Translations under genes and position numbers: made by a program
The notes under the pieces: model-generated
Seen by the model: only the letters and a program-made list of their open reading frames with translations
Database searches by the model: none
Told to the model about the DNA's origin: nothing
Shown here: one piece after another, positions 1 through 64,000 of the stretch
How the letters are laid out: the number at the start of each line of letters is the position of its first letter
Position numbering within the stretch: the stretch's first letter is position 1
Source: Myxococcales bacterium
GTDB lineage: Bacteria; Myxococcota_A; Polyangia; Haliangiales; Haliangiaceae
DNA length: 64,000 bases
Direction: 5' to 3'
Assembly: GCA_016794525.1 (NCBI GenBank)
Contig: JAEUJY010000090.1
Location: 1-64,000 of the forward strand

Positions 1-1
1 T

Positions 2-409
2 GTCGCCGCGGCCCCGGCCCCGGTGGCTGCGCCGCGCCCGGCCTCGGCCACCGGTCCGGTCGCGACGCCTGCCCCCGCGCCCGCCGCGGCAGCGCCCGCC
101 ACCGTGCGTGGCGTGGGCCCGGTGACCGCGCCCGCCGCGGCGCCGGTCGCGCAGTTCTCGACGGCGCGCGCGCCGATGGTGTCGGGCATCCCGACCAAGA
201 AGTCGGCGCTGGTCGAGCGCACGCTGGCCAAGATGGGCGAGCGCCTCGCCGAGCTGTCGGGCCTGGCCCCGGGGTCCGCCGAGCTGACCGCGCTGGTCAA
301 GCTGTCGACCGAGGTCGTCGAGCGCGTGGTGTGGGAGGTCGTGCCGGAGCTCGCCGAGGCGATCATCCGCGAGCACGTCGCCGAGCTGGCCGCGAAGCGC
401 GCGAACTAG
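2..409 (+). CDS. C-terminal part of a Pro/Ala-linker protein (5' end outside window)
   Basis: The reading frame is open to the left edge and ends in TAG at 407-409, so only the last ~135 residues are present. The visible part starts with a low-complexity Pro/Ala/Thr/Val linker of about 50 residues. A helical C-terminal module follows with a core reading VVERVVWEVVPELAEAII. From memory, a closely similar helical tail ends many myxobacterial response-regulator or zinc-ribbon signalling proteins, and the N-terminal domain that would decide the function is missing here. The frame is supported by the absence of stops and by the coherent amphipathic helix. Function is therefore only a family-style guess; it could be a motility or two-component signalling protein. 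Confidence 0.6.
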   Translation, partial: VAAAPAPVAAPRPASATGPVATPAPAPAAAAPATVRGVGPVTAPAAAPVAQFSTARAPMVSGIPTKKSALVERTLAKMGERLAELSGLAPGSAELTALVKLSTEVVERVVWEVVPELAEAIIREHVAELAAKRAN

Positions 410-592
410 CTTTGCAGGGAGGTTTACCTGGGTGGAGGCAGGTGGCTCGCGGCGCCGCGTGAACCACGGTGGCGCGTCGGGGACGTCGGAGGTCACCGGG
501 ATCGAGCCTCCCTCCAAGACGACTGATGGGGCGGGTTGCGCGGCGTGAACCGGAACAGTGATCCGGGTGATCCGGATCGCGGGCGGTGATCG
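410..592. other. Convergent intergenic stretch with short repeats
   Basis: No credible gene is seen between the TAG of the partial gene and the stop of the next minus-strand gene. The stretch carries the 9-base word GTGATCCGG twice in succession around 556-573. It also has an imperfect GGAGG...CCTCC hairpin at about 487-511 that overlaps the motif CCGGGATCGAGCCTCCC (496-512). The same 17-base motif recurs in another convergent intergenic spacer at 43093-43109. A transcription-termination role for both ends is plausible but unproven. Confidence 0.4.
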
Positions 593-1132
593 CTAGCGTG
601 GCGGGGTCGAGAGGCCGAAGGCGTCGATGCCGACGCCGATGATCAGGTGGCCGGCGTCGCCGTCGTCGAAGCGGCCGCCGTAGCCGAGCAGCTGCACCGA
701 CAGCGCGCTGCGCCGCCAGCGCTTGAGCTCGATGGCGACGCTGGCGGCGAACGCGGCGCCACCGGCGACGAACGAGTCGGTCTCGTTCTCGGCGGCGGTG
801 ACGCCGAGGCCGAACGTGATCGCGAGCCGCGGGATCGGATAGGCCCGCAGCGCGCCGAGCAGCACGCCGTCGACGTGGGCGCGGCCTCCGTACCAGGTCT
901 GGTTGCCGATCAGCTGGGCCTCGGCGCCGAACCGCCCGTCGGTGGCCGCGGCGAGCCAGCCGAGGTGGCCCGCGAGGGTGAAGCCGACGCCGGTCCCGGT
1001 GAAGCGCTCCGACGTCGCCGGCCCGGCCCCGGCCATGCCGCCGCCGGTCATGCCGCCGCGTCGTTGATCGGCGTGGGCCGCGGTGGCGGTGGCCGCCACC
1101 GCGAGCGTCGCCACGATCGCTCGCCGCATCAT
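593..1132 (-). CDS. Exported hypothetical protein, outer-membrane-barrel-like
   Basis: The protein is 179 residues. It opens with two adjacent Met codons (1130-1132 and 1127-1129) followed by a classical signal peptide rich in Ala/Val/Thr and ending near AHA, consistent with signal peptidase I cleavage. The mature part is Gly-rich with alternating hydrophobic and polar stretches that look like amphipathic beta strands, e.g. RLAITFGLGVTAAEN and ALSVQLLGYGGRF, and it ends GVGIDAFGLSTPPR. This suggests a small outer-membrane barrel or periplasmic beta protein, but I recognise no named family. The frame runs upstream to 1384, but those residues lack a signal and overlap the divergent permease gene, so the 1132 start is preferred. 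Confidence 0.55.
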   Translation of the reverse strand: MMRRAIVATLAVAATATAAHADQRRGGMTGGGMAGAGPATSERFTGTGVGFTLAGHLGWLAAATDGRFGAEAQLIGNQTWYGGRAHVDGVLLGALRAYPIPRLAITFGLGVTAAENETDSFVAGGAAFAASVAIELKRWRRSALSVQLLGYGGRFDDGDAGHLIIGVGIDAFGLSTPPR

Positions 1133-1208
1133 GGGCGTAGTGTAGCGCGCCGCGGGAATCACCGTGCGTGGCCACGCCGCGGCCGCGCCGCGTGGGATGC
1201 TGCGCGCG

Positions 1209-2753
1209 ATGGCTGACCGACCTGACGCCGCGCCCGCCGCGCGGTGGATCGCGCCGGGCGATCTGGGCGCGTTCTTCGCGCTGGCGCTCGACAACCTGAC
1301 CAACCTGGTGCTGCTGGCGTCGATCCTGGTCGGCGGCTTCGGCTTCCCGGCCGACGTGTTCGCGACGCGGATGGTGCCCGGCACCGCGCTCGGCGTGATG
1401 GTCGGCGACCTGGCCTACACCTGGATGGCGATGCGGCTGCGCCACGCCACCGGCCGCACCGACATCACCGCGATGCCGCTGGGCCTCGACACGCCGTCGA
1501 CGGTCGGCATGGCGGTCGCGGTGCTCGGCCCGACCTGGCTCGCCACCCACGACGCGATGCTGACGTGGCACGTCGGCATGGCGGTGATGGTGCTGATGGC
1601 GGTGGTCAAGACCGCCGCGGCGTTCGCCGGCGACTGGATCCGCCGGATCGCGCCGCAGGCCGGCCTGCTCGGCTCGATCGGCGGCGTCGGCGTGGCGCTG
1701 CTCGGCGTGCTGCCCTTGCTCCACCTGTTCGAGGCGCCGATCGCCGGGCTGGCCGCGCTCGGCGTCGTGCTGTACGCGCTGATCGCCGGGCTCGGGCTGC
1801 CGCGGCGCATCCCCGGCGCGCTGGCCGCGGTCGTCCTCGGCACCGCGCTCTACTACGCGCTCGGCGCCGCCGGCGAGCAGCCCGGCTTCCACTGGCCGAC
1901 CTGGCACCTCGCGGCCGCGGCGCCGGTGCCGACGCTGGGCTTCCTCGACGGGCTCGATCGCGCGATCGACTTCCTGCCGCTGGCGCTGCCGTTCGCGCTG
2001 TTGACGGTGGTCGGTGGCATCAACGTCACCGAGAGCGCCCGCGCCGCCGGCGACGACTACCGCACCCGCGACGTGCTGCTGGTCGAGGCCGGCGCGACGC
2101 TGGTGGCCGGGCTGACCGGCGGCGTCGCGCAGTCGACGCCGTACATCGGCCACCCGGCGTACAAGCGGATGGGCGCGCGCGCCGGCTACACGCTCCTGGC
2201 CGGTCTGTTCGTCGGCATCGGCGGCGTGCTCGGCATCGTGCAGTTCCTGACCGAGGCCATCCCCGCGGCGGCGATCGCGCCGCTGCTCCTGTTCGTCGGC
2301 GTCGAGATCGTCAGCCAGGCGTTCGACGTGCCGCCGCGCAGCCACGCCCCGGCGGTGGTGCTGGCGATGCTGCCGTCGATCGCCGAGCTCGGCCGCATCC
2401 TGGTGACGATGGTGACCGGCGGCGCGGTCCCGCCGGGCGGCGCCGCGACCGCCCACACGCTCGACGTGATCGCCCACGGCTTCATCGTCACCGGCCTGGT
2501 GTGGGGCGCGATCGCCGCCGAGCTGATCGATCGGCGCCCCGGCCGCGCCGCGCTGTGGTGCGCGGTCGCCGCCGCGCTGGCCGCGACCGGCCTCATCCAC
2601 TCGACCCTGCCCAGCGGCGCGCTGTACTGGCCGTGGCACGCCGGCGCCCGCGAGAGCCTGACGATCGCCGGCGCGTACCTGGCGCTGGGTGCGGTGTGCG
2701 TCGCCGCCGCCGGCGGCCGCGCGACGGTGCCGGCCTCGGCGCCCGAGGCGTAA
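1209..2753 (+). CDS. NCS2-type (xanthine/uracil permease-like) membrane transporter
   Basis: This 514-residue polytopic membrane protein has at least ten hydrophobic segments. The N-terminal region FFALALDNLTNLVLLASI and the conserved stretch DITAMPLGLDTPSTVGM resemble the NCS2-like transporters usually annotated as xanthine/uracil or AzgA-like permeases. Later, GGVAQSTPYIGHPAYKRMG matches the family's substrate-region signature. ATG at 1209 is chosen over an in-frame upstream start at 1164 because membrane homology begins just after it. The substrate cannot be read from the sequence; nucleobases are only the family default. It is convergent with, and 5 bases from, the methionine-salvage operon, which need not imply a functional link. 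Confidence 0.75.
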   Translation: MADRPDAAPAARWIAPGDLGAFFALALDNLTNLVLLASILVGGFGFPADVFATRMVPGTALGVMVGDLAYTWMAMRLRHATGRTDITAMPLGLDTPSTVGMAVAVLGPTWLATHDAMLTWHVGMAVMVLMAVVKTAAAFAGDWIRRIAPQAGLLGSIGGVGVALLGVLPLLHLFEAPIAGLAALGVVLYALIAGLGLPRRIPGALAAVVLGTALYYALGAAGEQPGFHWPTWHLAAAAPVPTLGFLDGLDRAIDFLPLALPFALLTVVGGINVTESARAAGDDYRTRDVLLVEAGATLVAGLTGGVAQSTPYIGHPAYKRMGARAGYTLLAGLFVGIGGVLGIVQFLTEAIPAAAIAPLLLFVGVEIVSQAFDVPPRSHAPAVVLAMLPSIAELGRILVTMVTGGAVPPGGAATAHTLDVIAHGFIVTGLVWGAIAAELIDRRPGRAALWCAVAAALAATGLIHSTLPSGALYWPWHAGARESLTIAGAYLALGAVCVAAAGGRATVPASAPEA

Positions 2754-2758
2754 CGCGG

Positions 2759-3469
2759 CTACGCGGGGCGCAGCGCCAGGTCGGCGAGCGACGCGATCGT
2801 CGGGTAGCCGTGGCCGGGCGCGACCGGCGCGTTGCCCGGGCGCACCGCGAGCACCGCCATCATCCCCGCGGCCGCGGCGGCGTCGAGCTCGGCCAGCACG
2901 TCGGACACGAACGCGATCCGCGCCGGCGGCAGGCCCAGCGCCGCGGCGATCGCCGCGTAGCTCGCGGCCTCGCGCTTGGGGCCGGTGGTGGTGTCGAAGT
3001 ACGCGGCCAGGTGCGCGGACAGATCGCCGCGATCCGAGTGCGCGTAGATCAGCCGCTGCGCCGCGATCGATCCCGACGAGTAGCTGGCGATCGTCACGCC
3101 GGCGGCGCGCCACGCGGCGAACGCCGGCCCGACGTCGGCGTACAGCTCGCCGCGCAGCTGCGCGGCGAGGTAGCCGTCGTGCCACATCAGGCCCTGCAGC
3201 GCCTTGAGCCCGGTCGACTTGCGATCGCGATCCATCAGCGCCCGCGCGTAGGCGACGAGATCCGGCGCCTCGACCTCGCGATCGGCCGCGCGCTCGGCGG
3301 CCAGCGCCGCCAGCGCCGCCGCGACCTCGGGCTCGCCGCCGCGCGCCGCGACGAACGCGTCGAGCCGCGCCGCCGCGTACGGGAACAGCACGTCGTGGAC
3401 GAACGCGATCGGCGCGGTCGTGCCCTCGACGTCGAGCACCACCGCGGCGACGGCCAGCGCGACGGTCAT
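2759..3469 (-). CDS. mtnC: Enolase-phosphatase E1 (methionine salvage)
   Basis: MtnC is a HAD-superfamily enzyme that enolises 2,3-diketo-5-methylthiopentyl-1-phosphate and then dephosphorylates it to the acireductone. The 236-residue product has the N-terminal nucleophile motif DVEGT (residues 13-17), the variant typical of MtnC in place of DxDGT. Other family signatures are GLMWHDGY, the Ser-rich SYSSGS loop, a Lys in TGPKREAASY and the acidic loop FVSDVLAELDAA. Length fits the family. Its ATG overlaps the mtnD TGA by four bases (ATGA), implying translational coupling as the last gene of mtnB-mtnD-mtnC. The fused enolase/phosphatase means no separate mtnW and mtnX are needed. Confidence 0.95.
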   Translation of the reverse strand: MTVALAVAAVVLDVEGTTAPIAFVHDVLFPYAAARLDAFVAARGGEPEVAAALAALAAERAADREVEAPDLVAYARALMDRDRKSTGLKALQGLMWHDGYLAAQLRGELYADVGPAFAAWRAAGVTIASYSSGSIAAQRLIYAHSDRGDLSAHLAAYFDTTTGPKREAASYAAIAAALGLPPARIAFVSDVLAELDAAAAAGMMAVLAVRPGNAPVAPGHGYPTIASLADLALRPA

Positions 3470-4023
3470 GGCATCGACGCCACGTCGGCGAGGCCCAGGC
3501 ACAGCGGCTGGAAGCGCGCGTCGACGCCGCTGTCGGTGTAGTGCGGGGTCCAGCCGGCCGGATCCTGGAACAGCCGGATGGCGCGGATGCGGCGCTCGCC
3601 GCACAAGTCGAACCAGTGGTGGGTGCCGCGCGGCACCCGCAGCAGATCGCCGGCCACCACCTCGACCGCGACCACCGGCCCGCCCGCCGGGTGCAGGTGG
3701 AACAGCCCGCGGCCGGCGACGATGAACCGCACCTCGTCCTCGTCGTGCCAGTGCTCGCGGCAGAACCGCGCCAGCATCGCGTCGAGGTTGGCGGTGGTCG
3801 GGTGCAGATCGATCACGTCGGCGGTGACGTACCCGCCCTGGGCCTTGAGCCGATCGATCGACGGCGCGTACGCGGCCAGCACCTCGGCGGCGGCCGCGTC
3901 GTCGGCCAGCGGCCGATCGGCGGCCCACTGCTCGTACTGGACGCCGATCGCGGCGAGCGCGGCGGCGATGGCGGCGGGGTCGGTGAGCTCGCGCGCGTCG
4001 TCGCGGTAGGTCAGGCGGGCCAT
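3466..4023 (-). CDS. mtnD: Acireductone dioxygenase
   Basis: This cupin enzyme converts acireductone plus O2 to formate and the 2-oxo acid precursor of methionine when Fe2+-loaded (the Ni2+ form gives an off-pathway product). The 185-residue protein shows the metal site H91-x-H93-x3-E97 in HWHDEDEVRF and the fourth ligand His in GTHHWFDL (about residue 136). Size is normal for the family. It overlaps mtnB by 13 bases upstream and mtnC by 4 bases downstream, so the three genes form one transcript on the minus strand. Start ATG at 4023. Confidence 0.95.
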   Translation of the reverse strand: MARLTYRDDARELTDPAAIAAALAAIGVQYEQWAADRPLADDAAAAEVLAAYAPSIDRLKAQGGYVTADVIDLHPTTANLDAMLARFCREHWHDEDEVRFIVAGRGLFHLHPAGGPVVAVEVVAGDLLRVPRGTHHWFDLCGERRIRAIRLFQDPAGWTPHYTDSGVDARFQPLCLGLADVASMP

Positions 4024-4646
4024 GGGATGCCTCCGGAGGTGGCGCGCTCGACCACCTCGAACAAGAACTCGAACACCTCGACGTGGCGCTCGGCCTCGAC
4101 CAGGTCGCGGCCCCAGGTGTAGAGGCCGTGGCCGGCCACCAGCACGCCGTGGCTGTGGCGGTGCTCGTCGACCGCGCGCCCCAGGTGCGCGGCCAGCGCC
4201 GGCAGGTCCTGCGAGTTGGCCAGCACCGGCACCACCTCGCGGTGGTGGTGGGTGGTGACGCCGGCCAGGCCCTTGAGCATCTCGAGCCCGGTGATCGTCA
4301 GCGCGCCGTCGTCGGCGGCGCGCAGCGACGCCAGCGTGTTCCACACCGAGTGGACGTGCAGCACCGCGCCGGCGCCGCGCGCCACCAGCGCCAGGTGCAG
4401 CGCGGTCTCGGCCGACGGCTTGCCGCGCCCGCCGCGCTGCCGGCCGGTGGCGTCGACCCGCACCAGATCGTCGACGGTGAGCCGGCCCTTGTCGACGCCG
4501 CTGGCGGTGACGACCAGGTCGCCGCCGGGCGCCACCGCGCTCATGTTGCCGCCGGTGCCCGGCGCCAGGCCGCGGGCGTGCAGGCGGCGCACGACGGCCA
4601 CCAGCGCGTCGGCGGGGTCGACCAGGGCGGCGCCGGGGTCGCTCAT
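4011..4646 (-). CDS. mtnB: Methylthioribulose-1-phosphate dehydratase
   Basis: This class II aldolase-fold zinc enzyme dehydrates 5-methylthioribulose-1-phosphate, the step before MtnC. The 211-residue product has the phosphate-binding loop APGTGGNMS (residues 29-36), the catalytic Glu in KPSAET (about E80), the zinc pair H97 and H99 in LHVHS, and a third His in VAGHGLYTWG. ATG at 4646 is preferred to an in-frame GTG at 4664; no strong ribosome site is visible for either. It is first of the operon mtnB-mtnD-mtnC and divergent from valS, with 107 bases between them as the presumed shared promoter region. mtnA, mtnK and mtnP are not in the window. Confidence 0.93.
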   Translation of the reverse strand: MSDPGAALVDPADALVAVVRRLHARGLAPGTGGNMSAVAPGGDLVVTASGVDKGRLTVDDLVRVDATGRQRGGRGKPSAETALHLALVARGAGAVLHVHSVWNTLASLRAADDGALTITGLEMLKGLAGVTTHHHREVVPVLANSQDLPALAAHLGRAVDEHRHSHGVLVAGHGLYTWGRDLVEAERHVEVFEFLFEVVERATSGGIPWPA

Positions 4647-4753
4647 CGCTGCCGGGAGTATCACAGCCGCCGCGGGCTCGCCGCCTGAAGCCCGCTCGGT
4701 CGGGCGCCTCCGACGACGATCGCCGCGCCGCGTCGTGGTAGCGTGCCCGCGCC

Positions 4754-7555
4754 ATGACGACCGCGGCCCTCTCGAAGCAGTACGACCCCTCCGACGTGGA
4801 GCCCCGCCACCTGCGGGCCTGGCTCGACGCCGGCTACTTCCACGCCGACGCGGCCAGCCCCAAGGTCCCGTACGCGATCACGCTGCCGCCGCCCAACGTC
4901 ACCGGCTCGCTGCACATGGGCCACGCGCTCGGCTCGACGCTGCAGGACATCCTGATCCGCTGGCGGCGGATGGGCTCGTGGAACGCGATGTGGATGCCGG
5001 GCACCGACCACGCGTCGATCGCCGTCCACGTGCTCCTCGAGAAGGACCTCAAGAACCGCGAGCAGAAGTCGCGCCACGACCTCGGCCGCGACAAGTTCCT
5101 CGAGCGCGCCTGGGTGTGGAAGGAGCGCTCGGGCAACCGCATCGTCGAGCAAGAGAAGGTGATGGGCTTCTCGCTCGACTGGGAGCGCGACCGCTTCACG
5201 ATGGACGAGGTCTCCAACAAGGCCGTCCGCGAGGCGTTCGTGCGCCTCTACGACGAGGGCCTGATCTACCGCGCCAAGCGGATGATCAACTGGGACCCGG
5301 CCAGCCAGACCGTCGTCAGCGACCTCGAGGTCGATCGCGCCGAGGAGAAGGGCCACCTGTGGGAGCTGCGCTACCCGGTGGTCGGCTCCGACGCGGTGAT
5401 CGTCGTCGCCACGACCCGCCCCGAGACGATGCTCGGCGACACCGGCGTCGCGGTCCACCCCGACGACGAGCGCTACCGCCACCTGGTCGGCCAGGAGGTC
5501 GAGCTGCCGCTGACCGGCCGCCGCATCCCGATCGTCGCCGACACCTTCGTCGATCCGGCGTTCGGCTCGGGCGCGGTCAAGGTCACGCCGGCCCACGACT
5601 TCAACGACTACGAGTGCAGCCAGCGCTGCGGCCTGCCGGCGATCCAGGTGATCGACGCCAACGGCAAGATGTGCCCGCCGGCGCCCGACGCCTACGTCGG
5701 CCTGACCGTCGAGCAGTGCCGCAAGCAGATCGTCGCCGACCTCGAGGCCGCCGGCTTCCTCGGCCTGGTCAAGGACCACGCCGTGCCGCGCGGGCGCTCG
5801 CAGCGCTCGGGCGCGGTGGTGGAGCCGATGCTGATGGAGCAGTGGTTCGTCAAGACCGAGCCGCTGGCGGCGCCGGCGATCGCCGCGGTCGAGTCGGGCA
5901 AGACCAAGTTCGTGCCCGAGCTGTGGACCAAGACCTACATGCACTGGATGACCAACATCAAGGACTGGTGCATCTCGCGCCAGCTGTGGTGGGGCCATCG
6001 CATCCCGGCCTGGTACTGCGGCGCCTGCGCCCACATCACCGTCAGCCGCACCGACGCCACCACCTGCGGCGGCTGCGGCGGCACCGACGTGCGCCAGGAC
6101 GACGACATCCTCGACACCTGGTTCTCGTCGGGGCTGTGGCCGTTCTCGACGCTGGGCTGGCCCGACAAGAGCCGCGACCTGACGACCTTCTACCCGAACT
6201 CGGTGCTGGTCACCGGCCCCGACATCATCTTCTTCTGGGTCGCCCGGATGGTGATGATGGGCCTGCACTTCATGGGCAAGGTGCCGTTCCGCACGGTCTA
6301 CTTGACGTCGATCGTCACCGACGAGAACGGCGACAAGATGTCCAAGACCAAGGGCAACGTGATCGACCCGCTCGACGTGGTCCACGGCGCCACGCTCGAG
6401 CAGCTGATCGAGCGCACCGAGAACGACGTCCCCGACCTCAAGAACCGCGAGGCCGCGCAGAAGAACATCCGCAAGAACTTCACCAAGGGCGTGCCGCCGA
6501 TGGGCGCCGACGCGCTGCGGTTCACGCTGGCCGCGCTCAACACCTCGGGCCGCTACATCCGGCTGTCGGTCGATCGCGTCGAGGGCTACCGCAACTTCAT
6601 CAACAAGCTGTGGAACGCGTCGCGGTTCGCGCTGATGAACCTCGACGGCCACGACGCCGACGGCTTCGAGAGCCAGCTGGCCGGCAAGCAGCAGGTCAGC
6701 CTGACCTTGGCCGATCGCTGGATCCTGTCGCGGCTGCAGCGGGTCGCGACCGAGGTCGAGGCCGCGCTCGAGAGCTTCCGCTTCAGCGACGCCGCCAACG
6801 CGCTGTACCAGTTCGTCTGGCACGAGCTGTGCGACTGGTACATCGAGCTGGCCAAGGCCCACCTGCACCTGCCCCACGACGGCAGCCCGCCGTCGCCGCA
6901 GCGCAAGGTCGCGCAGGGCGTGCTGGCGCTGGTGCTCGAGCGCACGCTGCGCATGCTCCACCCGATCATCCCGTTCGTCACCGAGGAGATCTGGCAGAAG
7001 CTGCCCAAGCCGGCGCACCTGCCGGCGTCGCTGATGATCACCGTCTACCCGCGCTGCGAGGACCAGCTGCTCGACGCCGAGGCCGAGCGCGAGATGGCGC
7101 TGGTGCAGGAGCTCGCGGTCGGCGTGCGCATGCTGCGCTCGACCTACAACGTGCCGCCGTCGTGGAGCGTCCCGGTCGAGGTGCGGATCGCCGACGACGC
7201 CACCCGCGCGATCGTCGATCGCTACCGCGCGCTGATCGAGAACTCGGCGCGCGTGACGATGAACCTGCAGGCCAGCGGCGGCCCGGTGCCGGGCAGCGCC
7301 AAGGAGCTGGTGCGCGACATCGCCGAGATCGTCATGCCGCTGGCCGGGTTGATCGACGTCGCCGCCGAGAAGGCGCGCATCGCCAAGGACATCGGCAAGG
7401 CCGACAAGGAGATCGCGGCGCTCGAGAAGAAGCTGGCCAACCCGCAGTTCCTCGAGCGCGCGCCCGAGGAGGTCGTGACCGAGCAGCGCGGCCGGCTCGC
7501 CGAGGAGCAGCACCGCAAGCACCGGCTCGAGGACGCGCTCGCGCAGCTGGGGTGA
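4754..7555 (+). CDS. valS: Valyl-tRNA synthetase
   Basis: This 933-residue class I aminoacyl-tRNA synthetase charges tRNA-Val in the cytoplasm. The HIGH motif appears as HMGH (residues 54-57) after PPPNVTGSL. The KMSKS motif appears as KMSKTKGN starting at residue 528. The editing domain (ATTRPETMLGDTGVAVHP) lies between them. A CxxC...CxxC zinc-ribbon-like insert (CGAC...CGGC) precedes the DDILDTWFSSGLWPFS motif. The C-terminal ~60 residues form a charged coiled coil typical of ValRS. The usual GTDHAGIATQ reads GTDHASIAVH here, a modest variation. Stand-alone housekeeping gene. Confidence 0.97.
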   Translation: MTTAALSKQYDPSDVEPRHLRAWLDAGYFHADAASPKVPYAITLPPPNVTGSLHMGHALGSTLQDILIRWRRMGSWNAMWMPGTDHASIAVHVLLEKDLKNREQKSRHDLGRDKFLERAWVWKERSGNRIVEQEKVMGFSLDWERDRFTMDEVSNKAVREAFVRLYDEGLIYRAKRMINWDPASQTVVSDLEVDRAEEKGHLWELRYPVVGSDAVIVVATTRPETMLGDTGVAVHPDDERYRHLVGQEVELPLTGRRIPIVADTFVDPAFGSGAVKVTPAHDFNDYECSQRCGLPAIQVIDANGKMCPPAPDAYVGLTVEQCRKQIVADLEAAGFLGLVKDHAVPRGRSQRSGAVVEPMLMEQWFVKTEPLAAPAIAAVESGKTKFVPELWTKTYMHWMTNIKDWCISRQLWWGHRIPAWYCGACAHITVSRTDATTCGGCGGTDVRQDDDILDTWFSSGLWPFSTLGWPDKSRDLTTFYPNSVLVTGPDIIFFWVARMVMMGLHFMGKVPFRTVYLTSIVTDENGDKMSKTKGNVIDPLDVVHGATLEQLIERTENDVPDLKNREAAQKNIRKNFTKGVPPMGADALRFTLAALNTSGRYIRLSVDRVEGYRNFINKLWNASRFALMNLDGHDADGFESQLAGKQQVSLTLADRWILSRLQRVATEVEAALESFRFSDAANALYQFVWHELCDWYIELAKAHLHLPHDGSPPSPQRKVAQGVLALVLERTLRMLHPIIPFVTEEIWQKLPKPAHLPASLMITVYPRCEDQLLDAEAEREMALVQELAVGVRMLRSTYNVPPSWSVPVEVRIADDATRAIVDRYRALIENSARVTMNLQASGGPVPGSAKELVRDIAEIVMPLAGLIDVAAEKARIAKDIGKADKEIAALEKKLANPQFLERAPEEVVTEQRGRLAEEQHRKHRLEDALAQLG

Positions 7556-7570
7556 GCGGCGCCGCTGGCG

Positions 7571-8173
7571 CTACTCGATCTGCTGGCAGCCCACGGCGGG
7601 CAGCCGCAGCTCGATCGCGACGTCGAAGGCGAGCGGCAGGCAGTCGGCCTCGCCGGAGTACTGGCTCACGGCGATCACGTAGGCGCGCGCGGCGGCGTCG
7701 GGGTTGGGCAGGCACACCGCGGCCCGGCCCCGGGTGAGGTCGCCGCCGCGCGCCGACGCGGTGGCGGCGATGGCGGCGCACTCGTCGAACGCCCGCACCA
7801 GCCCCGGCGTCGCGGGGTCAGCCGGCACCGCCTCGACCCGGGCGATCATCCCCGGCGGCACGACGATCCGGTAGTAGCGGCTGGGCCCACCCATGCCGCT
7901 GCCCGACGCGGCGCAGTCGCCGAACCCGCCGGTCGCCGAGTCCTGGCCGACCCGCGGCGCCCCCGGCGTGAGCTCGACCGCGGCCTCGCACAGCGCCCGC
8001 ACCGGCGTCGGCGCCGCCGCGCACGCGGGGACGTCGACGACGCACGCCGCGGCGGCGTCGACCGCGGCGTCCACCGCCGGCGGCGCGTCGAGCGCGGGCG
8101 CGGCCTCGTCGCCGCAGCCGGCGATCGCGATCACGGCCGCGAGCGCGGCCCGACGAACGTCTCCCGTGCGCAT
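7571..8173 (-). CDS. Hypothetical lipoprotein with Asp/Ala tether
   Basis: The 200-residue product has an Arg-containing n-region, a hydrophobic core and a lipobox ending IAGC (Cys20), followed by a flexible Ala/Asp/Pro segment (PAVDAAVDAAA) of the kind common in myxobacterial surface lipoproteins. The mature domain holds five or six cysteines (DVPAC, RALCEAA, GDCAAS, DECAAI, VCLPN, GEADCLP, VGCQQ), probably disulphide-paired outside the cytoplasm. No known domain is recognised. ATG at 8173 is used because it directly precedes the signal peptide; an upstream in-frame start at 8251 would bury it. Confidence 0.6.
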   Translation of the reverse strand: MRTGDVRRAALAAVIAIAGCGDEAAPALDAPPAVDAAVDAAAACVVDVPACAAAPTPVRALCEAAVELTPGAPRVGQDSATGGFGDCAASGSGMGGPSRYYRIVVPPGMIARVEAVPADPATPGLVRAFDECAAIAATASARGGDLTRGRAAVCLPNPDAAARAYVIAVSQYSGEADCLPLAFDVAIELRLPAVGCQQIE

Positions 8174-8261
8174 GGCGGCCAGTATGCCCGCGGCGCGGCA
8201 CGGTCGCGCGCGCGCGGCCGCCCCGACCGCCGCGCGGCGTGCGCGGATCACAGCGGGCGCG

Positions 8262-8885
8262 TCAATCGACGCACACCGCCGGCACGTCGAGCGTGCCGAC
8301 CCAGGCCGGCGCCGCGGCCGCGTCGGCGCCCACCACCCGCGCGCCCAGGCTCCCGACGGCGGGATCGACGACGTACGCCTCCAGCTCGTCGGACGCCGGC
8401 GCGGCGCCGGTCACGCGCGCGCGCAGCCGGCGCGACGTCCCGTCGGTCGCCATCGGCCAGCCACCGCCGAACGCGCCGATCCGCACCAGCCGCCGGCCGT
8501 CGACCGGCACGAACAGGTTGGTCGCCACCAGGTGGCGGACCCGGGCCGGCAGGGCCTCGCGGAAGCTGCCGCCGGGCCCGTTGCCGCCCCACGCCAGCGC
8601 CGCGGGCACCGGCGCGCCGGCCGCGTCGTCGAGCGCGAACGTCACGTAGCCGAGGTCGAGCATGCCGGTCCAGTGGATCGTGCGCGGCCCCGCCACCGGC
8701 TCGATCTCGAGGGCCACCTGCAGCGCCGCGCGATCGGCGCGCGCGCCCGAGGTGATCAGCCGCGCGCGCAGTCCGTCGACCGGCGCCGACCACGCGCCGA
8801 CGGTGTCGCCGCAGCGGCCCGGGCGGTGGGCGCCGCAGGCGGTGAGCGCGAGCGCGACGACGAGCGCGAGCGGCGATGGACGCAT
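8262..8885 (-). CDS. Hypothetical lipoprotein
   Basis: This 207-residue protein has a short lipoprotein signal (lipobox LTAC, Cys17). The mature part looks all-beta, with many Val/Leu/Arg alternations (ALQVALEIEP, GYVTFALDD) and Gly-rich turns (GGNGPGGSF), plus a second Cys near the start (RCGDT) and one at the end (AVCVD) that may pair. I recognise no family. It is divergent from the isochorismatase-like gene and not obviously in an operon. Confidence 0.6.
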   Translation of the reverse strand: MRPSPLALVVALALTACGAHRPGRCGDTVGAWSAPVDGLRARLITSGARADRAALQVALEIEPVAGPRTIHWTGMLDLGYVTFALDDAAGAPVPAALAWGGNGPGGSFREALPARVRHLVATNLFVPVDGRRLVRIGAFGGGWPMATDGTSRRLRARVTGAAPASDELEAYVVDPAVGSLGARVVGADAAAAPAWVGTLDVPAVCVD

Positions 8886-8983
8886 GGCGAGCGTTGGACC
8901 CCGCGGCGTCCCGTCGCTTGGGTCCGCGCAGCCGCCGCCGACAGTGGCACCGCCGCCGCGACTGTGGTGAGGTAGCCCCGCCG

Positions 8984-9550
8984 ATGCTCGCCGCGCCGCT
9001 CGATCCGTCCACGCTCGCGCTCCTCATCATCGACGTGCAGGAGCGGCTCGCCGCGGCGATGGCGCCCGACGCCGCCGCCACGGTCGAGCGCAACCTGATC
9101 ACGCTGGCCGCCACCGCCGAGCGGTTCGGCCTGCCGGTGGTGGTGAGCGAGCAGTACCCGAAGGGCCTGGGCCGGACCACCGCCGCGGTGGCGGGCGCGC
9201 TCGAGGCGGTGCGCGGCGTGTGCTTCTTCGAGAAGGTCGAGTTCGCCGCGTGCGCGGCCCCGGCGTGGAGCGAAGCGGTCGGGCCGAACCCGCGGGCGAC
9301 GTGGTTGATCACGGGGATGGAGACCCACGTCTGCGTGTTCCAGACCGTGCGGGCGCTGCGCAACCGCGGCCACGAGGTGATCGTCCTGGCCGACGCGGTG
9401 GCCAGCCGCAGCGAGGGAAACTGGAAGAACGGCCTGGAGCTGTGCGCGCGCACCGGCGCCACCATCGCCAACACCGAGACGGTGGTGTTCGACCTGCTGG
9501 GCAAGGCCGGCACCGACGACTTCAAGGCGCTGTCCCGGCTGATTCGATAG
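8984..9550 (+). CDS. Isochorismatase-fold cysteine hydrolase
   Basis: This 188-residue protein belongs to the isochorismatase-like hydrolase superfamily. The catalytic triad can be read as D17 (LLIIDVQERL), K84 (FFEKVEF) and C117 (GMETHVCVFQT), with the usual spacing. The final part GWxNG-like SEGNWKNGLEL and ANTETVVFDLL also fit the family. Members hydrolyse amides such as nicotinamide or act on unknown substrates; the window gives no clue which. ATG 8984 is chosen because the fold starts immediately after it and a GAGG ribosome-binding core lies just upstream. A 5-bp hairpin (9552-9565) follows the stop. Confidence 0.85.
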   Translation: MLAAPLDPSTLALLIIDVQERLAAAMAPDAAATVERNLITLAATAERFGLPVVVSEQYPKGLGRTTAAVAGALEAVRGVCFFEKVEFAACAAPAWSEAVGPNPRATWLITGMETHVCVFQTVRALRNRGHEVIVLADAVASRSEGNWKNGLELCARTGATIANTETVVFDLLGKAGTDDFKALSRLIR

Positions 9551-9628
9551 TCCGGCCACTGCCGGCGATGATCCCGATTTCGCCCGAACGCCCGTGAATC
9601 GCGGCGACGGTTCTGGCAAGGTGGGGCG

Positions 9629-12600
9629 ATGCAAAGACGAGGGGTCGCGGCGGGGCGCCGCGCGGCGCTGGTGACGTTGCTCGCGCTCGGCGCGTGCTCG
9701 CGGTGGGCCGAGCCGCTGCGCTACGGCAGCCTCCAGCAAGACAGCGGTCGACCGTTCCACTTCGAGCACGGCCTGCAGGTCTTCAAGACCGCCAACGGCA
9801 TGCGCTTCGCGATCCTGCGCGACACCCGCACCAACCTGGCGACCGTCGACCTCCGCTACGACGTCGGCGCCAAGGACGATCCGCCGGGCCGGGCCGGGCT
9901 GGCGCACCTGGTCGAGCACCTGATGTTCGAGCTGCGGGCGGCGCCCGGCGCGCCGCCGCTGTCGGCCGAGCTCGAGGCGGTGGCGCTGACCTCCAACGCG
10001 TTCACCAGCTGGGACGGCACCCACTACACCGCGACCGCGCCGGCCGCGGCGATCACCAAGCTGGTCGCGATCGAGGGCCGCCGGATGGCCGCGACCTGCG
10101 AGCAGCTCGACGACGCGACGATCGCCCGCGAGCGCGACGTCGTCGCGGCCGAGAACGCGCAGCGCGCCGACAGCGCCGCGGTCTACGACCTGGTCAGCCG
10201 GGCGATCTACGGCGACGATCACCCCTACGCGCGGCCGGTCTCGACCGACGAGATCGCCGGGGCGACCCGCGCCGAGATCTGCGGGTTCATCGCCGAGCAC
10301 TACGTCCCGGCCCGCGCGTCGCTGGTGGTCACCGGCGCGGTCGACGTCGATCGCGTCGCCAAGCTCACCGGCGCCGTGTTCGGCGGCTTCGCGCGGCGCG
10401 CCACCCGCCCGCCGTTCCACGCCGCGCCGCCGACGCTGCGCGGCCAGATCGCGATCCGCGCGCCGATCGACGAGCCGACCGCGCTGGTGGCGTTCACGGC
10501 GCCGCCGTTCGGATCCCGCGGCGTGGCCGCGGCGCAGGTCGCGCGCGCGCTGCTGGCCCGGGCGCTGGCCGACGCCGACGACGCCAACGCCTGGATCGTC
10601 GGCACCGACGTGATCGAGCTCGGCGACGACCGCGCGCCCACCACCGTCGCGGTGGTCACGGTGCGCCGCCCCGAGGACGTGGGCGCGGCGGCCGACGAGG
10701 TGTTCGCGCAGGCGCGGGCGCTGTTCGAGGTCGGCGGCCGCGACAGCGGGCGGCTGCGGGCGCGGATGGCGCTCGACTACATGCAGCAGTGGGACGACCT
10801 CGCCAGCCGCGGGCCGTGGATCGCGCGCTTCTTGCAGTACGCCGACCACGAGCGGTTCATGCTCGACGAGCTGGCCGGGCTGGCCCGGCCGTGGGGCGAG
10901 CTGCGCCGCGAGCTGACCGACGCGTTCACGCCGCCGCGCGCCCGCCAGGTGCTGATCACGCCGAGCGCCACCGCCGGCGCGCGCACGGCGGGCGTGGCGG
11001 CAGCGGTCGCCCACGCCGAGCACGTCTGGCGCCGCCCGGTCGATCCCGCCGAGGCGGACCGCCCCCTGCCGGTGCCCGACGAGGCCGCGCCGATCGCCGT
11101 GTCGCGCTACCAGCTCGCCAACGGCCTGGCCGTCGAGCTGGCCCCCGATCCCAGCGCGGCGATCGTCGACGCGCGGCTGGTCTACCCGGTCGGCCGCGCC
11201 CACGCCGCCGCCGGCGCGCCGCTGGTGCCCGAGGCGGCCGCGTGGCTGCTCGACTTCGACGCCGAGGGCTGGATCGACAACCGCGCCGAGTACGACCGGA
11301 TGATGTGGGCGCTCGACGTCGACACCGTCTTGGACGCCCGGGTCGACAGCACCCGCACGACGTTCCAGGTGCAAGGGCTGGCCAACTACGCCGACTGGCA
11401 CGTCTGGCGGCTGTCGGCGCTGCTCGACCGCGGCCGCTACAACCAGGTCGCGCTCGCCGCGCTCCACACGGCCGCGCGGGCGATCGGCGAGGACGAGGCC
11501 AAGGCCGACACCCGCCGCGCGACGATCGAGCGCACCTTCCGCGAGCGGCTGTTCGGTGTCGGCCACCCGCTCGCCGCGCCGGCGCGGCGGCTGGGGCCCG
11601 CGCTGGCGACGGTGACCGCCGGGCAGCTGGCCGCGTGGAAGCGCGCGCACTACCGGCCGCGCGGCGCGACGCTGATCGTCAGCGGCAAGTTCGACGAGGC
11701 GGCGATGCGCCAGGAGATCGACGAGCTGTTCGCGCCGTGGGCCGACGCCGCGCCGGCCGCGCTGCCGCCGCTGCCGCCGGTGCAGCCCGCGCCGACCGCC
11801 AGCTGGCTGGCGGTCGAGGATCGCGACGCGCTGCAGGTCGCAGCGACGGTGGCCTTCCCGGTGGCGCCCGCCGTCGATCGCGGCCCGGCGCGGCTGATCG
11901 CCGAGACCATCCTCGACGATCAGCTGCGCGACGTGCGCGAGCAGCTGGGCGCCAGCTACGGGGTCTCCGCCGATCACCTGGGCAGCCTCACCACCGGCGG
12001 CGCGATCGTGGTGCGCGGCCGGCTCACCCCGACGCTGGCCGGCGCCGGCGTCGCGCGCATGCTGGCGATCGTCGACGAGCTGCGCTCGGATCCCGCCGTG
12101 GTGCGCACCGCCTTCGTGCGCGCCCGCCGCGCGCTGGTGGCGCAGCTGACGGCCCGGACCGCGGGCGCACGGGCGATCGCCGACGAGCGCGAGGTGGCGG
12201 CGGCGATCGGCGTCACCGCCGCGCCGACCCGCGTGATGGCCACGGCGGTCGCCAACGCCACGCTGGCCGAGGTCACCGAGGTGTTGATGCACGACCTCGA
12301 TCCCGACGGCATGGTGGTGCGCCTCGACGGGCCGCGCGCCGCGGTCGACGCCGCCTTCGCCGCGCTGGGCCGCGAGCCCGAGCGGTTCCCGGAGCCCGCC
12401 CCGACCCGCCCGGCGGCGCCGGCGCCCGGCCCGCGCCCGCACGCGCCGCCGCCGCCCGTCGACGACGGCCCGCCGGTCGAGGCGTTGACGGTCGATCGCT
12501 GGGACGAGGAGGGCGAGCGCCACGACGGCCTGTACCAGGGCGAGGCGCGGCTGTCGCTCGACGCGTTCCTCGCCGTCGCCGGCCGGGACGACCTGCGCGA

Positions 12601-12988
12601 TCGCATGCGGCACCGCTGGTGGCTGCGCGTCGGCCTCGCCGCGGCGGGCGCCGCGACGATCGGCGGCGGCATCTACCACATGCTCGACGCGCCCTCGTGC
12701 GACGGCGTCGTCGACCTGCCGGGCGCGGTGCACGAGGACCAGGTGTGCCGGGCCGAGCGCGACAACCAGCGCACCGCCGGCGGCGTCATCATCCTCGGCG
12801 GTGCGGTGCTCGAGGTCGCCGCGTACTACCTGTCGAACCTGGCGCCGACCAAGGCCGAGCTGCGCCAGGCGGCGTCTCGCTACAACTACCGCCATCGGCT
12901 GCGCGGCGCGGCGGCCAGCCACGACCTGCGGATCCGGCCGACCACCGACGGCCAGACCACCGGCCTCACCGTCAGCGGCAGCTTCTAG
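9629..12988 (+). CDS. M16 metallopeptidase lipoprotein 1, with C-terminal membrane-hairpin domain
   Basis: The 1119-residue protein starts with a lipoprotein signal (LGAC, Cys23). An active pitrilysin/insulinase-type domain follows, with the inverted zinc motif H93-x-x-E96-H97 (HLVEH) and the third ligand E175 in VVAAENAQR. A second M16-like half (about 490-900) lacks HxxEH and is presumably structural, as usual for the family. Residues ~905-1119 are additional: a Pro-rich linker, a short acidic module, and two hydrophobic segments (LAAAGAATIGGGIYHML and VIILGGAVLEVAAYYL) flanking a Cys-containing loop. They end in a YNYRHRLRG-type tail and a C-terminal TGLTVSGSF. That extension is absent from the two M16 genes that follow. 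It is first in a tandem array, 83 bases before the next gene. Confidence 0.88.
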   Translation: MQRRGVAAGRRAALVTLLALGACSRWAEPLRYGSLQQDSGRPFHFEHGLQVFKTANGMRFAILRDTRTNLATVDLRYDVGAKDDPPGRAGLAHLVEHLMFELRAAPGAPPLSAELEAVALTSNAFTSWDGTHYTATAPAAAITKLVAIEGRRMAATCEQLDDATIARERDVVAAENAQRADSAAVYDLVSRAIYGDDHPYARPVSTDEIAGATRAEICGFIAEHYVPARASLVVTGAVDVDRVAKLTGAVFGGFARRATRPPFHAAPPTLRGQIAIRAPIDEPTALVAFTAPPFGSRGVAAAQVARALLARALADADDANAWIVGTDVIELGDDRAPTTVAVVTVRRPEDVGAAADEVFAQARALFEVGGRDSGRLRARMALDYMQQWDDLASRGPWIARFLQYADHERFMLDELAGLARPWGELRRELTDAFTPPRARQVLITPSATAGARTAGVAAAVAHAEHVWRRPVDPAEADRPLPVPDEAAPIAVSRYQLANGLAVELAPDPSAAIVDARLVYPVGRAHAAAGAPLVPEAAAWLLDFDAEGWIDNRAEYDRMMWALDVDTVLDARVDSTRTTFQVQGLANYADWHVWRLSALLDRGRYNQVALAALHTAARAIGEDEAKADTRRATIERTFRERLFGVGHPLAAPARRLGPALATVTAGQLAAWKRAHYRPRGATLIVSGKFDEAAMRQEIDELFAPWADAAPAALPPLPPVQPAPTASWLAVEDRDALQVAATVAFPVAPAVDRGPARLIAETILDDQLRDVREQLGASYGVSADHLGSLTTGGAIVVRGRLTPTLAGAGVARMLAIVDELRSDPAVVRTAFVRARRALVAQLTARTAGARAIADEREVAAAIGVTAAPTRVMATAVANATLAEVTEVLMHDLDPDGMVVRLDGPRAAVDAAFAALGREPERFPEPAPTRPAAPAPGPRPHAPPPPVDDGPPVEALTVDRWDEEGERHDGLYQGEARLSLDAFLAVAGRDDLRDRMRHRWWLRVGLAAAGAATIGGGIYHMLDAPSCDGVVDLPGAVHEDQVCRAERDNQRTAGGVIILGGAVLEVAAYYLSNLAPTKAELRQAASRYNYRHRLRGAAASHDLRIRPTTDGQTTGLTVSGSF

Positions 12989-13071
12989 CGCGCCGCGCGT
13001 CACACCCACGCTCGACCTGGCTCTACGCACCAGCCGCGGCCCGTGCCGCCCTCGCGCAAGGTAGGAACCCG

Positions 13072-15882
13072 ATGTCCACACGTCCCCGCCACCTCGCCAT
13101 CGCCGTCGCGGCCGTCGCGCTCGCGGCGTGCGGCCCGACCGCGCTGCCCAACTTCGGCGGGCTCGAGCCCGACGCGCGCACGCTCAAGGTCAAGAACGAC
13201 GTGCGCCTCCTCGAGCTGACCAACGGCATGCAGGTGGCGCTGGTGCCCGACGACCGCACCAACCTGGTCTCGGTCGACGTCCGCTACCGCGTCGGCAGCA
13301 ACCAGGACCCCGCCGGGCGCACCGGCCTGGCCCACCTCGCCGAGCACGTGCTGTTCCAGACCGCCGGCGACAGCCAGGGCACGCCGCTGTTCGACAAGTT
13401 CGCGTCGCTCGCGCTGACCTTCAACGCGTTCACCGGCCACGACGTCACCCACTACACCTCGACCGCGCTGGCCAACCGGGTCGACGCGCTGCTCGAGCTC
13501 GAGGCGCGGCGCCTCGAGACGCCGTGCGCGTCGGTCCCCGAGGCGGCGTTCGTGCGCGAGCGCGACGTCGTGCTGGAGGAGGACGCGCAGCGCGACTCGA
13601 CCTGGGGCCGGGTGTTCAGCGAGATCGAGCGCGCGGTGTGGGGCACGTCGCACCCGTACGGGCACCCGGTCGGCACCCGCGAGGTGGCCAAGGCGACCAA
13701 GGCCGAAGTGTGCGCGCTGGTCGATCGCTACTACACGCCGAAGCGCGCCATCCTGGTGGTCTCGGGCAACATCAACCCCGACGCGCTGCAGCCGCGCATC
13801 GGCCGCCGGTTCGGACCGATCGCGCGCACCTCCGACGTCCCCAAGATCCTCGATCCGATCGAGCCGGCGCGCCTGGCCGGCACCCGCAGCGCCCACACCG
13901 GCGACGTCGATCACCCGACGGCGGTGATCGTGCTGCCGGCGCCGCCGTGGGGCTCGCCCGACGAGGTCGTCCACGACGCGACGCTGGCGGCGTTCAGCGG
14001 CGAGCTGAGCTCGCTCGACGCGCGCACCGACTGGATCCTCGACGTCGGCGTGGGCTACGGCGGCGACAGCTACCAGCGGACGACGATGATCGTGGTCGAG
14101 GTCTCCGACCCCGCCCGCCTCGACGCCGCGGTGGCGGCGGTGCTGCGCGCCGGCCAGGGCGTGCTGACCGACGACGACAACGACGGCAACGCCGACGACA
14201 ACGACGACCCCGACGACCGCACGATCGCCCACGTCCTGGCGTCGTTGCGCGGGCGGCTGCAGACCCGGACGATCACCGCCAACGATCGCTTCTGGGGCAA
14301 GGGCGAGGCGATCGCCGACTACCTCACCTACACCGATCACTACGACTTCGCGTTCGCGCGGATGCGGACCACCGACGCGCTCACCGGCAACCAGATCGTC
14401 GCGTACGCGCACCAGCTGTTCGATCCGGACCACGTCCACGTCGCGAAGGTGACGCCGACCGGCGCCGCCGGCTCGGGCGCCGGCGCGGTCCGGACGGTCG
14501 CGGCCTCGGCCCACGAGTACGATCTGCCGGCGTGGCGGACCCCGGTCGACCCCGCGGCCGCGGCGCGCCCCGAGGCCGTGCCGCCGACGCCGCCGGCGCT
14601 GGACATCGAGGACTTCCGCCTGGTCAACGGCCTGCGCGTGCTGCTGTACGCCGAGCCGCGCAGCGCCGCGTTCGAGGCGCGCCTGGTCCTGCCGCGCGGC
14701 ACCGTCGACGAGCCCGCCGATCAGCGCGGCGTGGCGACCCTCGCGGCGACGATGCTCGACCACGACTTCGATCGGCTGTACCCGGCGCGCACCAGCGACA
14801 CGATCAACTGGGCGCTGCGCCTCGGCACCCAGCTCACCGCCGACGCCGACGAGGAGGCCACCGAGTTCGGCAGCCGCGGCCTGGCGATGTTCGCCGACTG
14901 GCACCTGTGGCGCCTGGCCTGGTTGATCGATCAGGGCGTCTACAGCGGCGCCGCGCTCGCTGCGTGGCGGCGCGAGCTGCGCGAGGCCGACGACCGCGAG
15001 AGCTCGCCGTCGGGGCTGGCGTTCGGCCAGCGGCTGTACGGCGCCGACCACCCGTACGCGCAGGAGCCGCCGCCGCGCGACGCGATCGCGGCGATCGGCG
15101 CCGGCCAGCTCGAGGCGTGGCGCCGCCGCAACCTCGGCCTCGACGGCGCCACGCTGATCGTCAGCGGCGGCTTCGACCGCGACGCGATGCACAAGCACGT
15201 CGTCGACCTGTTCGGCGCGATCGGCAAGCGCACCCCGCCGGCGCGCGCCGCCTTGCCGCGCCCACACCCGGCGACCGGGCCGAGCTGGATCGGCACCCGC
15301 GAGCCCGACGAGCCGCAGATCAGCCTGTACGTCAGCTTCACCGCCGGGTCCGATCGCGATCGCGACCACGCCGCGCGCCAGGTCCTGAGCGAGATGATCG
15401 CGGACCGACTGCGGGTCGTCCGCGAGGGCATGGGCGCGAGCTACGGCGTCTCGAGCGGCTACAACGAGCGGGCCGCCGCCAGCGTGCTCCGCGTCTACGC
15501 CGCGCTCGATCCCGCGCGCGCCCCCAAGGCCGCCGCCGCGGTGGTCGCCGCGCTGACCGCGCTGCGCACCGACCCGCAGGCCGCCGCGGCCGACTTCGTG
15601 CGGGCCCGGCGCCGGCTGGTCTCGGACGCGCTGGCGTCGTCGATCGACGTCGAGGCGGTGGCGACGCGGCTCGACTGGGCGGTGCGCCACGGCGGCGACC
15701 TGCGCCGGCTGAGCACCGTCGCCAGCGACCTCGCGACCGTCACGCTCGACCAGGTGGCGGCGGTCGCGCAGGCCGACCTCGACCCGGCGCGGATGGTGGT
15801 CTCGGTCGACGGCCAGCCGGCCGCAGCCAAGGCCACGCTCGACGCGCTCGGCGCGACCGACGTGGCGTGGTTCGACGAGTGA
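13072..15882 (+). CDS. M16 metallopeptidase lipoprotein 2
   Basis: This 936-residue lipoprotein (LAAC, Cys20) has an active N-terminal M16 domain, with H88-x-x-E91-H92 (HLAEH) and the downstream Glu170 in VVLEEDAQR, 78 residues after the second His as in its two neighbours. An Asp/Asn-rich loop at residues 367-382 (DDDNDGNADDNDD) interrupts the fold and resembles a calcium-binding insert. The second half (from about 510) keeps the fold but lacks HxxEH. ATG 13072 is preceded by an AAGGTAGG ribosome site. It overlaps the third M16 gene by GTGA, so the two are translationally coupled. The 3' end is almost identical at DNA level to that of the next gene, showing recent duplication or gene conversion. 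Confidence 0.9.
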   Translation: MSTRPRHLAIAVAAVALAACGPTALPNFGGLEPDARTLKVKNDVRLLELTNGMQVALVPDDRTNLVSVDVRYRVGSNQDPAGRTGLAHLAEHVLFQTAGDSQGTPLFDKFASLALTFNAFTGHDVTHYTSTALANRVDALLELEARRLETPCASVPEAAFVRERDVVLEEDAQRDSTWGRVFSEIERAVWGTSHPYGHPVGTREVAKATKAEVCALVDRYYTPKRAILVVSGNINPDALQPRIGRRFGPIARTSDVPKILDPIEPARLAGTRSAHTGDVDHPTAVIVLPAPPWGSPDEVVHDATLAAFSGELSSLDARTDWILDVGVGYGGDSYQRTTMIVVEVSDPARLDAAVAAVLRAGQGVLTDDDNDGNADDNDDPDDRTIAHVLASLRGRLQTRTITANDRFWGKGEAIADYLTYTDHYDFAFARMRTTDALTGNQIVAYAHQLFDPDHVHVAKVTPTGAAGSGAGAVRTVAASAHEYDLPAWRTPVDPAAAARPEAVPPTPPALDIEDFRLVNGLRVLLYAEPRSAAFEARLVLPRGTVDEPADQRGVATLAATMLDHDFDRLYPARTSDTINWALRLGTQLTADADEEATEFGSRGLAMFADWHLWRLAWLIDQGVYSGAALAAWRRELREADDRESSPSGLAFGQRLYGADHPYAQEPPPRDAIAAIGAGQLEAWRRRNLGLDGATLIVSGGFDRDAMHKHVVDLFGAIGKRTPPARAALPRPHPATGPSWIGTREPDEPQISLYVSFTAGSDRDRDHAARQVLSEMIADRLRVVREGMGASYGVSSGYNERAAASVLRVYAALDPARAPKAAAAVVAALTALRTDPQAAAADFVRARRRLVSDALASSIDVEAVATRLDWAVRHGGDLRRLSTVASDLATVTLDQVAAVAQADLDPARMVVSVDGQPAAAKATLDALGATDVAWFDE
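15714..15776 (+). repeat. 63-base direct repeat, copy 1 (in M16 gene 2)
   Basis: The 63 bases here are identical, base for base, to 18506-18568 in the third M16 gene. They encode the TVASDLATVTLDQVAAVAQA segment near the C-terminus. Downstream identity continues with few mismatches to both stop codons. Identity of third-codon positions goes beyond what protein conservation would demand, so this marks recent duplication or conversion. Confidence 0.9.
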
Positions 15883-18674
15883 GGTCGCGACCGATCGCGA
15901 CGGCGGCGGTGCTCGCGCTGGTCGCCGCGTGCGGCCCGCGCCCGCCCAACTTCGCCGGGCTCACGACCACCCCGCGCACGCTGACGGTGCAGCACGCGAT
16001 CACGGTGGTCCAGCTGACCAACGGCATGCAGGTGGCGATCGTCCCCGACGATCGCTCGAACCTGGTGTCGGTCGACGTCCGCTACCGGGTCGGCGCCGAC
16101 CAGGACCCGACGAGCCGCGCCGGCCTGGCCCACCTGGTCGAGCACCTGACGTTCCAGGCCGCGGGTGACGACCTCGGCACGCCGCTGTTCGATCGGTTCG
16201 TCGCGGTGGCGCTCGGCTTCAACGCCTACACCGAGCGCGACGTGACCCACTACACGTCGACCGCGCTGGCCGATCGGGTCGACGCGCTGCTCGAGCTCGA
16301 GGCGCGGCGCCTCGAGACGCCGTGCGCGGCGATCCCCGACGACCGCTTCGTCCGCGAGCGCGACGTCGTGCTGGCCGAGCAGGCGCAGCGCGCGTCGCCG
16401 TGGAGCGAGGTCATGGGCGAGATCGATCGCGCGGTGTGGGGCACCGCCCACCCCTACGGCCACCCGGTCGGCAGCGCCGAGATCGCCCGGGCGACCCAGG
16501 CCGAGGCCTGCGCGTTCGTCGATCGCTACTACACGCCGATGCGCGCGATCCTGGTGGTGTCGGGCAACGTCGATCCCGCCGCGCTGCAGCCGCGCATCGC
16601 CGCGCGCTTCGGGGCGATCAGCCGCGGCGACGGCCTGCCCGAGCCGCTGGCGCCGGTCGCGCCGCCGCGCCTCACCGGCACCCGCAGCAAGCACACCGCC
16701 GACGTCGCGCACCCGACCGCGGTGATCGTGCTGCCGGCGCCGGCGTGGGGCGCCCCCGACGAGGTCGTCCACGAGGCGGCGATGGCCGTCGCCGGCACCG
16801 CGCTGGCCGAGCTCGACGCCGCGACGCCGTGGATCGTCGGCACCGACGTCGGCTACGGCGGCGGCGCCTACCAGCGGGTGACGCTGGTGCGGGTCGAGGT
16901 GACCGACGCCGGCCGGCTCGACGCCGCGGTGGCGGCGGTGATGCGGGCCGCGCGGGGCCCGCTCGACGAGCCCGACCGCGACGAGGATCCCGACGACAAC
17001 GACGACTACGACGACCACGTCGTGGCCCAGTACCTGACCGATCTGCGCGGCGCGCTGCTGGCCAGCGCGATCACCGCCACCGATCGCTTCGGGTGGGCCG
17101 GCGACACGGTCGCCGACTACCTGACGTTCACCGACCACCGCGACTTCGCGATCGCGCGGATGCGCGCCACCGACGCGCTCACCGGGCGACAGCTGGTCGA
17201 TCACCTGCGCGCGCGGTTCGTGCCGGCGCACGCCCACGTCGCGCGCATCGTCCCGCGCGGCCAGGGCGCCGCCGCGCCGCCGCTGGTCGCCCCCGGCGCC
17301 GCCCGCGCGTACGACCTGCCGGTGTGGCGGACGCCGGTCGACGCCGCCGCCGCGGCGCGCCCCGAGCCGCTGCCGGCCGCCGCGCCGCCGCTGGCGATCG
17401 ACGAGCTCACGCTGGCCAACGGCCTGCGGGTCTTGCTCTACGCCGAGCCGCGCAGCCTGGGCTTCCAGGCCCGGCTGCTGATCCCCGCCGGGACCAGCGA
17501 CGAGCCCGCCGATCAGCCCGGCGTCGCGCGGCTGGCGGCGACCTACCTGCGCAACGACGTCGATCGCGACATCTCGCCGTCGACCCGCGCCACGATCGCC
17601 TGGGCGCTGCGGCGCAACACCCGGCTCACCGCGACCGCCGACGAGGAGTTCACCACCTTCGCCGCCGGCGGCATGGCGCTGTTCGGCGACTGGCACCTGT
17701 GGCGCCTGGCGTGGCTGATCGATCAGGGCCATTACCGCGGGCGCGACCTCGCCGCGTGGCGCCGCGCGCTCGCGGCCGCGCCCGCCGCGAAGCCGGAGCC
17801 GGCCGCCGCCGCGATCCGGGCGCGCATGTTCGGCGCCCAGCACCCCTACGGGCGCGCCCGCCCGGCGCCCGCGGCGGTCGCCGAGCGCGACGTCGACCAG
17901 CTCGCGGCCTGGCGGCGGACCCAGCTCGGGCTCGCCGGCGCGACGCTGATCGTCAGCGGCAGCTTCGACCGCGCGGCGATGCGCGCCGAGGCGATCGCGC
18001 TGTTCGGTGGCCTGGCAGCGGCGCCCCGCCCCGCCCGCGCGCCGGCGCCGGCGCCGACGCCGATCCGCGGCCCGGCGTGGTTCGCGATCCGCGACCGCGC
18101 CGCGCGCCAGGTGACGCTGACCGTCAACCTGGTCGCGGCGTCGGATCGCGTCGCCGACCGCGCCGCGCGGCAGGTGCTCGCGGCGATGGCCGAGGACCGG
18201 CTCCGCGAGGTGCGCGAAGGCCTGGGCGCGAGCTACGCGGTCGGCAGCGGCTACGACGTCCGCGCCGCGGCCAGCGTGTTCGTCGTCGAGTCGGCGCTGG
18301 CGCCGGATCGCGCGCCGCGCGCCGCCGCGGTGATCCGCGATCAGCTGGCCGCGCTGCGCGCCGACCCCGCGAGCGTCGCCGCCGACTTCGTCCGGGCGCG
18401 GCGCCGGCTGGTCGCCCAGGCGCTGGCGTCGTCGACCGAGGCCACCGCGGTCGCCGCGCGGCTCGAGCGCGTCGTGCGCCACGGCGGCGACCTGCGCGCG
18501 CTGACCACCGTCGCCAGCGACCTCGCGACCGTCACGCTCGACCAGGTGGCGGCGGTCGCGCAGGCCGATCTCGATCCGGCGCGGATGGTGGTGTCGGTCG
18601 ACGGGCCGCCCGCCGCGCTCCAGGCCACGCTCGACGCGCTCGGCGCGACCGACGTCGCGTGGTTCGACGAGTGA
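15879..18674 (+). CDS. M16 metallopeptidase lipoprotein 3
   Basis: This 931-residue paralogue of the preceding gene starts at GTG 15879, which overlaps the previous TGA (GTGA). The signal peptide ends in VAAC (Cys18). The zinc site is H85-x-x-E88-H89 (HLVEH) with Glu167 in VVLAEQAQR. The equivalent acidic insert is DEPDRDEDPDDNDDYDD. The second M16 half lacks the zinc motif. Order, spacing and sequence along the whole length match protein 2, so these two arose by tandem duplication. Likely role: periplasmic or surface degradation of peptides or small proteins; the substrate is unknown. Confidence 0.9.
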   Translation: MRSRPIATAAVLALVAACGPRPPNFAGLTTTPRTLTVQHAITVVQLTNGMQVAIVPDDRSNLVSVDVRYRVGADQDPTSRAGLAHLVEHLTFQAAGDDLGTPLFDRFVAVALGFNAYTERDVTHYTSTALADRVDALLELEARRLETPCAAIPDDRFVRERDVVLAEQAQRASPWSEVMGEIDRAVWGTAHPYGHPVGSAEIARATQAEACAFVDRYYTPMRAILVVSGNVDPAALQPRIAARFGAISRGDGLPEPLAPVAPPRLTGTRSKHTADVAHPTAVIVLPAPAWGAPDEVVHEAAMAVAGTALAELDAATPWIVGTDVGYGGGAYQRVTLVRVEVTDAGRLDAAVAAVMRAARGPLDEPDRDEDPDDNDDYDDHVVAQYLTDLRGALLASAITATDRFGWAGDTVADYLTFTDHRDFAIARMRATDALTGRQLVDHLRARFVPAHAHVARIVPRGQGAAAPPLVAPGAARAYDLPVWRTPVDAAAAARPEPLPAAAPPLAIDELTLANGLRVLLYAEPRSLGFQARLLIPAGTSDEPADQPGVARLAATYLRNDVDRDISPSTRATIAWALRRNTRLTATADEEFTTFAAGGMALFGDWHLWRLAWLIDQGHYRGRDLAAWRRALAAAPAAKPEPAAAAIRARMFGAQHPYGRARPAPAAVAERDVDQLAAWRRTQLGLAGATLIVSGSFDRAAMRAEAIALFGGLAAAPRPARAPAPAPTPIRGPAWFAIRDRAARQVTLTVNLVAASDRVADRAARQVLAAMAEDRLREVREGLGASYAVGSGYDVRAAASVFVVESALAPDRAPRAAAVIRDQLAALRADPASVAADFVRARRRLVAQALASSTEATAVAARLERVVRHGGDLRALTTVASDLATVTLDQVAAVAQADLDPARMVVSVDGPPAALQATLDALGATDVAWFDE
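18506..18568 (+). repeat. 63-base direct repeat, copy 2 (in M16 gene 3)
   Basis: Second copy of the exact 63-base repeat at 15714-15776. It is a possible substrate for homologous recombination that could collapse the two coupled M16 genes into one. Confidence 0.9.
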
Positions 18675-18747
18675 GCGCCGCCGCGGCCGCGCTTCGCCCG
18701 GCGCGCCGGTTGGCGGTCGCGCCGCGGATCGGCTAGAACCGCCGCCC

Positions 18748-19653
18748 ATGGCCGGCTCGACAGGACAGGTCCTCACCTCGCTGGTCGTCAACCTGGTGAT
18801 CGCCGCCAGCAAGGGCGTGGCGGCGGTGATCACCGGCTCGGGCGCGATGCTCGCGGAGACGATCCACTCGTTCGCCGACTGCGCCAACCAGGGCCTGCTG
18901 TTGTTCGGCATCAAGCAGGCGCAGCGTCCGCCGACGCCGACCCACCCGCTCGGCCACGGCCGCGCGCTGTACTTCTGGTCGTTCATGGTCGCGCTGCTGT
19001 TGTTCTCGGGCGGCGGCGTGTTCTCGATCTACGAGGGCATCCACAAGATCCAGCACCCGGAGGCGGTGAACGACATCCTGGCCGGGGTGATCGTGCTCGG
19101 GCTGGCGATCGCGCTCGAGGGCTACGCCACGATCGGCAACCTGCGCGAGATGAAGACCCGGCGCGGCGCGACGCCGCTGTTCCGCTACCTGCGCGAGACC
19201 AAGGATTCGGACCTGGTGGTGGTGTTCGGCGAGAACTCCGCTGCGGTGCTCGGCCTGGTGCTGGCGATGGGCGCGCTGGTGATGGCGAAGACCACCGGCG
19301 ACGGCCGCTGGGACGGCGTCGGCTCGCTGGCGGTCGGGATCGTGCTGGTCGCTGTCGCGGTGTTCCTGGCCAAGGAGATCAAGTCGCTGCTGGTGGGCGA
19401 GAGCGCCGACCCGACGATCGAGGCGGCCGTGACGCAGATCGCCGCCGCCGATCCCCACATCGACGCCGTGCTGCGGGTGCTGACCATCCAGCAGGGCCCG
19501 GGCGAGGTGGTGGTCGCGATGAAGGTGAAGATGAAGGCCGGCCTCACCACCGGCGGCTCGCTGTGCGCGGCGATCAACGACTTCGAGACCAAGCTCCAGG
19601 CCGCGCGGCCCGAGATCAAGTGGTCGTTCATCGAGCCCGACGTGGCCGACTGA
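18748..19653 (+). CDS. Cation diffusion facilitator (CDF) transporter
   Basis: This 301-residue inner-membrane protein exports divalent metal such as Zn2+ by proton exchange. It has about six transmembrane segments. Segment 2 carries the metal-site motif HSFADCANQ, the loop HPLGHGRALYFWSF is a CDF signature, and segment 5 follows DGVGSLAVGIVL. A cytoplasmic C-terminal domain of about 90 residues follows, with an alpha/beta pattern (VLTIQQGPGEVVVAMKVKM). Length fits the family. The metal specificity cannot be told from sequence alone. It stands alone between the M16 array and the regulator gene. Confidence 0.9.
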   Translation: MAGSTGQVLTSLVVNLVIAASKGVAAVITGSGAMLAETIHSFADCANQGLLLFGIKQAQRPPTPTHPLGHGRALYFWSFMVALLLFSGGGVFSIYEGIHKIQHPEAVNDILAGVIVLGLAIALEGYATIGNLREMKTRRGATPLFRYLRETKDSDLVVVFGENSAAVLGLVLAMGALVMAKTTGDGRWDGVGSLAVGIVLVAVAVFLAKEIKSLLVGESADPTIEAAVTQIAAADPHIDAVLRVLTIQQGPGEVVVAMKVKMKAGLTTGGSLCAAINDFETKLQAARPEIKWSFIEPDVAD

Positions 19654-19693
19654 CGTCATTGACAAGGTGAGGCCGATTCCTGCGAGATCGGAC

Positions 19694-19723
19694 TTGCCAA
19701 CGGCGTAAGCTGCTGTCGATACT
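19694..19723 (+). promoter_or_regulatory. Candidate promoter of the scfR-ccr-epimerase operon
   Basis: TTGCCA (19694-19699) and GATACT (19718-19723) are spaced by 18 bases, a reasonable match to a sigma-70 type -35/-10 pair in an otherwise GC-rich stretch, and they lie 29 bases before the regulator's ATG. This is a motif reading only. Confidence 0.4.
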
Positions 19724-19728
19724 CAGCA

Positions 19729-19745
19729 TGCGCCTTCACGGCGCA
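19729..19745. promoter_or_regulatory. Inverted repeat before the acyl-regulator start
   Basis: TGCGCC (19729-19734) and GGCGCA (19740-19745) form a perfect 6-bp inverted repeat with a 5-base loop, directly downstream of the candidate -10 and 7 bases from the ATG. It could be an autoregulatory operator of the ScfR-like protein or a leader hairpin. Confidence 0.35.
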
Positions 19746-19752
19746 GTGCGCC

Positions 19753-21198
19753 ATGGACTCTGCCCTGATCGGTCAGCGCCTCCGTCAGCTCCGGCTCGCC
19801 CGTGAGCTGACCCAGGCCGATCTGGCCAAGCAGCTGGCCATCTCGCCCGCGTACCTGAACCTGCTCGAGAAGGGCCGGCGGACGATGCAGTTCCCGCTGC
19901 TGCTCCGGGCGCTGACGCTCCTGGGCGCCGACCTCGAGGCGTTCATGGCCGACGCCGCCGGCGCGCGCCCCGAGGACGCGCTGGCCCACCTGCTCGACGA
20001 TCCGCTGACCGCGACGCTGGCCCTCGACGAGCACGACCTGGCGCGGCTGCGCTCCGAGCCGCGGGTCGCCACGACGATCGCCGCGCTCTACCACCTCTAC
20101 AAGAACACCCGCGCGCAGCTCGACGTGGCGATGTCCAAGCTCGAGGCCGGCGGGCCGGTGCCGCTGGGCTACGCGCCGGGCGACGAGGTCACCGACTTCC
20201 TCGAGCGCCACCGCAACTACTTCCCCGAGCTCGAGGCCGCCGCCGACGAGGTCCGGGCCAAGGCCGCGCTGCCGCGACGCTACCCCGCCGAGGCGCTGGC
20301 GGCGCTGCTCGGCGATCAGTTCGGCGTGACCGTCGCGGTGACGCCGCCGGCCGGCGCGTCGAGCGTCGTGCGCGCGTTCGATCCCGCGGCGCGGCGGCTG
20401 ACGCTGTCGACCGACCTCAGCGATCAGGCGCTGAAGTTCCAGCTCGCCCACGTGATCGGGCTGTGCGTGCTCGACGGCAACCGCCTGCACGAGCGGCTGA
20501 CCGAGGCCAGCGCGCCGCGCCACACCGAGACCGGCCACCTGATCAAGATCCACCTCGCCAACTACTTCGCCGGCGCGCTGCTCCTGCCCTACCGCGAGTT
20601 CTTCGCCGAGGTGCAGCGCACCCGCTACGACGTCGCCCGGCTGGTCGGGCTGTTCGCGTCGTCGTGGGAGGCGGTCGCGCACCGGATGTGCAACCTCGGC
20701 GACCCGCGGGCCGCCGGCCTGCCGCTGCACTTCCTCCGCGTCGACGCCGCCGGCAACGTCTCGAAGCGCTACTCGGCGTCGGGGCTGCGGTTCCCGGCCG
20801 GCCACGGCTCGTGCCCGAAGTGGGCGGTCCACGCCGCGTTCATGACGCCGGCGCTGATCACCAAGCAGTACTCGGCGATGCCCGACGGCCACACGTACTT
20901 CTGCTTCGCCAAGGTGATCTCGCAGCCGATGGCCGGCTCGCTGGTGCGCGGCGTCAACTACGCGATCGGCCTCGGCACCCAGGCCGAGGCCGCGCGGGCG
21001 ATGGTCTACGCCGACGACGTGCCGCGCGATCGGCCGGTGCCGGTGGGGCTGACCTGCCGCTTCTGCGAGCGCACCGACTGCTCGCAGCGCGCCGCGCCCA
21101 GCTACAAGTTCCCGCTGACCATCGACGAGAACGTCAAGAAGGACAACTTCTTCTCGCCGCTCGTCGACGCCGACCGCCACCCGAAAGGACAGCCGTGA
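19753..21198 (+). CDS. Short-chain fatty-acyl transcriptional regulator (XRE/IrrE-like)
   Basis: This 481-residue regulator has an N-terminal helix-turn-helix of XRE type (about residues 6-62, [25 protein letters not shown]). A middle ImmA/IrrE-like region follows that lacks a clear HExxH, reading FQLAHVIGL instead. The C-terminal region carries [10 protein letters not shown] and [12 protein letters not shown] as in the ScfR family (RamB/PrpR/MccR type), which sense short-chain acyl-CoA and control acetate, propionate or ethylmalonyl-CoA genes. Its TGA overlaps the GTG of the crotonyl-CoA carboxylase/reductase gene, so it most likely controls that operon including itself. Confidence 0.88.
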
Positions 21199-22466
21199 CC
21201 CGCGACCTCTACCCACTCGGTGACGTCCCCGACCTGGGCGTGGTGCCCGCCAAGATGCTGGCCCAGGTGATCCGCGCCGACCGCTTCGGCGAGCCGATCG
21301 ACGCGTTCCGCGAGGAGGCCATCGCCGTCCCGGCGCTGGCGCCTCACGACGTGCTGGTCTACGTGATGGCCGCCGGCGTCAACTACAACAACGTCTGGGC
21401 GGCGATGGGCGTGCCGATCGACGTGATCAAGACCCGGCAGAAGAAGGGCGAGCCCGAGGACTTCCACATCGGCGGCTCCGACGCGTCGGGCGTGGTGTGG
21501 GCGGTCGGGTCGGCGGTCGAGAACGTCAAGGTCGGCGACGAGGTGGTGGTCCACTGCGGCATGTGGAACCACGACGACCCGTGGGTCGCCGCCGGCAAGG
21601 ATCCGATGTTCGCCCCGAGCCAGATCATCTGGGGCTACGAGTCGAACTGGGGCAGCTTCGCGCAGTACACCAAGGTCCAGGACCACCAGTGCCTGCCCAA
21701 GCCGCCGCAGCTGACCTGGGAGGAGGCCGCGGCCTACATGCTGGTCGGCGCCACCGCCTACCGGATGCTCCACGGCTGGCCGCCCAACGTCGTCGGCCCC
21801 GGCGATCCGGTGCTGGTGTGGGGCGGCGCCGGTGGCCTCGGCTCGATGGCGATCCAGATCATCAAGGCCGCCGGCGGGCGCGCGGTCGCGGTGGTGTCGG
21901 GCGACGACAAGATCGAGTACTGCAAGCAGCTGGGCGCGGTCGGCGTGATCGATCGCCGCAAGTTCAGCCACTGGGGCAAGCTGCCGCGCTGGAGCGACGA
22001 GCTCGAGTACGGGCTGTGGCTCAAGGGCGCGCGCGAGTTCGGCAAGGCGTTCTGGGAGGCGCTCGGCGAGAAGAAGAGCCCGACGATCGTCTTCGAGCAC
22101 CCCGGCGAGACGACGCTGCCGACGTCGTGCTTCATGACCGAGACCGGCGGCATGATCGTGATCTGCGCCGGCACCACCGGCTACAACGCGACGCTCGACC
22201 TGCGCTACCACTGGATGCGGCAGAAGCGCCTGCAGGGCTCGCACTTCGCCAACGACGCGCAGTCGGCGGGCATCAACCAGCTGGTGATCGACGGCAAGGT
22301 CGACCCGTGCCTCGCGCGGACGTTCGCGTTCGACGAGACCGGGTCGTGCCACCAGCTGATGCGCGAGAACAAGCACCCCAGCGGCAACATGTCGATCCTG
22401 GTCAACGCGCCGCGGCCCGGCCTGCGCGACCTCGCCGACGTGCGCGCGGCGCGAGGTGCGCGGTGA
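21195..22466 (+). CDS. ccr: Crotonyl-CoA carboxylase/reductase
   Basis: Ccr reductively carboxylates crotonyl-CoA to ethylmalonyl-CoA with NADPH and CO2, the hallmark step of the ethylmalonyl-CoA pathway, and it also supplies extender units to polyketide synthases. The 423-residue protein is a medium-chain dehydrogenase with the nucleotide-binding loop [13 protein letters not shown]. Ccr-type signatures include [26 protein letters not shown] and [15 protein letters not shown], and the length is typical. GTG 21195 overlaps the regulator's TGA and is preceded by GAAAGGAC. It is itself coupled by GTGA to the epimerase gene. No polyketide synthase is nearby, so central acetyl-CoA or storage-polymer metabolism is the likelier role. 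Confidence 0.95.
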
Positions 22467-22954
22467 GCGCGCGGCCGTTCCGGGTGCTCGGCCTGCAGCA
22501 GATCGCGATCGGCGGGCCGTCGAAGGCGGCGCTGCGCGCGCTGTGGGTCGACCTGCTCGGCGTCGCCGTCGAGGGCTCGTTCCGCAGCGAGCGCGAGAAC
22601 GTCGACGAGGACATCTGCGCGGTCGGCGCCGGCGCGGCCCGGGTCGAGATCGATCTGATGGAGCCGATCGACCCGACCAAGGCGCCCCGGGTCCACGAGC
22701 CGCCGCTCAACCACCTCGGCCTGTGGATCGACGATCTGCCGGCGGCGGTGGCGTGGCTGACCGAGCGCGGCGTGCGGTTCACGCCGGGCGGCATCCGCAA
22801 GGGCGCGGCCGGCTTCGACGTGTGCTTCATCCACCCCAAGGGCTCGGCCGAGGCGCCCCACGGCGGCGCCGGCGTGCTGATCGAGCTGGTGGCCGCGCCG
22901 CCGGCGCTGGTCGCCGCGATGGACGCGCTGGCCGCCGGCGCCGCCGCGGAATAG
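22463..22954 (+). CDS. VOC-fold epimerase, probable ethylmalonyl-/methylmalonyl-CoA epimerase
   Basis: This 163-residue vicinal-oxygen-chelate protein has two beta-alpha-beta-beta-beta units. Candidate metal ligands are Gln in LQQIAIGG (where the classical epimerase has His), His in NHLGLWIDD, and Glu in GVLIELV. Its GTG overlaps the ccr TGA (GTGA), so it is made together with Ccr, whose product must be epimerised before the mutase step. That context argues for ethylmalonyl/methylmalonyl-CoA epimerase. A lactoylglutathione-lyase-like activity, the default database label for this subfamily, remains possible because of the Gln substitution. Confidence 0.7.
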
Positions 22955-22981
22955 CCGCGGCCGCCCCGGCGTTGCCGGCGG

Positions 22982-23944
22982 ATGGGGCCCCGGGCCTGCG
23001 CCATCGTCGCCGCGATCGTCCTCGGCAGCTGCCACCGGCCGCCGCCGCGCGTCGCCGCGCTGGTCGGGCCCAGCCCGCTCGCGCCGCCGGTCGAGGCCGC
23101 GCCGCCGCCGGCGCCCGCCGTCGACGATCGCCTGGCGGCGCTGGCCGTGCGCGACGACGACTTCTACCGGCCGGTGCTCTACACGTGGACCCCGGCCGCG
23201 TCGATCCCGGCGCTGCGCTACACGCGGCGGCTGCTGGTCGCGACCGCCACCACCGGCCGCTTCGTCTCGCCGTTCAACCGCGCGCTGGCCCAGGTGGCGC
23301 GGCGGCCGGGCAGCGGGCAGGCGATCGCCCGCGCGCTGACCACCGATCCGGCGCTGATCCACCGGCGCTACGCCTGGCCGGCGCCGTTCGCGACGGTGCT
23401 CGGGCTCGGGCCGCGCAGCTACGGCACCGCGCTGGTGCGGATCGAGCTGGCGCCCGAGGCGTGGATCGGCCGCTTCGATCCGACCGCGCGCGAGCCGTTC
23501 GCGTTCGTCGACGCCGGCGGCCAGCCGGTGGCGATGGCGACGGTGCTGGCCCAGCCGGCGCGGGTCGGCGCGATCTTCCACGTGCGCACCGATCCGTGGC
23601 AGGGCGTCGCGTTCCGCGAGTACGTCGTCGTCAGCCCGGCGATGGTGGCGGCGTGGTCGATCGCGACGCCGGCGATCCGCGCCGAGCTGGCCGCCGAGCG
23701 CGCGCTCCTGGCCGACCTCGAGCCCGGCGTCGCCGCGCTCGACCGCGACGACGCCACCGCCAGCGCGGTGTCGGCGTGGGGCCGCGGCGCCCGCGCCGGC
23801 GGCCTGGCCGCGGCGTGGCGAGCGGCGCTGGCGTTCGACAACCCGCGCTACCGGCCGAGCCGCGCCAACCTGCGCCGGATCGATCGCGCGCTCGCGGCCT
23901 GGGATCCGGCCGGGCCGCCGCTCGAGGTCACGCCTGGGCCGTGA
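22982..23944 (+). CDS. Hypothetical lipoprotein
   Basis: This 320-residue predicted lipoprotein (lipobox LGSC, Cys17) has a Pro-rich tether (PPVEAAPPPAP) of about 40 residues. The mature domain contains YTWTPAASIPALRYTRRLL and FHVRTDPWQGVAFREYVVVS and a helical C-terminal third rich in Ala and Arg. No known domain is recognised. The gene converges with the HIT gene and overlaps its end by 17 bases. Confidence 0.6.
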   Translation: MGPRACAIVAAIVLGSCHRPPPRVAALVGPSPLAPPVEAAPPPAPAVDDRLAALAVRDDDFYRPVLYTWTPAASIPALRYTRRLLVATATTGRFVSPFNRALAQVARRPGSGQAIARALTTDPALIHRRYAWPAPFATVLGLGPRSYGTALVRIELAPEAWIGRFDPTAREPFAFVDAGGQPVAMATVLAQPARVGAIFHVRTDPWQGVAFREYVVVSPAMVAAWSIATPAIRAELAAERALLADLEPGVAALDRDDATASAVSAWGRGARAGGLAAAWRAALAFDNPRYRPSRANLRRIDRALAAWDPAGPPLEVTPGP

Positions 23945-24443
23945 CCGCCGCGCGCCACGCCGCCGCGTACTCGTCGCGCAGCGCCTGCCACTCGTCGGGC
24001 TCGCCCACCCACACGCCGCCCTGCCAGCTGAACACGTCGGCCGGGCGATCGTGGTCGTCGTAGAGCGGGATGACGTGGACGTGCAGGTGCATCGAGGTCT
24101 GGGTCAGCTCGCCCGCGCTCGAGCCGGTCGACGTGACGTAGACCCGCAGCGGCTGGCGGATCCGCTCGAGCATCTTGGCCGCGTGCAGCGCGTCGGCGTT
24201 GATCCGCGCCCACAGGGCCGACGTCACGCCGGTGTAGGTGACGACGTGGGCCCGCGGCATGACGACGACGTGGCCCCAGCGGCGGACGTAGCGCGGCAAC
24301 AGCACGAGGATGTCGTCGTCCTCGTGGACCGCGTAGGTCGCGCCGACCTGGCGATCGCGGATGGCGCACATCAGGCACGGCGGCGATCCGCCCTCGGCGC
24401 GGATCCGCGCCAGGGCCTCGTCCCGCGAGATCAGCGTCGGCAT
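23928..24443 (-). CDS. HIT-family hydrolase
   Basis: This 171-residue histidine-triad protein has the catalytic stretch MHLHVHVIP, with the His nucleophile within H-x-H-x-H. The first half has CLMCAI (a CxxC pair, often zinc-binding in HIT proteins) and the typical WGHVVVMPRAHV. HIT enzymes cleave nucleotide conjugates such as Ap4A or AMP-lysine. ATG 24443 starts the conserved domain. Stand-alone gene with a 17-base convergent overlap with its neighbour. Confidence 0.88.
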   Translation of the reverse strand: MPTLISRDEALARIRAEGGSPPCLMCAIRDRQVGATYAVHEDDDILVLLPRYVRRWGHVVVMPRAHVVTYTGVTSALWARINADALHAAKMLERIRQPLRVYVTSTGSSAGELTQTSMHLHVHVIPLYDDHDRPADVFSWQGGVWVGEPDEWQALRDEYAAAWRAAVTAQA

Positions 24444-24518
24444 GCCGGCACGAACGCGCGATCGGCGCCGCCTGTTCCCGCCGCGCGCGGCCGGCGTCGC
24501 CGGGTGTACGATGGGCCC

Positions 24519-25319
24519 ATGCGTGCCGCCTTGATCCTGGTGCTGATCGCCGGCTGCGCGTCCGGCACCGTGGCCGGCGCCGACGACGCGCGCGAGGCCG
24601 ACGCCGCCGCCGGCGATCCCGACGCCGCCGCCGCGATCGACGCGTCGACCTCGACGCCCGACGCCGCGACCGACGCCGCCGCCTGCGCCAACACGCCGTG
24701 CGACATCTACAGCCAGTGCGGCTGCACCGCGGCGACGCCGGTGTGCGACCTCGACCCCAACAACCTGCCGACCGGCGCCACCGCGTGCCGGGTCGATCAG
24801 TTCGGCGGCGGCGAGGCCACGCTGTGCACCCGGTCGACGACCTGCCTGGCCGGCCACTCGTGCGTCGGCGGGCGCTGCCGCACGTTCTGCCAGGACGACG
24901 CGACCTGCCCCGGCGAGGGCGGGCTGTGCATCCTGACGGTGACGACCGGCTCGACGACGATCCCCGGCGTGACGATGTGCACGACCGACTGCGCGCCGCC
25001 GTCGACGACCAACGCCACCTGCCCGGCGGGCTGGGCCTGCCACGTCTACTCGGACCAGGCGACCAGCCGCTTCCTGACCGACTGCAACGCGCCGCCGGCC
25101 AGCGGCGGCGGCGTCGGCGCCGCCTGCACCGGCAACCCCAGCTGCGCGCCCGGGCTCGACTGCGTCAACCTCACGCCCGGCGGCATGCAGTGCCGGCCGA
25201 CCTGCCTATGCCCCGGCGGCAACTGCGCGGCCGGCACGTGCGCCGGCGGGACCGGCAGCTGCCGCCCGTTCTCGACGCCGGTGATCATCGGCGGCGCCCA
25301 GTACGGCGCGTGCTTCTAG
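24519..25319 (+). CDS. Cys-rich hypothetical lipoprotein
   Basis: The 266-residue product begins with a very short signal and lipobox IAGC (Cys13), then an Asp/Ala-rich tether of about 45 residues. The mature part has more than 20 cysteines in small disulphide-type modules (CSQCGCT-like, TTCLAGHSCVGGRCRTFC, CLCPGGNCAAGTC). This is a typical myxobacterial surface or secreted Cys-rich protein of unknown function. The last ten bases overlap the start of the dihaem cytochrome gene, so the two are likely co-expressed. Confidence 0.7.
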   Translation: MRAALILVLIAGCASGTVAGADDAREADAAAGDPDAAAAIDASTSTPDAATDAAACANTPCDIYSQCGCTAATPVCDLDPNNLPTGATACRVDQFGGGEATLCTRSTTCLAGHSCVGGRCRTFCQDDATCPGEGGLCILTVTTGSTTIPGVTMCTTDCAPPSTTNATCPAGWACHVYSDQATSRFLTDCNAPPASGGGVGAACTGNPSCAPGLDCVNLTPGGMQCRPTCLCPGGNCAAGTCAGGTGSCRPFSTPVIIGGAQYGACF

Positions 25320-26647
25320 CGCGACCGCGCGGCGCTCGACGCGCGACGCTGATCGCGCCGGCGGTGCTGGCGGTGCTGGCCGGCTGCGCCGCGCCCCGGC
25401 GCGCCGCGCCGCCGCCGTGGTCGCCGCCGTGGCTGGCCGCCGCGCGCGCCGCGTACCTCGACGATCCGGCCGCGCGCCGCGCCGCGCTGGTCGCGTCGCT
25501 GACCAACCCGCGCAACACCTACTCGCGCCACCGGCTCGGCGAGTACGCGCGCGGCGACGTCGGCTGGGATCTGCTGCCGGTGTGGAACCCGCGGGCCCGC
25601 GCGCTCGATCGCGCCGTCGTCGACGGCCTCGCCGCGGGCCAGCCGCTGCCGACGCCGACCGCGCCGCTGTGGGACGGCGCGCGCCCGGCCGACGACGCCG
25701 CGTGGATCGCGCTGGGCCGGCGGGTGTTCTTCGAGTACCCGCTGCGCGACGACGTCGGCGTCGCCCACCTGTTCGCGGCCCGCGGCGCCGCCGCGATCGC
25801 CGCGCGCGACGCCACCGCCGAGGCGCTGGGGCTCGAGCGCGCCGTCGACGGCAGCTACCCTGGGCTGGTGGTGTTCGCCGACGTCGACGGCGTGACCCGG
25901 CTCGGCATCACCTGCGCGCTGTGCCACAGCGCGCGGCGCGGCGCGACGCTGGTGGTCGGCACCGCGCGCCGCCGCTTCGACCTCGGCGCGCTCCGACTGG
26001 CCTACCACCGCGACACCGGCGCGCCGATCGATCCGGCGCTGGCCGCGCGGATGGCGAGCTGGGGCCCCGGCCGCGCCGACGTCACCGAGGACGACGACGA
26101 GGATCCGGTCGCGATCCCCGAGCTGTGGGGGCTGCGCGAGCGCCGCTACCTGACCCAGGCCGGCACGATCCGCCACGGCGCGCCGGCGGCGCTGGCGATC
26201 CGCCAGGAGACCCAGCTCTTGCACGCCGGCGGCGAGCGGGTCCGGCCGCCGCGCGAGCTGGCGTGGGCGCTGGCGATGTACCTGTACAGCCTGACCCCGC
26301 CGCCGCCGGCGCCGGTGGGCGATCCCGCCGAGCGGGCGCGCGGCGCGGCGCTGTTCGACCAGCACTGCCGGCGCTGCCACCGCGATCCCGCCGGCGGCGG
26401 CGACGCGCTGCCGGCCGCGCAGATCGGCACCGATCCCGCGCTCGCCAACGGCCGCGCCCGCGGCACCGGGCGCTACCGCACGCCGGCGCTGCTCGGCCTC
26501 GCGGCCAGCGCGCCGTACCTCCACGACGGCTCGGTCGCGTCGCTGGCCGAGCTGCTCGCGCCGCCGCCGGGCCGCGGCCACCGCTTCGGCGCGCACCTGC
26601 CGCCGGCCGATCGCGCGGCGCTGATCGCGTTCCTCGCGTCGCGGTGA
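25310..26647 (+). CDS. Dihaem c-type cytochrome lipoprotein
   Basis: This 445-residue exported protein has two CxxCH haem-attachment sites, CALCH (202-206) and CRRCH (353-357). GTG 25310 is chosen because it gives a good lipoprotein signal (LAGC, Cys26); it overlaps the upstream gene by ten bases. The C-terminal part, with GRYRTPALLGLAASAPYLHDGSVASLAELL, resembles the second haem domain of MauG/bacterial cytochrome c peroxidase-type proteins, including a likely distal Tyr and the PYLHDGS motif. Whether it is a peroxidase, an oxidase or an electron carrier cannot be told. Confidence 0.78.
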   Translation: MLLARPRGARRATLIAPAVLAVLAGCAAPRRAAPPPWSPPWLAAARAAYLDDPAARRAALVASLTNPRNTYSRHRLGEYARGDVGWDLLPVWNPRARALDRAVVDGLAAGQPLPTPTAPLWDGARPADDAAWIALGRRVFFEYPLRDDVGVAHLFAARGAAAIAARDATAEALGLERAVDGSYPGLVVFADVDGVTRLGITCALCHSARRGATLVVGTARRRFDLGALRLAYHRDTGAPIDPALAARMASWGPGRADVTEDDDEDPVAIPELWGLRERRYLTQAGTIRHGAPAALAIRQETQLLHAGGERVRPPRELAWALAMYLYSLTPPPPAPVGDPAERARGAALFDQHCRRCHRDPAGGGDALPAAQIGTDPALANGRARGTGRYRTPALLGLAASAPYLHDGSVASLAELLAPPPGRGHRFGAHLPPADRAALIAFLASR

Positions 26648-26664
26648 CGATCGGGTCGCCGCGC

Positions 26665-27348
26665 TCAGGTCACGGCGCCGGGCGGCAGCACCGCCGGGCC
26701 GGAGACGACGGTCTGCTGGGTCAGCGTGCGCTCGTCGTCGCCGACCGCGACGGTCACGCGCAGCGTGTAGACGCCGTCGTGCGACTCGAACGGGCCCTTG
26801 CCGTAGGTGGCCCAGGCCGGCGCGGTCAGCTCGTACGCGGTCGCCAGGTCGTCGCCCGCCGCGATGGTCTCGGCCCACGGCTCGTAGTGATCGCCCTGCC
26901 ACGCGGTCGGCGCGCGCGCGGTGAGCTCGCCGAGCACCGCGCCGGCGTCGTCGAGCAGCTCGATCTTCTTGATCGCGAACCGGGTCGCGCCGCCGCTGGC
27001 CGGCCCGCGCACGCGCAGCTGCACGAACGACTGCTCGCACGCCGCCTCGCCCTCCTGCGCCGAGTACGCGCCGCCGCCCGGCGCGCGCTTCGCCGCGCTC
27101 TGGCTCGACGCCATGTCGGCCGCCGGCGGCGCGGCCGGCTCGGCGGCGGCGGCCTCGGCGGGGGCGCTCGGCGCCGGCAGCGACCACGCCGGCCCGCGGT
27201 TGTCCGGGCAGTCGTCGGCCAGCGTCACCGACGCGATCGCCACCTCGACCGCGGCGGCGTCGGGGGTCGGCCCCTTCGGCCCCCCCGGCTTCGCGCAGGC
27301 GACCACGGCGAGCGAACCAACGACGAACCAGGCAGGAGCAGCGCGCAT
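26665..27348 (-). CDS. Hypothetical lipoprotein
   Basis: This 227-residue predicted lipoprotein (VVAC, Cys18) has a Pro/Lys-rich tether (KPGGPKGPTPDA), then a low-complexity Ala/Pro/Glu zone (residues ~60-95). The C-terminal domain of about 120 residues has a beta-sandwich look (FVQLRVRGP, IKKIELLDDAG, YTLRVTVAVGDDERTLTQQ). No named family is recognised. A ribosome site (GGAGG) is seen upstream on the minus strand. Confidence 0.6.
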   Translation of the reverse strand: MRAAPAWFVVGSLAVVACAKPGGPKGPTPDAAAVEVAIASVTLADDCPDNRGPAWSLPAPSAPAEAAAAEPAAPPAADMASSQSAAKRAPGGGAYSAQEGEAACEQSFVQLRVRGPASGGATRFAIKKIELLDDAGAVLGELTARAPTAWQGDHYEPWAETIAAGDDLATAYELTAPAWATYGKGPFESHDGVYTLRVTVAVGDDERTLTQQTVVSGPAVLPPGAVT

Positions 27349-27412
27349 CGAGACCTCCGCGGCCAGGGTAGCGCGCCGCCCGACGCGCCGCCGGTCGCGG
27401 CGTCACCGAACG

Positions 27413-27859
27413 TCAGCGCGGCGCCGCTCGGCCGGGGGCGACCGCGGCGGCGTCGGCGGCCAGGCCCGCGATCAGCTTGGTCAGCAGCGCGCGCAGCGTC
27501 CGGGCCTCGTCGGCGGTCAGGTGCCGCCGCAGGTGCTGCTCGACGTCGTCGACGACCTGATCGCCGATCGCGATCGCCTGGGCGGCCGGCTTGCACAGCA
27601 CCAGCTTGACGCAGCGGCGATCGTCGCCCGCGCGCCGCTCGATCAGGCCGTCGGCGACCAGACGATCGACCAGCCGGCTCACCGCGGGCGGATCGATGAA
27701 CAGCCGCTCGGCGAGCTCGCCCTGCGTGTGGAGCCCCTCGCGGATCGCCTTGAGCGCGCGCAGGTGCTGCAGCGGGCGGGCGGTGCGCGCCGCGGCGCTG
27801 TGGCGCGCCGCGGCCCGGATCTGCCGGTACGCCAGCGAGAGCTGCTCGACGAGTCGCAC
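27413..27859 (-). CDS. MarR-family transcriptional regulator
   Basis: This 148-residue winged-helix repressor has the recognition region TQGELAERLFIDPPAVSRLVDRLVADGLIERR (residues ~45-76) followed by a DDRRCVKL wing, as in MarR proteins. GTG 27859 is the start. It is divergent from the outer-membrane factor, adaptor and RND pump genes. The 63-base gap holds overlapping palindromes, so it most likely represses the efflux operon and itself and is relieved by a small ligand. Confidence 0.88.
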   Translation of the reverse strand: MRLVEQLSLAYRQIRAAARHSAAARTARPLQHLRALKAIREGLHTQGELAERLFIDPPAVSRLVDRLVADGLIERRAGDDRRCVKLVLCKPAAQAIAIGDQVVDDVEQHLRRHLTADEARTLRALLTKLIAGLAADAAAVAPGRAAPR

Positions 27860-27871
27860 CCCGGTAAACTA

Positions 27872-27897
27872 TTGCATCTTGCAACAGTTGCCAACTG
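27872..27897. promoter_or_regulatory. Operator region with adjoining palindromes between marR-like and efflux genes
   Basis: TTGCA-TCT-TGCAA (27872-27884) and CAGTTG-C-CAACTG (27885-27897) are two perfect, abutting inverted repeats, and GCAAC-A-GTTGC (27881-27891) overlaps both. They sit in an AT-richer island in the divergent spacer. TTGCCA (27888-27893) with CATAGT (27910-27915), 16 bases apart, could be the efflux operon's -35/-10, which the operator would cover. That would place transcription start almost at the ATG (27923). Confidence 0.6.
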
Positions 27898-27922
27898 CAC
27901 TGGTCGCGGCATAGTCGCGCCG

Positions 27923-29308
27923 ATGGGTCGCATCCTCTCGGTGACCGTCGCGGCCGCCACCCTGGCCGCGCTGACGCCCGCCGCCGCGCAGCCGACACCC
28001 GCACCGCCCGCGCCGCCACCGCCGCGGCCCGCGTTCGCGCCGACCGTCGACGATCCGCTGCTGGCCCCGCCGCCGCCCGCGCCGCGGGCGCTCGGCTCGT
28101 GGGCCGAGGCCTGGGGCCTCCTCGCCGCCGCGCCGCCCCGGGGCCGCGCCACCGCCGAGGTCGCGCGCAGCCGCGCCGCCGCCCGGGCCGCCGCCGCCGC
28201 CCGCCGCCCTACCGTCGCGGCGTCGGCGACGCTGGCGATCGATCTGGTGCACCCGACGGTGGCGCCCGGCGTGCCGGCCGGCCCCGACTACACGCCGACC
28301 GCGCCGCTCGGCTCGGCGGCGATCACCGCCAGCTGGCCGGTGCTCGACGTCGCCGCCCGCCGCGCCCGCGCCACCGCCGCCGCCGATCTGCGCGGCGCCG
28401 AGGCCAGCCAGGTCGACGTCGAGCGGCGCACCGCGCTGGTCGCCGCCGACGCGGTGGTCGCGGTGCTCGCCGCGACCCGGGCCACCGCGCTCACCCGCCA
28501 GGGCCTGCAGCTCGCGCTCGAGCGCGCCGCGCTGGGCGAGCGCACCCACGAGCTGGGCGCCGCCACCGAGCTCGACGCGATCCGCACCCGCCAGGACGTC
28601 GCGGTCGCGCGCGCCGCGGTGATCGCGGGCGACGAGCAGCTGCGGGTGGCGCGCGAGGCGCTCGGCGCCGCGCTCGGCGTCGACGGTGAGGTCGACGTCG
28701 CGCCGGCGCTCGCCGCCGACGCGCTCGTGACCCAGCTCGCCGGGCAGTGCCGCCCGCTGGCCGCCGGCGAGGAGCGCGCCGACGTGATCAGCGCCCGCGC
28801 CGACGTCGAGGCCGCGCGGGCGCGGCAGGCCGAGGTCGAGGCCACCAAGCTGCCGGCGCTCGATCTGACGTCGACCTTGTCGGCGTACACCACCGATCCC
28901 GCGCCGGGGCGCATCCCGGCGTGGACGCTGGCGCTGGTGCTGCGGGTGCCGATCTGGGACGGCGGCCGCCGCGCCGCCGCCGTCGCCCAGCGCGCCGCCG
29001 CCGTCGACGACGCCCGCGCCGTGACCGAGGCGGTCCGCCGCGCGGCGACGCTCGAGATCGCCCGAGCCCGCCGCGGCGGCGCGGTCGCCGCCGAGCTCCT
29101 GGCCGCGGCCACCGAGGCCCGCGATCTGGCGGCGCGGGTCGACGCGATGACGCGCCGCTCGTTCGAGATGGGCCGGGCCACCAGCCTCGAGCTGGTGCAG
29201 AGCGCCGGCGTGCTGCGCCAGGCCGAGCTCACGCTGGCCCAGCGCGAGGCGGCGCTGATCGCCGCCCAGGTCGAGTCACTGCTCACGGAGGCCCGATGCG
29301 TCCCTTGA
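27923..29308 (+). CDS. TolC-like outer-membrane efflux factor
   Basis: This 461-residue exported protein has a signal peptide (cleavage near AAAQ), a Pro-rich lead and two long helical repeats typical of the TolC/OprM family. Family features are LDAIRTRQDVAVAR in the first half, WTLALVLRVPIWDGG before the second helix pair and SLELVQSAGVLRQAELTLAQ near the end. It forms the trimeric outer-membrane channel. The next gene starts 13 bases before its stop, so the pump operon is coupled. Lack of a lipobox means it is not an OprM-type lipoprotein. Confidence 0.88.
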   Translation: MGRILSVTVAAATLAALTPAAAQPTPAPPAPPPPRPAFAPTVDDPLLAPPPPAPRALGSWAEAWGLLAAAPPRGRATAEVARSRAAARAAAAARRPTVAASATLAIDLVHPTVAPGVPAGPDYTPTAPLGSAAITASWPVLDVAARRARATAAADLRGAEASQVDVERRTALVAADAVVAVLAATRATALTRQGLQLALERAALGERTHELGAATELDAIRTRQDVAVARAAVIAGDEQLRVAREALGAALGVDGEVDVAPALAADALVTQLAGQCRPLAAGEERADVISARADVEAARARQAEVEATKLPALDLTSTLSAYTTDPAPGRIPAWTLALVLRVPIWDGGRRAAAVAQRAAAVDDARAVTEAVRRAATLEIARARRGGAVAAELLAAATEARDLAARVDAMTRRSFEMGRATSLELVQSAGVLRQAELTLAQREAALIAAQVESLLTEARCVP

Positions 29309-30504
29309 TCGCCCTGGTGCTGTCGCTGTCCGTCGTCGCCTGCGGCGGCGCGCCCGCGAAGCAGCCGCCGCCCCCGCCGCCGCGCGAGGTGCAGGTCCTG
29401 ACGATGGCGCCGACCGAGGCGCGCGTGCAGGGCGAGTACCTCGGATCGCTCCTGTCGCGCGCCAGCCTCACCGTGCTGCCCCAGGTCGCGGGCTACGTCC
29501 GCAAGATCCACGTCAAGCCGGGCCAGCCGGTCGCGGTCGGCGATCCGCTGGTCGAGATCGACGCCCGCGAGGAGTCGGCGGCGCTGTCGTCGGCCGCGGC
29601 CCAGGCCGACTCGGCGGCCGCGGCGCTGGCGCTGGCCGAGCAGTCGCGCGCGCGGATCGAGGCGCTGCACCAGGAGGGCCTGGCCACCGCGCAGGAGCTC
29701 GACAAGAGCCGCGCCGACGTCGCGGCCGCCACCGCCGCGGTGCGCGCCGCCGGCGCCCAGGTGTCGCAGCGGCGGGTCGCCGTCGGCAACCGCGTCGTCC
29801 GCGCCGCGGTGCCCGGCGTGATCGGCGACGTCGTCGTGCGCATCGGCGACTACGTCACCGCCACCTCGCGGCTGACCACGATCGCCGGCAACGACGGCCT
29901 CGAGCTGACGCTGTCGGTGCCGGCGCCGCGCGCCCGCTCGCTCGCGGTCGGCGCGCCGATCGAGGTGCTCGACGACGACGGCCAGGTGCTGCACGCGACG
30001 ACCGCGTTCTACGTCGCGGCCGAGGCCGACCCGCGCACCCAGCTGGTCGCGGTCAAGGCCGCGGTGCCGTCGACCCTCGGGCTGCGCCCGAGCGAGCTGG
30101 TGCGCGCGCGGGTGGTGTACTCGGTCGGCCAGGCGCTGCAGGTGCCGGCGCTCGCGGTGGTCCGCCAGGGCGGCGCCGCGTTCGTCTTCGTCGTGACCGA
30201 CCAGCCGCCCAAGCCCAAGCCCGGCGCGCCCGCGCCGCCGCCGGCCAAGCCCGGCACGCTGTTCGTCGCGCGCCAGATGATCCAGCTCGGCGCGCTCGGC
30301 CCGAAGGGCTTCATCGTCGACCACGGCCTCGCGCCCGGCGATCGCGTCGCGGTGTCGTCGATCCAGCTCCTGCGCGACGGCGCCGCGGTCACCATCGGCG
30401 CCCCCAAGGCCGCGCCCGCGCCCGCCGCGCCCGCGCCCGCCGCACCCGCCCCCGCCCCCGCGCCCGCCGCACCTGCCCCCGCCGCACCTCCCGCGGGGCG
30501 GTGA
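29296..30504 (+). CDS. RND efflux periplasmic adaptor (membrane fusion) lipoprotein
   Basis: The 402-residue protein has a lipobox VVAC (Cys16), a Pro-rich tether, a barrel-sandwich half (VLPQVAGYVRKIHVKPGQPVAVGDPL), an alpha hairpin (ALHQEGLATAQELDKSRADV) and the second lipoyl half (VRAAVPGVIGDVVVRIGDYV). The last ~30 residues are an Ala/Pro repeat tail unusual for the family. It links the RND pump to the TolC-like channel. ATG 29296 overlaps the upstream gene by 13 bases, with CGGAGG as ribosome site; the pump gene follows after 4 bases. Confidence 0.92.
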   Translation: MRPLIALVLSLSVVACGGAPAKQPPPPPPREVQVLTMAPTEARVQGEYLGSLLSRASLTVLPQVAGYVRKIHVKPGQPVAVGDPLVEIDAREESAALSSAAAQADSAAAALALAEQSRARIEALHQEGLATAQELDKSRADVAAATAAVRAAGAQVSQRRVAVGNRVVRAAVPGVIGDVVVRIGDYVTATSRLTTIAGNDGLELTLSVPAPRARSLAVGAPIEVLDDDGQVLHATTAFYVAAEADPRTQLVAVKAAVPSTLGLRPSELVRARVVYSVGQALQVPALAVVRQGGAAFVFVVTDQPPKPKPGAPAPPPAKPGTLFVARQMIQLGALGPKGFIVDHGLAPGDRVAVSSIQLLRDGAAVTIGAPKAAPAPAAPAPAAPAPAPAPAAPAPAAPPAGR

Positions 30505-30508
30505 TCCG

Positions 30509-33500
30509 ATGATCGACTTCTTCCTCCGCCGCCCGGTGTTCGCGTCGGTGTGCGCGATCATCATCACGCTGGCCGGCGCGATGGCGGTGCCGCGCCTGCC
30601 GATCGCGCAGTACCCCGACCTCGCGCCGCCCCAGGTCACCGTCACCGCCACCTACGTGGGCGCCAGCTCCGACGTCGTCGAGACCGCGGTCACGATCCCG
30701 ATCGAGCAGGAGCTCAACGGCGTCGAGGGCATGAAGTACATCTCGTCGACCAGCACCAACGACGGGGTGAGCACCGTGACGGTCACGTTCCACCCGACCC
30801 GCGATCTCGAGGTCGCGGCGGTCGACGTCCAGAACCGGGTCGCGCGCGCCGCGGCCCGGTTGCCCGCCCAGGTCAACCAGGCCGGCATCGTCGTCAACAA
30901 GGCGTCGAACCAGCTCCTGTGCAGCTTCGGCTTCTTCACCGCCGACGACCGCTACGACCCGGCGTTCCTGTCGAACTTCGCCGACGTCTACCTGAAGGAC
31001 GCGATCAAGCGCATCCCCGGCGTCGGCGAGGTGCGCATCTTCGGCGAGCGCAAGTTCGCGATGCGGGTGTGGCTGGATCCGACCCGGCTGGCCCGGCGCA
31101 AGCTGACCGCCCAGGACGTGCTGCGCGCGCTGCAGGAGCAGAACATCCAGATCGCCGCCGGCCAGCTCGGCCAGCCGCCGTCGGCGCCCGATCAGCCGTA
31201 CCAGCTGGCGGTGCGCGCCCAGGGCCGCCTGGTCGAGCCCGGCGAGTTCGCCGACATCGTGATCCAGCGCGGCGACGCCGGCGAGCTGGTCCGGCTGGGC
31301 GACGTCGGCCGGGTCGAGCTCGGCGCCGAGAACTACGGCCAGGCGCTGTTGTTCAACGGCCACCCCGGCGTCGGCGTCGGCATCTTCCAGCTGCCCACCG
31401 CCAACGCGCTCGACGTGCGCGACGCGGTGGTCGCCGAGCTCAAGCGCCTCGAGCCGACCTTCCCGCCGGGCCTGACCTACGCCTCGGGCACCGACACGAC
31501 GCTGGCGGTGCGAGCCTCGGTCGACGAGGTCATCACGACGCTGATCGAGGCGATCGCGCTGGTCATCCTGGTCATCTTCCTGTTCCTGCACGGCTGGCGC
31601 AGCGTGCTGATCACCGCGCTGACCTTGCCGGTGTCGCTGATCGGCACGTTCGCGTTCGTCCAGCTGTTCGGCTTCTCGATCAACACGCTGACGCTGTTCG
31701 GGCTGACGCTGGCCACCGGCCTGGTGGTCGACGACGCGATCGTCGTGATCGAGAACATCGAGCGGCTGATGCACGAGCGCGGGATCTCGCCGCGCGAGGC
31801 CGCGCGGGCCGCGATGCACGAGGTCGCCGGCGCGGTGGTCGCGATCTCGATCGTGCTGATCGCGGTGTTCGTGCCGATCGCGTTCTTCCCCGGCACGACC
31901 GGCGCGATCTACCGGCAGTTCGCGTTGACGATCGCGGCGTCGGTGGCGATCTCGACGTTCGTCGCGCTGACCTTGACCCCGGCCCTGTCGGCGCTGCTGC
32001 TCAAGCCGCAGCACGGCAAGAAGTGGCTGCCGTTCCGGCTGATCGACGGCGCCCTCGACCTCGGCCGCCGCGCCTACGCGGCGTCGATGCGCGGCCTGTT
32101 GCGGGTGCCGCTCTTGGTGATGGTGGTCTTCGTCGGCTGCCTGGCGTTCACCGTGCACCTGTTCCGCACCACCCCGACCGGGTTCATCCCCGACGAGGAT
32201 CAGGGCTACCTGATCATCTCGGTGCAGGGCCCCGACGGCATGTCGTTCGCCGACAACCAGGCGGTCGTCCGCGAGGTGTCGAAGATCCTCGACACCATCC
32301 CCGAGGTGAAGGCGCGGTTCATGGTGTCGGGCTTCTCGCTCAGCGGCACCGGCTCGAACCTGGCGCAGATCTTCGTGCCGCTGATCCCGTGGGAGCAGCG
32401 CACCCGCAAGGAGCAGACCGTCGCCGGGCTGGTCGAGCGGCTGCGCGGGCCGCTGTCGAAGATCGCCAAGGCCAAGGTCACGCCGTTCCAGCCGCCGACG
32501 ATCCGCGGCGTCGGCACGGTCGGCGGCTTCCAGTTCATCGTCGAGGACACCGGCGTCGGCCGGCCGCTCGACGAACTGGCCAGCGCCACCAGCGCGCTGG
32601 TCGCCGCGGCCAACCAGGACCCGCGGCTGCGCGGCATCTTCACGTCGTTCTCGGCCAACACGCCGATCGTCACGGTCGAGGTCGATCGCGAGAAGGCCAA
32701 GGCGCTGGGCGTGCAGGTCGACCAGCTCTACGGGTCGCTGCAGCTGTTCATGGGCAGCCAGTACGTCAACGACTTCAACTACGCCAACCGCACCTACCGC
32801 GTGTACCTGCAGGCCGACGCGCCGTTCCGCGACGATCCCGGCGACATCGGCAACTACATGGTGCGCACCGACGCCGGCGACATGATCCCGGTCGAGGCGG
32901 TCGCGCAGGCCAAGCCCACGACGTCGGCGCAGATCATCCGCCACTACAACCTGTTCCGCGCGGCCGAGATCAACGGCGGCGGCGCGCCCGGCGTGTCGTC
33001 GGGGCAGGCGCTGGCGGCGATGGAGGAGCTGGCGGCGCGCACGCTGCCCGAGGGCATGGCCACCGAGTGGACCGGCATCAGCCTCGAGCAGAAGCAGGCC
33101 GGCAAGGAGACGCTGGTCATCTTCGCGCTCGGCCTGGTGTTCGTGTTCCTGGTGCTGGCCGCGCAGTACGAGAGCTTCGTCCTGCCGCTGGTGATCATCC
33201 TGGCGGTGCCGCTGGCGATCCTCGGCGGCCTCGGCCTGCAGGTGCTGCGCGGCCTGGTCAACGACGTGTTCTGCCAGGTCGGCATGGTCATGCTGGTGGG
33301 CCTGGCCAGCAAGAACGCGATCTTGATCGTCGAGTTCGCCGAGCAGCTGCGCCGCGCCGGCCGCGCGCCGAAGGACGCGGTGATCACCGCCGCCAGCATC
33401 CGCCTGCGGCCGATCCTGATGACCTCGGTGGCGTTCCTGCTCGGCGTCGTGCCGCTGATGCTGGCCCACGGCGCCGGCGCCGCCGCCCGCAACTCGCTCG

Positions 33501-33643
33501 GCACGACGGTGTTCGGCGGCATGCTGGTGTCGACGGTGGTCAACCTGGTGTTCATCCCGGCGATCTACGTGCTGGTGCGGCGCCCGGGGCCGACGGCGGG
33601 GAACCTGCCGCCCGGGCCGGCGCTCGACATCCCGGGCGGATGA
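30509..33643 (+). CDS. RND multidrug efflux permease (HAE1/AcrB type)
   Basis: This 1044-residue proton-driven inner-membrane transporter has the N-terminal FFLRRPVFASVCAIII, two large periplasmic loops and about 12 transmembrane segments. The proton-relay pair D408-D409 in GLVVDDAIVVIENIERL and the TM10 Lys in GLASKNAILIVEFAEQL are both present, so it should be active. Length and layout match HAE1 pumps for hydrophobic drugs rather than metal-type RND proteins. It is the last gene of the tripartite operon controlled by the divergent MarR-type regulator. Confidence 0.95.
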   Translation: MIDFFLRRPVFASVCAIIITLAGAMAVPRLPIAQYPDLAPPQVTVTATYVGASSDVVETAVTIPIEQELNGVEGMKYISSTSTNDGVSTVTVTFHPTRDLEVAAVDVQNRVARAAARLPAQVNQAGIVVNKASNQLLCSFGFFTADDRYDPAFLSNFADVYLKDAIKRIPGVGEVRIFGERKFAMRVWLDPTRLARRKLTAQDVLRALQEQNIQIAAGQLGQPPSAPDQPYQLAVRAQGRLVEPGEFADIVIQRGDAGELVRLGDVGRVELGAENYGQALLFNGHPGVGVGIFQLPTANALDVRDAVVAELKRLEPTFPPGLTYASGTDTTLAVRASVDEVITTLIEAIALVILVIFLFLHGWRSVLITALTLPVSLIGTFAFVQLFGFSINTLTLFGLTLATGLVVDDAIVVIENIERLMHERGISPREAARAAMHEVAGAVVAISIVLIAVFVPIAFFPGTTGAIYRQFALTIAASVAISTFVALTLTPALSALLLKPQHGKKWLPFRLIDGALDLGRRAYAASMRGLLRVPLLVMVVFVGCLAFTVHLFRTTPTGFIPDEDQGYLIISVQGPDGMSFADNQAVVREVSKILDTIPEVKARFMVSGFSLSGTGSNLAQIFVPLIPWEQRTRKEQTVAGLVERLRGPLSKIAKAKVTPFQPPTIRGVGTVGGFQFIVEDTGVGRPLDELASATSALVAAANQDPRLRGIFTSFSANTPIVTVEVDREKAKALGVQVDQLYGSLQLFMGSQYVNDFNYANRTYRVYLQADAPFRDDPGDIGNYMVRTDAGDMIPVEAVAQAKPTTSAQIIRHYNLFRAAEINGGGAPGVSSGQALAAMEELAARTLPEGMATEWTGISLEQKQAGKETLVIFALGLVFVFLVLAAQYESFVLPLVIILAVPLAILGGLGLQVLRGLVNDVFCQVGMVMLVGLASKNAILIVEFAEQLRRAGRAPKDAVITAASIRLRPILMTSVAFLLGVVPLMLAHGAGAAARNSLGTTVFGGMLVSTVVNLVFIPAIYVLVRRPGPTAGNLPPGPALDIPGG

Positions 33644-33681
33644 CGCCGAGGCGCGCACCGGCGGTCTGCTACCATCGGCCC

Positions 33682-34839
33682 ATGCGCCTCCTCCTCGCGA
33701 CCTCCGTCCTCTTCGCCGCGACCGCGTGCGGCTCGGTGAGCACCAGCCCGCCCGACGCGTCCTCGATCGACGCGCCCCCGACCTGTGCGCCCGCGTGCGG
33801 CGCGCACGCGACCTGCCAGGGCACCACCTGCGTGTGCGATCCCGGCTACGCGATGAACGGCGGCGCCTGCACCGACATCGACGAGTGCGCGACCGCCAAC
33901 GGCGGCTGTGCGGCCGACGCGACCTGCACCAACACCGACGGCGCGCGCACCTGCGCGTGCGACCCTGGCTTTCTCGGGGACGGCCTCGCCTGCCGGCCGG
34001 TGTGGACGCTCGAGGCCACGCTGCCGTTCGACATCGACCCAAGCCAGTTCGGCAGCGTGATGGTCGCCCACAACGACCTCGTCTACATCGGGGTCGAGAC
34101 CAACACGACGAGCGCCAAGGCCTTCCGCTCCTACAACACCACCACCCGGCAGGTGTCCGGCCCGCTGGCGCTGCCGCCGGCGACCGACGACGACTTCTGC
34201 GCGTGCGGCGCCACCCAGACGCTGGCCAGCGACGGCACCAACCTCTACATGTTCGGCAACTACGCGACCAAGTACAACCCGGGCACCGACAGCTGGTCGG
34301 TGATCCCCGGCTACACCACCGGCGCCGACTACCGGCGCGCCGAGTCCGCCAGCGTCTACAACCCGATGACGCGCCAGATCCAGGCGTTCGGCGGCCGCGG
34401 CCCGACCGACGTGCAGATGAACTTCTCCGTGCAGACCGCGACGTTCGCGTTCGGCCCGGCGCTGCCGTTCGCGGTGACCGAGGCGGTCGCGTACCTGCCG
34501 GCCGGCAGCGGCACGATCTACCTCGCGGGCGGCCAGCAGCAGGGCGGCGCCGACCGGATCCTGTCGCGACCGATCGGCAGCGCCACCTGGGCCATCCAGC
34601 CCGCCGCGCCGGTCTCGGTGACCTCCCCGATCGGCATGGGCGGGTTCGGCGCGCGGGTCTGGGTCGCCGAACGCTCCGGCAAGATCGTCTTCTTCAACCC
34701 GGGGACGGCGACGTGGGATCACACGCTCGATCTGCCGCCGGACACCCGCGGCGTGGCGACCACCACCGCCGGCACGTTCGCGTTCGCGCGCGACGCGATG
34801 GGCGTGCTCCGCGTCTACAAGCTCGCCAACATCGACTGA
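33682..34839 (+). CDS. EGF-like and Kelch/propeller-like lipoprotein
   Basis: This 385-residue predicted lipoprotein (ATAC, Cys16) has a Ser/Asp tether, then two EGF-like modules (residues ~35-105) with a calcium-type DIDECATANGGC start and C-x-C-x-P-G-F/Y spacing. The rest looks like a beta-propeller of Kelch style, with repeated patterns such as ATKYNPGTDSWSVIPG, ESASVYNPMTRQIQAFGG and KIVFFNPGTATWDH. Surface adhesion or ligand binding is likely, but no function is known. It lies 38 bases after the RND pump but does not look functionally linked to it. Confidence 0.75.
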   Translation: MRLLLATSVLFAATACGSVSTSPPDASSIDAPPTCAPACGAHATCQGTTCVCDPGYAMNGGACTDIDECATANGGCAADATCTNTDGARTCACDPGFLGDGLACRPVWTLEATLPFDIDPSQFGSVMVAHNDLVYIGVETNTTSAKAFRSYNTTTRQVSGPLALPPATDDDFCACGATQTLASDGTNLYMFGNYATKYNPGTDSWSVIPGYTTGADYRRAESASVYNPMTRQIQAFGGRGPTDVQMNFSVQTATFAFGPALPFAVTEAVAYLPAGSGTIYLAGGQQQGGADRILSRPIGSATWAIQPAAPVSVTSPIGMGGFGARVWVAERSGKIVFFNPGTATWDHTLDLPPDTRGVATTTAGTFAFARDAMGVLRVYKLANID

Positions 34840-34908
34840 ACAGCCGCACGCGCGCGGGCTAGCAGCTCGTACCGCGTAGACCCAGAGAGTAGCCTCGCTG
34901 GCGCTCGG

Positions 34909-35787
34909 CTAGTCGGGCTGCCCCAGCGCGCGCGGCGGGGCGACGCGGCGCGGCCACACGGCGAGCAGCACCAGCGCCAGCACGTAGGGCAACAGCCGCG
35001 TCAGCTCGGCGGGCAGCCCGACGCCGTGGGTCTGCATGCGGTACTGGACGGCGTCGGCGAGGCCGAACGCCAGGCACCACAGCGCGGCGCGGCCCGGGCG
35101 CCAGCCGCTCATGATCACCGCGGCCAGCGCGACGTAGCCGCGGCCGCCCGAGGCCTCGGCGACGAAGCCGTCGACCGGCAGCGACAGCTGCGCGCCGCCG
35201 ACGCCGGCGATCGCGCCGCCGATCAGCACGGCCGCCCAGCGCACCCGCGCGACCGAGACGCCGGCGGCGGCGACCGCGTCGGGGCGCTCGCCGACCGCGC
35301 GCACCCGCAGGCCCAGCCGGGTCTGCCACAGCCCGACGACCACCAGCGCCACCAGCGCGGCGGCGATCCAGGTGATCGGGTTGGTGAGCACGCCGGTGCC
35401 GACGCCGTCGAAGCGCGGCGAGTTGGCGCCCTGGCCGTAGCGCACGCCGAGGAAGTAGCGGGTGAAGCCGAACGCCCCCAGGTTGAGCGCGATGCCGGTG
35501 ACGACCTGATCGGCGCCGAGCCGCACGCTCCACAGCGCCTGGATCGCCGCGACCGCGACGCCGGCCGCCGCGGCGCCGGCGATGCCGACCGCGATCGAGC
35601 CGGTCTCGTAGCCGAGCACCGCCGCCGCGAACGCGCCCATGAGCAGCTTGGCCTCGAGCGCCAGATCGATCACGCCGGCGCGCTCGCTGAGCGTGCCGCC
35701 CAGCGCCGCCAGCACGTACGGGATCGCGATGCGCAGCACCTGGGCCAGGAAGCCCAGCGTGATCAGCGACGCGACGAAGCCGGTCAC
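34909..35787 (-). CDS. BMP-type nucleoside ABC transporter, permease 2
   Basis: This 292-residue membrane subunit of the BPD_transp_2 family has about eight to nine hydrophobic segments. It carries [27 protein letters not shown], the cytoplasmic coupling-loop signature of nucleoside/sugar ABC permeases ([15 protein letters not shown] type). It starts at GTG 35787, overlapping the stop of permease 1 by GTGA. It is the last gene of the four-gene importer operon. Confidence 0.9.
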
Positions 35788-36784
35788 GCCCGCCTCCGGC
35801 CCAGCGACGCCGCCGCCACCAGCACCACCACCGCCTGCAGCACGTCGACCATCTCCTTGGGCACGTCGCTGGCGATCGCCAGGCCGCCCTGGCCGAGCAC
35901 GCCGAACACCAGCGCCGCGCCGATGATCGCCAGCGCCTCGCCCTGGGCCAAGAGCGCCACCGCGATCCCGAGGAAGCCGACGCCGCGGCCCAGGCCGTCC
36001 TCGTACGCGTGCTTGTGGCCGAGCACGAAGTGCGCGCCGGCCAGCCCGGCCATGCCACCGGCGACGGTCATCGCCCACACCCGCGCGCGATCGACCGGCA
36101 GGCCGGCGGCGCGCGCGGCGTCGAGCCCCTGCCCGGTCATGCGCCAGGTGAAGCCGACGCGGGTGCGCGCCAGGAGCCACGCCATCAGCGCCGCGACGGC
36201 GAGCGCGCCGAGCGCGCTGACCGACGCGTTCGAGCCGGCCAGCCCCAGCTCGGGCAGCTGCGCCGCGGCCGGGATGGTCGCGGTGCGGGTCGACTCGCCG
36301 ACGAACAGGCTGCGGTTGCCGAGCCACAGCGCGACGCCGGCGATGATCGCGTTGAGGCCGATCGCGACGATCACCTCGTGCGCGCCGCGGTAGATGCGCA
36401 TCGCGCCGGTGGCGGCGCCGACCGCCGCGCCGGCCAGGAACGCCACCGCGGTCGCGATCAGCACGGCGAGCGGCGCCGGCAGCCCCGGTGGCAGCGCCGC
36501 CGCCACCACCGCGCACGCCAGCGCGGCCGCGGTCAGCTGACCCTCGCCGCCGATGTTGAACAGCCCGGCGCGCAGCGGCACCGCGACCGCGAGGCCGGTG
36601 AACACCAGCGGCGTCGCGCGGAACAGCACCTGGCCGAAGCCCTGGCGCTCGCCCAGCGTCTTCTGCAGCAGCTGGCCCCACGCGTGGAGCGGCGACGCGC
36701 CGGCGACGATCATCAGCAGGCTGCCGACCGCCATCGTCGCCAGCAGCGCGACGACGGTCAGGTGGATCGTGCGCGCGCGCCCGG

Positions 36785-36788
<4 letters not shown>
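35784..36788 (-). CDS. BMP-type nucleoside ABC transporter, permease 1
   Basis: This 334-residue membrane subunit has about nine hydrophobic segments and the permease signature PLRAGLFNIGGEGQLTAAALA, typical of the first permease of BMP (basic membrane protein)-dependent nucleoside importers. GTG 36788 overlaps the ATPase stop by four bases and its own stop overlaps permease 2, so the subunits are made stoichiometrically. Confidence 0.9.
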
Positions 36789-38301
<1,513 letters not shown>

Positions 38302-38305
<4 letters not shown>

Positions 38306-39351
38306 TGCGACGGCACCTCGATGCGACCGGCGATCACGTCGGCCGCCAGCGCCCGGGCCCGGGTCACGACGTCGGCCGACAGCAGGTGCGCGTTGTCCGC
38401 GTTGGCGACGAAGCCGACGCCGTCGTCGGCCAGGCCCAGCTCGCGGATCCCGCCGCGGAAGCGGCCGGCGACGACGTCGGCGACCGCGTCGAACACCGCG
38501 ACGTCGACCTGCTTGACCATGCTGGTCAGCACGCAGCACGGCGCCTCGTGGAACTGATCCGAGTCGACGCCGATCACCCGCTTGCCCTTGGCCCGGGCCG
38601 CGGCGATCACGCCGGCGCCGGTCTTGCCCGACGCGTGGAAGACGATGTCGGCACCGCCCTCGTACTGCGCCAGCGCCAGCTCCTGGCCCAGCGCCGGATC
38701 GGCGAACGCCTTGGGCTCGGTGCCGGCGTAGGCCGAGAACACCTTGCAGTCGGGGCACACGTGCTTGACCCCGGCGACGTAGCCGGCCTCGAACTTGCGG
38801 ATCAGCGGGATCTTCATGCCGCCGACGAAGCCGACCGTGCGGGTGCGGGTCGACAGCCCGGCGATCGCGCCGACGATGAAGCTGCCCTCGTGCTCGCGGA
38901 AGCGCAGCCCGGCCAGGTTGGGCGGCGGCTGATCGGGCCCGGTCGGCGCGTAGTCGATGCCGGCGAACGCGACGTCGGGGAACTCGCGGGCCAGCCGCTC
39001 GAGGTCGGCCGAGAAGATGAAGCCGACGCCGATCACCAGGTCGAGGTGCTGGGCCGCCAGCTGGCGCAGCGCCGCCTCGCGATCGGCGCCGTCGGACGGC
39101 TCGATCGTCGTGATCGCGACGCCGAGCTGATCGCGGGCCCGCACCAGCCCGCGCCACGCGACGTCGTTGAACGAGCGATCGTCCTTGCCGCCGACGTCGA
39201 ACACCAGCCCGATCCGCGCCCGCGGTGCGCCCGCGCCCGTGGCCGGCTGCGGCCGCGCCGGCGCCAGCGCGTCCCCGATGATCAGGAGCGCGGCGTTGAC
39301 GACGACGAGCGCGGCGACCAGGCGCCAGGTCCGCACGCGCAGACGATACAC
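38302..39351 (-). CDS. BMP family (nucleoside) ABC substrate-binding protein
   Basis: The periplasmic binding protein is about 349 residues. The BMP/Med fold is clear from IGLVFDVGGKDDRSFNDVAWRGL, DLVIGVGFIFSADLERLAREF and VGFVGGMKIPLIRKFEAGYVAGV. Family members bind purine nucleosides such as adenosine or inosine. The start is uncertain: GTG 39351 gives an Arg-containing n-region and a hydrophobic segment, while GTG 39336 or 39411 is also possible. No lipobox Cys follows the hydrophobic segment, which is unusual because most Gram-positive relatives are lipoproteins; it may be a cleaved or anchored periplasmic protein. First gene of the operon. Confidence 0.88.
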
Positions 39352-39443
39352 CGCCCGGGCCGACCCGAGACGCCGCGGGGCCCCCGCCACGGCGCCGGCG
39401 CGACCCGACACACCGCCGGGCCGACCCGCTACACTGCCGCGCC

Positions 39444-41669
39444 ATGGCTCGCTCGCTGTTCGTGGCCCTGGGCCTCGCGACCCTCGTGGCGTCGTGCTGC
39501 CCGCAACCGAAGCCCAAGACGGAGACGACTGTCGTCATGCCTCCACCGCCGCCGCCGCCCCCGCCCACCCCCTCGGCCCACGACGCCGCGCTGGCCGAGG
39601 TCGCGCGCCTGACCGCCGTGGCCGACGCCAACCCGCTCCTGGCCGCGTGGACCGGCCGCGACGGCGGCGTGCCGCCGTTCGAGCAGCTGGCCGCCGCGGC
39701 GTTCCCCGCCGCCCTCGAGACCGGCATCGCGCTGCGCGCCGCCGAGCTCGAGGCGATCGTCACCGATCCGGCGCCGGCCACCTTCGCCAACACGATCGCC
39801 GCGCTCGAGGGCGCCGGCCGCCACCTGCGCCGCGCCGAGACGCTGTTCGGCGTGATGGCCTCGGGCCTCAACAGCCCCGACGTGCAGGCGGTCGAGGAGC
39901 AGTGGTCGCCCAAGCTGGCCGCCGCCGCCGATCAGCAGATCAACTTCAACCAGGCGCTGTTCGCGCGCATCGCCGCGGTCCACGCCGATCGCGCCACCGC
40001 CGGGCTCGATCCGGTGCAGGTGCGGCTGGTCGAGAAGTACTACGACGGCATGGTCCGGCGCGGCGCCAAGCTCGACGCCGACGGCAAGGCCAAGCTGGGC
40101 GCGGTCAACCAGGAGCTGGCCGGGCTGTACACCGGCTTCGGCAACAAGGTGCTGGCCGACGAGGACACCTGGATCGTCCTCGACAAGAAGGAGGACCTGG
40201 CCGGCCTGCCCGCCGATCTGATCGCCAGCTACGCCGCCGCCGCCGAGGAGCACAAGCTGCCCGGCAAGTGGGCGGTGGTCAACACCCGCTCGAGCGTCGA
40301 TCCGTTCCTGGCGGCGTCGGCGCGCCGCGACCTGCGCGAGCGGGTGTGGAAGGCGTTCAAGAGCCGCGGCGATCACGGCGACGCCAACGACACCAAGGCG
40401 ACGATCGCGCGGATCGTCAAGCTGCGCGCCGAGCGCGCGGCGCTCCTGGGCTATGCCACCCACGCCCACCTGCGCATGGACGACACGATGGCCAAGGACC
40501 CGGCCGCGGCGATGGCGCTGATGATGCGGGTGTGGCCGGCGGCGGTGAAGCGCGTCCACGAGGAGGTCGCGGCGATGGCGCCGTTCGCCAAGAAGGACAA
40601 GCTCGCGGGCCCGATCGAGCCGTGGGACTACCTCTACTACCAGGAGAAGGTGAAGGCCGCGAAGTACAAGTTCGACTCGGGCGAGCTCAAGGCGTACTTC
40701 TCGCTCGACAACATGATCGCCGGCTCGATGTACATGGCCGAGCGGCTGTACGGGCTGACCTTCGCCGAGATCACCGGCCAGGTGCCGACGTTCCACCCCG
40801 ACGTCCGGGTGTGGGAGGTCAAGGACAAGGCCTCGGGCAAGCTGATCGGCCTGTTCTACGGCGACTACTTCGCCCGTGCCGGCAAGCGCTCGGGCGCGTG
40901 GATGTCGAGCTACCAGGTCTACGAGACCTTCACCGGCACCACCCGGATCCCGATCGTCTCGAACAACAACAACTTCGTGCGCGGCGCCGCCGGCGCGCCG
41001 ATCCTGATCTCGCTCGACGACACCGAGACGCTGTTCCACGAGTTCGGCCACGCCATCCACTACCTGGTCGCCGAGGGCGCGTACCCCGGCCTGGGCGACA
41101 CCCCGTCGGACTTCGTCGAGTACCCGTCGCAGGTCCACGAGAACTGGGTGCTGACCCGCCCGGTGCTCGATCAGTTCGCGCGCCACTACCAGACCAAGGC
41201 GCCGATGCCGCAGGCGCTGCTCGACAAGGTCGCCGCCGCCCGCACCTTCAACCAGGGCTACGGCACCGTCGAGTACCTGTCGGCGGCGATCGTCGACATG
41301 AAGCTGCACACGCTGCCCGGCGGCGTGATCGATCCGGCCACGTTCGAGGCCGCGACGATGAAGGCGATCGGCGCGCCGCGCGAGGTGGCGATGCGCCACC
41401 GGCTGCCGCACTTCAACCACCTCTTCACCAGCGACGAGTACTCCGCCGGCTACTACAGCTACCTGTGGAGCGACGTCATGGCCGCCGACACCTGGGCCGC
41501 CTTCACCGAGAGCGGCGACGTCTTCGATCCGACGGTCGCCGCCAAGATGAAGCAGTACATCCTGGCCCCCGGCAACGCCACCGACCGCGCCGCGGCGTAC
41601 CGGCAGTTCCGCGGCCGCGACCCCGACGTCAAGGCGCTGCTGGCCAAGCGCGGCTTCCCGACCGAGTGA
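39444..41669 (+). CDS. M3 family zinc metallopeptidase lipoprotein
   Basis: This 741-residue predicted lipoprotein (VASC, Cys18) has a poly-Pro tether at residues ~33-42. A mostly helical peptidyl-dipeptidase/oligopeptidase-type catalytic domain follows. The zinc site is H532-E533-F-G-H536 with the third ligand Glu about 23 residues on in DFVEYPSQVHENW, and GYYSYLWSDVMAADTW near the end is also an M3 hallmark. Cytosolic M3 enzymes trim oligopeptides; the lipid anchor would put this one in the periplasm or outer membrane. Confidence 0.92.
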   Translation: MARSLFVALGLATLVASCCPQPKPKTETTVVMPPPPPPPPPTPSAHDAALAEVARLTAVADANPLLAAWTGRDGGVPPFEQLAAAAFPAALETGIALRAAELEAIVTDPAPATFANTIAALEGAGRHLRRAETLFGVMASGLNSPDVQAVEEQWSPKLAAAADQQINFNQALFARIAAVHADRATAGLDPVQVRLVEKYYDGMVRRGAKLDADGKAKLGAVNQELAGLYTGFGNKVLADEDTWIVLDKKEDLAGLPADLIASYAAAAEEHKLPGKWAVVNTRSSVDPFLAASARRDLRERVWKAFKSRGDHGDANDTKATIARIVKLRAERAALLGYATHAHLRMDDTMAKDPAAAMALMMRVWPAAVKRVHEEVAAMAPFAKKDKLAGPIEPWDYLYYQEKVKAAKYKFDSGELKAYFSLDNMIAGSMYMAERLYGLTFAEITGQVPTFHPDVRVWEVKDKASGKLIGLFYGDYFARAGKRSGAWMSSYQVYETFTGTTRIPIVSNNNNFVRGAAGAPILISLDDTETLFHEFGHAIHYLVAEGAYPGLGDTPSDFVEYPSQVHENWVLTRPVLDQFARHYQTKAPMPQALLDKVAAARTFNQGYGTVEYLSAAIVDMKLHTLPGGVIDPATFEAATMKAIGAPREVAMRHRLPHFNHLFTSDEYSAGYYSYLWSDVMAADTWAAFTESGDVFDPTVAAKMKQYILAPGNATDRAAAYRQFRGRDPDVKALLAKRGFPTE

Positions 41670-41733
41670 CGCGGGGCGTCGCGGCGCGGTCGATTGTTGC
41701 GACCAGGGCGCCGCTCGGCGCGACTCACCGGGC

Positions 41734-43047
41734 ATGGCCTCCCTGAACCGCTGGCTGGCGATCGTCGTGGTGGGTACGCTGTGGACCGCGTGCGGCGACG
41801 ACGGCGGCGGCACCGTCACCCCGCCCGAATGCAGCGCCACCGGCGTCGCGTGCACCGCCGACACCGACTGCTGCACCGGCGACTGCAACGACCTCACCGG
41901 CGTCTGCTCGCGCACCCCGGGCGCGTGCCTGGCCGCGGGCAGCGACTGCCAGAGCGGCCCCGACTGCTGCTCGTTCGCGTGCGTCGACTTCAAGTGCTCC
42001 GGCAACCAGTGCACCTCCGACGGGCAAGCCTGCACCACCGGCAGCGAGTGCTGCTCGGGCAGCTGCACCGGCGGCACCTGCGCGCCGCTCAACACCGCCT
42101 GCCACACGTCGGGCAACGCGTGCACCGCTGACGCCGACTGCTGCTCGCACTACTGCGAGGGCGGCACCTGCAACAACGCGCCGTCGTATTGCACACAGCT
42201 CGGCGACACCTGCCAGTTCGGCAGCGAGTGCTGCAGCGGCCTGTGCGACGTCGCCGCCGGCGCCACGCTCGGCGTGTGCGTCCCGGTCCCGGCCGGCGGC
42301 GCCACCGGCTGCACCAGCGCCGGCGAGGTGTGCGGCGCCGGCGCCGACTACATGGGCGGCGAGCTGCCGATCTGCGGCGGCGAGTGCTGCGGCCGGGCCT
42401 GCCTGCCCTACGGGCCGACCGGCGTGCTGATCTGCCAGCCGTCGAGCGGCTGCCGGCCCACCGGCGAGACCTGCGTCAACGACAGCGACTGCTGCGGCTC
42501 GGCCGGGCTGCCCGACGGCGCGATGTCGGACGTCATGTGCCGCAAGGAGGGCACCAACCCGATCGGCCGCTGCGACAACGGCAACTCGTGCAGCCCGGCC
42601 GGCGCGATCTGCCGCCTGCAGACCGACTCGTGCAACGCCAACGCCAACTGCTGCGCCGGCAACGTGCTCTCGTTCGACACCTGCCACCTCGACGCGCTCG
42701 GCGTCCCGCGCTGCACCGTCGGCGAGATCGTCTGCACCAACCCGCAGGACTACGTCGGCATGACCTGCGCCACCAGCGCCGACTGCTGCGGGCTGCCGTG
42801 CCTGCCGGTGCCGGGCACCGAGTTCACGCTGCGCTGCGGGGCGAGCTGCCAGCCCACCGGCGGCGCGTGCACCACCGCCACCGACTGCTGCTCGGGCCTG
42901 CCGTGCACGACGCCGCCCGGCTCGACGGTCGGCACCTGCGGCGAGCCGCAGGGCTGCGCGACGTTCGGCCAGAGCTGCGACGCCGCCAACCCGTGCTGCA
43001 CCAACCTGACCTGCGATCAGGGCACCTGCACCGAGTTCATCCCCTGA
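41734..43047 (+). CDS. Cys-rich repeat lipoprotein
   Basis: This 437-residue lipoprotein (WTAC, Cys20) has a mature part made of about ten copies of a 25-45-residue module built on C-x5-CC-x3-C, e.g. CTADTDCCTGDC, CTTGSECCSGSC, CQFGSECCSGLC and CATSADCCGLPC. This spacing resembles knottin-like disulphide modules found in myxobacterial surface proteins. Each module is probably locked by two or three disulphides. No function is known; a structural or adhesive role outside the cell is a guess. Confidence 0.78.
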   Translation: MASLNRWLAIVVVGTLWTACGDDGGGTVTPPECSATGVACTADTDCCTGDCNDLTGVCSRTPGACLAAGSDCQSGPDCCSFACVDFKCSGNQCTSDGQACTTGSECCSGSCTGGTCAPLNTACHTSGNACTADADCCSHYCEGGTCNNAPSYCTQLGDTCQFGSECCSGLCDVAAGATLGVCVPVPAGGATGCTSAGEVCGAGADYMGGELPICGGECCGRACLPYGPTGVLICQPSSGCRPTGETCVNDSDCCGSAGLPDGAMSDVMCRKEGTNPIGRCDNGNSCSPAGAICRLQTDSCNANANCCAGNVLSFDTCHLDALGVPRCTVGEIVCTNPQDYVGMTCATSADCCGLPCLPVPGTEFTLRCGASCQPTGGACTTATDCCSGLPCTTPPGSTVGTCGEPQGCATFGQSCDAANPCCTNLTCDQGTCTEFIP

Positions 43048-43052
43048 GCTCC

Positions 43053-43068
43053 TGGAGGGCGTGTCGCC
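43053..43068. repeat. Intergenic 16-base motif, copy 1
   Basis: TGGAGGGCGTGTCGCC here, just after a stop codon, recurs exactly on the other strand at 46144-46159, also just downstream of a gene's 3' end. Confidence 0.5.
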
Positions 43069-43076
43069 GAGCCCCC

Positions 43077-43103
43077 CTCGATCTCGGCCAAGCCGGGATC
43101 GAG
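43077..43103. terminator. Bidirectional hairpin between convergent genes
   Basis: Arms 43077-43088 and 43092-43103 pair over 12 bp (one G-T wobble) around a CAA loop, in the 76-base gap between the convergent Cys-rich lipoprotein and LysR-type genes. No T tract follows, so it would be a GC-rich structure of the kind common in this type of genome. The right arm lies within the 17-base motif also found at 496-512. Confidence 0.55.
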
Positions 43104-43123
43104 CCTCCCCAAGGCCCGTGGCG

Positions 43124-44062
43124 TCAGGCGGCGCGCCCGGCGCCGCGGGCGGCCACCGCGACGATCTGATCGCGCAGCCAGCGCTGGGCCGGATCGGCGG
43201 CGGCGCGCTCGTGCCACAGCAGGTGGATCGTGAAGCCGGTCAGCTCGACCGGCGGCGGCCGCAGCGCCAGGTCGATCATCGGCGCGAACGTGGTCGCGAT
43301 CCGGCGGGGCAAGGTCGCGATCAGATCGGTGCCGGCCAGCACCAGCGGGGCGACCAGGAAGTGCGGGACCGCCACCGCGACCCGCCGCTGGCGGCCGAGC
43401 GCGGCCAGCGCGTCGTCGACGAACCCGCCGGCGGTGCCGCGCGGCGCGATCAGCAGGTGGTCGAGCGCGCAGAACCGGTCCAGCGTCAGCCGGCCGCGCG
43501 CGCTGGGGTGCTCGGCGCGCACCGCGCAGGTGAACGTCTCGTCGAACAGCGCCCGCTGGAAGCAGCCGCCGGTGAGGTCGCGCGGCCGCGCCGGCGCCAG
43601 CACCGCGTCGATCGCGCCGCTGGCCAGCGCGCCGGCGACGTCCTCGGGCACGGTCCGCACGAACAGGTCGACGCCGGGGGCCACGGCGGCCAGCCGCGCC
43701 ACCAGCGCGGGCAGCAGCACCAGCTCGGCGTAGTCACCGCCGGCGACGTGGAAGGTGCGCCGGGCGGTCGCCGGCTCGAAGCCGCCGCCCCGCCACACCG
43801 CCGCCAGCTCGGCCAGCGCGTGGGCCACCACCGGCTGCAGCGCCTCGGCGCGCGCGGTCGGCACCAGCGCGCCGCGCGGCCCGCGCACCAGCAGTGGATC
43901 GCCGAGCTGCGCGCGCAGCCGCGCCAGCGCGTGGCTGGCCGCCGATTGGGTCAGGCCCAGCCGCGCCGCGGCCCGGGTCACGTGGCGCTCGGCCAGCAGC
44001 ACGTCGAGGACCCGCAGCAGGTTGAGGTCCACCGCCGCCAGGTCGTCATGAACGGTGCGCAT
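43124..44062 (-). CDS. LysR-family transcriptional regulator
   Basis: The 312-residue protein has an N-terminal winged HTH (LLAERHVTRAAARLGLTQSAASHALARLRAQLGDPLLVR) and a C-terminal periplasmic-binding-like ligand domain (DYAELVLLPALVARLAAVAPGV). ATG 44062 is chosen; an in-frame ATG at 44080 would add six residues but lies inside an inverted repeat that may be the operator. Divergent from the NmrA-like reductase gene, its probable target. Confidence 0.88.
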   Translation of the reverse strand: MRTVHDDLAAVDLNLLRVLDVLLAERHVTRAAARLGLTQSAASHALARLRAQLGDPLLVRGPRGALVPTARAEALQPVVAHALAELAAVWRGGGFEPATARRTFHVAGGDYAELVLLPALVARLAAVAPGVDLFVRTVPEDVAGALASGAIDAVLAPARPRDLTGGCFQRALFDETFTCAVRAEHPSARGRLTLDRFCALDHLLIAPRGTAGGFVDDALAALGRQRRVAVAVPHFLVAPLVLAGTDLIATLPRRIATTFAPMIDLALRPPPVELTGFTIHLLWHERAAADPAQRWLRDQIVAVAARGAGRAA

Positions 44063-44093
44063 GATGCCTATGAATACCATCGTCTTGGATCAT
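44061..44093. promoter_or_regulatory. Candidate LysR site
   Basis: ATGAT (44061-44065) and ATCAT (44089-44093) form a spaced inverted repeat in an AT-richer stretch of the divergent spacer, as expected for a LysR-type autoregulatory/activation region. Confidence 0.35.
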
Positions 44094-44146
44094 GACGGCG
44101 GACGACGCACAGTGGGGCCACTCAACCGCTACCGAAGGAGCTCGCC

Positions 44147-45010
44147 ATGTTCGTCATCGCTGGAGTCACGGGAAACACGGGTGCCGTCGTCGCCGACACG
44201 CTGCTGGCCGCCAAGGCCCCGGTCCGGGTCATCGTCCGCGACGCCGCCAAGGGCGCGGCGTGGCGGGCCAAGGGCGCCGAGGTCGCGATCGCCGACCTGG
44301 CCGACGTGCCGGCGCTGACCGCCGCGCTGCGCGGCGCCCAGGGCGCGTACCTGCTGGTGCCGCCGCGCCCGACCGCCGCCGAGCCGCTGGCCGACAACCG
44401 CGCGGTCGCCGCCGCGCTGGCCGCCGCGGTCGCCGCCGCCCGGGTGCCCCACGTCGTGCTGCTGTCGTCGATCGCCGCCCACCAGCCCGACGGCACCGGC
44501 CCGATCGTCTCGGTCCACGTCGCCGAGAAGCTGCTGGCCGAGGTCACCCAGCTCACCGCCGTGCGCGCGGCGTACTTCATGGAGAACTGGGCCGGCGCGC
44601 TGGGCATGCTGGCGCAGGGCGCGCTGCCGACCTTCATCCCCCGCGGGCTGGTGATCCCGATGGTCGCGACCAAGGACATCGGCAAGACCGCCGCCGCCGC
44701 GCTGCTCGAGGGCCCGCGCGGCGACGCGCGGATCGAGCTGGCCGGCCCGCGCGACTACAGCGCCGACGACGTCGCCGCCGCGCTGACCAAGCTGACCGGC
44801 CGGCCGGTGGCCGCCGCCGACGCGCCGCTCGACGCCGTGGTGCCGACGTTCACGTCGTTCGGCCTGTCGCCGGCGTTCGCCGGGCTGTTCCGCGAGATGT
44901 ACGCCGGCCTGATCAGCGGCCGGGTCGTGTGGCAGGGCGGCGCCGCCCGCGCGATCCGCGGCCAGGTCGACATCGCCGACGTGCTCGGCCCGATCGTCGC
45001 CGGTCGCTGA
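44147..45010 (+). CDS. NmrA-like NAD(P)-binding reductase
   Basis: This 287-residue Rossmann-fold protein of the atypical SDR (NmrA/HSCARG, quinone-reductase-like) type has the N-terminal dinucleotide motif GVTGNTGAVV (residues 6-15), then VRVIVRD and a conserved HVVLLSSIAAHQ strand. The C-terminal half is variable and helical. It is probably a redox sensor or NAD(P)H-dependent quinone reductase. It follows a strong GAAGGAG ribosome site, is divergent from the LysR regulator, and lies 35 bases before the metallo-beta-lactamase-fold lipoprotein gene, which is probably in the same operon. Confidence 0.85.
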   Translation: MFVIAGVTGNTGAVVADTLLAAKAPVRVIVRDAAKGAAWRAKGAEVAIADLADVPALTAALRGAQGAYLLVPPRPTAAEPLADNRAVAAALAAAVAAARVPHVVLLSSIAAHQPDGTGPIVSVHVAEKLLAEVTQLTAVRAAYFMENWAGALGMLAQGALPTFIPRGLVIPMVATKDIGKTAAAALLEGPRGDARIELAGPRDYSADDVAAALTKLTGRPVAAADAPLDAVVPTFTSFGLSPAFAGLFREMYAGLISGRVVWQGGAARAIRGQVDIADVLGPIVAGR

Positions 45011-45045
45011 GCTCCCTTCCCACTCATCCGATCGCAGGAGTCGTC

Positions 45046-45972
45046 ATGCGCACCCTCGCCACCGCCCTCGCCCTCGCCACCCTCACCGCCTGCGGCTCCG
45101 CCGCGGCCCCGCACGCCCCGACGGCCACCCCGTCGGTCGCGCCGATCACCGTCACGCCGTACGCCGCGGCGGAGTCGAACGTCAACGCGTACGTCGTCAG
45201 CGACGGCCAGGGCGCGATCGTCATCGACGCCACCCGCACGCCCGCCGACGGCGCGGCGGTCGCGGCGCTGGTCGCGCAGCGCACCACCGGCCCGGTGACC
45301 GTGCTGATCACCCACGGCCACCCCGATCACTTCCTCGGCCTCGGCGCGCTGCGCGCCGCGCTGCCCGACGCCCGCTTCGTCGTCGCGCGCCCCGAGATCA
45401 AGGCCGACATCATCGGCATGGCCACCTGGATGACGGCGCAGGGCTGGCTGGCGCAGCTGCCGGCGATGCAGCCGAAGACCGCCGCGCACCCCGACGGCTT
45501 CGACTACGCCGGCCAGCTCGAGGTGCTCGACGCGCCGACGCTGGCGCTCCCGGGCGGCGCCGCGCTGGCGCTGACCGCCGACTACCCGGCCACCGAGGCC
45601 GAGCACATGACCACGGCCTACAGCCCCGACGCCAACGCGCTGTTCACCGGCGACCTCGCGTACCACGACGTGCACCTGTGGCTCGGCGTCGGCGTGACGC
45701 GCGCGAGCGCCGCGGCGTGGCAGACCACCCTCGACGGCCTCGGCGCCACCTGGGGCGCGCGGCGCCCGACGGTGTACCCCGGCCACGGCGCGCCCGCCGA
45801 CCTCGCCGTGTTCGCGGCCGACCGCGCGTACATCGACGACATCCTCGCGGTCACCGCCAGCGCGCCGTCGGACGAGGCGGCGATCGCGGCGATGGCGGCG
45901 AAGTATCCGGAGCACGCCAACCGCGACTTCCTGCTGATGATGAGCGTCACGAACCTGCGGACGCAGAAGTAG
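45046..45972 (+). CDS. Metallo-beta-lactamase-fold lipoprotein
   Basis: This 308-residue lipoprotein (LTAC, Cys16) has the metal motif H90-x-H92-x-D94-H95 in THGHPDH, a further Asp in FTGDLAYHDVHLWL and a His in YPGHGAP, so both metal sites appear complete. The family is broad (thioesterases, lactonases, phosphodiesterases, beta-lactamases); nothing identifies the substrate. CAGGAG precedes ATG 45046. Context with LysR and an NmrA-like reductase suggests an inducible detoxification or quinone/aldehyde response. Confidence 0.82.
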   Translation: MRTLATALALATLTACGSAAAPHAPTATPSVAPITVTPYAAAESNVNAYVVSDGQGAIVIDATRTPADGAAVAALVAQRTTGPVTVLITHGHPDHFLGLGALRAALPDARFVVARPEIKADIIGMATWMTAQGWLAQLPAMQPKTAAHPDGFDYAGQLEVLDAPTLALPGGAALALTADYPATEAEHMTTAYSPDANALFTGDLAYHDVHLWLGVGVTRASAAAWQTTLDGLGATWGARRPTVYPGHGAPADLAVFAADRAYIDDILAVTASAPSDEAAIAAMAAKYPEHANRDFLLMMSVTNLRTQK

Positions 45973-46004
45973 GCGGGGACGGAGTGGAGAGGCGGAGGGG
46001 AGCG

Positions 46005-46112
46005 GGGAGCGGGAGCGGGATCCCGAGCGGGAGCGGGAGCGGGAGCCGGATCGGGATCCGGATCGGGATCCAGATCGGGCACGGGCACGGGCACGGGCAC
46101 GGGCACGGGCAC
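46005..46112. repeat. Array of 18 hexanucleotide units
   Basis: The 108 bases divide exactly into 18 six-base units in one register: GGGAGC, GGGATC, CCGAGC, CGGATC and CAGATC variants, then six perfect GGGCAC copies at 46077-46112. It lies in the 192-base gap between convergent genes. No gene is seen in it: either strand would encode dipeptide repeats without a start or ribosome site. Expansion by slippage is the likely origin. Confidence 0.85.
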
Positions 46113-46143
46113 GGGGCAGGCGATGTCGATACGCCGAGGGCGT

Positions 46144-46159
46144 GGCGACACGCCCTCCA
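46144..46159. repeat. Intergenic 16-base motif, copy 2 (inverted)
   Basis: Exact reverse complement of TGGAGGGCGTGTCGCC at 43053-43068. In both places it begins 5 bases past a stop codon, reading away from the gene. Confidence 0.5.
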
Positions 46160-46164
46160 ACAGT

Positions 46165-47505
46165 TCAGACCGGAGGGTTGTTGTTGCAGACGCCGAGCTC
46201 GAGGATCAGGTAGAGCAGCACGCGCTCTTGCGGCAGGAGCCCGCGGTGGGTGCCGGGCGCGGTGTGGTAGGTCGAGTACAGCACCCGGCCGCAGCCGGGC
46301 GGGTGGAAGGTGACGGTCAGGGGGTGCTTGCCGGCCGGCGCCGCGGGCGCGCCCGAGCCCCGCACCCAGACGCGCGGCTCGTCGAAGATCGGCGCGCCGG
46401 TCATGTCGGTGCCGACCCGGATCGGCGTGGTCGCGGCGATCCAGTTCCAGTTGTCGTAGACGTGGAACGCCAGCGGATCGATCGGGCCGACGTCGCCGCC
46501 GGCGTCGTTGCGCGGGCCGATCTGGCCGCTCAGCCAGGTCGCCAGGTCGCCGTCGACCGCCTCGCCGTCGGCGACCTCGTAGAAGTCGCCGTCGGCGTCG
46601 CCGAACATCGTCGGATCCCAGGTGTCGGTCGCCGCGTCGTAGGCCGCGGCCGGCGTGTCGGTGCGGCCGCCGGTCATCGCCGCGCCCAGCTGCAGCGGCG
46701 CCGGGAAGACGTCGTCCATCCACTCGCCCGACCAGTCGGTGACGTACAGCTTGCCGCCGGCGGCGACGTAGTCGCGCAGGTTGCGCAGCACTTGCTGGTC
46801 GCGCAGCGCGGCGACGTTGGCGACGCCGGCGCACGGGATGAAGACGATGTGGTACTGGCGCAGCCGATCCAGATCGCCGACCAGCTGGGCCAGCGTGCCC
46901 ATCGCCAGGCCGAGGTCGGTGCCGCCGTTGGTGTACAGGTCCAGCTCGCCGGCGGTGCTGGTGAAGCCGCCGTCGGTGCCGACCGTGCCCAGGCCCATCT
47001 TGCCGAGGATGTCCTGGACCGAGTCGTAGTTGCCGGCCGCCACCGCGACGTGGGGGATGGTCTTGCCGTTGGCGACGTCGAGCACCGACGGCAGCGTCGT
47101 GTCGGCGTCGGGCAAGGCCCGCGAGCCCTCGGTCAGCGTCACCTGCTGCTCGAGGCGGAACTGGCCCTTCTCGATGATCAGCCACTGCGGCCCCGGCGTC
47201 AGCGTGCCGACGACGAACCGGCCGTGGGCGTCGGACACCGCGGCGCCGGTCACGTCCATGCAGGTCTCGCAGTAGACGCCGCTGGGGATCGCCGGCGGCC
47301 GCTCGGCGCGCAGGTAGATCTTGGCGCCGGCGATCGGGATCTCCTCGCCGGCGGGCACCATGCCCGGCGCCATGCCCGGCGCCCACACCCGGCCGGTCAG
47401 CTCGGCGACCGCGCCGCCGTGGCCGTCGATCTCGACGTCGTCGCCGGTGGCGCTCGCGCCACACGCCGCCAGGACCAGCACCGCCAGGGACGCGCGTAGG
47501 CTCAC
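46165..47505 (-). CDS. Exported lipoprotein with carboxypeptidase-regulatory-like domain
   Basis: The 446-residue product starts at GTG 47505 (GGGGGG-rich ribosome site) and has a lipobox LAAC (Cys15). Next is a region resembling the carboxypeptidase-regulatory/CarboxypepD_reg beta-sandwich (GAKIYLRAERPP, VSDAHGRFVVGTLTPG). The middle third (YHIVFIPCAGVANVAAL ... NLRDYVAAGGKLYVTDWSGEW) looks like a flavodoxin/ThuA-type alpha/beta fold. A further C-terminal beta domain ends in Cys-Asn-Asn-Asn. No enzymatic residues are obvious. Confidence 0.65.
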   Translation of the reverse strand: MSLRASLAVLVLAACGASATGDDVEIDGHGGAVAELTGRVWAPGMAPGMVPAGEEIPIAGAKIYLRAERPPAIPSGVYCETCMDVTGAAVSDAHGRFVVGTLTPGPQWLIIEKGQFRLEQQVTLTEGSRALPDADTTLPSVLDVANGKTIPHVAVAAGNYDSVQDILGKMGLGTVGTDGGFTSTAGELDLYTNGGTDLGLAMGTLAQLVGDLDRLRQYHIVFIPCAGVANVAALRDQQVLRNLRDYVAAGGKLYVTDWSGEWMDDVFPAPLQLGAAMTGGRTDTPAAAYDAATDTWDPTMFGDADGDFYEVADGEAVDGDLATWLSGQIGPRNDAGGDVGPIDPLAFHVYDNWNWIAATTPIRVGTDMTGAPIFDEPRVWVRGSGAPAAPAGKHPLTVTFHPPGCGRVLYSTYHTAPGTHRGLLPQERVLLYLILELGVCNNNPPV

Positions 47506-47655
47506 CCCCCGATTACACCGGCGCCACCGCACGGCGGCAAGCGACATTCTGGCGCGGCGCCCGTCGACGTGCGCCCGGCCACGCCGAGCGGCGCGGGTGT
47601 GCTAGCTTCCAGATCCGCCGCGGGTTCGTCGGCGCGCGACAAGGAGACAGCGTCC

Positions 47656-48705
<1,050 letters not shown>

Positions 48706-48725
48706 GCGCGCCGCGCGGATCGCGA

Positions 48726-48752
48726 CGACGGCCGGCCCCGCGCCGGCCGTCG
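48726..48752 (+). terminator. Rho-independent-type hairpin after the SPFH gene
   Basis: A perfect 11-bp stem (48726-48736 with 48742-48752) around a CCCGC loop, 20 bases past the SPFH stop and followed shortly by TTT, fits an intrinsic terminator in a GC-rich genome. Confidence 0.65.
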
Positions 48753-48812
48753 GCCGTTTCGGCGTGTAATGCGGCGGGCCGGGTGCGTCGAGTGGGGCAC
48801 GGAGGAAGTGCC

Positions 48813-49428
48813 ATGGCCCAGTTCTGGATCGCGTTCGCGTCGGTGTTCGTGGTGGTCGACCCGCTCGGTGCCGTGCCGACCTTCGCCGCGCTGACCCGCG
48901 GCCGCGGGCCCGCCGAGATCCGGCACATCGCCCGCCGCGGCGCCGCCGCCGGCGCGCTCATCCTGGCCGGGTTCGCGCTGCTCGGCCCCGCGCTGCTCGG
49001 CACCCTCGGCGTGAGCCGCCCGGCGTTCCAGGTCGCGGGCGGGGCGTTGCTGTTCCTGACCGCGCTGGAGATGCTGCGGGGCAAGGCGCCGGCGTGCCGG
49101 TGCGGCCCCGACGATATGGAGGCCGCGCGCCGCCGCGACGACATCGCGATCGTGCCGGTCGCGATCCCGATGCTGGCCGGCCCCGGCGCGCTGACGACGG
49201 TCATGGGGCTGATCAACGCGGCGCCCGACGCCGGGGCGGTGGCGGCGACCCTCGCCGCGATCGCGGCGACGTTCGCGCTGGCCTACCCGATCTTGCGCAG
49301 CGCCGTGGCTCCAGCGGCTGGTCGGGCCCTCGGTCTTGACCGTCGTCCAGCGGGTGCTGGGCCTGATCCTCGCCGCGCTGTCGATCCAGACCGCGGTCGC
49401 CGGGCTGACGCGGCTGCTCGGCGCGTGA
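48813..49428 (+). pseudogene. MarC-family membrane protein, reading frame broken near 49305
   Basis: ATG 48813 (ribosome site GGAGGAAG) opens a MarC-type polytopic protein: FASVFVVVDPLGAVPTF at the start, VPVAIPMLAGPGALTTVMGL in the middle, and segment AYPILRS at about residue 163. After 49304 the membrane-like sequence continues in another frame as WLQRLVGPSVLTVVQRVLGL and on to a TGA at 49426-49428, exactly where MarC proteins end. Joining the frames needs one extra base removed or two added; AGCGCGCCG to AGCGCCG (a GC dinucleotide loss) would restore SAPWLQRL. Either a real frameshift or an assembly error; in the frame as given, the product is mis-ended beyond residue ~164. MarC proteins are putative transporters of unknown substrate. 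Confidence 0.8.
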
Positions 49429-49453
49429 CGCGCCGACGCGCTACCATCGCGGC

Positions 49454-49759
49454 ATGCGCCCCAACGAGGCCACCTGCCTGGTCGTGTCGAGCGTGCTGGT
49501 CGCCGACGGCATGATGACCGACGACGAGCGCGGCTTCCTGGCGGCGCTGATGGCGCGGCTGGCGCTCACCGACGACGAGCGCGCCCGGGTGATCGACCTC
49601 GAGGGCGTCGCCGCCGCGACCGCGGTGGTGCGCGACCTGCCGACCGCGGATCGTCAGGCGCTGCTCGAGCTGGCGCTCGACGCGGCCGCCGCCGACGGCC
49701 GGCTGTCGGTCCACGAGCACGCCACGCTCGCCGCGCTGCGCGCCGCGCTCGCGCTGTGA
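49454..49759 (+). CDS. TerB-like small acidic protein
   Basis: This 101-residue all-helical acidic protein resembles TerB/tellurite-resistance-like domains: residues ~10-27 VVSSVLVADGMMTDDERG, then RLALTDDERARV, and a second ADGRLSVHEHATLAAL that mirrors the first half. The repeated A-D-G-x-[ML]-[TS]-x-[DH]-E motif is the family's putative metal or partner site. It lies 25 bases after marC and overlaps nothing, so probably an operon with it. Confidence 0.8.
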   Translation: MRPNEATCLVVSSVLVADGMMTDDERGFLAALMARLALTDDERARVIDLEGVAAATAVVRDLPTADRQALLELALDAAAADGRLSVHEHATLAALRAALAL

Positions 49760-49763
49760 CCGG

Positions 49764-50996
49764 CTACATCGGCTTCGGGCTCAGCCGCAGCGACCGCGCC
49801 AGCGCCTCGAGCTCGAGGCCGGCCACCGGCAGCGTCGGCACGATCCGGCGGAGGTTGGCCGCGACGAACGGATCGGCGTCGGGCTCGGCCTGGTACAGCT
49901 CGCCGACCTCCGCCAGCCGCAGCGTCTGCGCGCGCGCCCGCGCCGCCTGGTGGGCCAGCCGCTCGCCGGCGCCCTGATCGCGCGCCACCTCGTCGATCGT
50001 CGCCGCCAGGTCGTGGGCCATGCGGACGCCGTGGTTGAGCGAGTGCGACGCCAGCGGCGACAGCTGGTGGGCCGCCTCGCCCACCAGCCACGCCGCCCCG
50101 ACGCACGCGCGCTCGGCGACGCCGACCTGGGTCCACTGCACCTGCGACCAGCTCACCACGCCGATCGGCAGGTGGACCCACGGCAGGTGCGCGTCGATCA
50201 TCATCGCCAGGTCGGCGCGATCGGGCGTGTGGCGGGCGTCGAGCCACGCGGCCATGAGCGGCGTCGAGGCCGGCAGCTGGAACGTCAGGCGCAGCCGGCG
50301 GTGAGGCGCCGGCCACAGCGCCGCCACCGCGTCGCCGACGTAGACGTGGGCCTCGGGCCCCGGGGTCCAGCCGCTGGCGAACTCGAACGCCACCGTCGCC
50401 ATCGGCGCGCCGATCGCGCGCCAGCCGATGCCGAGCTGCTGCCGGGCCACCGACTCGAACCCGTCGGCCGCGATCAGGTGGGTCGGCTCGTGGCGGGCGG
50501 TGCGCACGACGACACCCTCCATGTGCGAGACGCCGTAGCCGGCCGAGTCGCGGTCGAGCACGTCGACCTCGACCGCCACCCGGTCGGACACCCGGTCGAC
50601 CCGGGCCAGCCGCCGGTGGCGCGCGACCTTCACCTGGCGCTGACGCAGCGCCTCCTCGAGCGAGTCGCGCACGACGCGCAGCGGCAGGACCGCCGCCGGC
50701 CCGGGCCGCACGGCGGTCTCGTGCAGCCGCAGCGCCGCGACGCGCCGCGTCCCGTCGTGGACGACGACCGTGTCGACCGGGTGCGCCGCGTGGGCGAGGT
50801 CGAGCCGGGCGCCGGCGTCGTCGAGCCGCTCGACCACGTCGGGGTGCAAGATCACGTGGAAGTCGTCGTCGCGGGCGTCCCAGCGCTCGTCGACCACCTC
50901 CACGTCGACGCCGCGCTGGCGGAGGAAGAGCGCCGCCGCAAGGCCCGCGGGTCCTGCGCCAGCGACGAGCACCGAGTGTCGATCTTTGCGCGCCAT
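49764..50996 (-). CDS. FAD-dependent monooxygenase (aromatic hydroxylase type)
   Basis: This 410-residue flavoprotein of the PHBH/UbiH-like class A monooxygenase superfamily has an N-terminal Rossmann motif GAGPAGLAAALFLRQRGVDV, a DG-type middle motif AADGFESVARQQLG, and a C-terminal FAD-ribityl site GEAAHQLSPLASHSLNHGV followed by RMAHDLAA. These are the three canonical motifs; GD in the third is GE here. The substrate is unknown. It converges with the TerB-like gene. Confidence 0.85.
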   Translation of the reverse strand: MARKDRHSVLVAGAGPAGLAAALFLRQRGVDVEVVDERWDARDDDFHVILHPDVVERLDDAGARLDLAHAAHPVDTVVVHDGTRRVAALRLHETAVRPGPAAVLPLRVVRDSLEEALRQRQVKVARHRRLARVDRVSDRVAVEVDVLDRDSAGYGVSHMEGVVVRTARHEPTHLIAADGFESVARQQLGIGWRAIGAPMATVAFEFASGWTPGPEAHVYVGDAVAALWPAPHRRLRLTFQLPASTPLMAAWLDARHTPDRADLAMMIDAHLPWVHLPIGVVSWSQVQWTQVGVAERACVGAAWLVGEAAHQLSPLASHSLNHGVRMAHDLAATIDEVARDQGAGERLAHQAARARAQTLRLAEVGELYQAEPDADPFVAANLRRIVPTLPVAGLELEALARSLRLSPKPM

Positions 50997-51070
50997 GACG
51001 ACCTCCCGGGGCCGAACCGAGCCCCATGGTCAGCGCAAGCAAGGCGCAGGCCGGGACGCGCGCCCACCGC

Positions 51071-51382
51071 TCACTGCGGGCAGGGGCCGCTGGCGCCGCA
51101 GCACACCGCGCCGCACGCGTCGCCGCCGATCGGCCCGGCCGCCGCGCAGCTGTCGCCGGCGCCGCACGCGGCGTTCTCGCCGCACCGGCACACGCCGCGA
51201 TCGCAGCGCTCGCCGGCCGCACAGCACCCGGCCCCGCAGGCCGGGCCCGCCACGCACCCGCCGCTGGGCCCACACGACGCCATCGCGGCGTCCCAGGGCG
51301 CGTCCATCGCCGCGTCGATCGGCGGGCCGTCGGCGCCACCGCAGCCGAGCAGCAGGAGCACCGCGAGGGAGACGCGCGCCAT
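51071..51382 (-). CDS. Small Cys-rich lipoprotein
   Basis: This 103-residue lipoprotein has a lipobox LLGC (Cys14), an Asp/Ala tether (IDAAMDAPWDAAM) and 15 cysteines in the ~65-residue mature part (e.g. CGAGCCAAGERC, CRCGENAACG, CGAVCCGASGPC). It resembles the repeat units of the larger protein at 41734-43047, using CC pairs. Function unknown. Confidence 0.65.
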   Translation of the reverse strand: MARVSLAVLLLLGCGGADGPPIDAAMDAPWDAAMASCGPSGGCVAGPACGAGCCAAGERCDRGVCRCGENAACGAGDSCAAAGPIGGDACGAVCCGASGPCPQ

Positions 51383-51435
51383 GCCTCGAACGTAACGATC
51401 CGCGCGCGCCCCGCAAGCCTCGCCCGCGTCGCGGC

Positions 51436-53064
51436 TCACCGCAGCGACGGCAGCGCCACGTCGGTCGCGTCGCCCCAGGTGCCGGCGTTGCGCGCGGTCC
51501 CGCCGGTGGCCCAGACGTACCAGGTGTGGGTCGCGCCCCGGAACACCGCGACGTCGGCCTTGCCGTCGCCGTTGTAGTCGCCGGGGACCAGCGCGTCGCC
51601 GGCCTGCCCCCACGCCTGCGAGGTCGTGCCGTTGGTGCTGCTGCGGATGACGTGCCAGCGGAAGTCGGTCGGGCGGTAGACCGCGAGGTCGCGCAGCCCG
51701 TCGCCGTCGTAGTCGGCGGCCACCGGCACGTCGCCGGCCTGGCCCCACTGCCGCGCCAGCAGCGTCCCGTCGGTGGAGCGCACGACGTACCAGATGCCGT
51801 CGCCCGGCCGCCACACGCCGACGTCGGCGCGCTGGTCGCCGTCGTAGTCGCCGGCGACCGGCACGTCGCCCGCCTGGCCCCACTGCGTGGTCCACACCTG
51901 GCCGTCGCTGCTGTTGATCCCGTACCAGAAGCCGTTGCCCGGGCGCCACACCGCGACGTCGGTCTTGCCGTCGCTGTCGTAGTCACCGGGGACCAGCACG
52001 TCGTCCGGATCGCCCCAGTACCTGATGGTCAGGCCGTTGTCGGAGCTGCGCCGGGTGACCCAGGCGCCCGTGCTCGGCCGCCAGAACGTGCGATCGGTCT
52101 TGCCGTCGCCGTCGAAGTCGCCGAGCACCGGCTGATCGCCCTGGGCCCCCCACGCGTCGCTGGTCGCCGCGCCCGTCGCGCTGCCGATCACGTACCAGGT
52201 GCCGTTGCCGGGGCGCCACACCGAGACGTCGGTCTTGCGGTCGCCGTCGAAGTCGGCCTTCACCGCCGGCGCGATCGTGCGCTCGATCCAGCTGCGGAAC
52301 GCCGGCACGCTGGCCTGGCCCGAGCCCGACAGGTCGAGGTTCCACCAGCTGTTGACGCCGGCCAGCGCGGCGCCGAGGAAGCACGGTCCACCCGAGTCGC
52401 CCGGCAAGGTCATCTGCCCGGCCGCGTTGACCGGGGTCGCGAAGGTGCCAGCGCTGTATGGCGTCGCGATCTGCGTGGCGCTGCGCAGCCCGGTCGAAGC
52501 GGTCAGGCAGTTGCCGTAGGCGAGCCACGTGCCGTTCGGGCACGTCCCCGACGGCCCCACCGGGTACGCGTCGACGGCGCCGTAGCCGTAGCTGGTGACC
52601 GCGTTGCCGTGGATCGACGTCTCGGAGCCGGTGTACAGCACCGCGCTCGGGACATCGCTCGGCATCGGGCTCGCCAGGTGCAGCATCGCGACGTCGGAGG
52701 TCGGGTGGTTGACGACGCGGTCGACGGTGCGCGACACGACGGTATCGGGACGCACGCTGCTGGCGGTGGAGCCGATCGGCAGGCCGCAGTGCTTGGCGGT
52801 GAGCACCCACGACGGCGCCACCAGCGTGCCGGAGCACCCGATGCCGGGCGGGAACGCGACGTAGAGGATCGAGCGGGTGTGGACCGGCGTGGTGCCGTCC
52901 CACGGGGTGACGAGGGCGCCGTTCTTGACCTCGGCCTCGTCGGCGCCGAGCGTCGGATCGTCGACGCAGGCGCCGAGCCCGGCGAGGGCGGCGAGCGCGG
53001 TGAGGCCGATGGCGCGATCGGCGAGACGAGGGCGGCGGCGGGAAGGTGGCGTGGCGGTGAGCAT
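51436..53064 (-). CDS. Trypsin-like serine protease lipoprotein with six 45-residue repeats
   Basis: The 542-residue lipoprotein (LGAC, Cys33) has a chymotrypsin-fold domain. The triad is H92 (TAKHC), D124 (SDVAMLHL) and S224 (GDSGGPC), so it should be active. Residues ~271-542 are a repeat domain of FG-GAP/VCBS type whose Asp-rich starts (DFDGD, DYDSD, DYDGD, DYNGD) fall at residues 271, 316, 361, 406, 451 and 496, exactly 45 residues apart. Each repeat holds the calcium-type motif D-x-D-G-D and the pattern D-V-x-V-W-R-P. Starts at ATG 53064 with an AAAGG site; an in-frame start at 53121 is less likely. Confidence 0.9.
   Translation of the reverse strand: MLTATPPSRRRPRLADRAIGLTALAALAGLGACVDDPTLGADEAEVKNGALVTPWDGTTPVHTRSILYVAFPPGIGCSGTLVAPSWVLTAKHCGLPIGSTASSVRPDTVVSRTVDRVVNHPTSDVAMLHLASPMPSDVPSAVLYTGSETSIHGNAVTSYGYGAVDAYPVGPSGTCPNGTWLAYGNCLTASTGLRSATQIATPYSAGTFATPVNAAGQMTLPGDSGGPCFLGAALAGVNSWWNLDLSGSGQASVPAFRSWIERTIAPAVKADFDGDRKTDVSVWRPGNGTWYVIGSATGAATSDAWGAQGDQPVLGDFDGDGKTDRTFWRPSTGAWVTRRSSDNGLTIRYWGDPDDVLVPGDYDSDGKTDVAVWRPGNGFWYGINSSDGQVWTTQWGQAGDVPVAGDYDGDQRADVGVWRPGDGIWYVVRSTDGTLLARQWGQAGDVPVAADYDGDGLRDLAVYRPTDFRWHVIRSSTNGTTSQAWGQAGDALVPGDYNGDGKADVAVFRGATHTWYVWATGGTARNAGTWGDATDVALPSLR
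51439..52254 (-). repeat. Six 135-base coding repeats
   Basis: The segment encodes six units of exactly 45 codons within the protease's C-terminal domain, the Asp-rich motif marking each start. The last unit is slightly longer and ends at the stop. Confidence 0.85.
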
Positions 53065-53174
53065 GGTGAGCCTTTCGGTTGGAACGCCGAGGTAGCGGTG
53101 GCCGACCGCGGTCTGTGACACGCCACGACGTCAAAACTTCACGACCCGGGCCGGCCACCGTGCGACCGTGCGGG

Positions 53175-54008
53175 ATGCCTCGCCACGCGCTGTCGCTCCT
53201 GCTCGTGATCGCGTCGGGTTGCGAGCCGACGACGCCGCTGCCCGGCCCCACGCCGCCGGCGCCCGGCGCGGCGCCGACGCCCGCGCCGCCCACGCTCCCC
53301 GAGGCGCCCGCCGCCGACGCGCCGCCCCGGTTCGGCATCGGCGGCGGCGAGGACGCGCGCGAGACCCACGTCGCGTTCGACGCGCCGCGCGACCTGATCG
53401 CCGCCAGCGCCCGGGTGGTGATCGATCGCGTCGCGCCGCGCGGCCTCAACTTCTTCGCGCTGCAGGTCGACTTCGCCAACGGCACCTGGGCCCACGGCGG
53501 CGTCCAGGACGTCGACGGGCCGGACGGCGCGCGGACCCGCCAGGTCAACTGGGGCGGGCTGGTCGATCGCGGCGGCGGCACCGCCGACTACGACGAGATG
53601 GACGACGTCGCCGACCTCGCGCGGATCCAGAACCCGCCGGTCGGCCAGCACGTCGGTCCGTACCCGTGGCAGACCGGCGTGGCGTACGAGTACCGCGTCG
53701 AGCGCGGCGCCCAGGTCACGCTGCCGCCCGGCGACTACCAGCTGATCCCCGATCGCCCGGTCGTCCACGTGCCTCACGCGCGGACGATGTGGGCGTGGCG
53801 GTTCACGGTGCGCCCGGTCGCCGGCGACGGACCGACGTACGCGGCCGTGCTCTACGACGGCGCGGCCACCTTCACCAGCTTCTACCTGTGGAACGAGTCG
53901 GGCTACGGCTCGACCGACGCCGCGCAGCACACCTCGTGGTCGACGCCGCGCTACCGCCAGGCCGGCGCCACCGCCGACGTCGCCGCGACGAGTTGGCAGC
54001 GCTTCTGA
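53175..54008 (+). CDS. Hypothetical lipoprotein, beta-rich
   Basis: This 277-residue predicted lipoprotein (ASGC, Cys16) has a long Pro-rich tether (residues ~20-55). A mature domain with lectin- or jelly-roll-like strands follows (GLNFFALQVDFANGTWAHGGVQ, MWAWRFTVRPVAG, AATFTSFYLWNESGYGSTD). ATG 53175 is preferred because the signal begins there. It is divergent from the serine protease gene. No family is recognised. Confidence 0.6.
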   Translation: MPRHALSLLLVIASGCEPTTPLPGPTPPAPGAAPTPAPPTLPEAPAADAPPRFGIGGGEDARETHVAFDAPRDLIAASARVVIDRVAPRGLNFFALQVDFANGTWAHGGVQDVDGPDGARTRQVNWGGLVDRGGGTADYDEMDDVADLARIQNPPVGQHVGPYPWQTGVAYEYRVERGAQVTLPPGDYQLIPDRPVVHVPHARTMWAWRFTVRPVAGDGPTYAAVLYDGAATFTSFYLWNESGYGSTDAAQHTSWSTPRYRQAGATADVAATSWQRF

Positions 54009-54069
54009 ATTCCCGGGGCTCGTCGCCGGGCCCCACCCGCCGCCCACCCGCGGGCCTATGCTCGCGGCC

Positions 54070-56028
54070 ATGCGCACACCCTCTCGCCGCCGCGCGCGGC
54101 TCGCCCTGGCCGTGTCGACCGCGGTGCTCGGCGCCGCCACCGTCCGGATCGCCGCGCCCGCGGCCAAGCCCGTCCCTCCGCCGGCCTTCCCGTCGGAGAT
54201 CCCGGCGACGTTCACGCCGCGCACCGCCAGCTTCGACTTCGAGCGCCGCGACGTGATGATCCCGATGCGCGACGGCGTGAAGCTGCACACGGTGATCCTG
54301 GTGCCGCGCGGCGCCAAGGGCGCGGCGATGCTGCTGACCCGCACGCCGTACGACGCCGACGCCATGACCACCCGCCGCGCCAGCCCGCACCTCGGCCCGA
54401 CGCTGCAGGGCTACGACAACGCCACCGACGTCATCGTCGACGGCGGCTACATCCGCGTGGTCCAGGACGTCCGCGGCAAGCACGGGTCCGAGGGCGACTA
54501 CGTGATCAACCGCCCGCTGCGCGGCCCGCAGAACCCGACCGCGGTCGATCACGCCACCGACACCTACGACACGATCGACTGGCTGGTGAAGAACGTCCCC
54601 GAGAGCAACGGCCGGGTCGGCATCCTCGGCATCTCGTACGACGGCTTCACGCCGCTGATGGCGCTGGTCGATCCGCACCCCGCGCTCAAGGTCGCGGTGC
54701 CGATGAACCCGCTGGTCGACGGCTGGATCGGCGACGACTGGTTCCACCACGGCGCGTTCCGCCAGCTCGGCGCGTCGTACATCTACGAGCAGGAGGCCAG
54801 CCGCAAGAACGAGTACCCGTGGTGGACCGGCGTCACCGACGACTACGAGCTGTTCCTGCGCGCGGGATCCGCCGGCGAGCTGGGCCGGCAGCGTGGCCTC
54901 GACGAGCTGGGCTTCTGGCAGAAGCTGGTCGCGCACCCGAGCTACGACGCGTACTGGCGCGATCAGGCGGTCGACAAGCTGCTCGCGGCGCGCCCGCTGA
55001 CGGTGCCGGTGATGCTGGTGCACAGCCTCTGGGATCAGGAGGACATCTACGGCGCGCCGGCGGTGTACCGGGCGCTCGAGCCCAAGGACACCGGCAACGA
55101 CAAGGTGTTCCTGGTGCTCGGCCCGTGGCACCACGGGCAGGCGATCAAGGACGGCAGCGCGCTCGGCCCGATCCATTTCGACAGCGACACCGCGCTGACG
55201 TTCCGGCGCGACGTGCTGGCGCCGTTCCTGGCGCAGTACCTGAAGGACAGCGCCCCGCCGGCCAACGTCGCGCCGGTCACCGCGTTCGAGACCGGCACCA
55301 ACGCGTGGCGGCGGCTCACCGCGTGGCCGACCGGCTGCGCGACCGGCTGCACGATCAAGCCGACCCCGCTGTACCTCGCCGCCGGCGGCGGTCTCCGCTA
55401 CGCCGCGCCCAGGCCGGGCGACGCGCGCACCACCGAGTGGATCTCCGATCCGGCCAAGCCGACGCCGTTCCGCGCGCGGCCGATCGACGGCAGCAGCTGG
55501 TCGCGCTGGCTGGTCGACGATCAGCGCGAGGCCTCGGGCCGCACCGACGTCGCGGTCTTCACCTCGGACGTGCTGACCGCGCCGGTGCAGATCAGCGGCC
55601 AGCCGGTCGCCAACCTGATCGCCTCGACCACCGGCACCGACGCCGACTGGGTGGTCAAGCTGATCGACGTCTACCCCGACGAGGTCGCGGCGCAGCCCGA
55701 GCTCGGCGGCTACCAGCTGATGATCGCCGCCGACATCTTCCGCGGTCGCTACCGCGACGGCTACGACAAGCCCAAGCCGCTCGATCCCGGCAAGGCGCTG
55801 CGCTACCGCTTCGCGCTGCCCACCGCCAACCACGTCTTCCTGCCCGGCCACCGCGTCATGGTCCAGGTGCAGTCGAGCTGGTTCCCGCTCTACGACCGCA
55901 ACCCGCAGACCTTCGTGCCCAACATCTTCCTGGCCAAGCCGAGCGACTACCAGAAGGCCACGCAGCGCGTCCACCACGCGCCGGGGCAGGCCAGCTTCGT
56001 CGAGCTGCCGCTGGTCACCCGGCCGTAG
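54070..56028 (+). CDS. CocE/NonD-family alpha/beta hydrolase
   Basis: The 652-residue exported enzyme carries an N-terminal Arg-rich export signal. The alpha/beta-hydrolase core starts RDGVKLHTVILVPRG. Its catalytic residues can be read as S189 (GISYDGF), D322 (WDQED) and H354/H355 (GPWHHGQ). A C-terminal jelly-roll domain follows (from about 420, DVLTAPVQISGQP, HRVMVQVQSSWFP). The family includes X-Pro dipeptidyl-peptidase, cocaine esterase and alpha-amino-ester/glutaryl-7-ACA acylases. A start 12 bases upstream (54058) is also possible. Adjacent to the dihaem cytochrome gene, which is convergent. Confidence 0.9.
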   Translation: MRTPSRRRARLALAVSTAVLGAATVRIAAPAAKPVPPPAFPSEIPATFTPRTASFDFERRDVMIPMRDGVKLHTVILVPRGAKGAAMLLTRTPYDADAMTTRRASPHLGPTLQGYDNATDVIVDGGYIRVVQDVRGKHGSEGDYVINRPLRGPQNPTAVDHATDTYDTIDWLVKNVPESNGRVGILGISYDGFTPLMALVDPHPALKVAVPMNPLVDGWIGDDWFHHGAFRQLGASYIYEQEASRKNEYPWWTGVTDDYELFLRAGSAGELGRQRGLDELGFWQKLVAHPSYDAYWRDQAVDKLLAARPLTVPVMLVHSLWDQEDIYGAPAVYRALEPKDTGNDKVFLVLGPWHHGQAIKDGSALGPIHFDSDTALTFRRDVLAPFLAQYLKDSAPPANVAPVTAFETGTNAWRRLTAWPTGCATGCTIKPTPLYLAAGGGLRYAAPRPGDARTTEWISDPAKPTPFRARPIDGSSWSRWLVDDQREASGRTDVAVFTSDVLTAPVQISGQPVANLIASTTGTDADWVVKLIDVYPDEVAAQPELGGYQLMIAADIFRGRYRDGYDKPKPLDPGKALRYRFALPTANHVFLPGHRVMVQVQSSWFPLYDRNPQTFVPNIFLAKPSDYQKATQRVHHAPGQASFVELPLVTRP

Positions 56029-56034
56029 CCGCGC

Positions 56035-57213
56035 TCACATGGTCGTGCAGTCGACCGGCGGCATCGCGGCGATCCACGCGTGGATCAGCGCGGCGCCCTT
56101 GGCGTGGGTCACCGAGCGGCCCAGGAGCGGCATCATCGCGCCGACGGTCTCGGTCGACAGGCGGAAGTACAGGATCGACGTGTCCGGATCGCCGGGCACG
56201 ATGTCGAACTCGAAGCCGCCGGTGCCGGCGCCGGCGCTGCCCGGCCGCTTGCAGTAGCCCAGCCGGAACAGGTCGGTGTTGTCGTGGCCGAGGAACAGCT
56301 GCGACGTGATGCCCTGGACCGCGTTGGGGTCGTGGCAGTGCGCGCAGTTGATGTCGAGGTACGACCGCGCCGCCGCGTCGAGCTCGGCCGGCGGGATCGC
56401 CGCGACGCCGCCGGTGTCGAGCGGCCGCAGATCGTAGGCCGCCGGGATGGTCGCGGTCGCCGGCGCGCCGGTCAGCATGCCCAGCGCGGCCAGCCGCTCG
56501 AGCTGGTTGGTGGTGCCGACCGCGCCACCGTAGGCGTAGCTGCGGTTGAGGTGCCGCGCCTTCATGCCGATCGGCACGATCGCCGGGCTGGCGGTCGGCG
56601 TCGGCTTGCGCGCGTGGCAGGTCTCGCACTGGTTCTTCTGCGGCACCAGGTAGTTCGCGGTCCGGGCCTGGCCGGCGTCGTCGACGAAGTCGATCACCTC
56701 GAAGGCGCCGGCCGGCGCCAGCTCGGCGTCGGTCTGATCCGCGTTCCACACGTACGGCAGCGGCTGCCAGCCGTCGGGGTAGCGGACCAGGAGCCGGGTC
56801 TCGATCAGCCGGGTGCCGACGGTCGGCGCGCGCAGGTCGGGCGCGAACGCGAAGTTCTTCAGCAGCACCGTGCCGACCGGGAACTCGAACGCCAGCTCGG
56901 GGTCGTAGCTGGCCGCCGCGCCCGGCGGCAGGTAGACCGCGCGCTGCTTGAGCGCGTAGTCCGAGAACAGCGGCGCGTTCAGGTCGTAGGGCACGACCCG
57001 CTCGTCGGTCGGGTTGAACGTGTAGCCGGTCGCCGGATCCCAGGCGAACAGGTTGTAGGCCGACAGCTTGGTCGGCGGCGGGGCGGTGACGTCGACGTGG
57101 ACCGGCTGGCTCAGGTCGACGCCGCCGCCGGCGTCGTCGGCACCGCAGCCGGCGACCGCCGCGACGGCCAGCGCGGCCAGCGTCGCGCCGAGCGGACGAA
57201 GAGAGGAGCGCAT
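56035..57213 (-). CDS. SO2930/HNE_0200-family dihaem cytochrome lipoprotein
   Basis: The 392-residue lipoprotein (VAGC, Cys23) has two haem-c sites, CETCH (196-200) and CAHCH (290-294). The sequence KLSAYNLFAWDPATGYTFNPTDERVVPYDLNAPLFSDYALKQR and the overall layout match the family annotated as SO2930-type dihaem cytochrome (TIGR03806, from memory). That family is regularly found next to, or fused with, a beta-helix protein (TIGR03805), here the upstream gene 14 bases away. Electron transfer or oxidation linked to the beta-helix partner is the inference; the biological role is not known. Confidence 0.88.
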   Translation of the reverse strand: MRSSLRPLGATLAALAVAAVAGCGADDAGGGVDLSQPVHVDVTAPPPTKLSAYNLFAWDPATGYTFNPTDERVVPYDLNAPLFSDYALKQRAVYLPPGAAASYDPELAFEFPVGTVLLKNFAFAPDLRAPTVGTRLIETRLLVRYPDGWQPLPYVWNADQTDAELAPAGAFEVIDFVDDAGQARTANYLVPQKNQCETCHARKPTPTASPAIVPIGMKARHLNRSYAYGGAVGTTNQLERLAALGMLTGAPATATIPAAYDLRPLDTGGVAAIPPAELDAAARSYLDINCAHCHDPNAVQGITSQLFLGHDNTDLFRLGYCKRPGSAGAGTGGFEFDIVPGDPDTSILYFRLSTETVGAMMPLLGRSVTHAKGAALIHAWIAAMPPVDCTTM

Positions 57214-57227
57214 GGCGGCCTCGTGGC

Positions 57228-58592
57228 TCAAGGCAGGACGACGTCGGCGATCGGCCCGCCGTTCAGGGTCGTGCAATCGAACGGCGCGAACGGCGCCGCC
57301 GGACGGAAGAACGGCACCTGGCTCGACGCCGACTGCTCGGCCAGGTTCATGCTCGCGAACGTGCCGCCGGTGTTGCCGCCGACGCAGATCCGGTTGGCGT
57401 TGCTGTTCATCGCGGCGTCGGTGGAGTTGAACATCGGCTCGCCGACGCTGTCGTAGAGCACGCTGTCGACCGGGTTGGTCGCGTAGATCAGGATCAGCAG
57501 CACGCCGAACTGCAGCGGGTCGTTGAGGTCGGGGTGCAGCCCCGAGCCCATGTGGGTGTTGCGCGCGACGACGATGTTCTCGCTGCGGAAGTTGGTGATC
57601 GTCCCGGCGCCGACGCCCGGCAGGAGGCCGAGGTCGTCCCACTGCCCGGCGATCGTCGCCGTGTTCAGCTCCCACTTGGTGGTGTCGGGCTCGATCACCA
57701 GGCCGCTGATCAGCGCGATGTCGCCGGTGTTGTTGTCCTGGTAGGTGTTGCCGGTGATCTCGACGCGGCGCGACGCCATCGCGAACGTGCCGGTGCCGGC
57801 CGGGATCTTGGCGACGGTGCCGCCGGGGGCGAAGTTGGTGTGGTTGTTGTTGCGGATGATGTTGTCGCGCAGCCGCACGTCGCGCCCGACGATCGGGTTG
57901 CCCGGCAGGTCGAACGCGACGATGCCCGCGGTGTTGTCCTCGGCGGTGTTGCCGTAGACGTCGGCGTACTGGGTGTTCTCGATCTCGAGGCCGGCGACGT
58001 TGCCGGTGACGACGTTGTTGCGGACGATGACGTGCTGGCACTGGCCGACGTAGAGGCCGGCGTCGGAGGCGTGCTCGGCGCGGCTGTCCTCGACCAGCAC
58101 GTGCTGCGACTTGACCGGGTAGATGCCGTAGGCGCCGTTGGTCGAGTCCGACGGCGTGGTCCAGGTGGCGCGGATGCGGCGGAAGACGACGCCGTCGCTG
58201 GCCTCGACGCGGATGCCATCCTTGGGCGCGTCCTGGACGGTCAGGTCCTGGACCAGGAAGTCGTTGCCCTGGACGTCGACGCCGTTGACCTGCGCGGCGG
58301 TGGTCGCGTAGTCGAGCGTCGTGGCCTCGATGCCCTGGCCGATCAGGTGCACGCCGGCGGCGCGGATCGTCAGCGAGTTGGTCATCGCGAACGTGCCCTT
58401 GCCGAGCACGATCGTGGTGTTGGGCGACAGCGTGTTGACCGTGGTCTGCAGCCCGGCGACGTCGCCGCCGTCGATCTGCACGCACGTGCCGGTGACGTCG
58501 GCGCACGAGTTGGTCGGGAAGTTGTTCTCGTCGCTGCCGCAAGCGGCGAGCGCGACGACGAGGCTGGCCGCGGTGAACGTCAATCGAGTCAT
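57228..58592 (-). CDS. Parallel beta-helix lipoprotein (TIGR03805-like)
   Basis: This 454-residue lipoprotein (LAAC, Cys18) begins, after a Cys-containing lead, with a pectate-lyase-like right-handed beta helix: GTFAMTNSLTIRAAGVHLIGQG, then repeated coils DLTVQDAPKDGIRVEASDGV, VLVEDSRAEHASDAGLYVGQ, VIVRNNVVTGNVAGLEIENT and EITGNTYQDNNTGDIALIS. It matches the family that is paired with the dihaem cytochrome just downstream (14-base gap, same strand). Probably binds or cleaves an extracellular polymer, or is a scaffold. Divergent from a TetR regulator. Confidence 0.88.
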   Translation of the reverse strand: MTRLTFTAASLVVALAACGSDENNFPTNSCADVTGTCVQIDGGDVAGLQTTVNTLSPNTTIVLGKGTFAMTNSLTIRAAGVHLIGQGIEATTLDYATTAAQVNGVDVQGNDFLVQDLTVQDAPKDGIRVEASDGVVFRRIRATWTTPSDSTNGAYGIYPVKSQHVLVEDSRAEHASDAGLYVGQCQHVIVRNNVVTGNVAGLEIENTQYADVYGNTAEDNTAGIVAFDLPGNPIVGRDVRLRDNIIRNNNHTNFAPGGTVAKIPAGTGTFAMASRRVEITGNTYQDNNTGDIALISGLVIEPDTTKWELNTATIAGQWDDLGLLPGVGAGTITNFRSENIVVARNTHMGSGLHPDLNDPLQFGVLLILIYATNPVDSVLYDSVGEPMFNSTDAAMNSNANRICVGGNTGGTFASMNLAEQSASSQVPFFRPAAPFAPFDCTTLNGGPIADVVLP

Positions 58593-58601
58593 GGATCCTC
58601 C

Positions 58602-58620
58602 GTGCGGTAGGGTGCCGCAC
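58602..58620. promoter_or_regulatory. Hairpin in the divergent spacer next to the beta-helix start
   Basis: GTGCGG (58602-58607) and CCGCAC (58615-58620) form a perfect 6-bp inverted repeat with a 7-base loop, 10 bases before the beta-helix ATG (58592 on minus). It could be a leader stem in the mRNA or a second protein site. Confidence 0.4.
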
Positions 58621-58640
58621 CTGCCTTGAGCATTCCGAGG

Positions 58641-58653
58641 GTATGTAACATAC
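58641..58653. promoter_or_regulatory. TetR-type operator palindrome
   Basis: GTATGT-A-ACATAC is a perfect 13-bp palindrome, 7 bases before the TetR ATG and about 50 bases before the beta-helix gene, inside a GC-rich surround. Placement and symmetry fit an autoregulatory operator that also covers the divergent promoter. Confidence 0.7.
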
Positions 58654-58660
58654 TCGCGGT

Positions 58661-59269
58661 ATGGCCGTCACGCGCCGCGCGCTGCACGTCGAGGACACGC
58701 GGCGCGCGCTCCTCGCCGCGGCCCGGCACGAGTTCGCGACCCGCGGCTACGCCCAGGCCTCGCTCGACGACATCGCCGCCCGCGCCCGGCTGACCAAGGG
58801 CGCGCTTTACCACCACTTCGCGAGCAAGGCGGCGGTCCTGACGGCGGTGTACCTGGAGATGGAGCAGGAGCTGGCCGAGCGGGTCGCCGCGGCGGTCGCC
58901 GCCAGCGCCGGCGACGCCCGCGCGCGCCTGTTCGCGGCGGTCGAGGCGTTCTTCGCCGCGTCGGCGGAGCCGGCGTACGCGCGGCTGGTGCTGCGCGACG
59001 CGCCCGGCGTGCTCGATCGCGTCGAGGGCCGCTCGATCGATCACGCGATCGGCCTCGAGCTGGTGAGCGGGCTGCTGGTCGCGCTGCGCGCCGAGGGGCG
59101 GCTCGGGCCGCTGCCGCTCGACATGACGGCGCGGATGCTGCTCGCCGCGGTCAGCGAGGTGGCGATGAGCATGGCCCACGCCGACGATCCCGCGGCGGTG
59201 CAGGCCGAGGGGATGGCGGTGATCGACGCGCTGATCACCGGCCTCGAGCTCGTGGCCCGCCGCGCCTGA
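58661..59269 (+). CDS. TetR-family regulator
   Basis: This 202-residue repressor-type protein has an N-terminal HTH (residues ~12-58, LLAAARHEFATRGYAQASLDDIAARARLTKGALYHHFASK) and a helical ligand domain of normal length. It is divergent from the beta-helix/dihaem-cytochrome operon across a 68-base spacer with a 13-bp palindrome, so it most likely controls that pair as well as itself. Ligand unknown. Confidence 0.9.
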   Translation: MAVTRRALHVEDTRRALLAAARHEFATRGYAQASLDDIAARARLTKGALYHHFASKAAVLTAVYLEMEQELAERVAAAVAASAGDARARLFAAVEAFFAASAEPAYARLVLRDAPGVLDRVEGRSIDHAIGLELVSGLLVALRAEGRLGPLPLDMTARMLLAAVSEVAMSMAHADDPAAVQAEGMAVIDALITGLELVARRA

Positions 59270-59281
59270 GGCCGCCGCAGC

Positions 59282-59698
59282 TCACTCCGCGCGGCGCATC
59301 ACCGACGCCACCCGCACGCGCTCGGCCGGGACGGCGATCGCGCGCAAGAAGTACGCCTTGAACGCCGGCGCCCACGGCTGCTCGTCGACCGCGCGCGCCA
59401 TGCACGTCAGCCACGCGTCGCGCTCGGGCGCGTCGATCGCGAACCGCGCGTGCATGCCCGGGATCGAGATCGGGCCGAACCGCGCGCGGTAGTCGTTGGG
59501 ACCACCGAGCCACGCGCACAGGAACACCGCGAGCTTCTCCCGGACCGCGGCCAGATCGGCGCCGTGCATCGCGCGGATGCCGCGGGCCTCGACGAGCGTG
59601 TCCATGTGGACGTAGAAGCGCTCGACCAGCCGGGCGATGCCGTCGCGGCCGCCGGCGGCGCGGTACGACGCGTCGCCGACGCCGTAGCCGTCGCTCAT
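59282..59698 (-). CDS. Group II truncated haemoglobin
   Basis: This 138-residue two-on-two globin has the proximal His H83 in MHARFAI, B10 Tyr29 (FYVHM) and G8 Trp96 (DAWLTCM), the residues that mark trHbII (trHbO type). It probably reacts with NO or O2 by dioxygenation. Its ATG (59698) overlaps the TGA of the RIC gene by four bases (ATGA), making one operon, which strongly suggests a shared role in nitric-oxide defence. Confidence 0.9.
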   Translation of the reverse strand: MSDGYGVGDASYRAAGGRDGIARLVERFYVHMDTLVEARGIRAMHGADLAAVREKLAVFLCAWLGGPNDYRARFGPISIPGMHARFAIDAPERDAWLTCMARAVDEQPWAPAFKAYFLRAIAVPAERVRVASVMRRAE

Positions 59699-60366
59699 CC
59701 CGCCGCGCCGATCGCGCGCGCGAACAGCACGTGGTTCTCGAGGTGGATGTGCGCCATCAGCTCGGCCTCGATCGCCGCGAGGCCGCGGTAGAGCGCGGTC
59801 CACGTCGCGCAGGCGTGCGGCGGGATGCGCAGGTCGCCGGTGAGCTCGCGGATCCGCGCGAGCTGCACGCCGTGGGCGTCGTGCTCGTGCTCCATCACCT
59901 CGATCGGCATCGCGACGGCGGGGCCGCGCGCGCCCCGCCGCAGCATCGGGAACAGGATCTGCTCCTCCTTGGCCATGTGGCTCTGCATCTCGCCGAAGAA
60001 CTCGGTGAGCACGTCGGCCAGGCCCGCCGGCACCGCGGGCTTGGCGGCGTGGACCCGCTCGACCTTGCGCGCCGCCTCGATCAGCGGCGGCAGATCGCGC
60101 CGCAGCCCGGCGTGGTAGTGGCCCTCGATGTGATCGACCAGCTCGGCCTGCGATCGCTGCGCCCAGCGCGGCAGGTCGTCGCCGCGCCCGGCCTCGCGCT
60201 CGATCTCCTCGGCGACCTCGGCGGGGTTGAGGTCGGCCTTGACGCACGCCTCCTCCAGCGTCCGCTGGCCGCCGCAGCAGAAGTCGAGGCGATGGCGCAG
60301 GAAGACGCGGGTGGACGACGGCTGGGCGGCGGCGATGTCGCCGATGGGCGTGGTGAGGAGCTGCAT
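59695..60366 (-). CDS. ytfE: RIC (repair of iron centres) di-iron protein, YtfE/ScdA type
   Basis: This 223-residue cytoplasmic protein has an N-terminal short domain with FCCGG (Cys30, Cys31) as in ScdA/RIC and a C-terminal hemerythrin-like di-iron domain, with ligands in DHIEGHYH, SHMAKEEQILFP, EHEHDAHG and HIHLENHVLF. It restores Fe-S clusters damaged by NO or oxidants. It is transcribed with the truncated haemoglobin gene. The upstream spacer to the YwiC-like gene has an AT-rich element that may be its NO- or oxygen-responsive site. Confidence 0.93.
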   Translation of the reverse strand: MQLLTTPIGDIAAAQPSSTRVFLRHRLDFCCGGQRTLEEACVKADLNPAEVAEEIEREAGRGDDLPRWAQRSQAELVDHIEGHYHAGLRRDLPPLIEAARKVERVHAAKPAVPAGLADVLTEFFGEMQSHMAKEEQILFPMLRRGARGPAVAMPIEVMEHEHDAHGVQLARIRELTGDLRIPPHACATWTALYRGLAAIEAELMAHIHLENHVLFARAIGAAG

Positions 60367-60398
60367 GCCCGCAGCGTTTGCACGCCGAGATCCAGCCT

Positions 60399-60420
60399 CA
60401 ATTGATTGATTTCATTGAAA
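60399..60420. promoter_or_regulatory. AT-rich element upstream of the RIC/globin operon
   Basis: A 22-base AT-rich island (60399-60420) in an otherwise GC-rich divergent spacer holds two inverted repeats: TTTCA-T-TGAAA (60410-60420, perfect) and TCAAT...ATTGA (60399-60403 with 60414-60418). TTGAT half-sites recall FNR/DNR-type boxes, but no full consensus is seen. Confidence 0.4.
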
Positions 60421-60550
60421 CCACGCCCGCTGTCGGTCGTCCCATCGACAACGCCGTTGTTACCCGGACGACATCTTGAGCGCCGAACGATGCGTCGCCG
60501 CGGCGGTTTGAGCCACGTCCGCGGGCACATCGCTTGCTGTCCCTCCGGGC

Positions 60551-61384
60551 ATGGCCGCTCGTCGACCCGCCGCTCGATCGCTGTGGCCGCGGGAGCACGG
60601 CGCCTATGTCCAGCTGCTGGTGCCGCTGTGCACGGCGCTGATCGCCACCGGCGGGAGCGCGGCCAGCGCGGCGATCGCGATCGGCGCATGCCTGGCGTTC
60701 GTGGCCAGCGAGCCGCTGCGGGTGGTCGTCGGCGCGCGCGGGGCGCGGCTGCGCGAGACCGCCGGCGCCCGGGCCCGCGTGCGGCTGGCGCTGCTCGGCG
60801 CTGCCGCGATGCTCGTCGGCGGCGCCGGCCTGGCGCTCGCGCCGCGGTCCGCGCTGTGGCTGTCGGCGCTGGTCGCCGTGCCGCTGGGGTTCGTGCTGGT
60901 CGCCGCCACCCGCCGCGCCGAGGGCACGGTGCTCGGCGAGCTGGCCGCGGCGGTCGGGCTCGCGGGCGCCGCCGCGCCGGTGGCGGTGGCCGGCGGCATG
61001 CGCGCGCTCGACGCGCTGACGATCTGGGGCGCGTGGTCGATGGCCTACGCGACCACGGTGATCGCGGTGCACCACGTGATCGCGCGCCACCGCCGCGCGG
61101 ATCGCGGTCGCGCCCGCCTCGGCCGCTGGCTCGGCGTCGCGCTCGCCGGCGCCGGCCTCGCCGCGCTGATCGCGATCGCGCCGATCGCGTGGTTCGCCGC
61201 GCCGCTGGCCGCCGCCGCGGTCGTGGTGCTGGTCGTGACGCCGCCCGCGACCCGCCTGCGCGCGATCGGCGTGGCGTTCCTCGCGATCTCCCTGGTCGCC
61301 GCGCTGTGCGCCGTCACCGCCGCCCGGCGCGTGGCGCCCGAACCCGCGCCCGCGCGCCCCGGCGCGGCGCAGCTCGCTGGTTGA
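60551..61384 (+). CDS. YwiC-like membrane protein
   Basis: This 277-residue polytopic protein has about eight hydrophobic segments. It begins with WPREHGAYVQLLVPL, the signature of YwiC-like proteins (PF14256). In Bacillus the founding gene lies beside the fnr/nar anaerobic genes. Here it is divergent from the NO-defence operon, so a link to low-oxygen or nitrogen-oxide metabolism fits, but its biochemical role is unknown. Confidence 0.8.
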   Translation: MAARRPAARSLWPREHGAYVQLLVPLCTALIATGGSAASAAIAIGACLAFVASEPLRVVVGARGARLRETAGARARVRLALLGAAAMLVGGAGLALAPRSALWLSALVAVPLGFVLVAATRRAEGTVLGELAAAVGLAGAAAPVAVAGGMRALDALTIWGAWSMAYATTVIAVHHVIARHRRADRGRARLGRWLGVALAGAGLAALIAIAPIAWFAAPLAAAAVVVLVVTPPATRLRAIGVAFLAISLVAALCAVTAARRVAPEPAPARPGAAQLAG

Positions 61385-61412
61385 CGGCGCGCGGCCGCGC
61401 TACGGATGGGGC

Positions 61413-62228
61413 GTGGTCCGTCTCCCCCGCCCCATCCCCGCGCGCGCGCGGCGCGACGTCGGCGTGACGCTGTCGCGCCGCGGCCTGCTCGCCGGGGCCG
61501 CCGCCGCGCTCGCCTGCCGCGCCGGAGCTCGCCCCGTGCCCTCGCTCATCCATCGTCCCGCGTCGTCGCTGCCGACCACCACGCTGCCGTGGCTGTCATT
61601 GCGCGATCACTTCGTCGCCACCGTCGGGCCGCACGCCGGCGAGGGCCGCCCGCGCGGCGCGCTGCTGGTGCTCGCCGACGCAACCTTCGCGCCGCGCTCG
61701 CGGTTCCCGCTGCACCCGCACGAGGAGATGGAGATCCTGAGCGTCGTCATCGACGGCACGCTGTCGCATCACGGCAGCGAGGCCCACGGCGCGGCGGTCG
61801 GGCCGCGGGGCGCGCAGCTGATCTCCGCGCGCACCGGCATCGTCCACGCCGAGGGCAACGACACCGACGCCCCGACCCGGATGCTGCAGCTGTGGTTCCA
61901 GCCCGATCGCCACGGCGGCGCGCCAGCGTACTTCGCGCGGCAGCTCGCGGGCGTTGGCCGCGAAGTCATCGCCGGCGACGCCGGCATGCCGCTCCGCACC
62001 GACGCGCGGGTCTGGTGGATCACGCTGGCGGCCGGCGCCACCGCGCCGCTGGTCGTCGAGCCTGGCCGCCAGGCATACCTCCTCGCGCTGACCGGGCCGG
62101 TCCGCGTCACCGCCGACGGCGCCGCCGCGCGCCTGGCCACCGGCGACGGCGCCGAGCTCGGCCCTGGCGCCTTCGCGCTGACCGCCGACGCCGACCACGC
62201 CGCCTTGTGGATCGACCTGCCGGCCTAG
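61413..62228 (+). CDS. Pirin-family protein, exported
   Basis: The 271-residue protein has a bicupin fold with the pirin/quercetinase metal set H101, H103, H145 and E147 (HPHEEMEIL and IVHAEGN), spaced as in characterised pirins. Uncommonly, it carries an N-terminal twin-arginine-type signal (SRRGLLAGAAAALA), implying an exported or anchored location. The start may be GTG 61413 or GTG 61464, the latter giving a typical Tat signal beginning VTLSRRG. The substrate is unknown; quercetin-type dioxygenase activity is the family's known possibility. Confidence 0.8.
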   Translation: MVRLPRPIPARARRDVGVTLSRRGLLAGAAAALACRAGARPVPSLIHRPASSLPTTTLPWLSLRDHFVATVGPHAGEGRPRGALLVLADATFAPRSRFPLHPHEEMEILSVVIDGTLSHHGSEAHGAAVGPRGAQLISARTGIVHAEGNDTDAPTRMLQLWFQPDRHGGAPAYFARQLAGVGREVIAGDAGMPLRTDARVWWITLAAGATAPLVVEPGRQAYLLALTGPVRVTADGAAARLATGDGAELGPGAFALTADADHAALWIDLPA

Positions 62229-62295
62229 TGCTCCGACCGCGCGATCCCGGACCGCCACGCCGACGATGCGTTCGATGGGCGGCGTCGCAACTCCT

Positions 62296-62316
62296 CGAGC
62301 TACGGTGAGTAGCTCG
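62296..62316. terminator. Hairpin between convergent pirin and M13 genes
   Basis: CGAGCTAC (62296-62303) pairs perfectly with GTAGCTCG (62309-62316) around a 5-base GGTGA loop in the 108-base convergent gap. No T run follows; a bidirectional terminator is plausible. Confidence 0.5.
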
Positions 62317-62336
62317 TCGGCGCGCACCCTACCCCG

Positions 62337-64000
62337 CTACCAGACCTGGCACATCTGCGCGGGCCGCATCTTCGCGCCGGCCTTGCAGCCGAACGCCTCC
62401 CCGAACTCCGGCGTCGCCTGCAGCGAGCCGTTGACGCGCCACTGCGCGGGCGAGTGGACGTCGACCGTGGCGAGCAGCGCGGCGATCTCGGGGCGGAACT
62501 TCGCGCACCACGCCTGGCCGAAGCCGAGGAAGAACTGCTGGTCCTCGGTGAAGCCGTCGGCGACGACCGGCGCGCCCGACCGCAGCGCGCGGGCCGCGCG
62601 CAGCGCCAGCTTGACGCCGCCGATGTCGGCGATGTTCTCGCCGACGGTGTTGGCGCCGTTGAGGTGGACGTCGGGCACCGCCTCGTAGGCGTCGTACTGC
62701 TTGATCACGCACTGGGTGCGCGCCTTGAACTCGTCGCCGGTGGCCTTGGCCCACCAGTTCTTCAGGTTGCCCTGGGCGTCGTACTGCGCGCCCTGATCGT
62801 CGAAGCCGTGGGTCAGCTCGTGGCCGACGACGACGCCCATGCCGCCGAGGTTGACCTGGGCCGACGCGGTCGGGCTGAAGAACGGCGGCTGCAGGATGCC
62901 GGCCGGGAACACCATGCCGTTGAGCGCCGGCTCGTAGTAGGCGTTGACCGTCGGCGCCGACAGCTGCCAGTCGTCGCGATCGAGCGGCTTGCCGATCTTG
63001 GCGAGGAGCCGCGCGCGCTCGGCGCGGCGCGCCGCCAGCGCGTTGGCCGCGTAGCCGGGCCCGATCGCGATCATCGGGGCCCGCCACGCCTTGGGGTAGC
63101 CGATCTGGTAGGTCATCGCGTCGAGCTTGGCGCGCGCCGCCTCCTTGGTGGCCTCGTCCATCCACGGCAGCGCGTCGAGGTTGGCGCGCATCGCGTCGGA
63201 GATCGCGTGGACCTGGCCCTCGGCCGCCTGCTTGGCCGCGGCGCTGAACCGCTCGCGGGTGAAGACCTGGCCGGTGAGATCGCCGAGCGCGCCGTCGGTC
63301 GCGGCCACGCAGCGCTTCCACCGCGCCTCTTGCTCGGCCTGGCCGGTCAGCATGCCGATGAACGCGAACTGCGCGTCGTCGAAGCGCTTGGGCAGGAGCC
63401 CGGCGACCGCGCCGAGCAGGTGGACGCGCAGGTAGGTGCGCCACGCCTCGGGCTTGGTCGTCGTGACCAGCTTGTCGAGGCCCTTGAGGAAGGCCGGCGA
63501 CGCGACGGTGATCGCGGCGACGTCGGGCACGCCGGCGCCGGCGAAGTAGCGGTCCCACGCGAAGTGCGGCGCGGCCTTCTGCACGCCGGCGCGCTCGAGG
63601 CGGTTGTAGGTCGCGACCGGATCGCGGCGCACGACCTTGTCGAGCGACACCTTGGCGATCGCGGTCTCGACGGCGATCACCTGATCGGCGGCCTTGGCGG
63701 CGTCGGCCTCCGACTTGCCGTCGAGCACCAGCAGCGACGCGAGGTAGTGGTGGTACGCCTTGCGCAGGCCCTTCTCGGCCAGCCCGTCCTTCAGGTAGTA
63801 GTCGCGATCGGGCAGCCCGAGGCCGCCCTGATCGAGGCCGCCGATGACCTGGCGCGCGTCCTTGGCGTCCTGGACCTGGCCGAAGGTGAACAGCGCGCTC
63901 GCGCCGACCGCGTGCAGCGCCGCGGTGGCGTCGGCCAGCGTCTTGCCGTCCTTGACCTTGGCGATGACGGCGTCGAGTTCGGCCAGCGGCGCGACGCCGG
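62337..64000 (-). CDS. M13 family (neprilysin-like) metallopeptidase, 5' end outside window
   Basis: The visible 554 residues belong to an M13 zinc metallopeptidase; the frame is open to the right edge, so the N-terminal part (and any lipoprotein signal) lies beyond 64000. The zinc site reads HELTH (about nt 62808-62822), with the third ligand Glu in GENIADIGG. NAYYEPALNGMVFPAGILQPPF is the M13 substrate-binding signature, and the C-terminus CQVW is the family's conserved end. It probably degrades peptides in the periplasm or at the cell surface. Confidence 0.93.
   Translation of the reverse strand, partial: GVAPLAELDAVIAKVKDGKTLADATAALHAVGASALFTFGQVQDAKDARQVIGGLDQGGLGLPDRDYYLKDGLAEKGLRKAYHHYLASLLVLDGKSEADAAKAADQVIAVETAIAKVSLDKVVRRDPVATYNRLERAGVQKAAPHFAWDRYFAGAGVPDVAAITVASPAFLKGLDKLVTTTKPEAWRTYLRVHLLGAVAGLLPKRFDDAQFAFIGMLTGQAEQEARWKRCVAATDGALGDLTGQVFTRERFSAAAKQAAEGQVHAISDAMRANLDALPWMDEATKEAARAKLDAMTYQIGYPKAWRAPMIAIGPGYAANALAARRAERARLLAKIGKPLDRDDWQLSAPTVNAYYEPALNGMVFPAGILQPPFFSPTASAQVNLGGMGVVVGHELTHGFDDQGAQYDAQGNLKNWWAKATGDEFKARTQCVIKQYDAYEAVPDVHLNGANTVGENIADIGGVKLALRAARALRSGAPVVADGFTEDQQFFLGFGQAWCAKFRPEIAALLATVDVHSPAQWRVNGSLQATPEFGEAFGCKAGAKMRPAQMCQVW

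Follow-up and report, generated by a model that had tools for sequence, protein, structure and literature searches.

Predicted structures and sequence profiles indicate that the N-terminal half of a diheme lipoprotein of the TIGR03806 family is a remote relative of the cytochrome P460/c'-beta superfamily. This P460-type domain is new, as the initial annotation of the locus had described only a dihaem cytochrome. The protein is encoded next to a beta-helix lipoprotein and a divergent TetR-family regulator in a 64,000-nucleotide stretch of a Myxococcales bacterium genome (the window). On balance, it appears probable that the two lipoproteins form an oxidoreductase with a reactive P460-type haem and its own electron exit, which would be switched by TetR in this genus.

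The diheme lipoprotein, P0001 (SO2930/HNE_0200 family, 392 aa; 56035–57213, minus strand), has the lipobox VAGC23 and two CXXCH motifs starting at residues 196 and 290. Its partner, the right-handed parallel beta-helix lipoprotein P0002 (454 aa; 57228–58592, minus strand), has the lipobox LAAC18 and matches PF13229 (1e-26). Both proteins score above the curated cut-offs of the families to which they had been assigned, with 346.5 bits for P0001 against TIGR03806 (cut-off 313.3) and 319.6 bits for P0002 against TIGR03805 (cut-off 141.5). A spacer of 68 bp (58593–58660) separates the beta-helix gene from the tetR gene (58661–59269, plus strand). The latter encodes P0003 (202 aa), which consists of a TetR_N helix–turn–helix (PF00440, 1.7e-15) and a C-terminal ligand domain, TetR_C_41 (PF21351, 2e-20). 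The divergent TetR gene is thus present as initially described, and the earlier coordinates, strands and 14-base gap between the two lipoprotein genes (57214–57227) are all correct.

The P460/c'-beta-like domain spans residues 44–244 of P0001 (56482–57084, minus strand) and includes the first haem-binding motif, CETCH (residues 196–200; 56614–56628, minus strand). In structure searches with the AlphaFold model of the whole protein (pLDDT 91), the top 12 rows were all P460/c'-beta proteins (Z 5.3–7.2; next row Z 3.5). With a domain-only model (pLDDT 93), this was the case for the top 14 rows (Z 5.2–7.3; next row Z 3.8). About 115–139 residues of the predicted models were aligned in these rows, and the highest scores (Z 7.2–7.3) belonged to NeCP-beta, a cytochrome c'-beta. 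The models thus predict the superfamily's fold, a haem-binding sheet of five beta strands with CXXCH towards its C terminus. Foldseek E-values were not significant (0.069 for the best P460 chain, with a probability of 0.77, and 0.07 for the whole model). Pairwise profile comparison using hhalign gave E-values against the P460 profile of 3.4e-6 with the haem motif and 1.2e-4 without it, and a match over FPVGTxLxK, away from CXXCH, had an E-value of 7.3e-6. In the controls, the best of 40 column shuffles reached 0.017 and the reversed profile 0.54. PF16694 was matched below threshold in 29 of 53 TIGR03806 members (best 3.2e-4), and a search of P0001 itself gave no match. Because the curated PF16694 threshold is not reached, we call the protein a remote relative of the superfamily rather than a member, and none of the tests settles the fold relation by itself. 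A sequence search with P0001 against solved structures gave no credible match.

Residues predicted to line the first haem pocket were compared in aligned columns of 108 modules from many phyla, including modules fused to glucose/sorbosone dehydrogenase (GSDH) propellers. The CETCH motif is invariant in this set. Arg91 (56941–56943, minus strand), which aligns with the capping residue of P460 (Arg50 in McP460), is found in all 108 modules. Lys119 (56857–56859, minus strand) is found in 107 of them. The alignments set it at the Lys78/Phe61 position, where the haem cross-linking lysine of P460 resides (Lys78 in McP460; PMC11928373 Table 2). Glu138 (56800–56802, minus strand), again present in all 108, lies on the strand that carries the P460 distal carboxylate, with a register uncertain by one residue, and hhalign sets Thr139 rather than Glu138 in the exact column. 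The domain resembles the cytochromes P460 NeP460 and McP460 in predicted fold, in the motif order FPxGxxxxK, GW, CXXCH, in the Arg cap and in the Lys position. It differs from them by its greater length, its fusion to a cytochrome c domain, its lipoprotein anchor, its beta-helix partner and its sub-threshold PF16694 score. The cytochromes c'-beta NeCP-beta and McCP-beta share the same fold, but Met or Phe takes the place of the Lys, whereas the P0001 family keeps the Lys and a polar pocket.

The second haem-binding motif, CAHCH (residues 290–294; 56332–56346, minus strand), is likewise invariant and lies in a domain with weak similarity to cytochrome c. PF00034 is matched weakly in 49 of 53 members, and the best PF00034/PF13442 match among members is 3.3e-6. 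Met361 (56131–56133, minus strand) is conserved in all 107 non-gapped rows and is the proposed axial ligand of haem 2. We infer that this is a His/Met-type cytochrome c domain, putatively of class I.

The pair is recurrent, as had been proposed: its genes are adjacent in 81 of 99 surveyed loci and fused in seven more, one natural fusion being a Halioglobus protein, and it occurs in Myxococcota, Pseudomonadota, Bacteroidota, Balneolota, Planctomycetota, Acidobacteriota, Spirochaetota and other phyla. In seven of eight examined paralogues from the phylum of the window, the same C-terminal module, with the same invariant residues, follows a GSDH propeller instead of a beta helix, and both kinds of fusion have the same N-to-C order. 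These fusions, together with the aldehyde dehydrogenase and TonB receptor genes at Xanthomonadales loci (in the order AraC, beta helix, cytochrome, TonB receptor, aldehyde dehydrogenase), favour an alternative in which the module only accepts electrons from another active site. In the window, a carbohydrate or alcohol would then be acted on by the beta helix or by an unlinked enzyme, and its electrons would reach the respiratory chain through the haems. The GSDH-fused relatives suggest that the module might do no more than draw electrons from a dehydrogenase. Nevertheless, beta helices have no known redox cofactor, and Arg91, Lys119 and Glu138 are almost fully conserved whether the module follows a beta helix or a propeller, which suggests that the chemistry takes place at haem 1. 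Searches of the beta-helix sequence against solved structures revealed only weak resemblance to polysaccharide lyases and pectinesterases. P460-type haems have a very low potential (PMC11928373), which would make haem 1 a poor relay. We therefore regard a purely electron-accepting role as unlikely. The propeller, reactive haem and second haem of the hydrazine synthase alpha subunit are laid out similarly to the GSDH fusions (PMC12758564); this subunit is not among the structural rows listed.

The tetR gene is adjoined in the window by genes for a truncated haemoglobin, trHb (59282–59701), and RIC/ScdA (59695–60366). These neighbours, and the top-scoring NeCP-beta row, would fit a second alternative, in which haem 1 would bind NO (or CO) in order to detoxify or sense it and would not catalyse substrate oxidation, with trHb and RIC/ScdA being part of the same NO response. 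However, cytochromes c'-beta lack the lysine (PMC11928373 Table 2) that is kept here. Moreover, trHb, RIC and YwiC are encoded neither within 20 kb around the corresponding triad of a second species of the genus (G331) nor beside the pair in other surveyed loci. An NO-response operon with these three genes was accordingly rejected, and a gas-binding function of the c'-beta type is improbable.

The description of the pair as being of unknown function holds for the pair as such, but its Shewanella relatives, SO_2930 and SO_2931, already have names in the literature. These neighbouring genes appear as outer-membrane c-type cytochromes in published lists (PMC4837345, PMC12175506, PMC5357785), and strain MR-1 of Shewanella oneidensis has five outer-membrane cytochromes, of which SO_2931 is one (PMC12175506, PMC5829830, PMC5357785). 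The diheme lipoprotein could, as proposed for SO_2931, be a cell-surface cytochrome that feeds electrons to outside acceptors. Such extracellular electron transfer is very improbable, since the protein has just two haems of unlike kinds and the pair is widespread in bacteria without known metal reduction. In addition, a strain devoid of all five cytochromes reportedly did not regain the reduction of metals or an anode with SO_2931 alone. There is an equally slim chance that the N-terminal domain has no kinship with P460 and is a beta-sheet haem domain of structural duty, whose fold likeness merely reflects a common layout: all structural Z-scores are below 8 and the Foldseek E-values for P460 chains above 0.05, but the independent profile alignment with P460 is in register at the Arg, the Lys, the GW motif and CXXCH.

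Gene neighbourhoods were also considered as a guide to the substrate. FMO, AMP-binding and alpha/beta-hydrolase genes lie close to the pair at Halieaceae loci; in most loci, however, the neighbours are unrelated, and therefore no substrate is named. To our knowledge, the pair-bearing organisms as a group are not known for hydroxylamine metabolism.

TetR control of the pair, which had been suggested from the window, is supported by conservation within the genus and by the operator footprint at TetR homologues. The triad is kept in G331, with 70% identity for TetR and 83 and 81% for the other two proteins. Across genomes, this association is rare: of the about 88 loci where an upstream gene was called, only 7 have TetR next to the pair. 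Within the window's own 20-row clade (SH-aLRT 99 in a quick tree), only the window itself has TetR beside the pair. The link is thus kept in the genus and found in no other surveyed clade member, and TetR or AraC regulators have been recruited separately at pair loci elsewhere. Compared with other TIGR03806/TIGR03805 pairs (SO_2930/SO_2931, HNE_0200), which share adjacency, lipoprotein and diheme character and scores over both cut-offs, the dedicated divergent TetR and tandem operator are, within the clade, specific to this genus.

A 13-bp palindrome in the spacer (58641–58653, GTATGTAACATAC), initially taken as the operator, is exact, its two 6-base arms flanking a single unpaired base. No second copy exists in the 9.8-Mb genome even when one mismatch is allowed, and the sequence is identical in G331, but it is only mildly unlikely in shuffles of the 68-bp spacer (P ~0.036). 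The window holds 217 palindromes of this 6+1+6 class, nearly all of them G+C-rich. A tandem of CATAC-N5-GTATG describes the operator better, and the 13 bp are the junction of its two copies. Predicted copy 1 (CATTCCGAGGGTATG, 58631–58645) has one mismatch; copy 2 (CATACTCGCGGTATG, 58649–58663) is exact, overlaps the tetR start codon and is the only exact site in the genome. Upstream of TetR homologues from outside the genus, the motif is found in 9 of 24 cases when up to one mismatch is allowed, against a mean of 0.055 and a maximum of 1 in shuffles. The palindrome was rejected as the primary site because these diverged homologues have CATAC-N5-GTATG in common but not the palindrome, whose matches, with zero or one mismatch, are confined to the window and G331. 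The footprint upstream of P0003 homologues is independent of the pair; the genes opposite these homologues encode alpha/beta hydrolases, a P450 and others. P0003 thus resembles other TetR_C_41 repressors with divergent targets in orientation and in having a palindromic operator in the spacer, and differs in the tandem CATAC-N5-GTATG arrangement. A promoter scan of the divergent spacer found nothing.

Taken together, these results support the earlier proposal that surface redox chemistry is the likely role of the pair. In the model that we favour, the two lipoproteins would act as one cell-envelope oxidoreductase, probably located at the outer membrane. The TIGR03806 protein would carry two c-type haems, each in a different domain. 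Haem 1, in a domain descended from the P460/c'-beta superfamily, would be open and reactive, with an Arg cap, a conserved Glu and a Lys that may cross-link to the haem, and would be the site of catalysis. Haem 2, in the ordinary His/Met cytochrome c domain, would serve as the exit (or entry) of electrons. The usual and sometimes fused partner, the beta-helix lipoprotein, would present or bind the substrate, which may be a polymer or small molecule as earlier suggested. In this genus, TetR would bind the two CATAC-N5-GTATG copies, which cover the start of tetR as well as the promoter region of the pair, and would release both upon binding of a small ligand, so that repression would be relieved.

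The P460 link gives a concrete, testable chemistry to an orphan pair to which none had been assigned. The TetR switch, with its predicted operator, could be turned into a reporter with which to identify the inducing ligand. More tentatively, TIGR03806 could represent a widespread, unrecognised class of self-wired, Lys-cross-linked P460 enzymes far from the nitrifiers and methanotrophs in which P460 is studied, with their own cytochrome c in the same surface lipoprotein and interchangeable beta-helix and GSDH partners that handle the substrate. If true, P460-type haems would also occur in a large number of ordinary heterotrophs.

The three-gene layout described in the initial annotation is borne out, and its coordinates agree with ours: a TIGR03806 diheme lipoprotein of 392 residues (P0001; 56035–57213, minus strand), a TIGR03805 beta-helix lipoprotein of 454 residues (P0002; 57228–58592, minus strand), separated by a gap of 14 bases, and a divergent TetR regulator with a TetR_C_41 C-terminal domain (P0003; 58661–59269, plus strand). 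Both lipoproteins pass their family cut-offs (346.5 bits against 313.3 for TIGR03806; 319.6 against 141.5 for TIGR03805), and the closest named relatives are from Myxococcota. The genome (9.8 Mb, 177 contigs) contains three TIGR03806 genes and one TIGR03805 gene; the two additional TIGR03806 genes lie on contig C117 without a beta-helix partner (L043:7429–8496 and 14693–15742), the second being very divergent. Among the papers searched, none mentions the family under its TIGR name in any relevant context. Naming in Shewanella is in conflict: the NCBI family is named after SO2930, whereas papers give SO_2931 as the diheme lipoprotein. Elsewhere in the window, a trypsin-like serine protease (51436–53121, minus strand) carries a C-terminal array of DYDGDGKTDVAVWRPG-type repeats, which by eye are FG-GAP/VCBS-like.

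The TIGR03806 cytochrome is a predicted P460-type protein, as a remote relative of cytochromes P460 and c'-beta. The fold evidence comes from predicted structures throughout. P0001 yields a high-confidence AlphaFold model (pLDDT 91); searched whole with Foldseek, this model gave no significant match. With a second structural aligner, rows 1–12 were all cytochromes P460 or c'-beta (Z 5.3–7.2; 114–139 residues aligned, inside residues 32–255), the next, unrelated row having Z 3.5. When the domain was modelled alone (pLDDT 93), the first 14 rows were P460 or c'-beta (Z 5.2–7.3; next 3.8). Such Z values are weak by themselves, and the relation was therefore checked by sequence. An alignment of same-phylum P460-domain (PF16694) proteins matched 53 TIGR03806 proteins with E 7.3e-6 across the FPVGTxLxK segment, outside the haem motif. 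For a broader set of 101 modules (P460-like haem domain plus cytochrome c domain), hhalign gave E 3.4e-6 with CXXCH and 1.2e-4 without it; in controls, the best of 40 column shuffles reached 0.017 and the reversed profile 0.54. Because PF16694 itself is sub-threshold in 29 of the 53 members (best 3.2e-4) and has no match in P0001, we regard the cytochrome as a remote P460 relative, not a PF16694 member.

Three functional positions listed in a superfamily review (PMC11928373) were mapped through PDB-chain alignments and hhalign. Lys119 of P0001 occupies the column of the cross-linking lysine (Lys78 in the cytochrome P460 McP460, Phe61 in c'-beta) and Arg91 that of the cap (Arg50 in McP460). For the distal carboxylate, where the register is uncertain, the aligned residue is Thr139, next to the invariant Glu138. 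Across 108 other modules, including fusions to a glucose/sorbosone dehydrogenase (GSDH), Arg91, Glu138, Thr139 and both CXXCH motifs are invariant, Lys119 is kept in 107, and Met361 is invariant wherever present. The lysine separates the family, which has it, from cytochrome c'-beta, and may form an actual cross-link to the haem. Since CXXCH and Met361 are invariant, the second haem is probably of the His/Met type and electron-transferring.

The distribution of the pair was surveyed in 80 named loci with 8-kb flanks, which are the most similar ones and not a random sample, and 20 loci from same-phylum genomes. Genes were called de novo with a self-trained coding model, and both families were then mapped. 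In 81 of 99 loci the beta-helix gene directly precedes a co-directional cytochrome gene, and in seven more the two are fused; some exceptions are situated at contig ends. TIGR03806 matches occur in 116 of 188 same-phylum genomes, the weaker ones mostly in longer proteins. In seven of the eight longer same-phylum paralogues examined (L171–L178), a GSDH propeller precedes the module (order GSDH propeller, P460-like, cytochrome c), with the Lys/Glu/Arg residues kept. The module therefore has two kinds of N-terminal partner. According to the main rival explanation, the haem module is an electron acceptor only, and the GSDH fusions might use it solely in this way.

Gene neighbourhoods vary. In nine Xanthomonadales loci (L071, L086, L090, L101, L107, L113, L115, L119, L121), a TonB-dependent receptor follows the pair, in several succeeded by an aldehyde dehydrogenase, and an Arabinose_bd-type AraC regulator often precedes it; AraC regulators adjoin the pair in six Xanthomonadales loci. 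Two Myxococcus species (L059:5065–5793, L061:5014–5934) carry a divergent haem-dependent oxidative N-demethylase-like gene (PF11927).

The proposed association of TetR with the pair extends to another species of the genus but not across the window's clade. In a quick tree this clade comprises 20 rows (SH-aLRT 99), and at none of its other surveyed loci does a TetR gene adjoin the pair, the upstream genes scanned there encoding a thioesterase, an alpha/beta hydrolase, a transhydrogenase subunit and a HODM-like protein, among others. A wider search recovered the triad, in unchanged order, in G331, a genome from this second species (TetR 70%, beta helix 83%, cytochrome 81%). None of the other genes flanking the window's triad occurs in the 20 kb covered around it there, which indicates that the triad behaves as a unit. 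The sole pair of a third same-genus genome, G085, belongs to the other subfamily. Elsewhere, divergent TetR genes accompany five Kordiimonadales-type loci (four cluster in the tree) and one betaproteobacterial MAG. The genes facing P0003 homologues encode alpha/beta hydrolases, a P450, a methyltransferase and a phosphotransferase, a range that would fit sensing of small organic molecules. Beside tetR in the window lie overlapping genes (by a few bases) for a group-2 truncated haemoglobin and a RIC/ScdA-type hemerythrin (59282–60366, minus strand), adjoined by a YwiC-like gene (60551–61384, plus strand). These likely form a nitrosative-stress unit; no such genes lie within 20 kb of the G331 triad.

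When the sequences upstream of 26 TetR homologues were compared, an inverted repeat common to them emerged, CATAC-N5-GTATG, which is frequently present twice. Outside the genus, 9 of 24 homologues carry it within about 200 bp with no more than one mismatch (four of them exactly), against a mean of 0.055 and a maximum of 1 in dinucleotide shuffles. A variant with a 9-base gap also recurs (7 of 24, at most one mismatch); other gaps scarcely do. The window contains two predicted operator copies spaced 18 bp apart, one with a single mismatch (58631–58645) and one exact (58649–58663), which spans the tetR start codon and is the sole exact site in the genome. The 13-bp palindrome GTATGTAACATAC (58641–58653) noted in the initial annotation is real and identical in G331, but is a product of the junction of these copies. 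A different palindrome, TGAAACNGTTTCA or a close variant, is conserved in the Kordiimonadales-type loci (L066, L074, L075, L080, L092), where it immediately precedes a TTGAC element; with their divergent TetR genes, these loci represent a putative parallel case of TetR control.

Both lipoboxes have Gly following Cys, which suggests outer-membrane anchoring of the two lipoproteins; such anchoring is stated for a Shewanella relative (PMC12175506, PMC5357785). In the beta-helix family, numerous polar residues are invariant from one coil to the next. In the mechanism that we propose, a ligand would free TetR and the pair would be produced; the beta helix would bind or present a substrate, the P460-type haem would react with either this substrate or a small co-substrate, and the cytochrome c domain would hand electrons onward.
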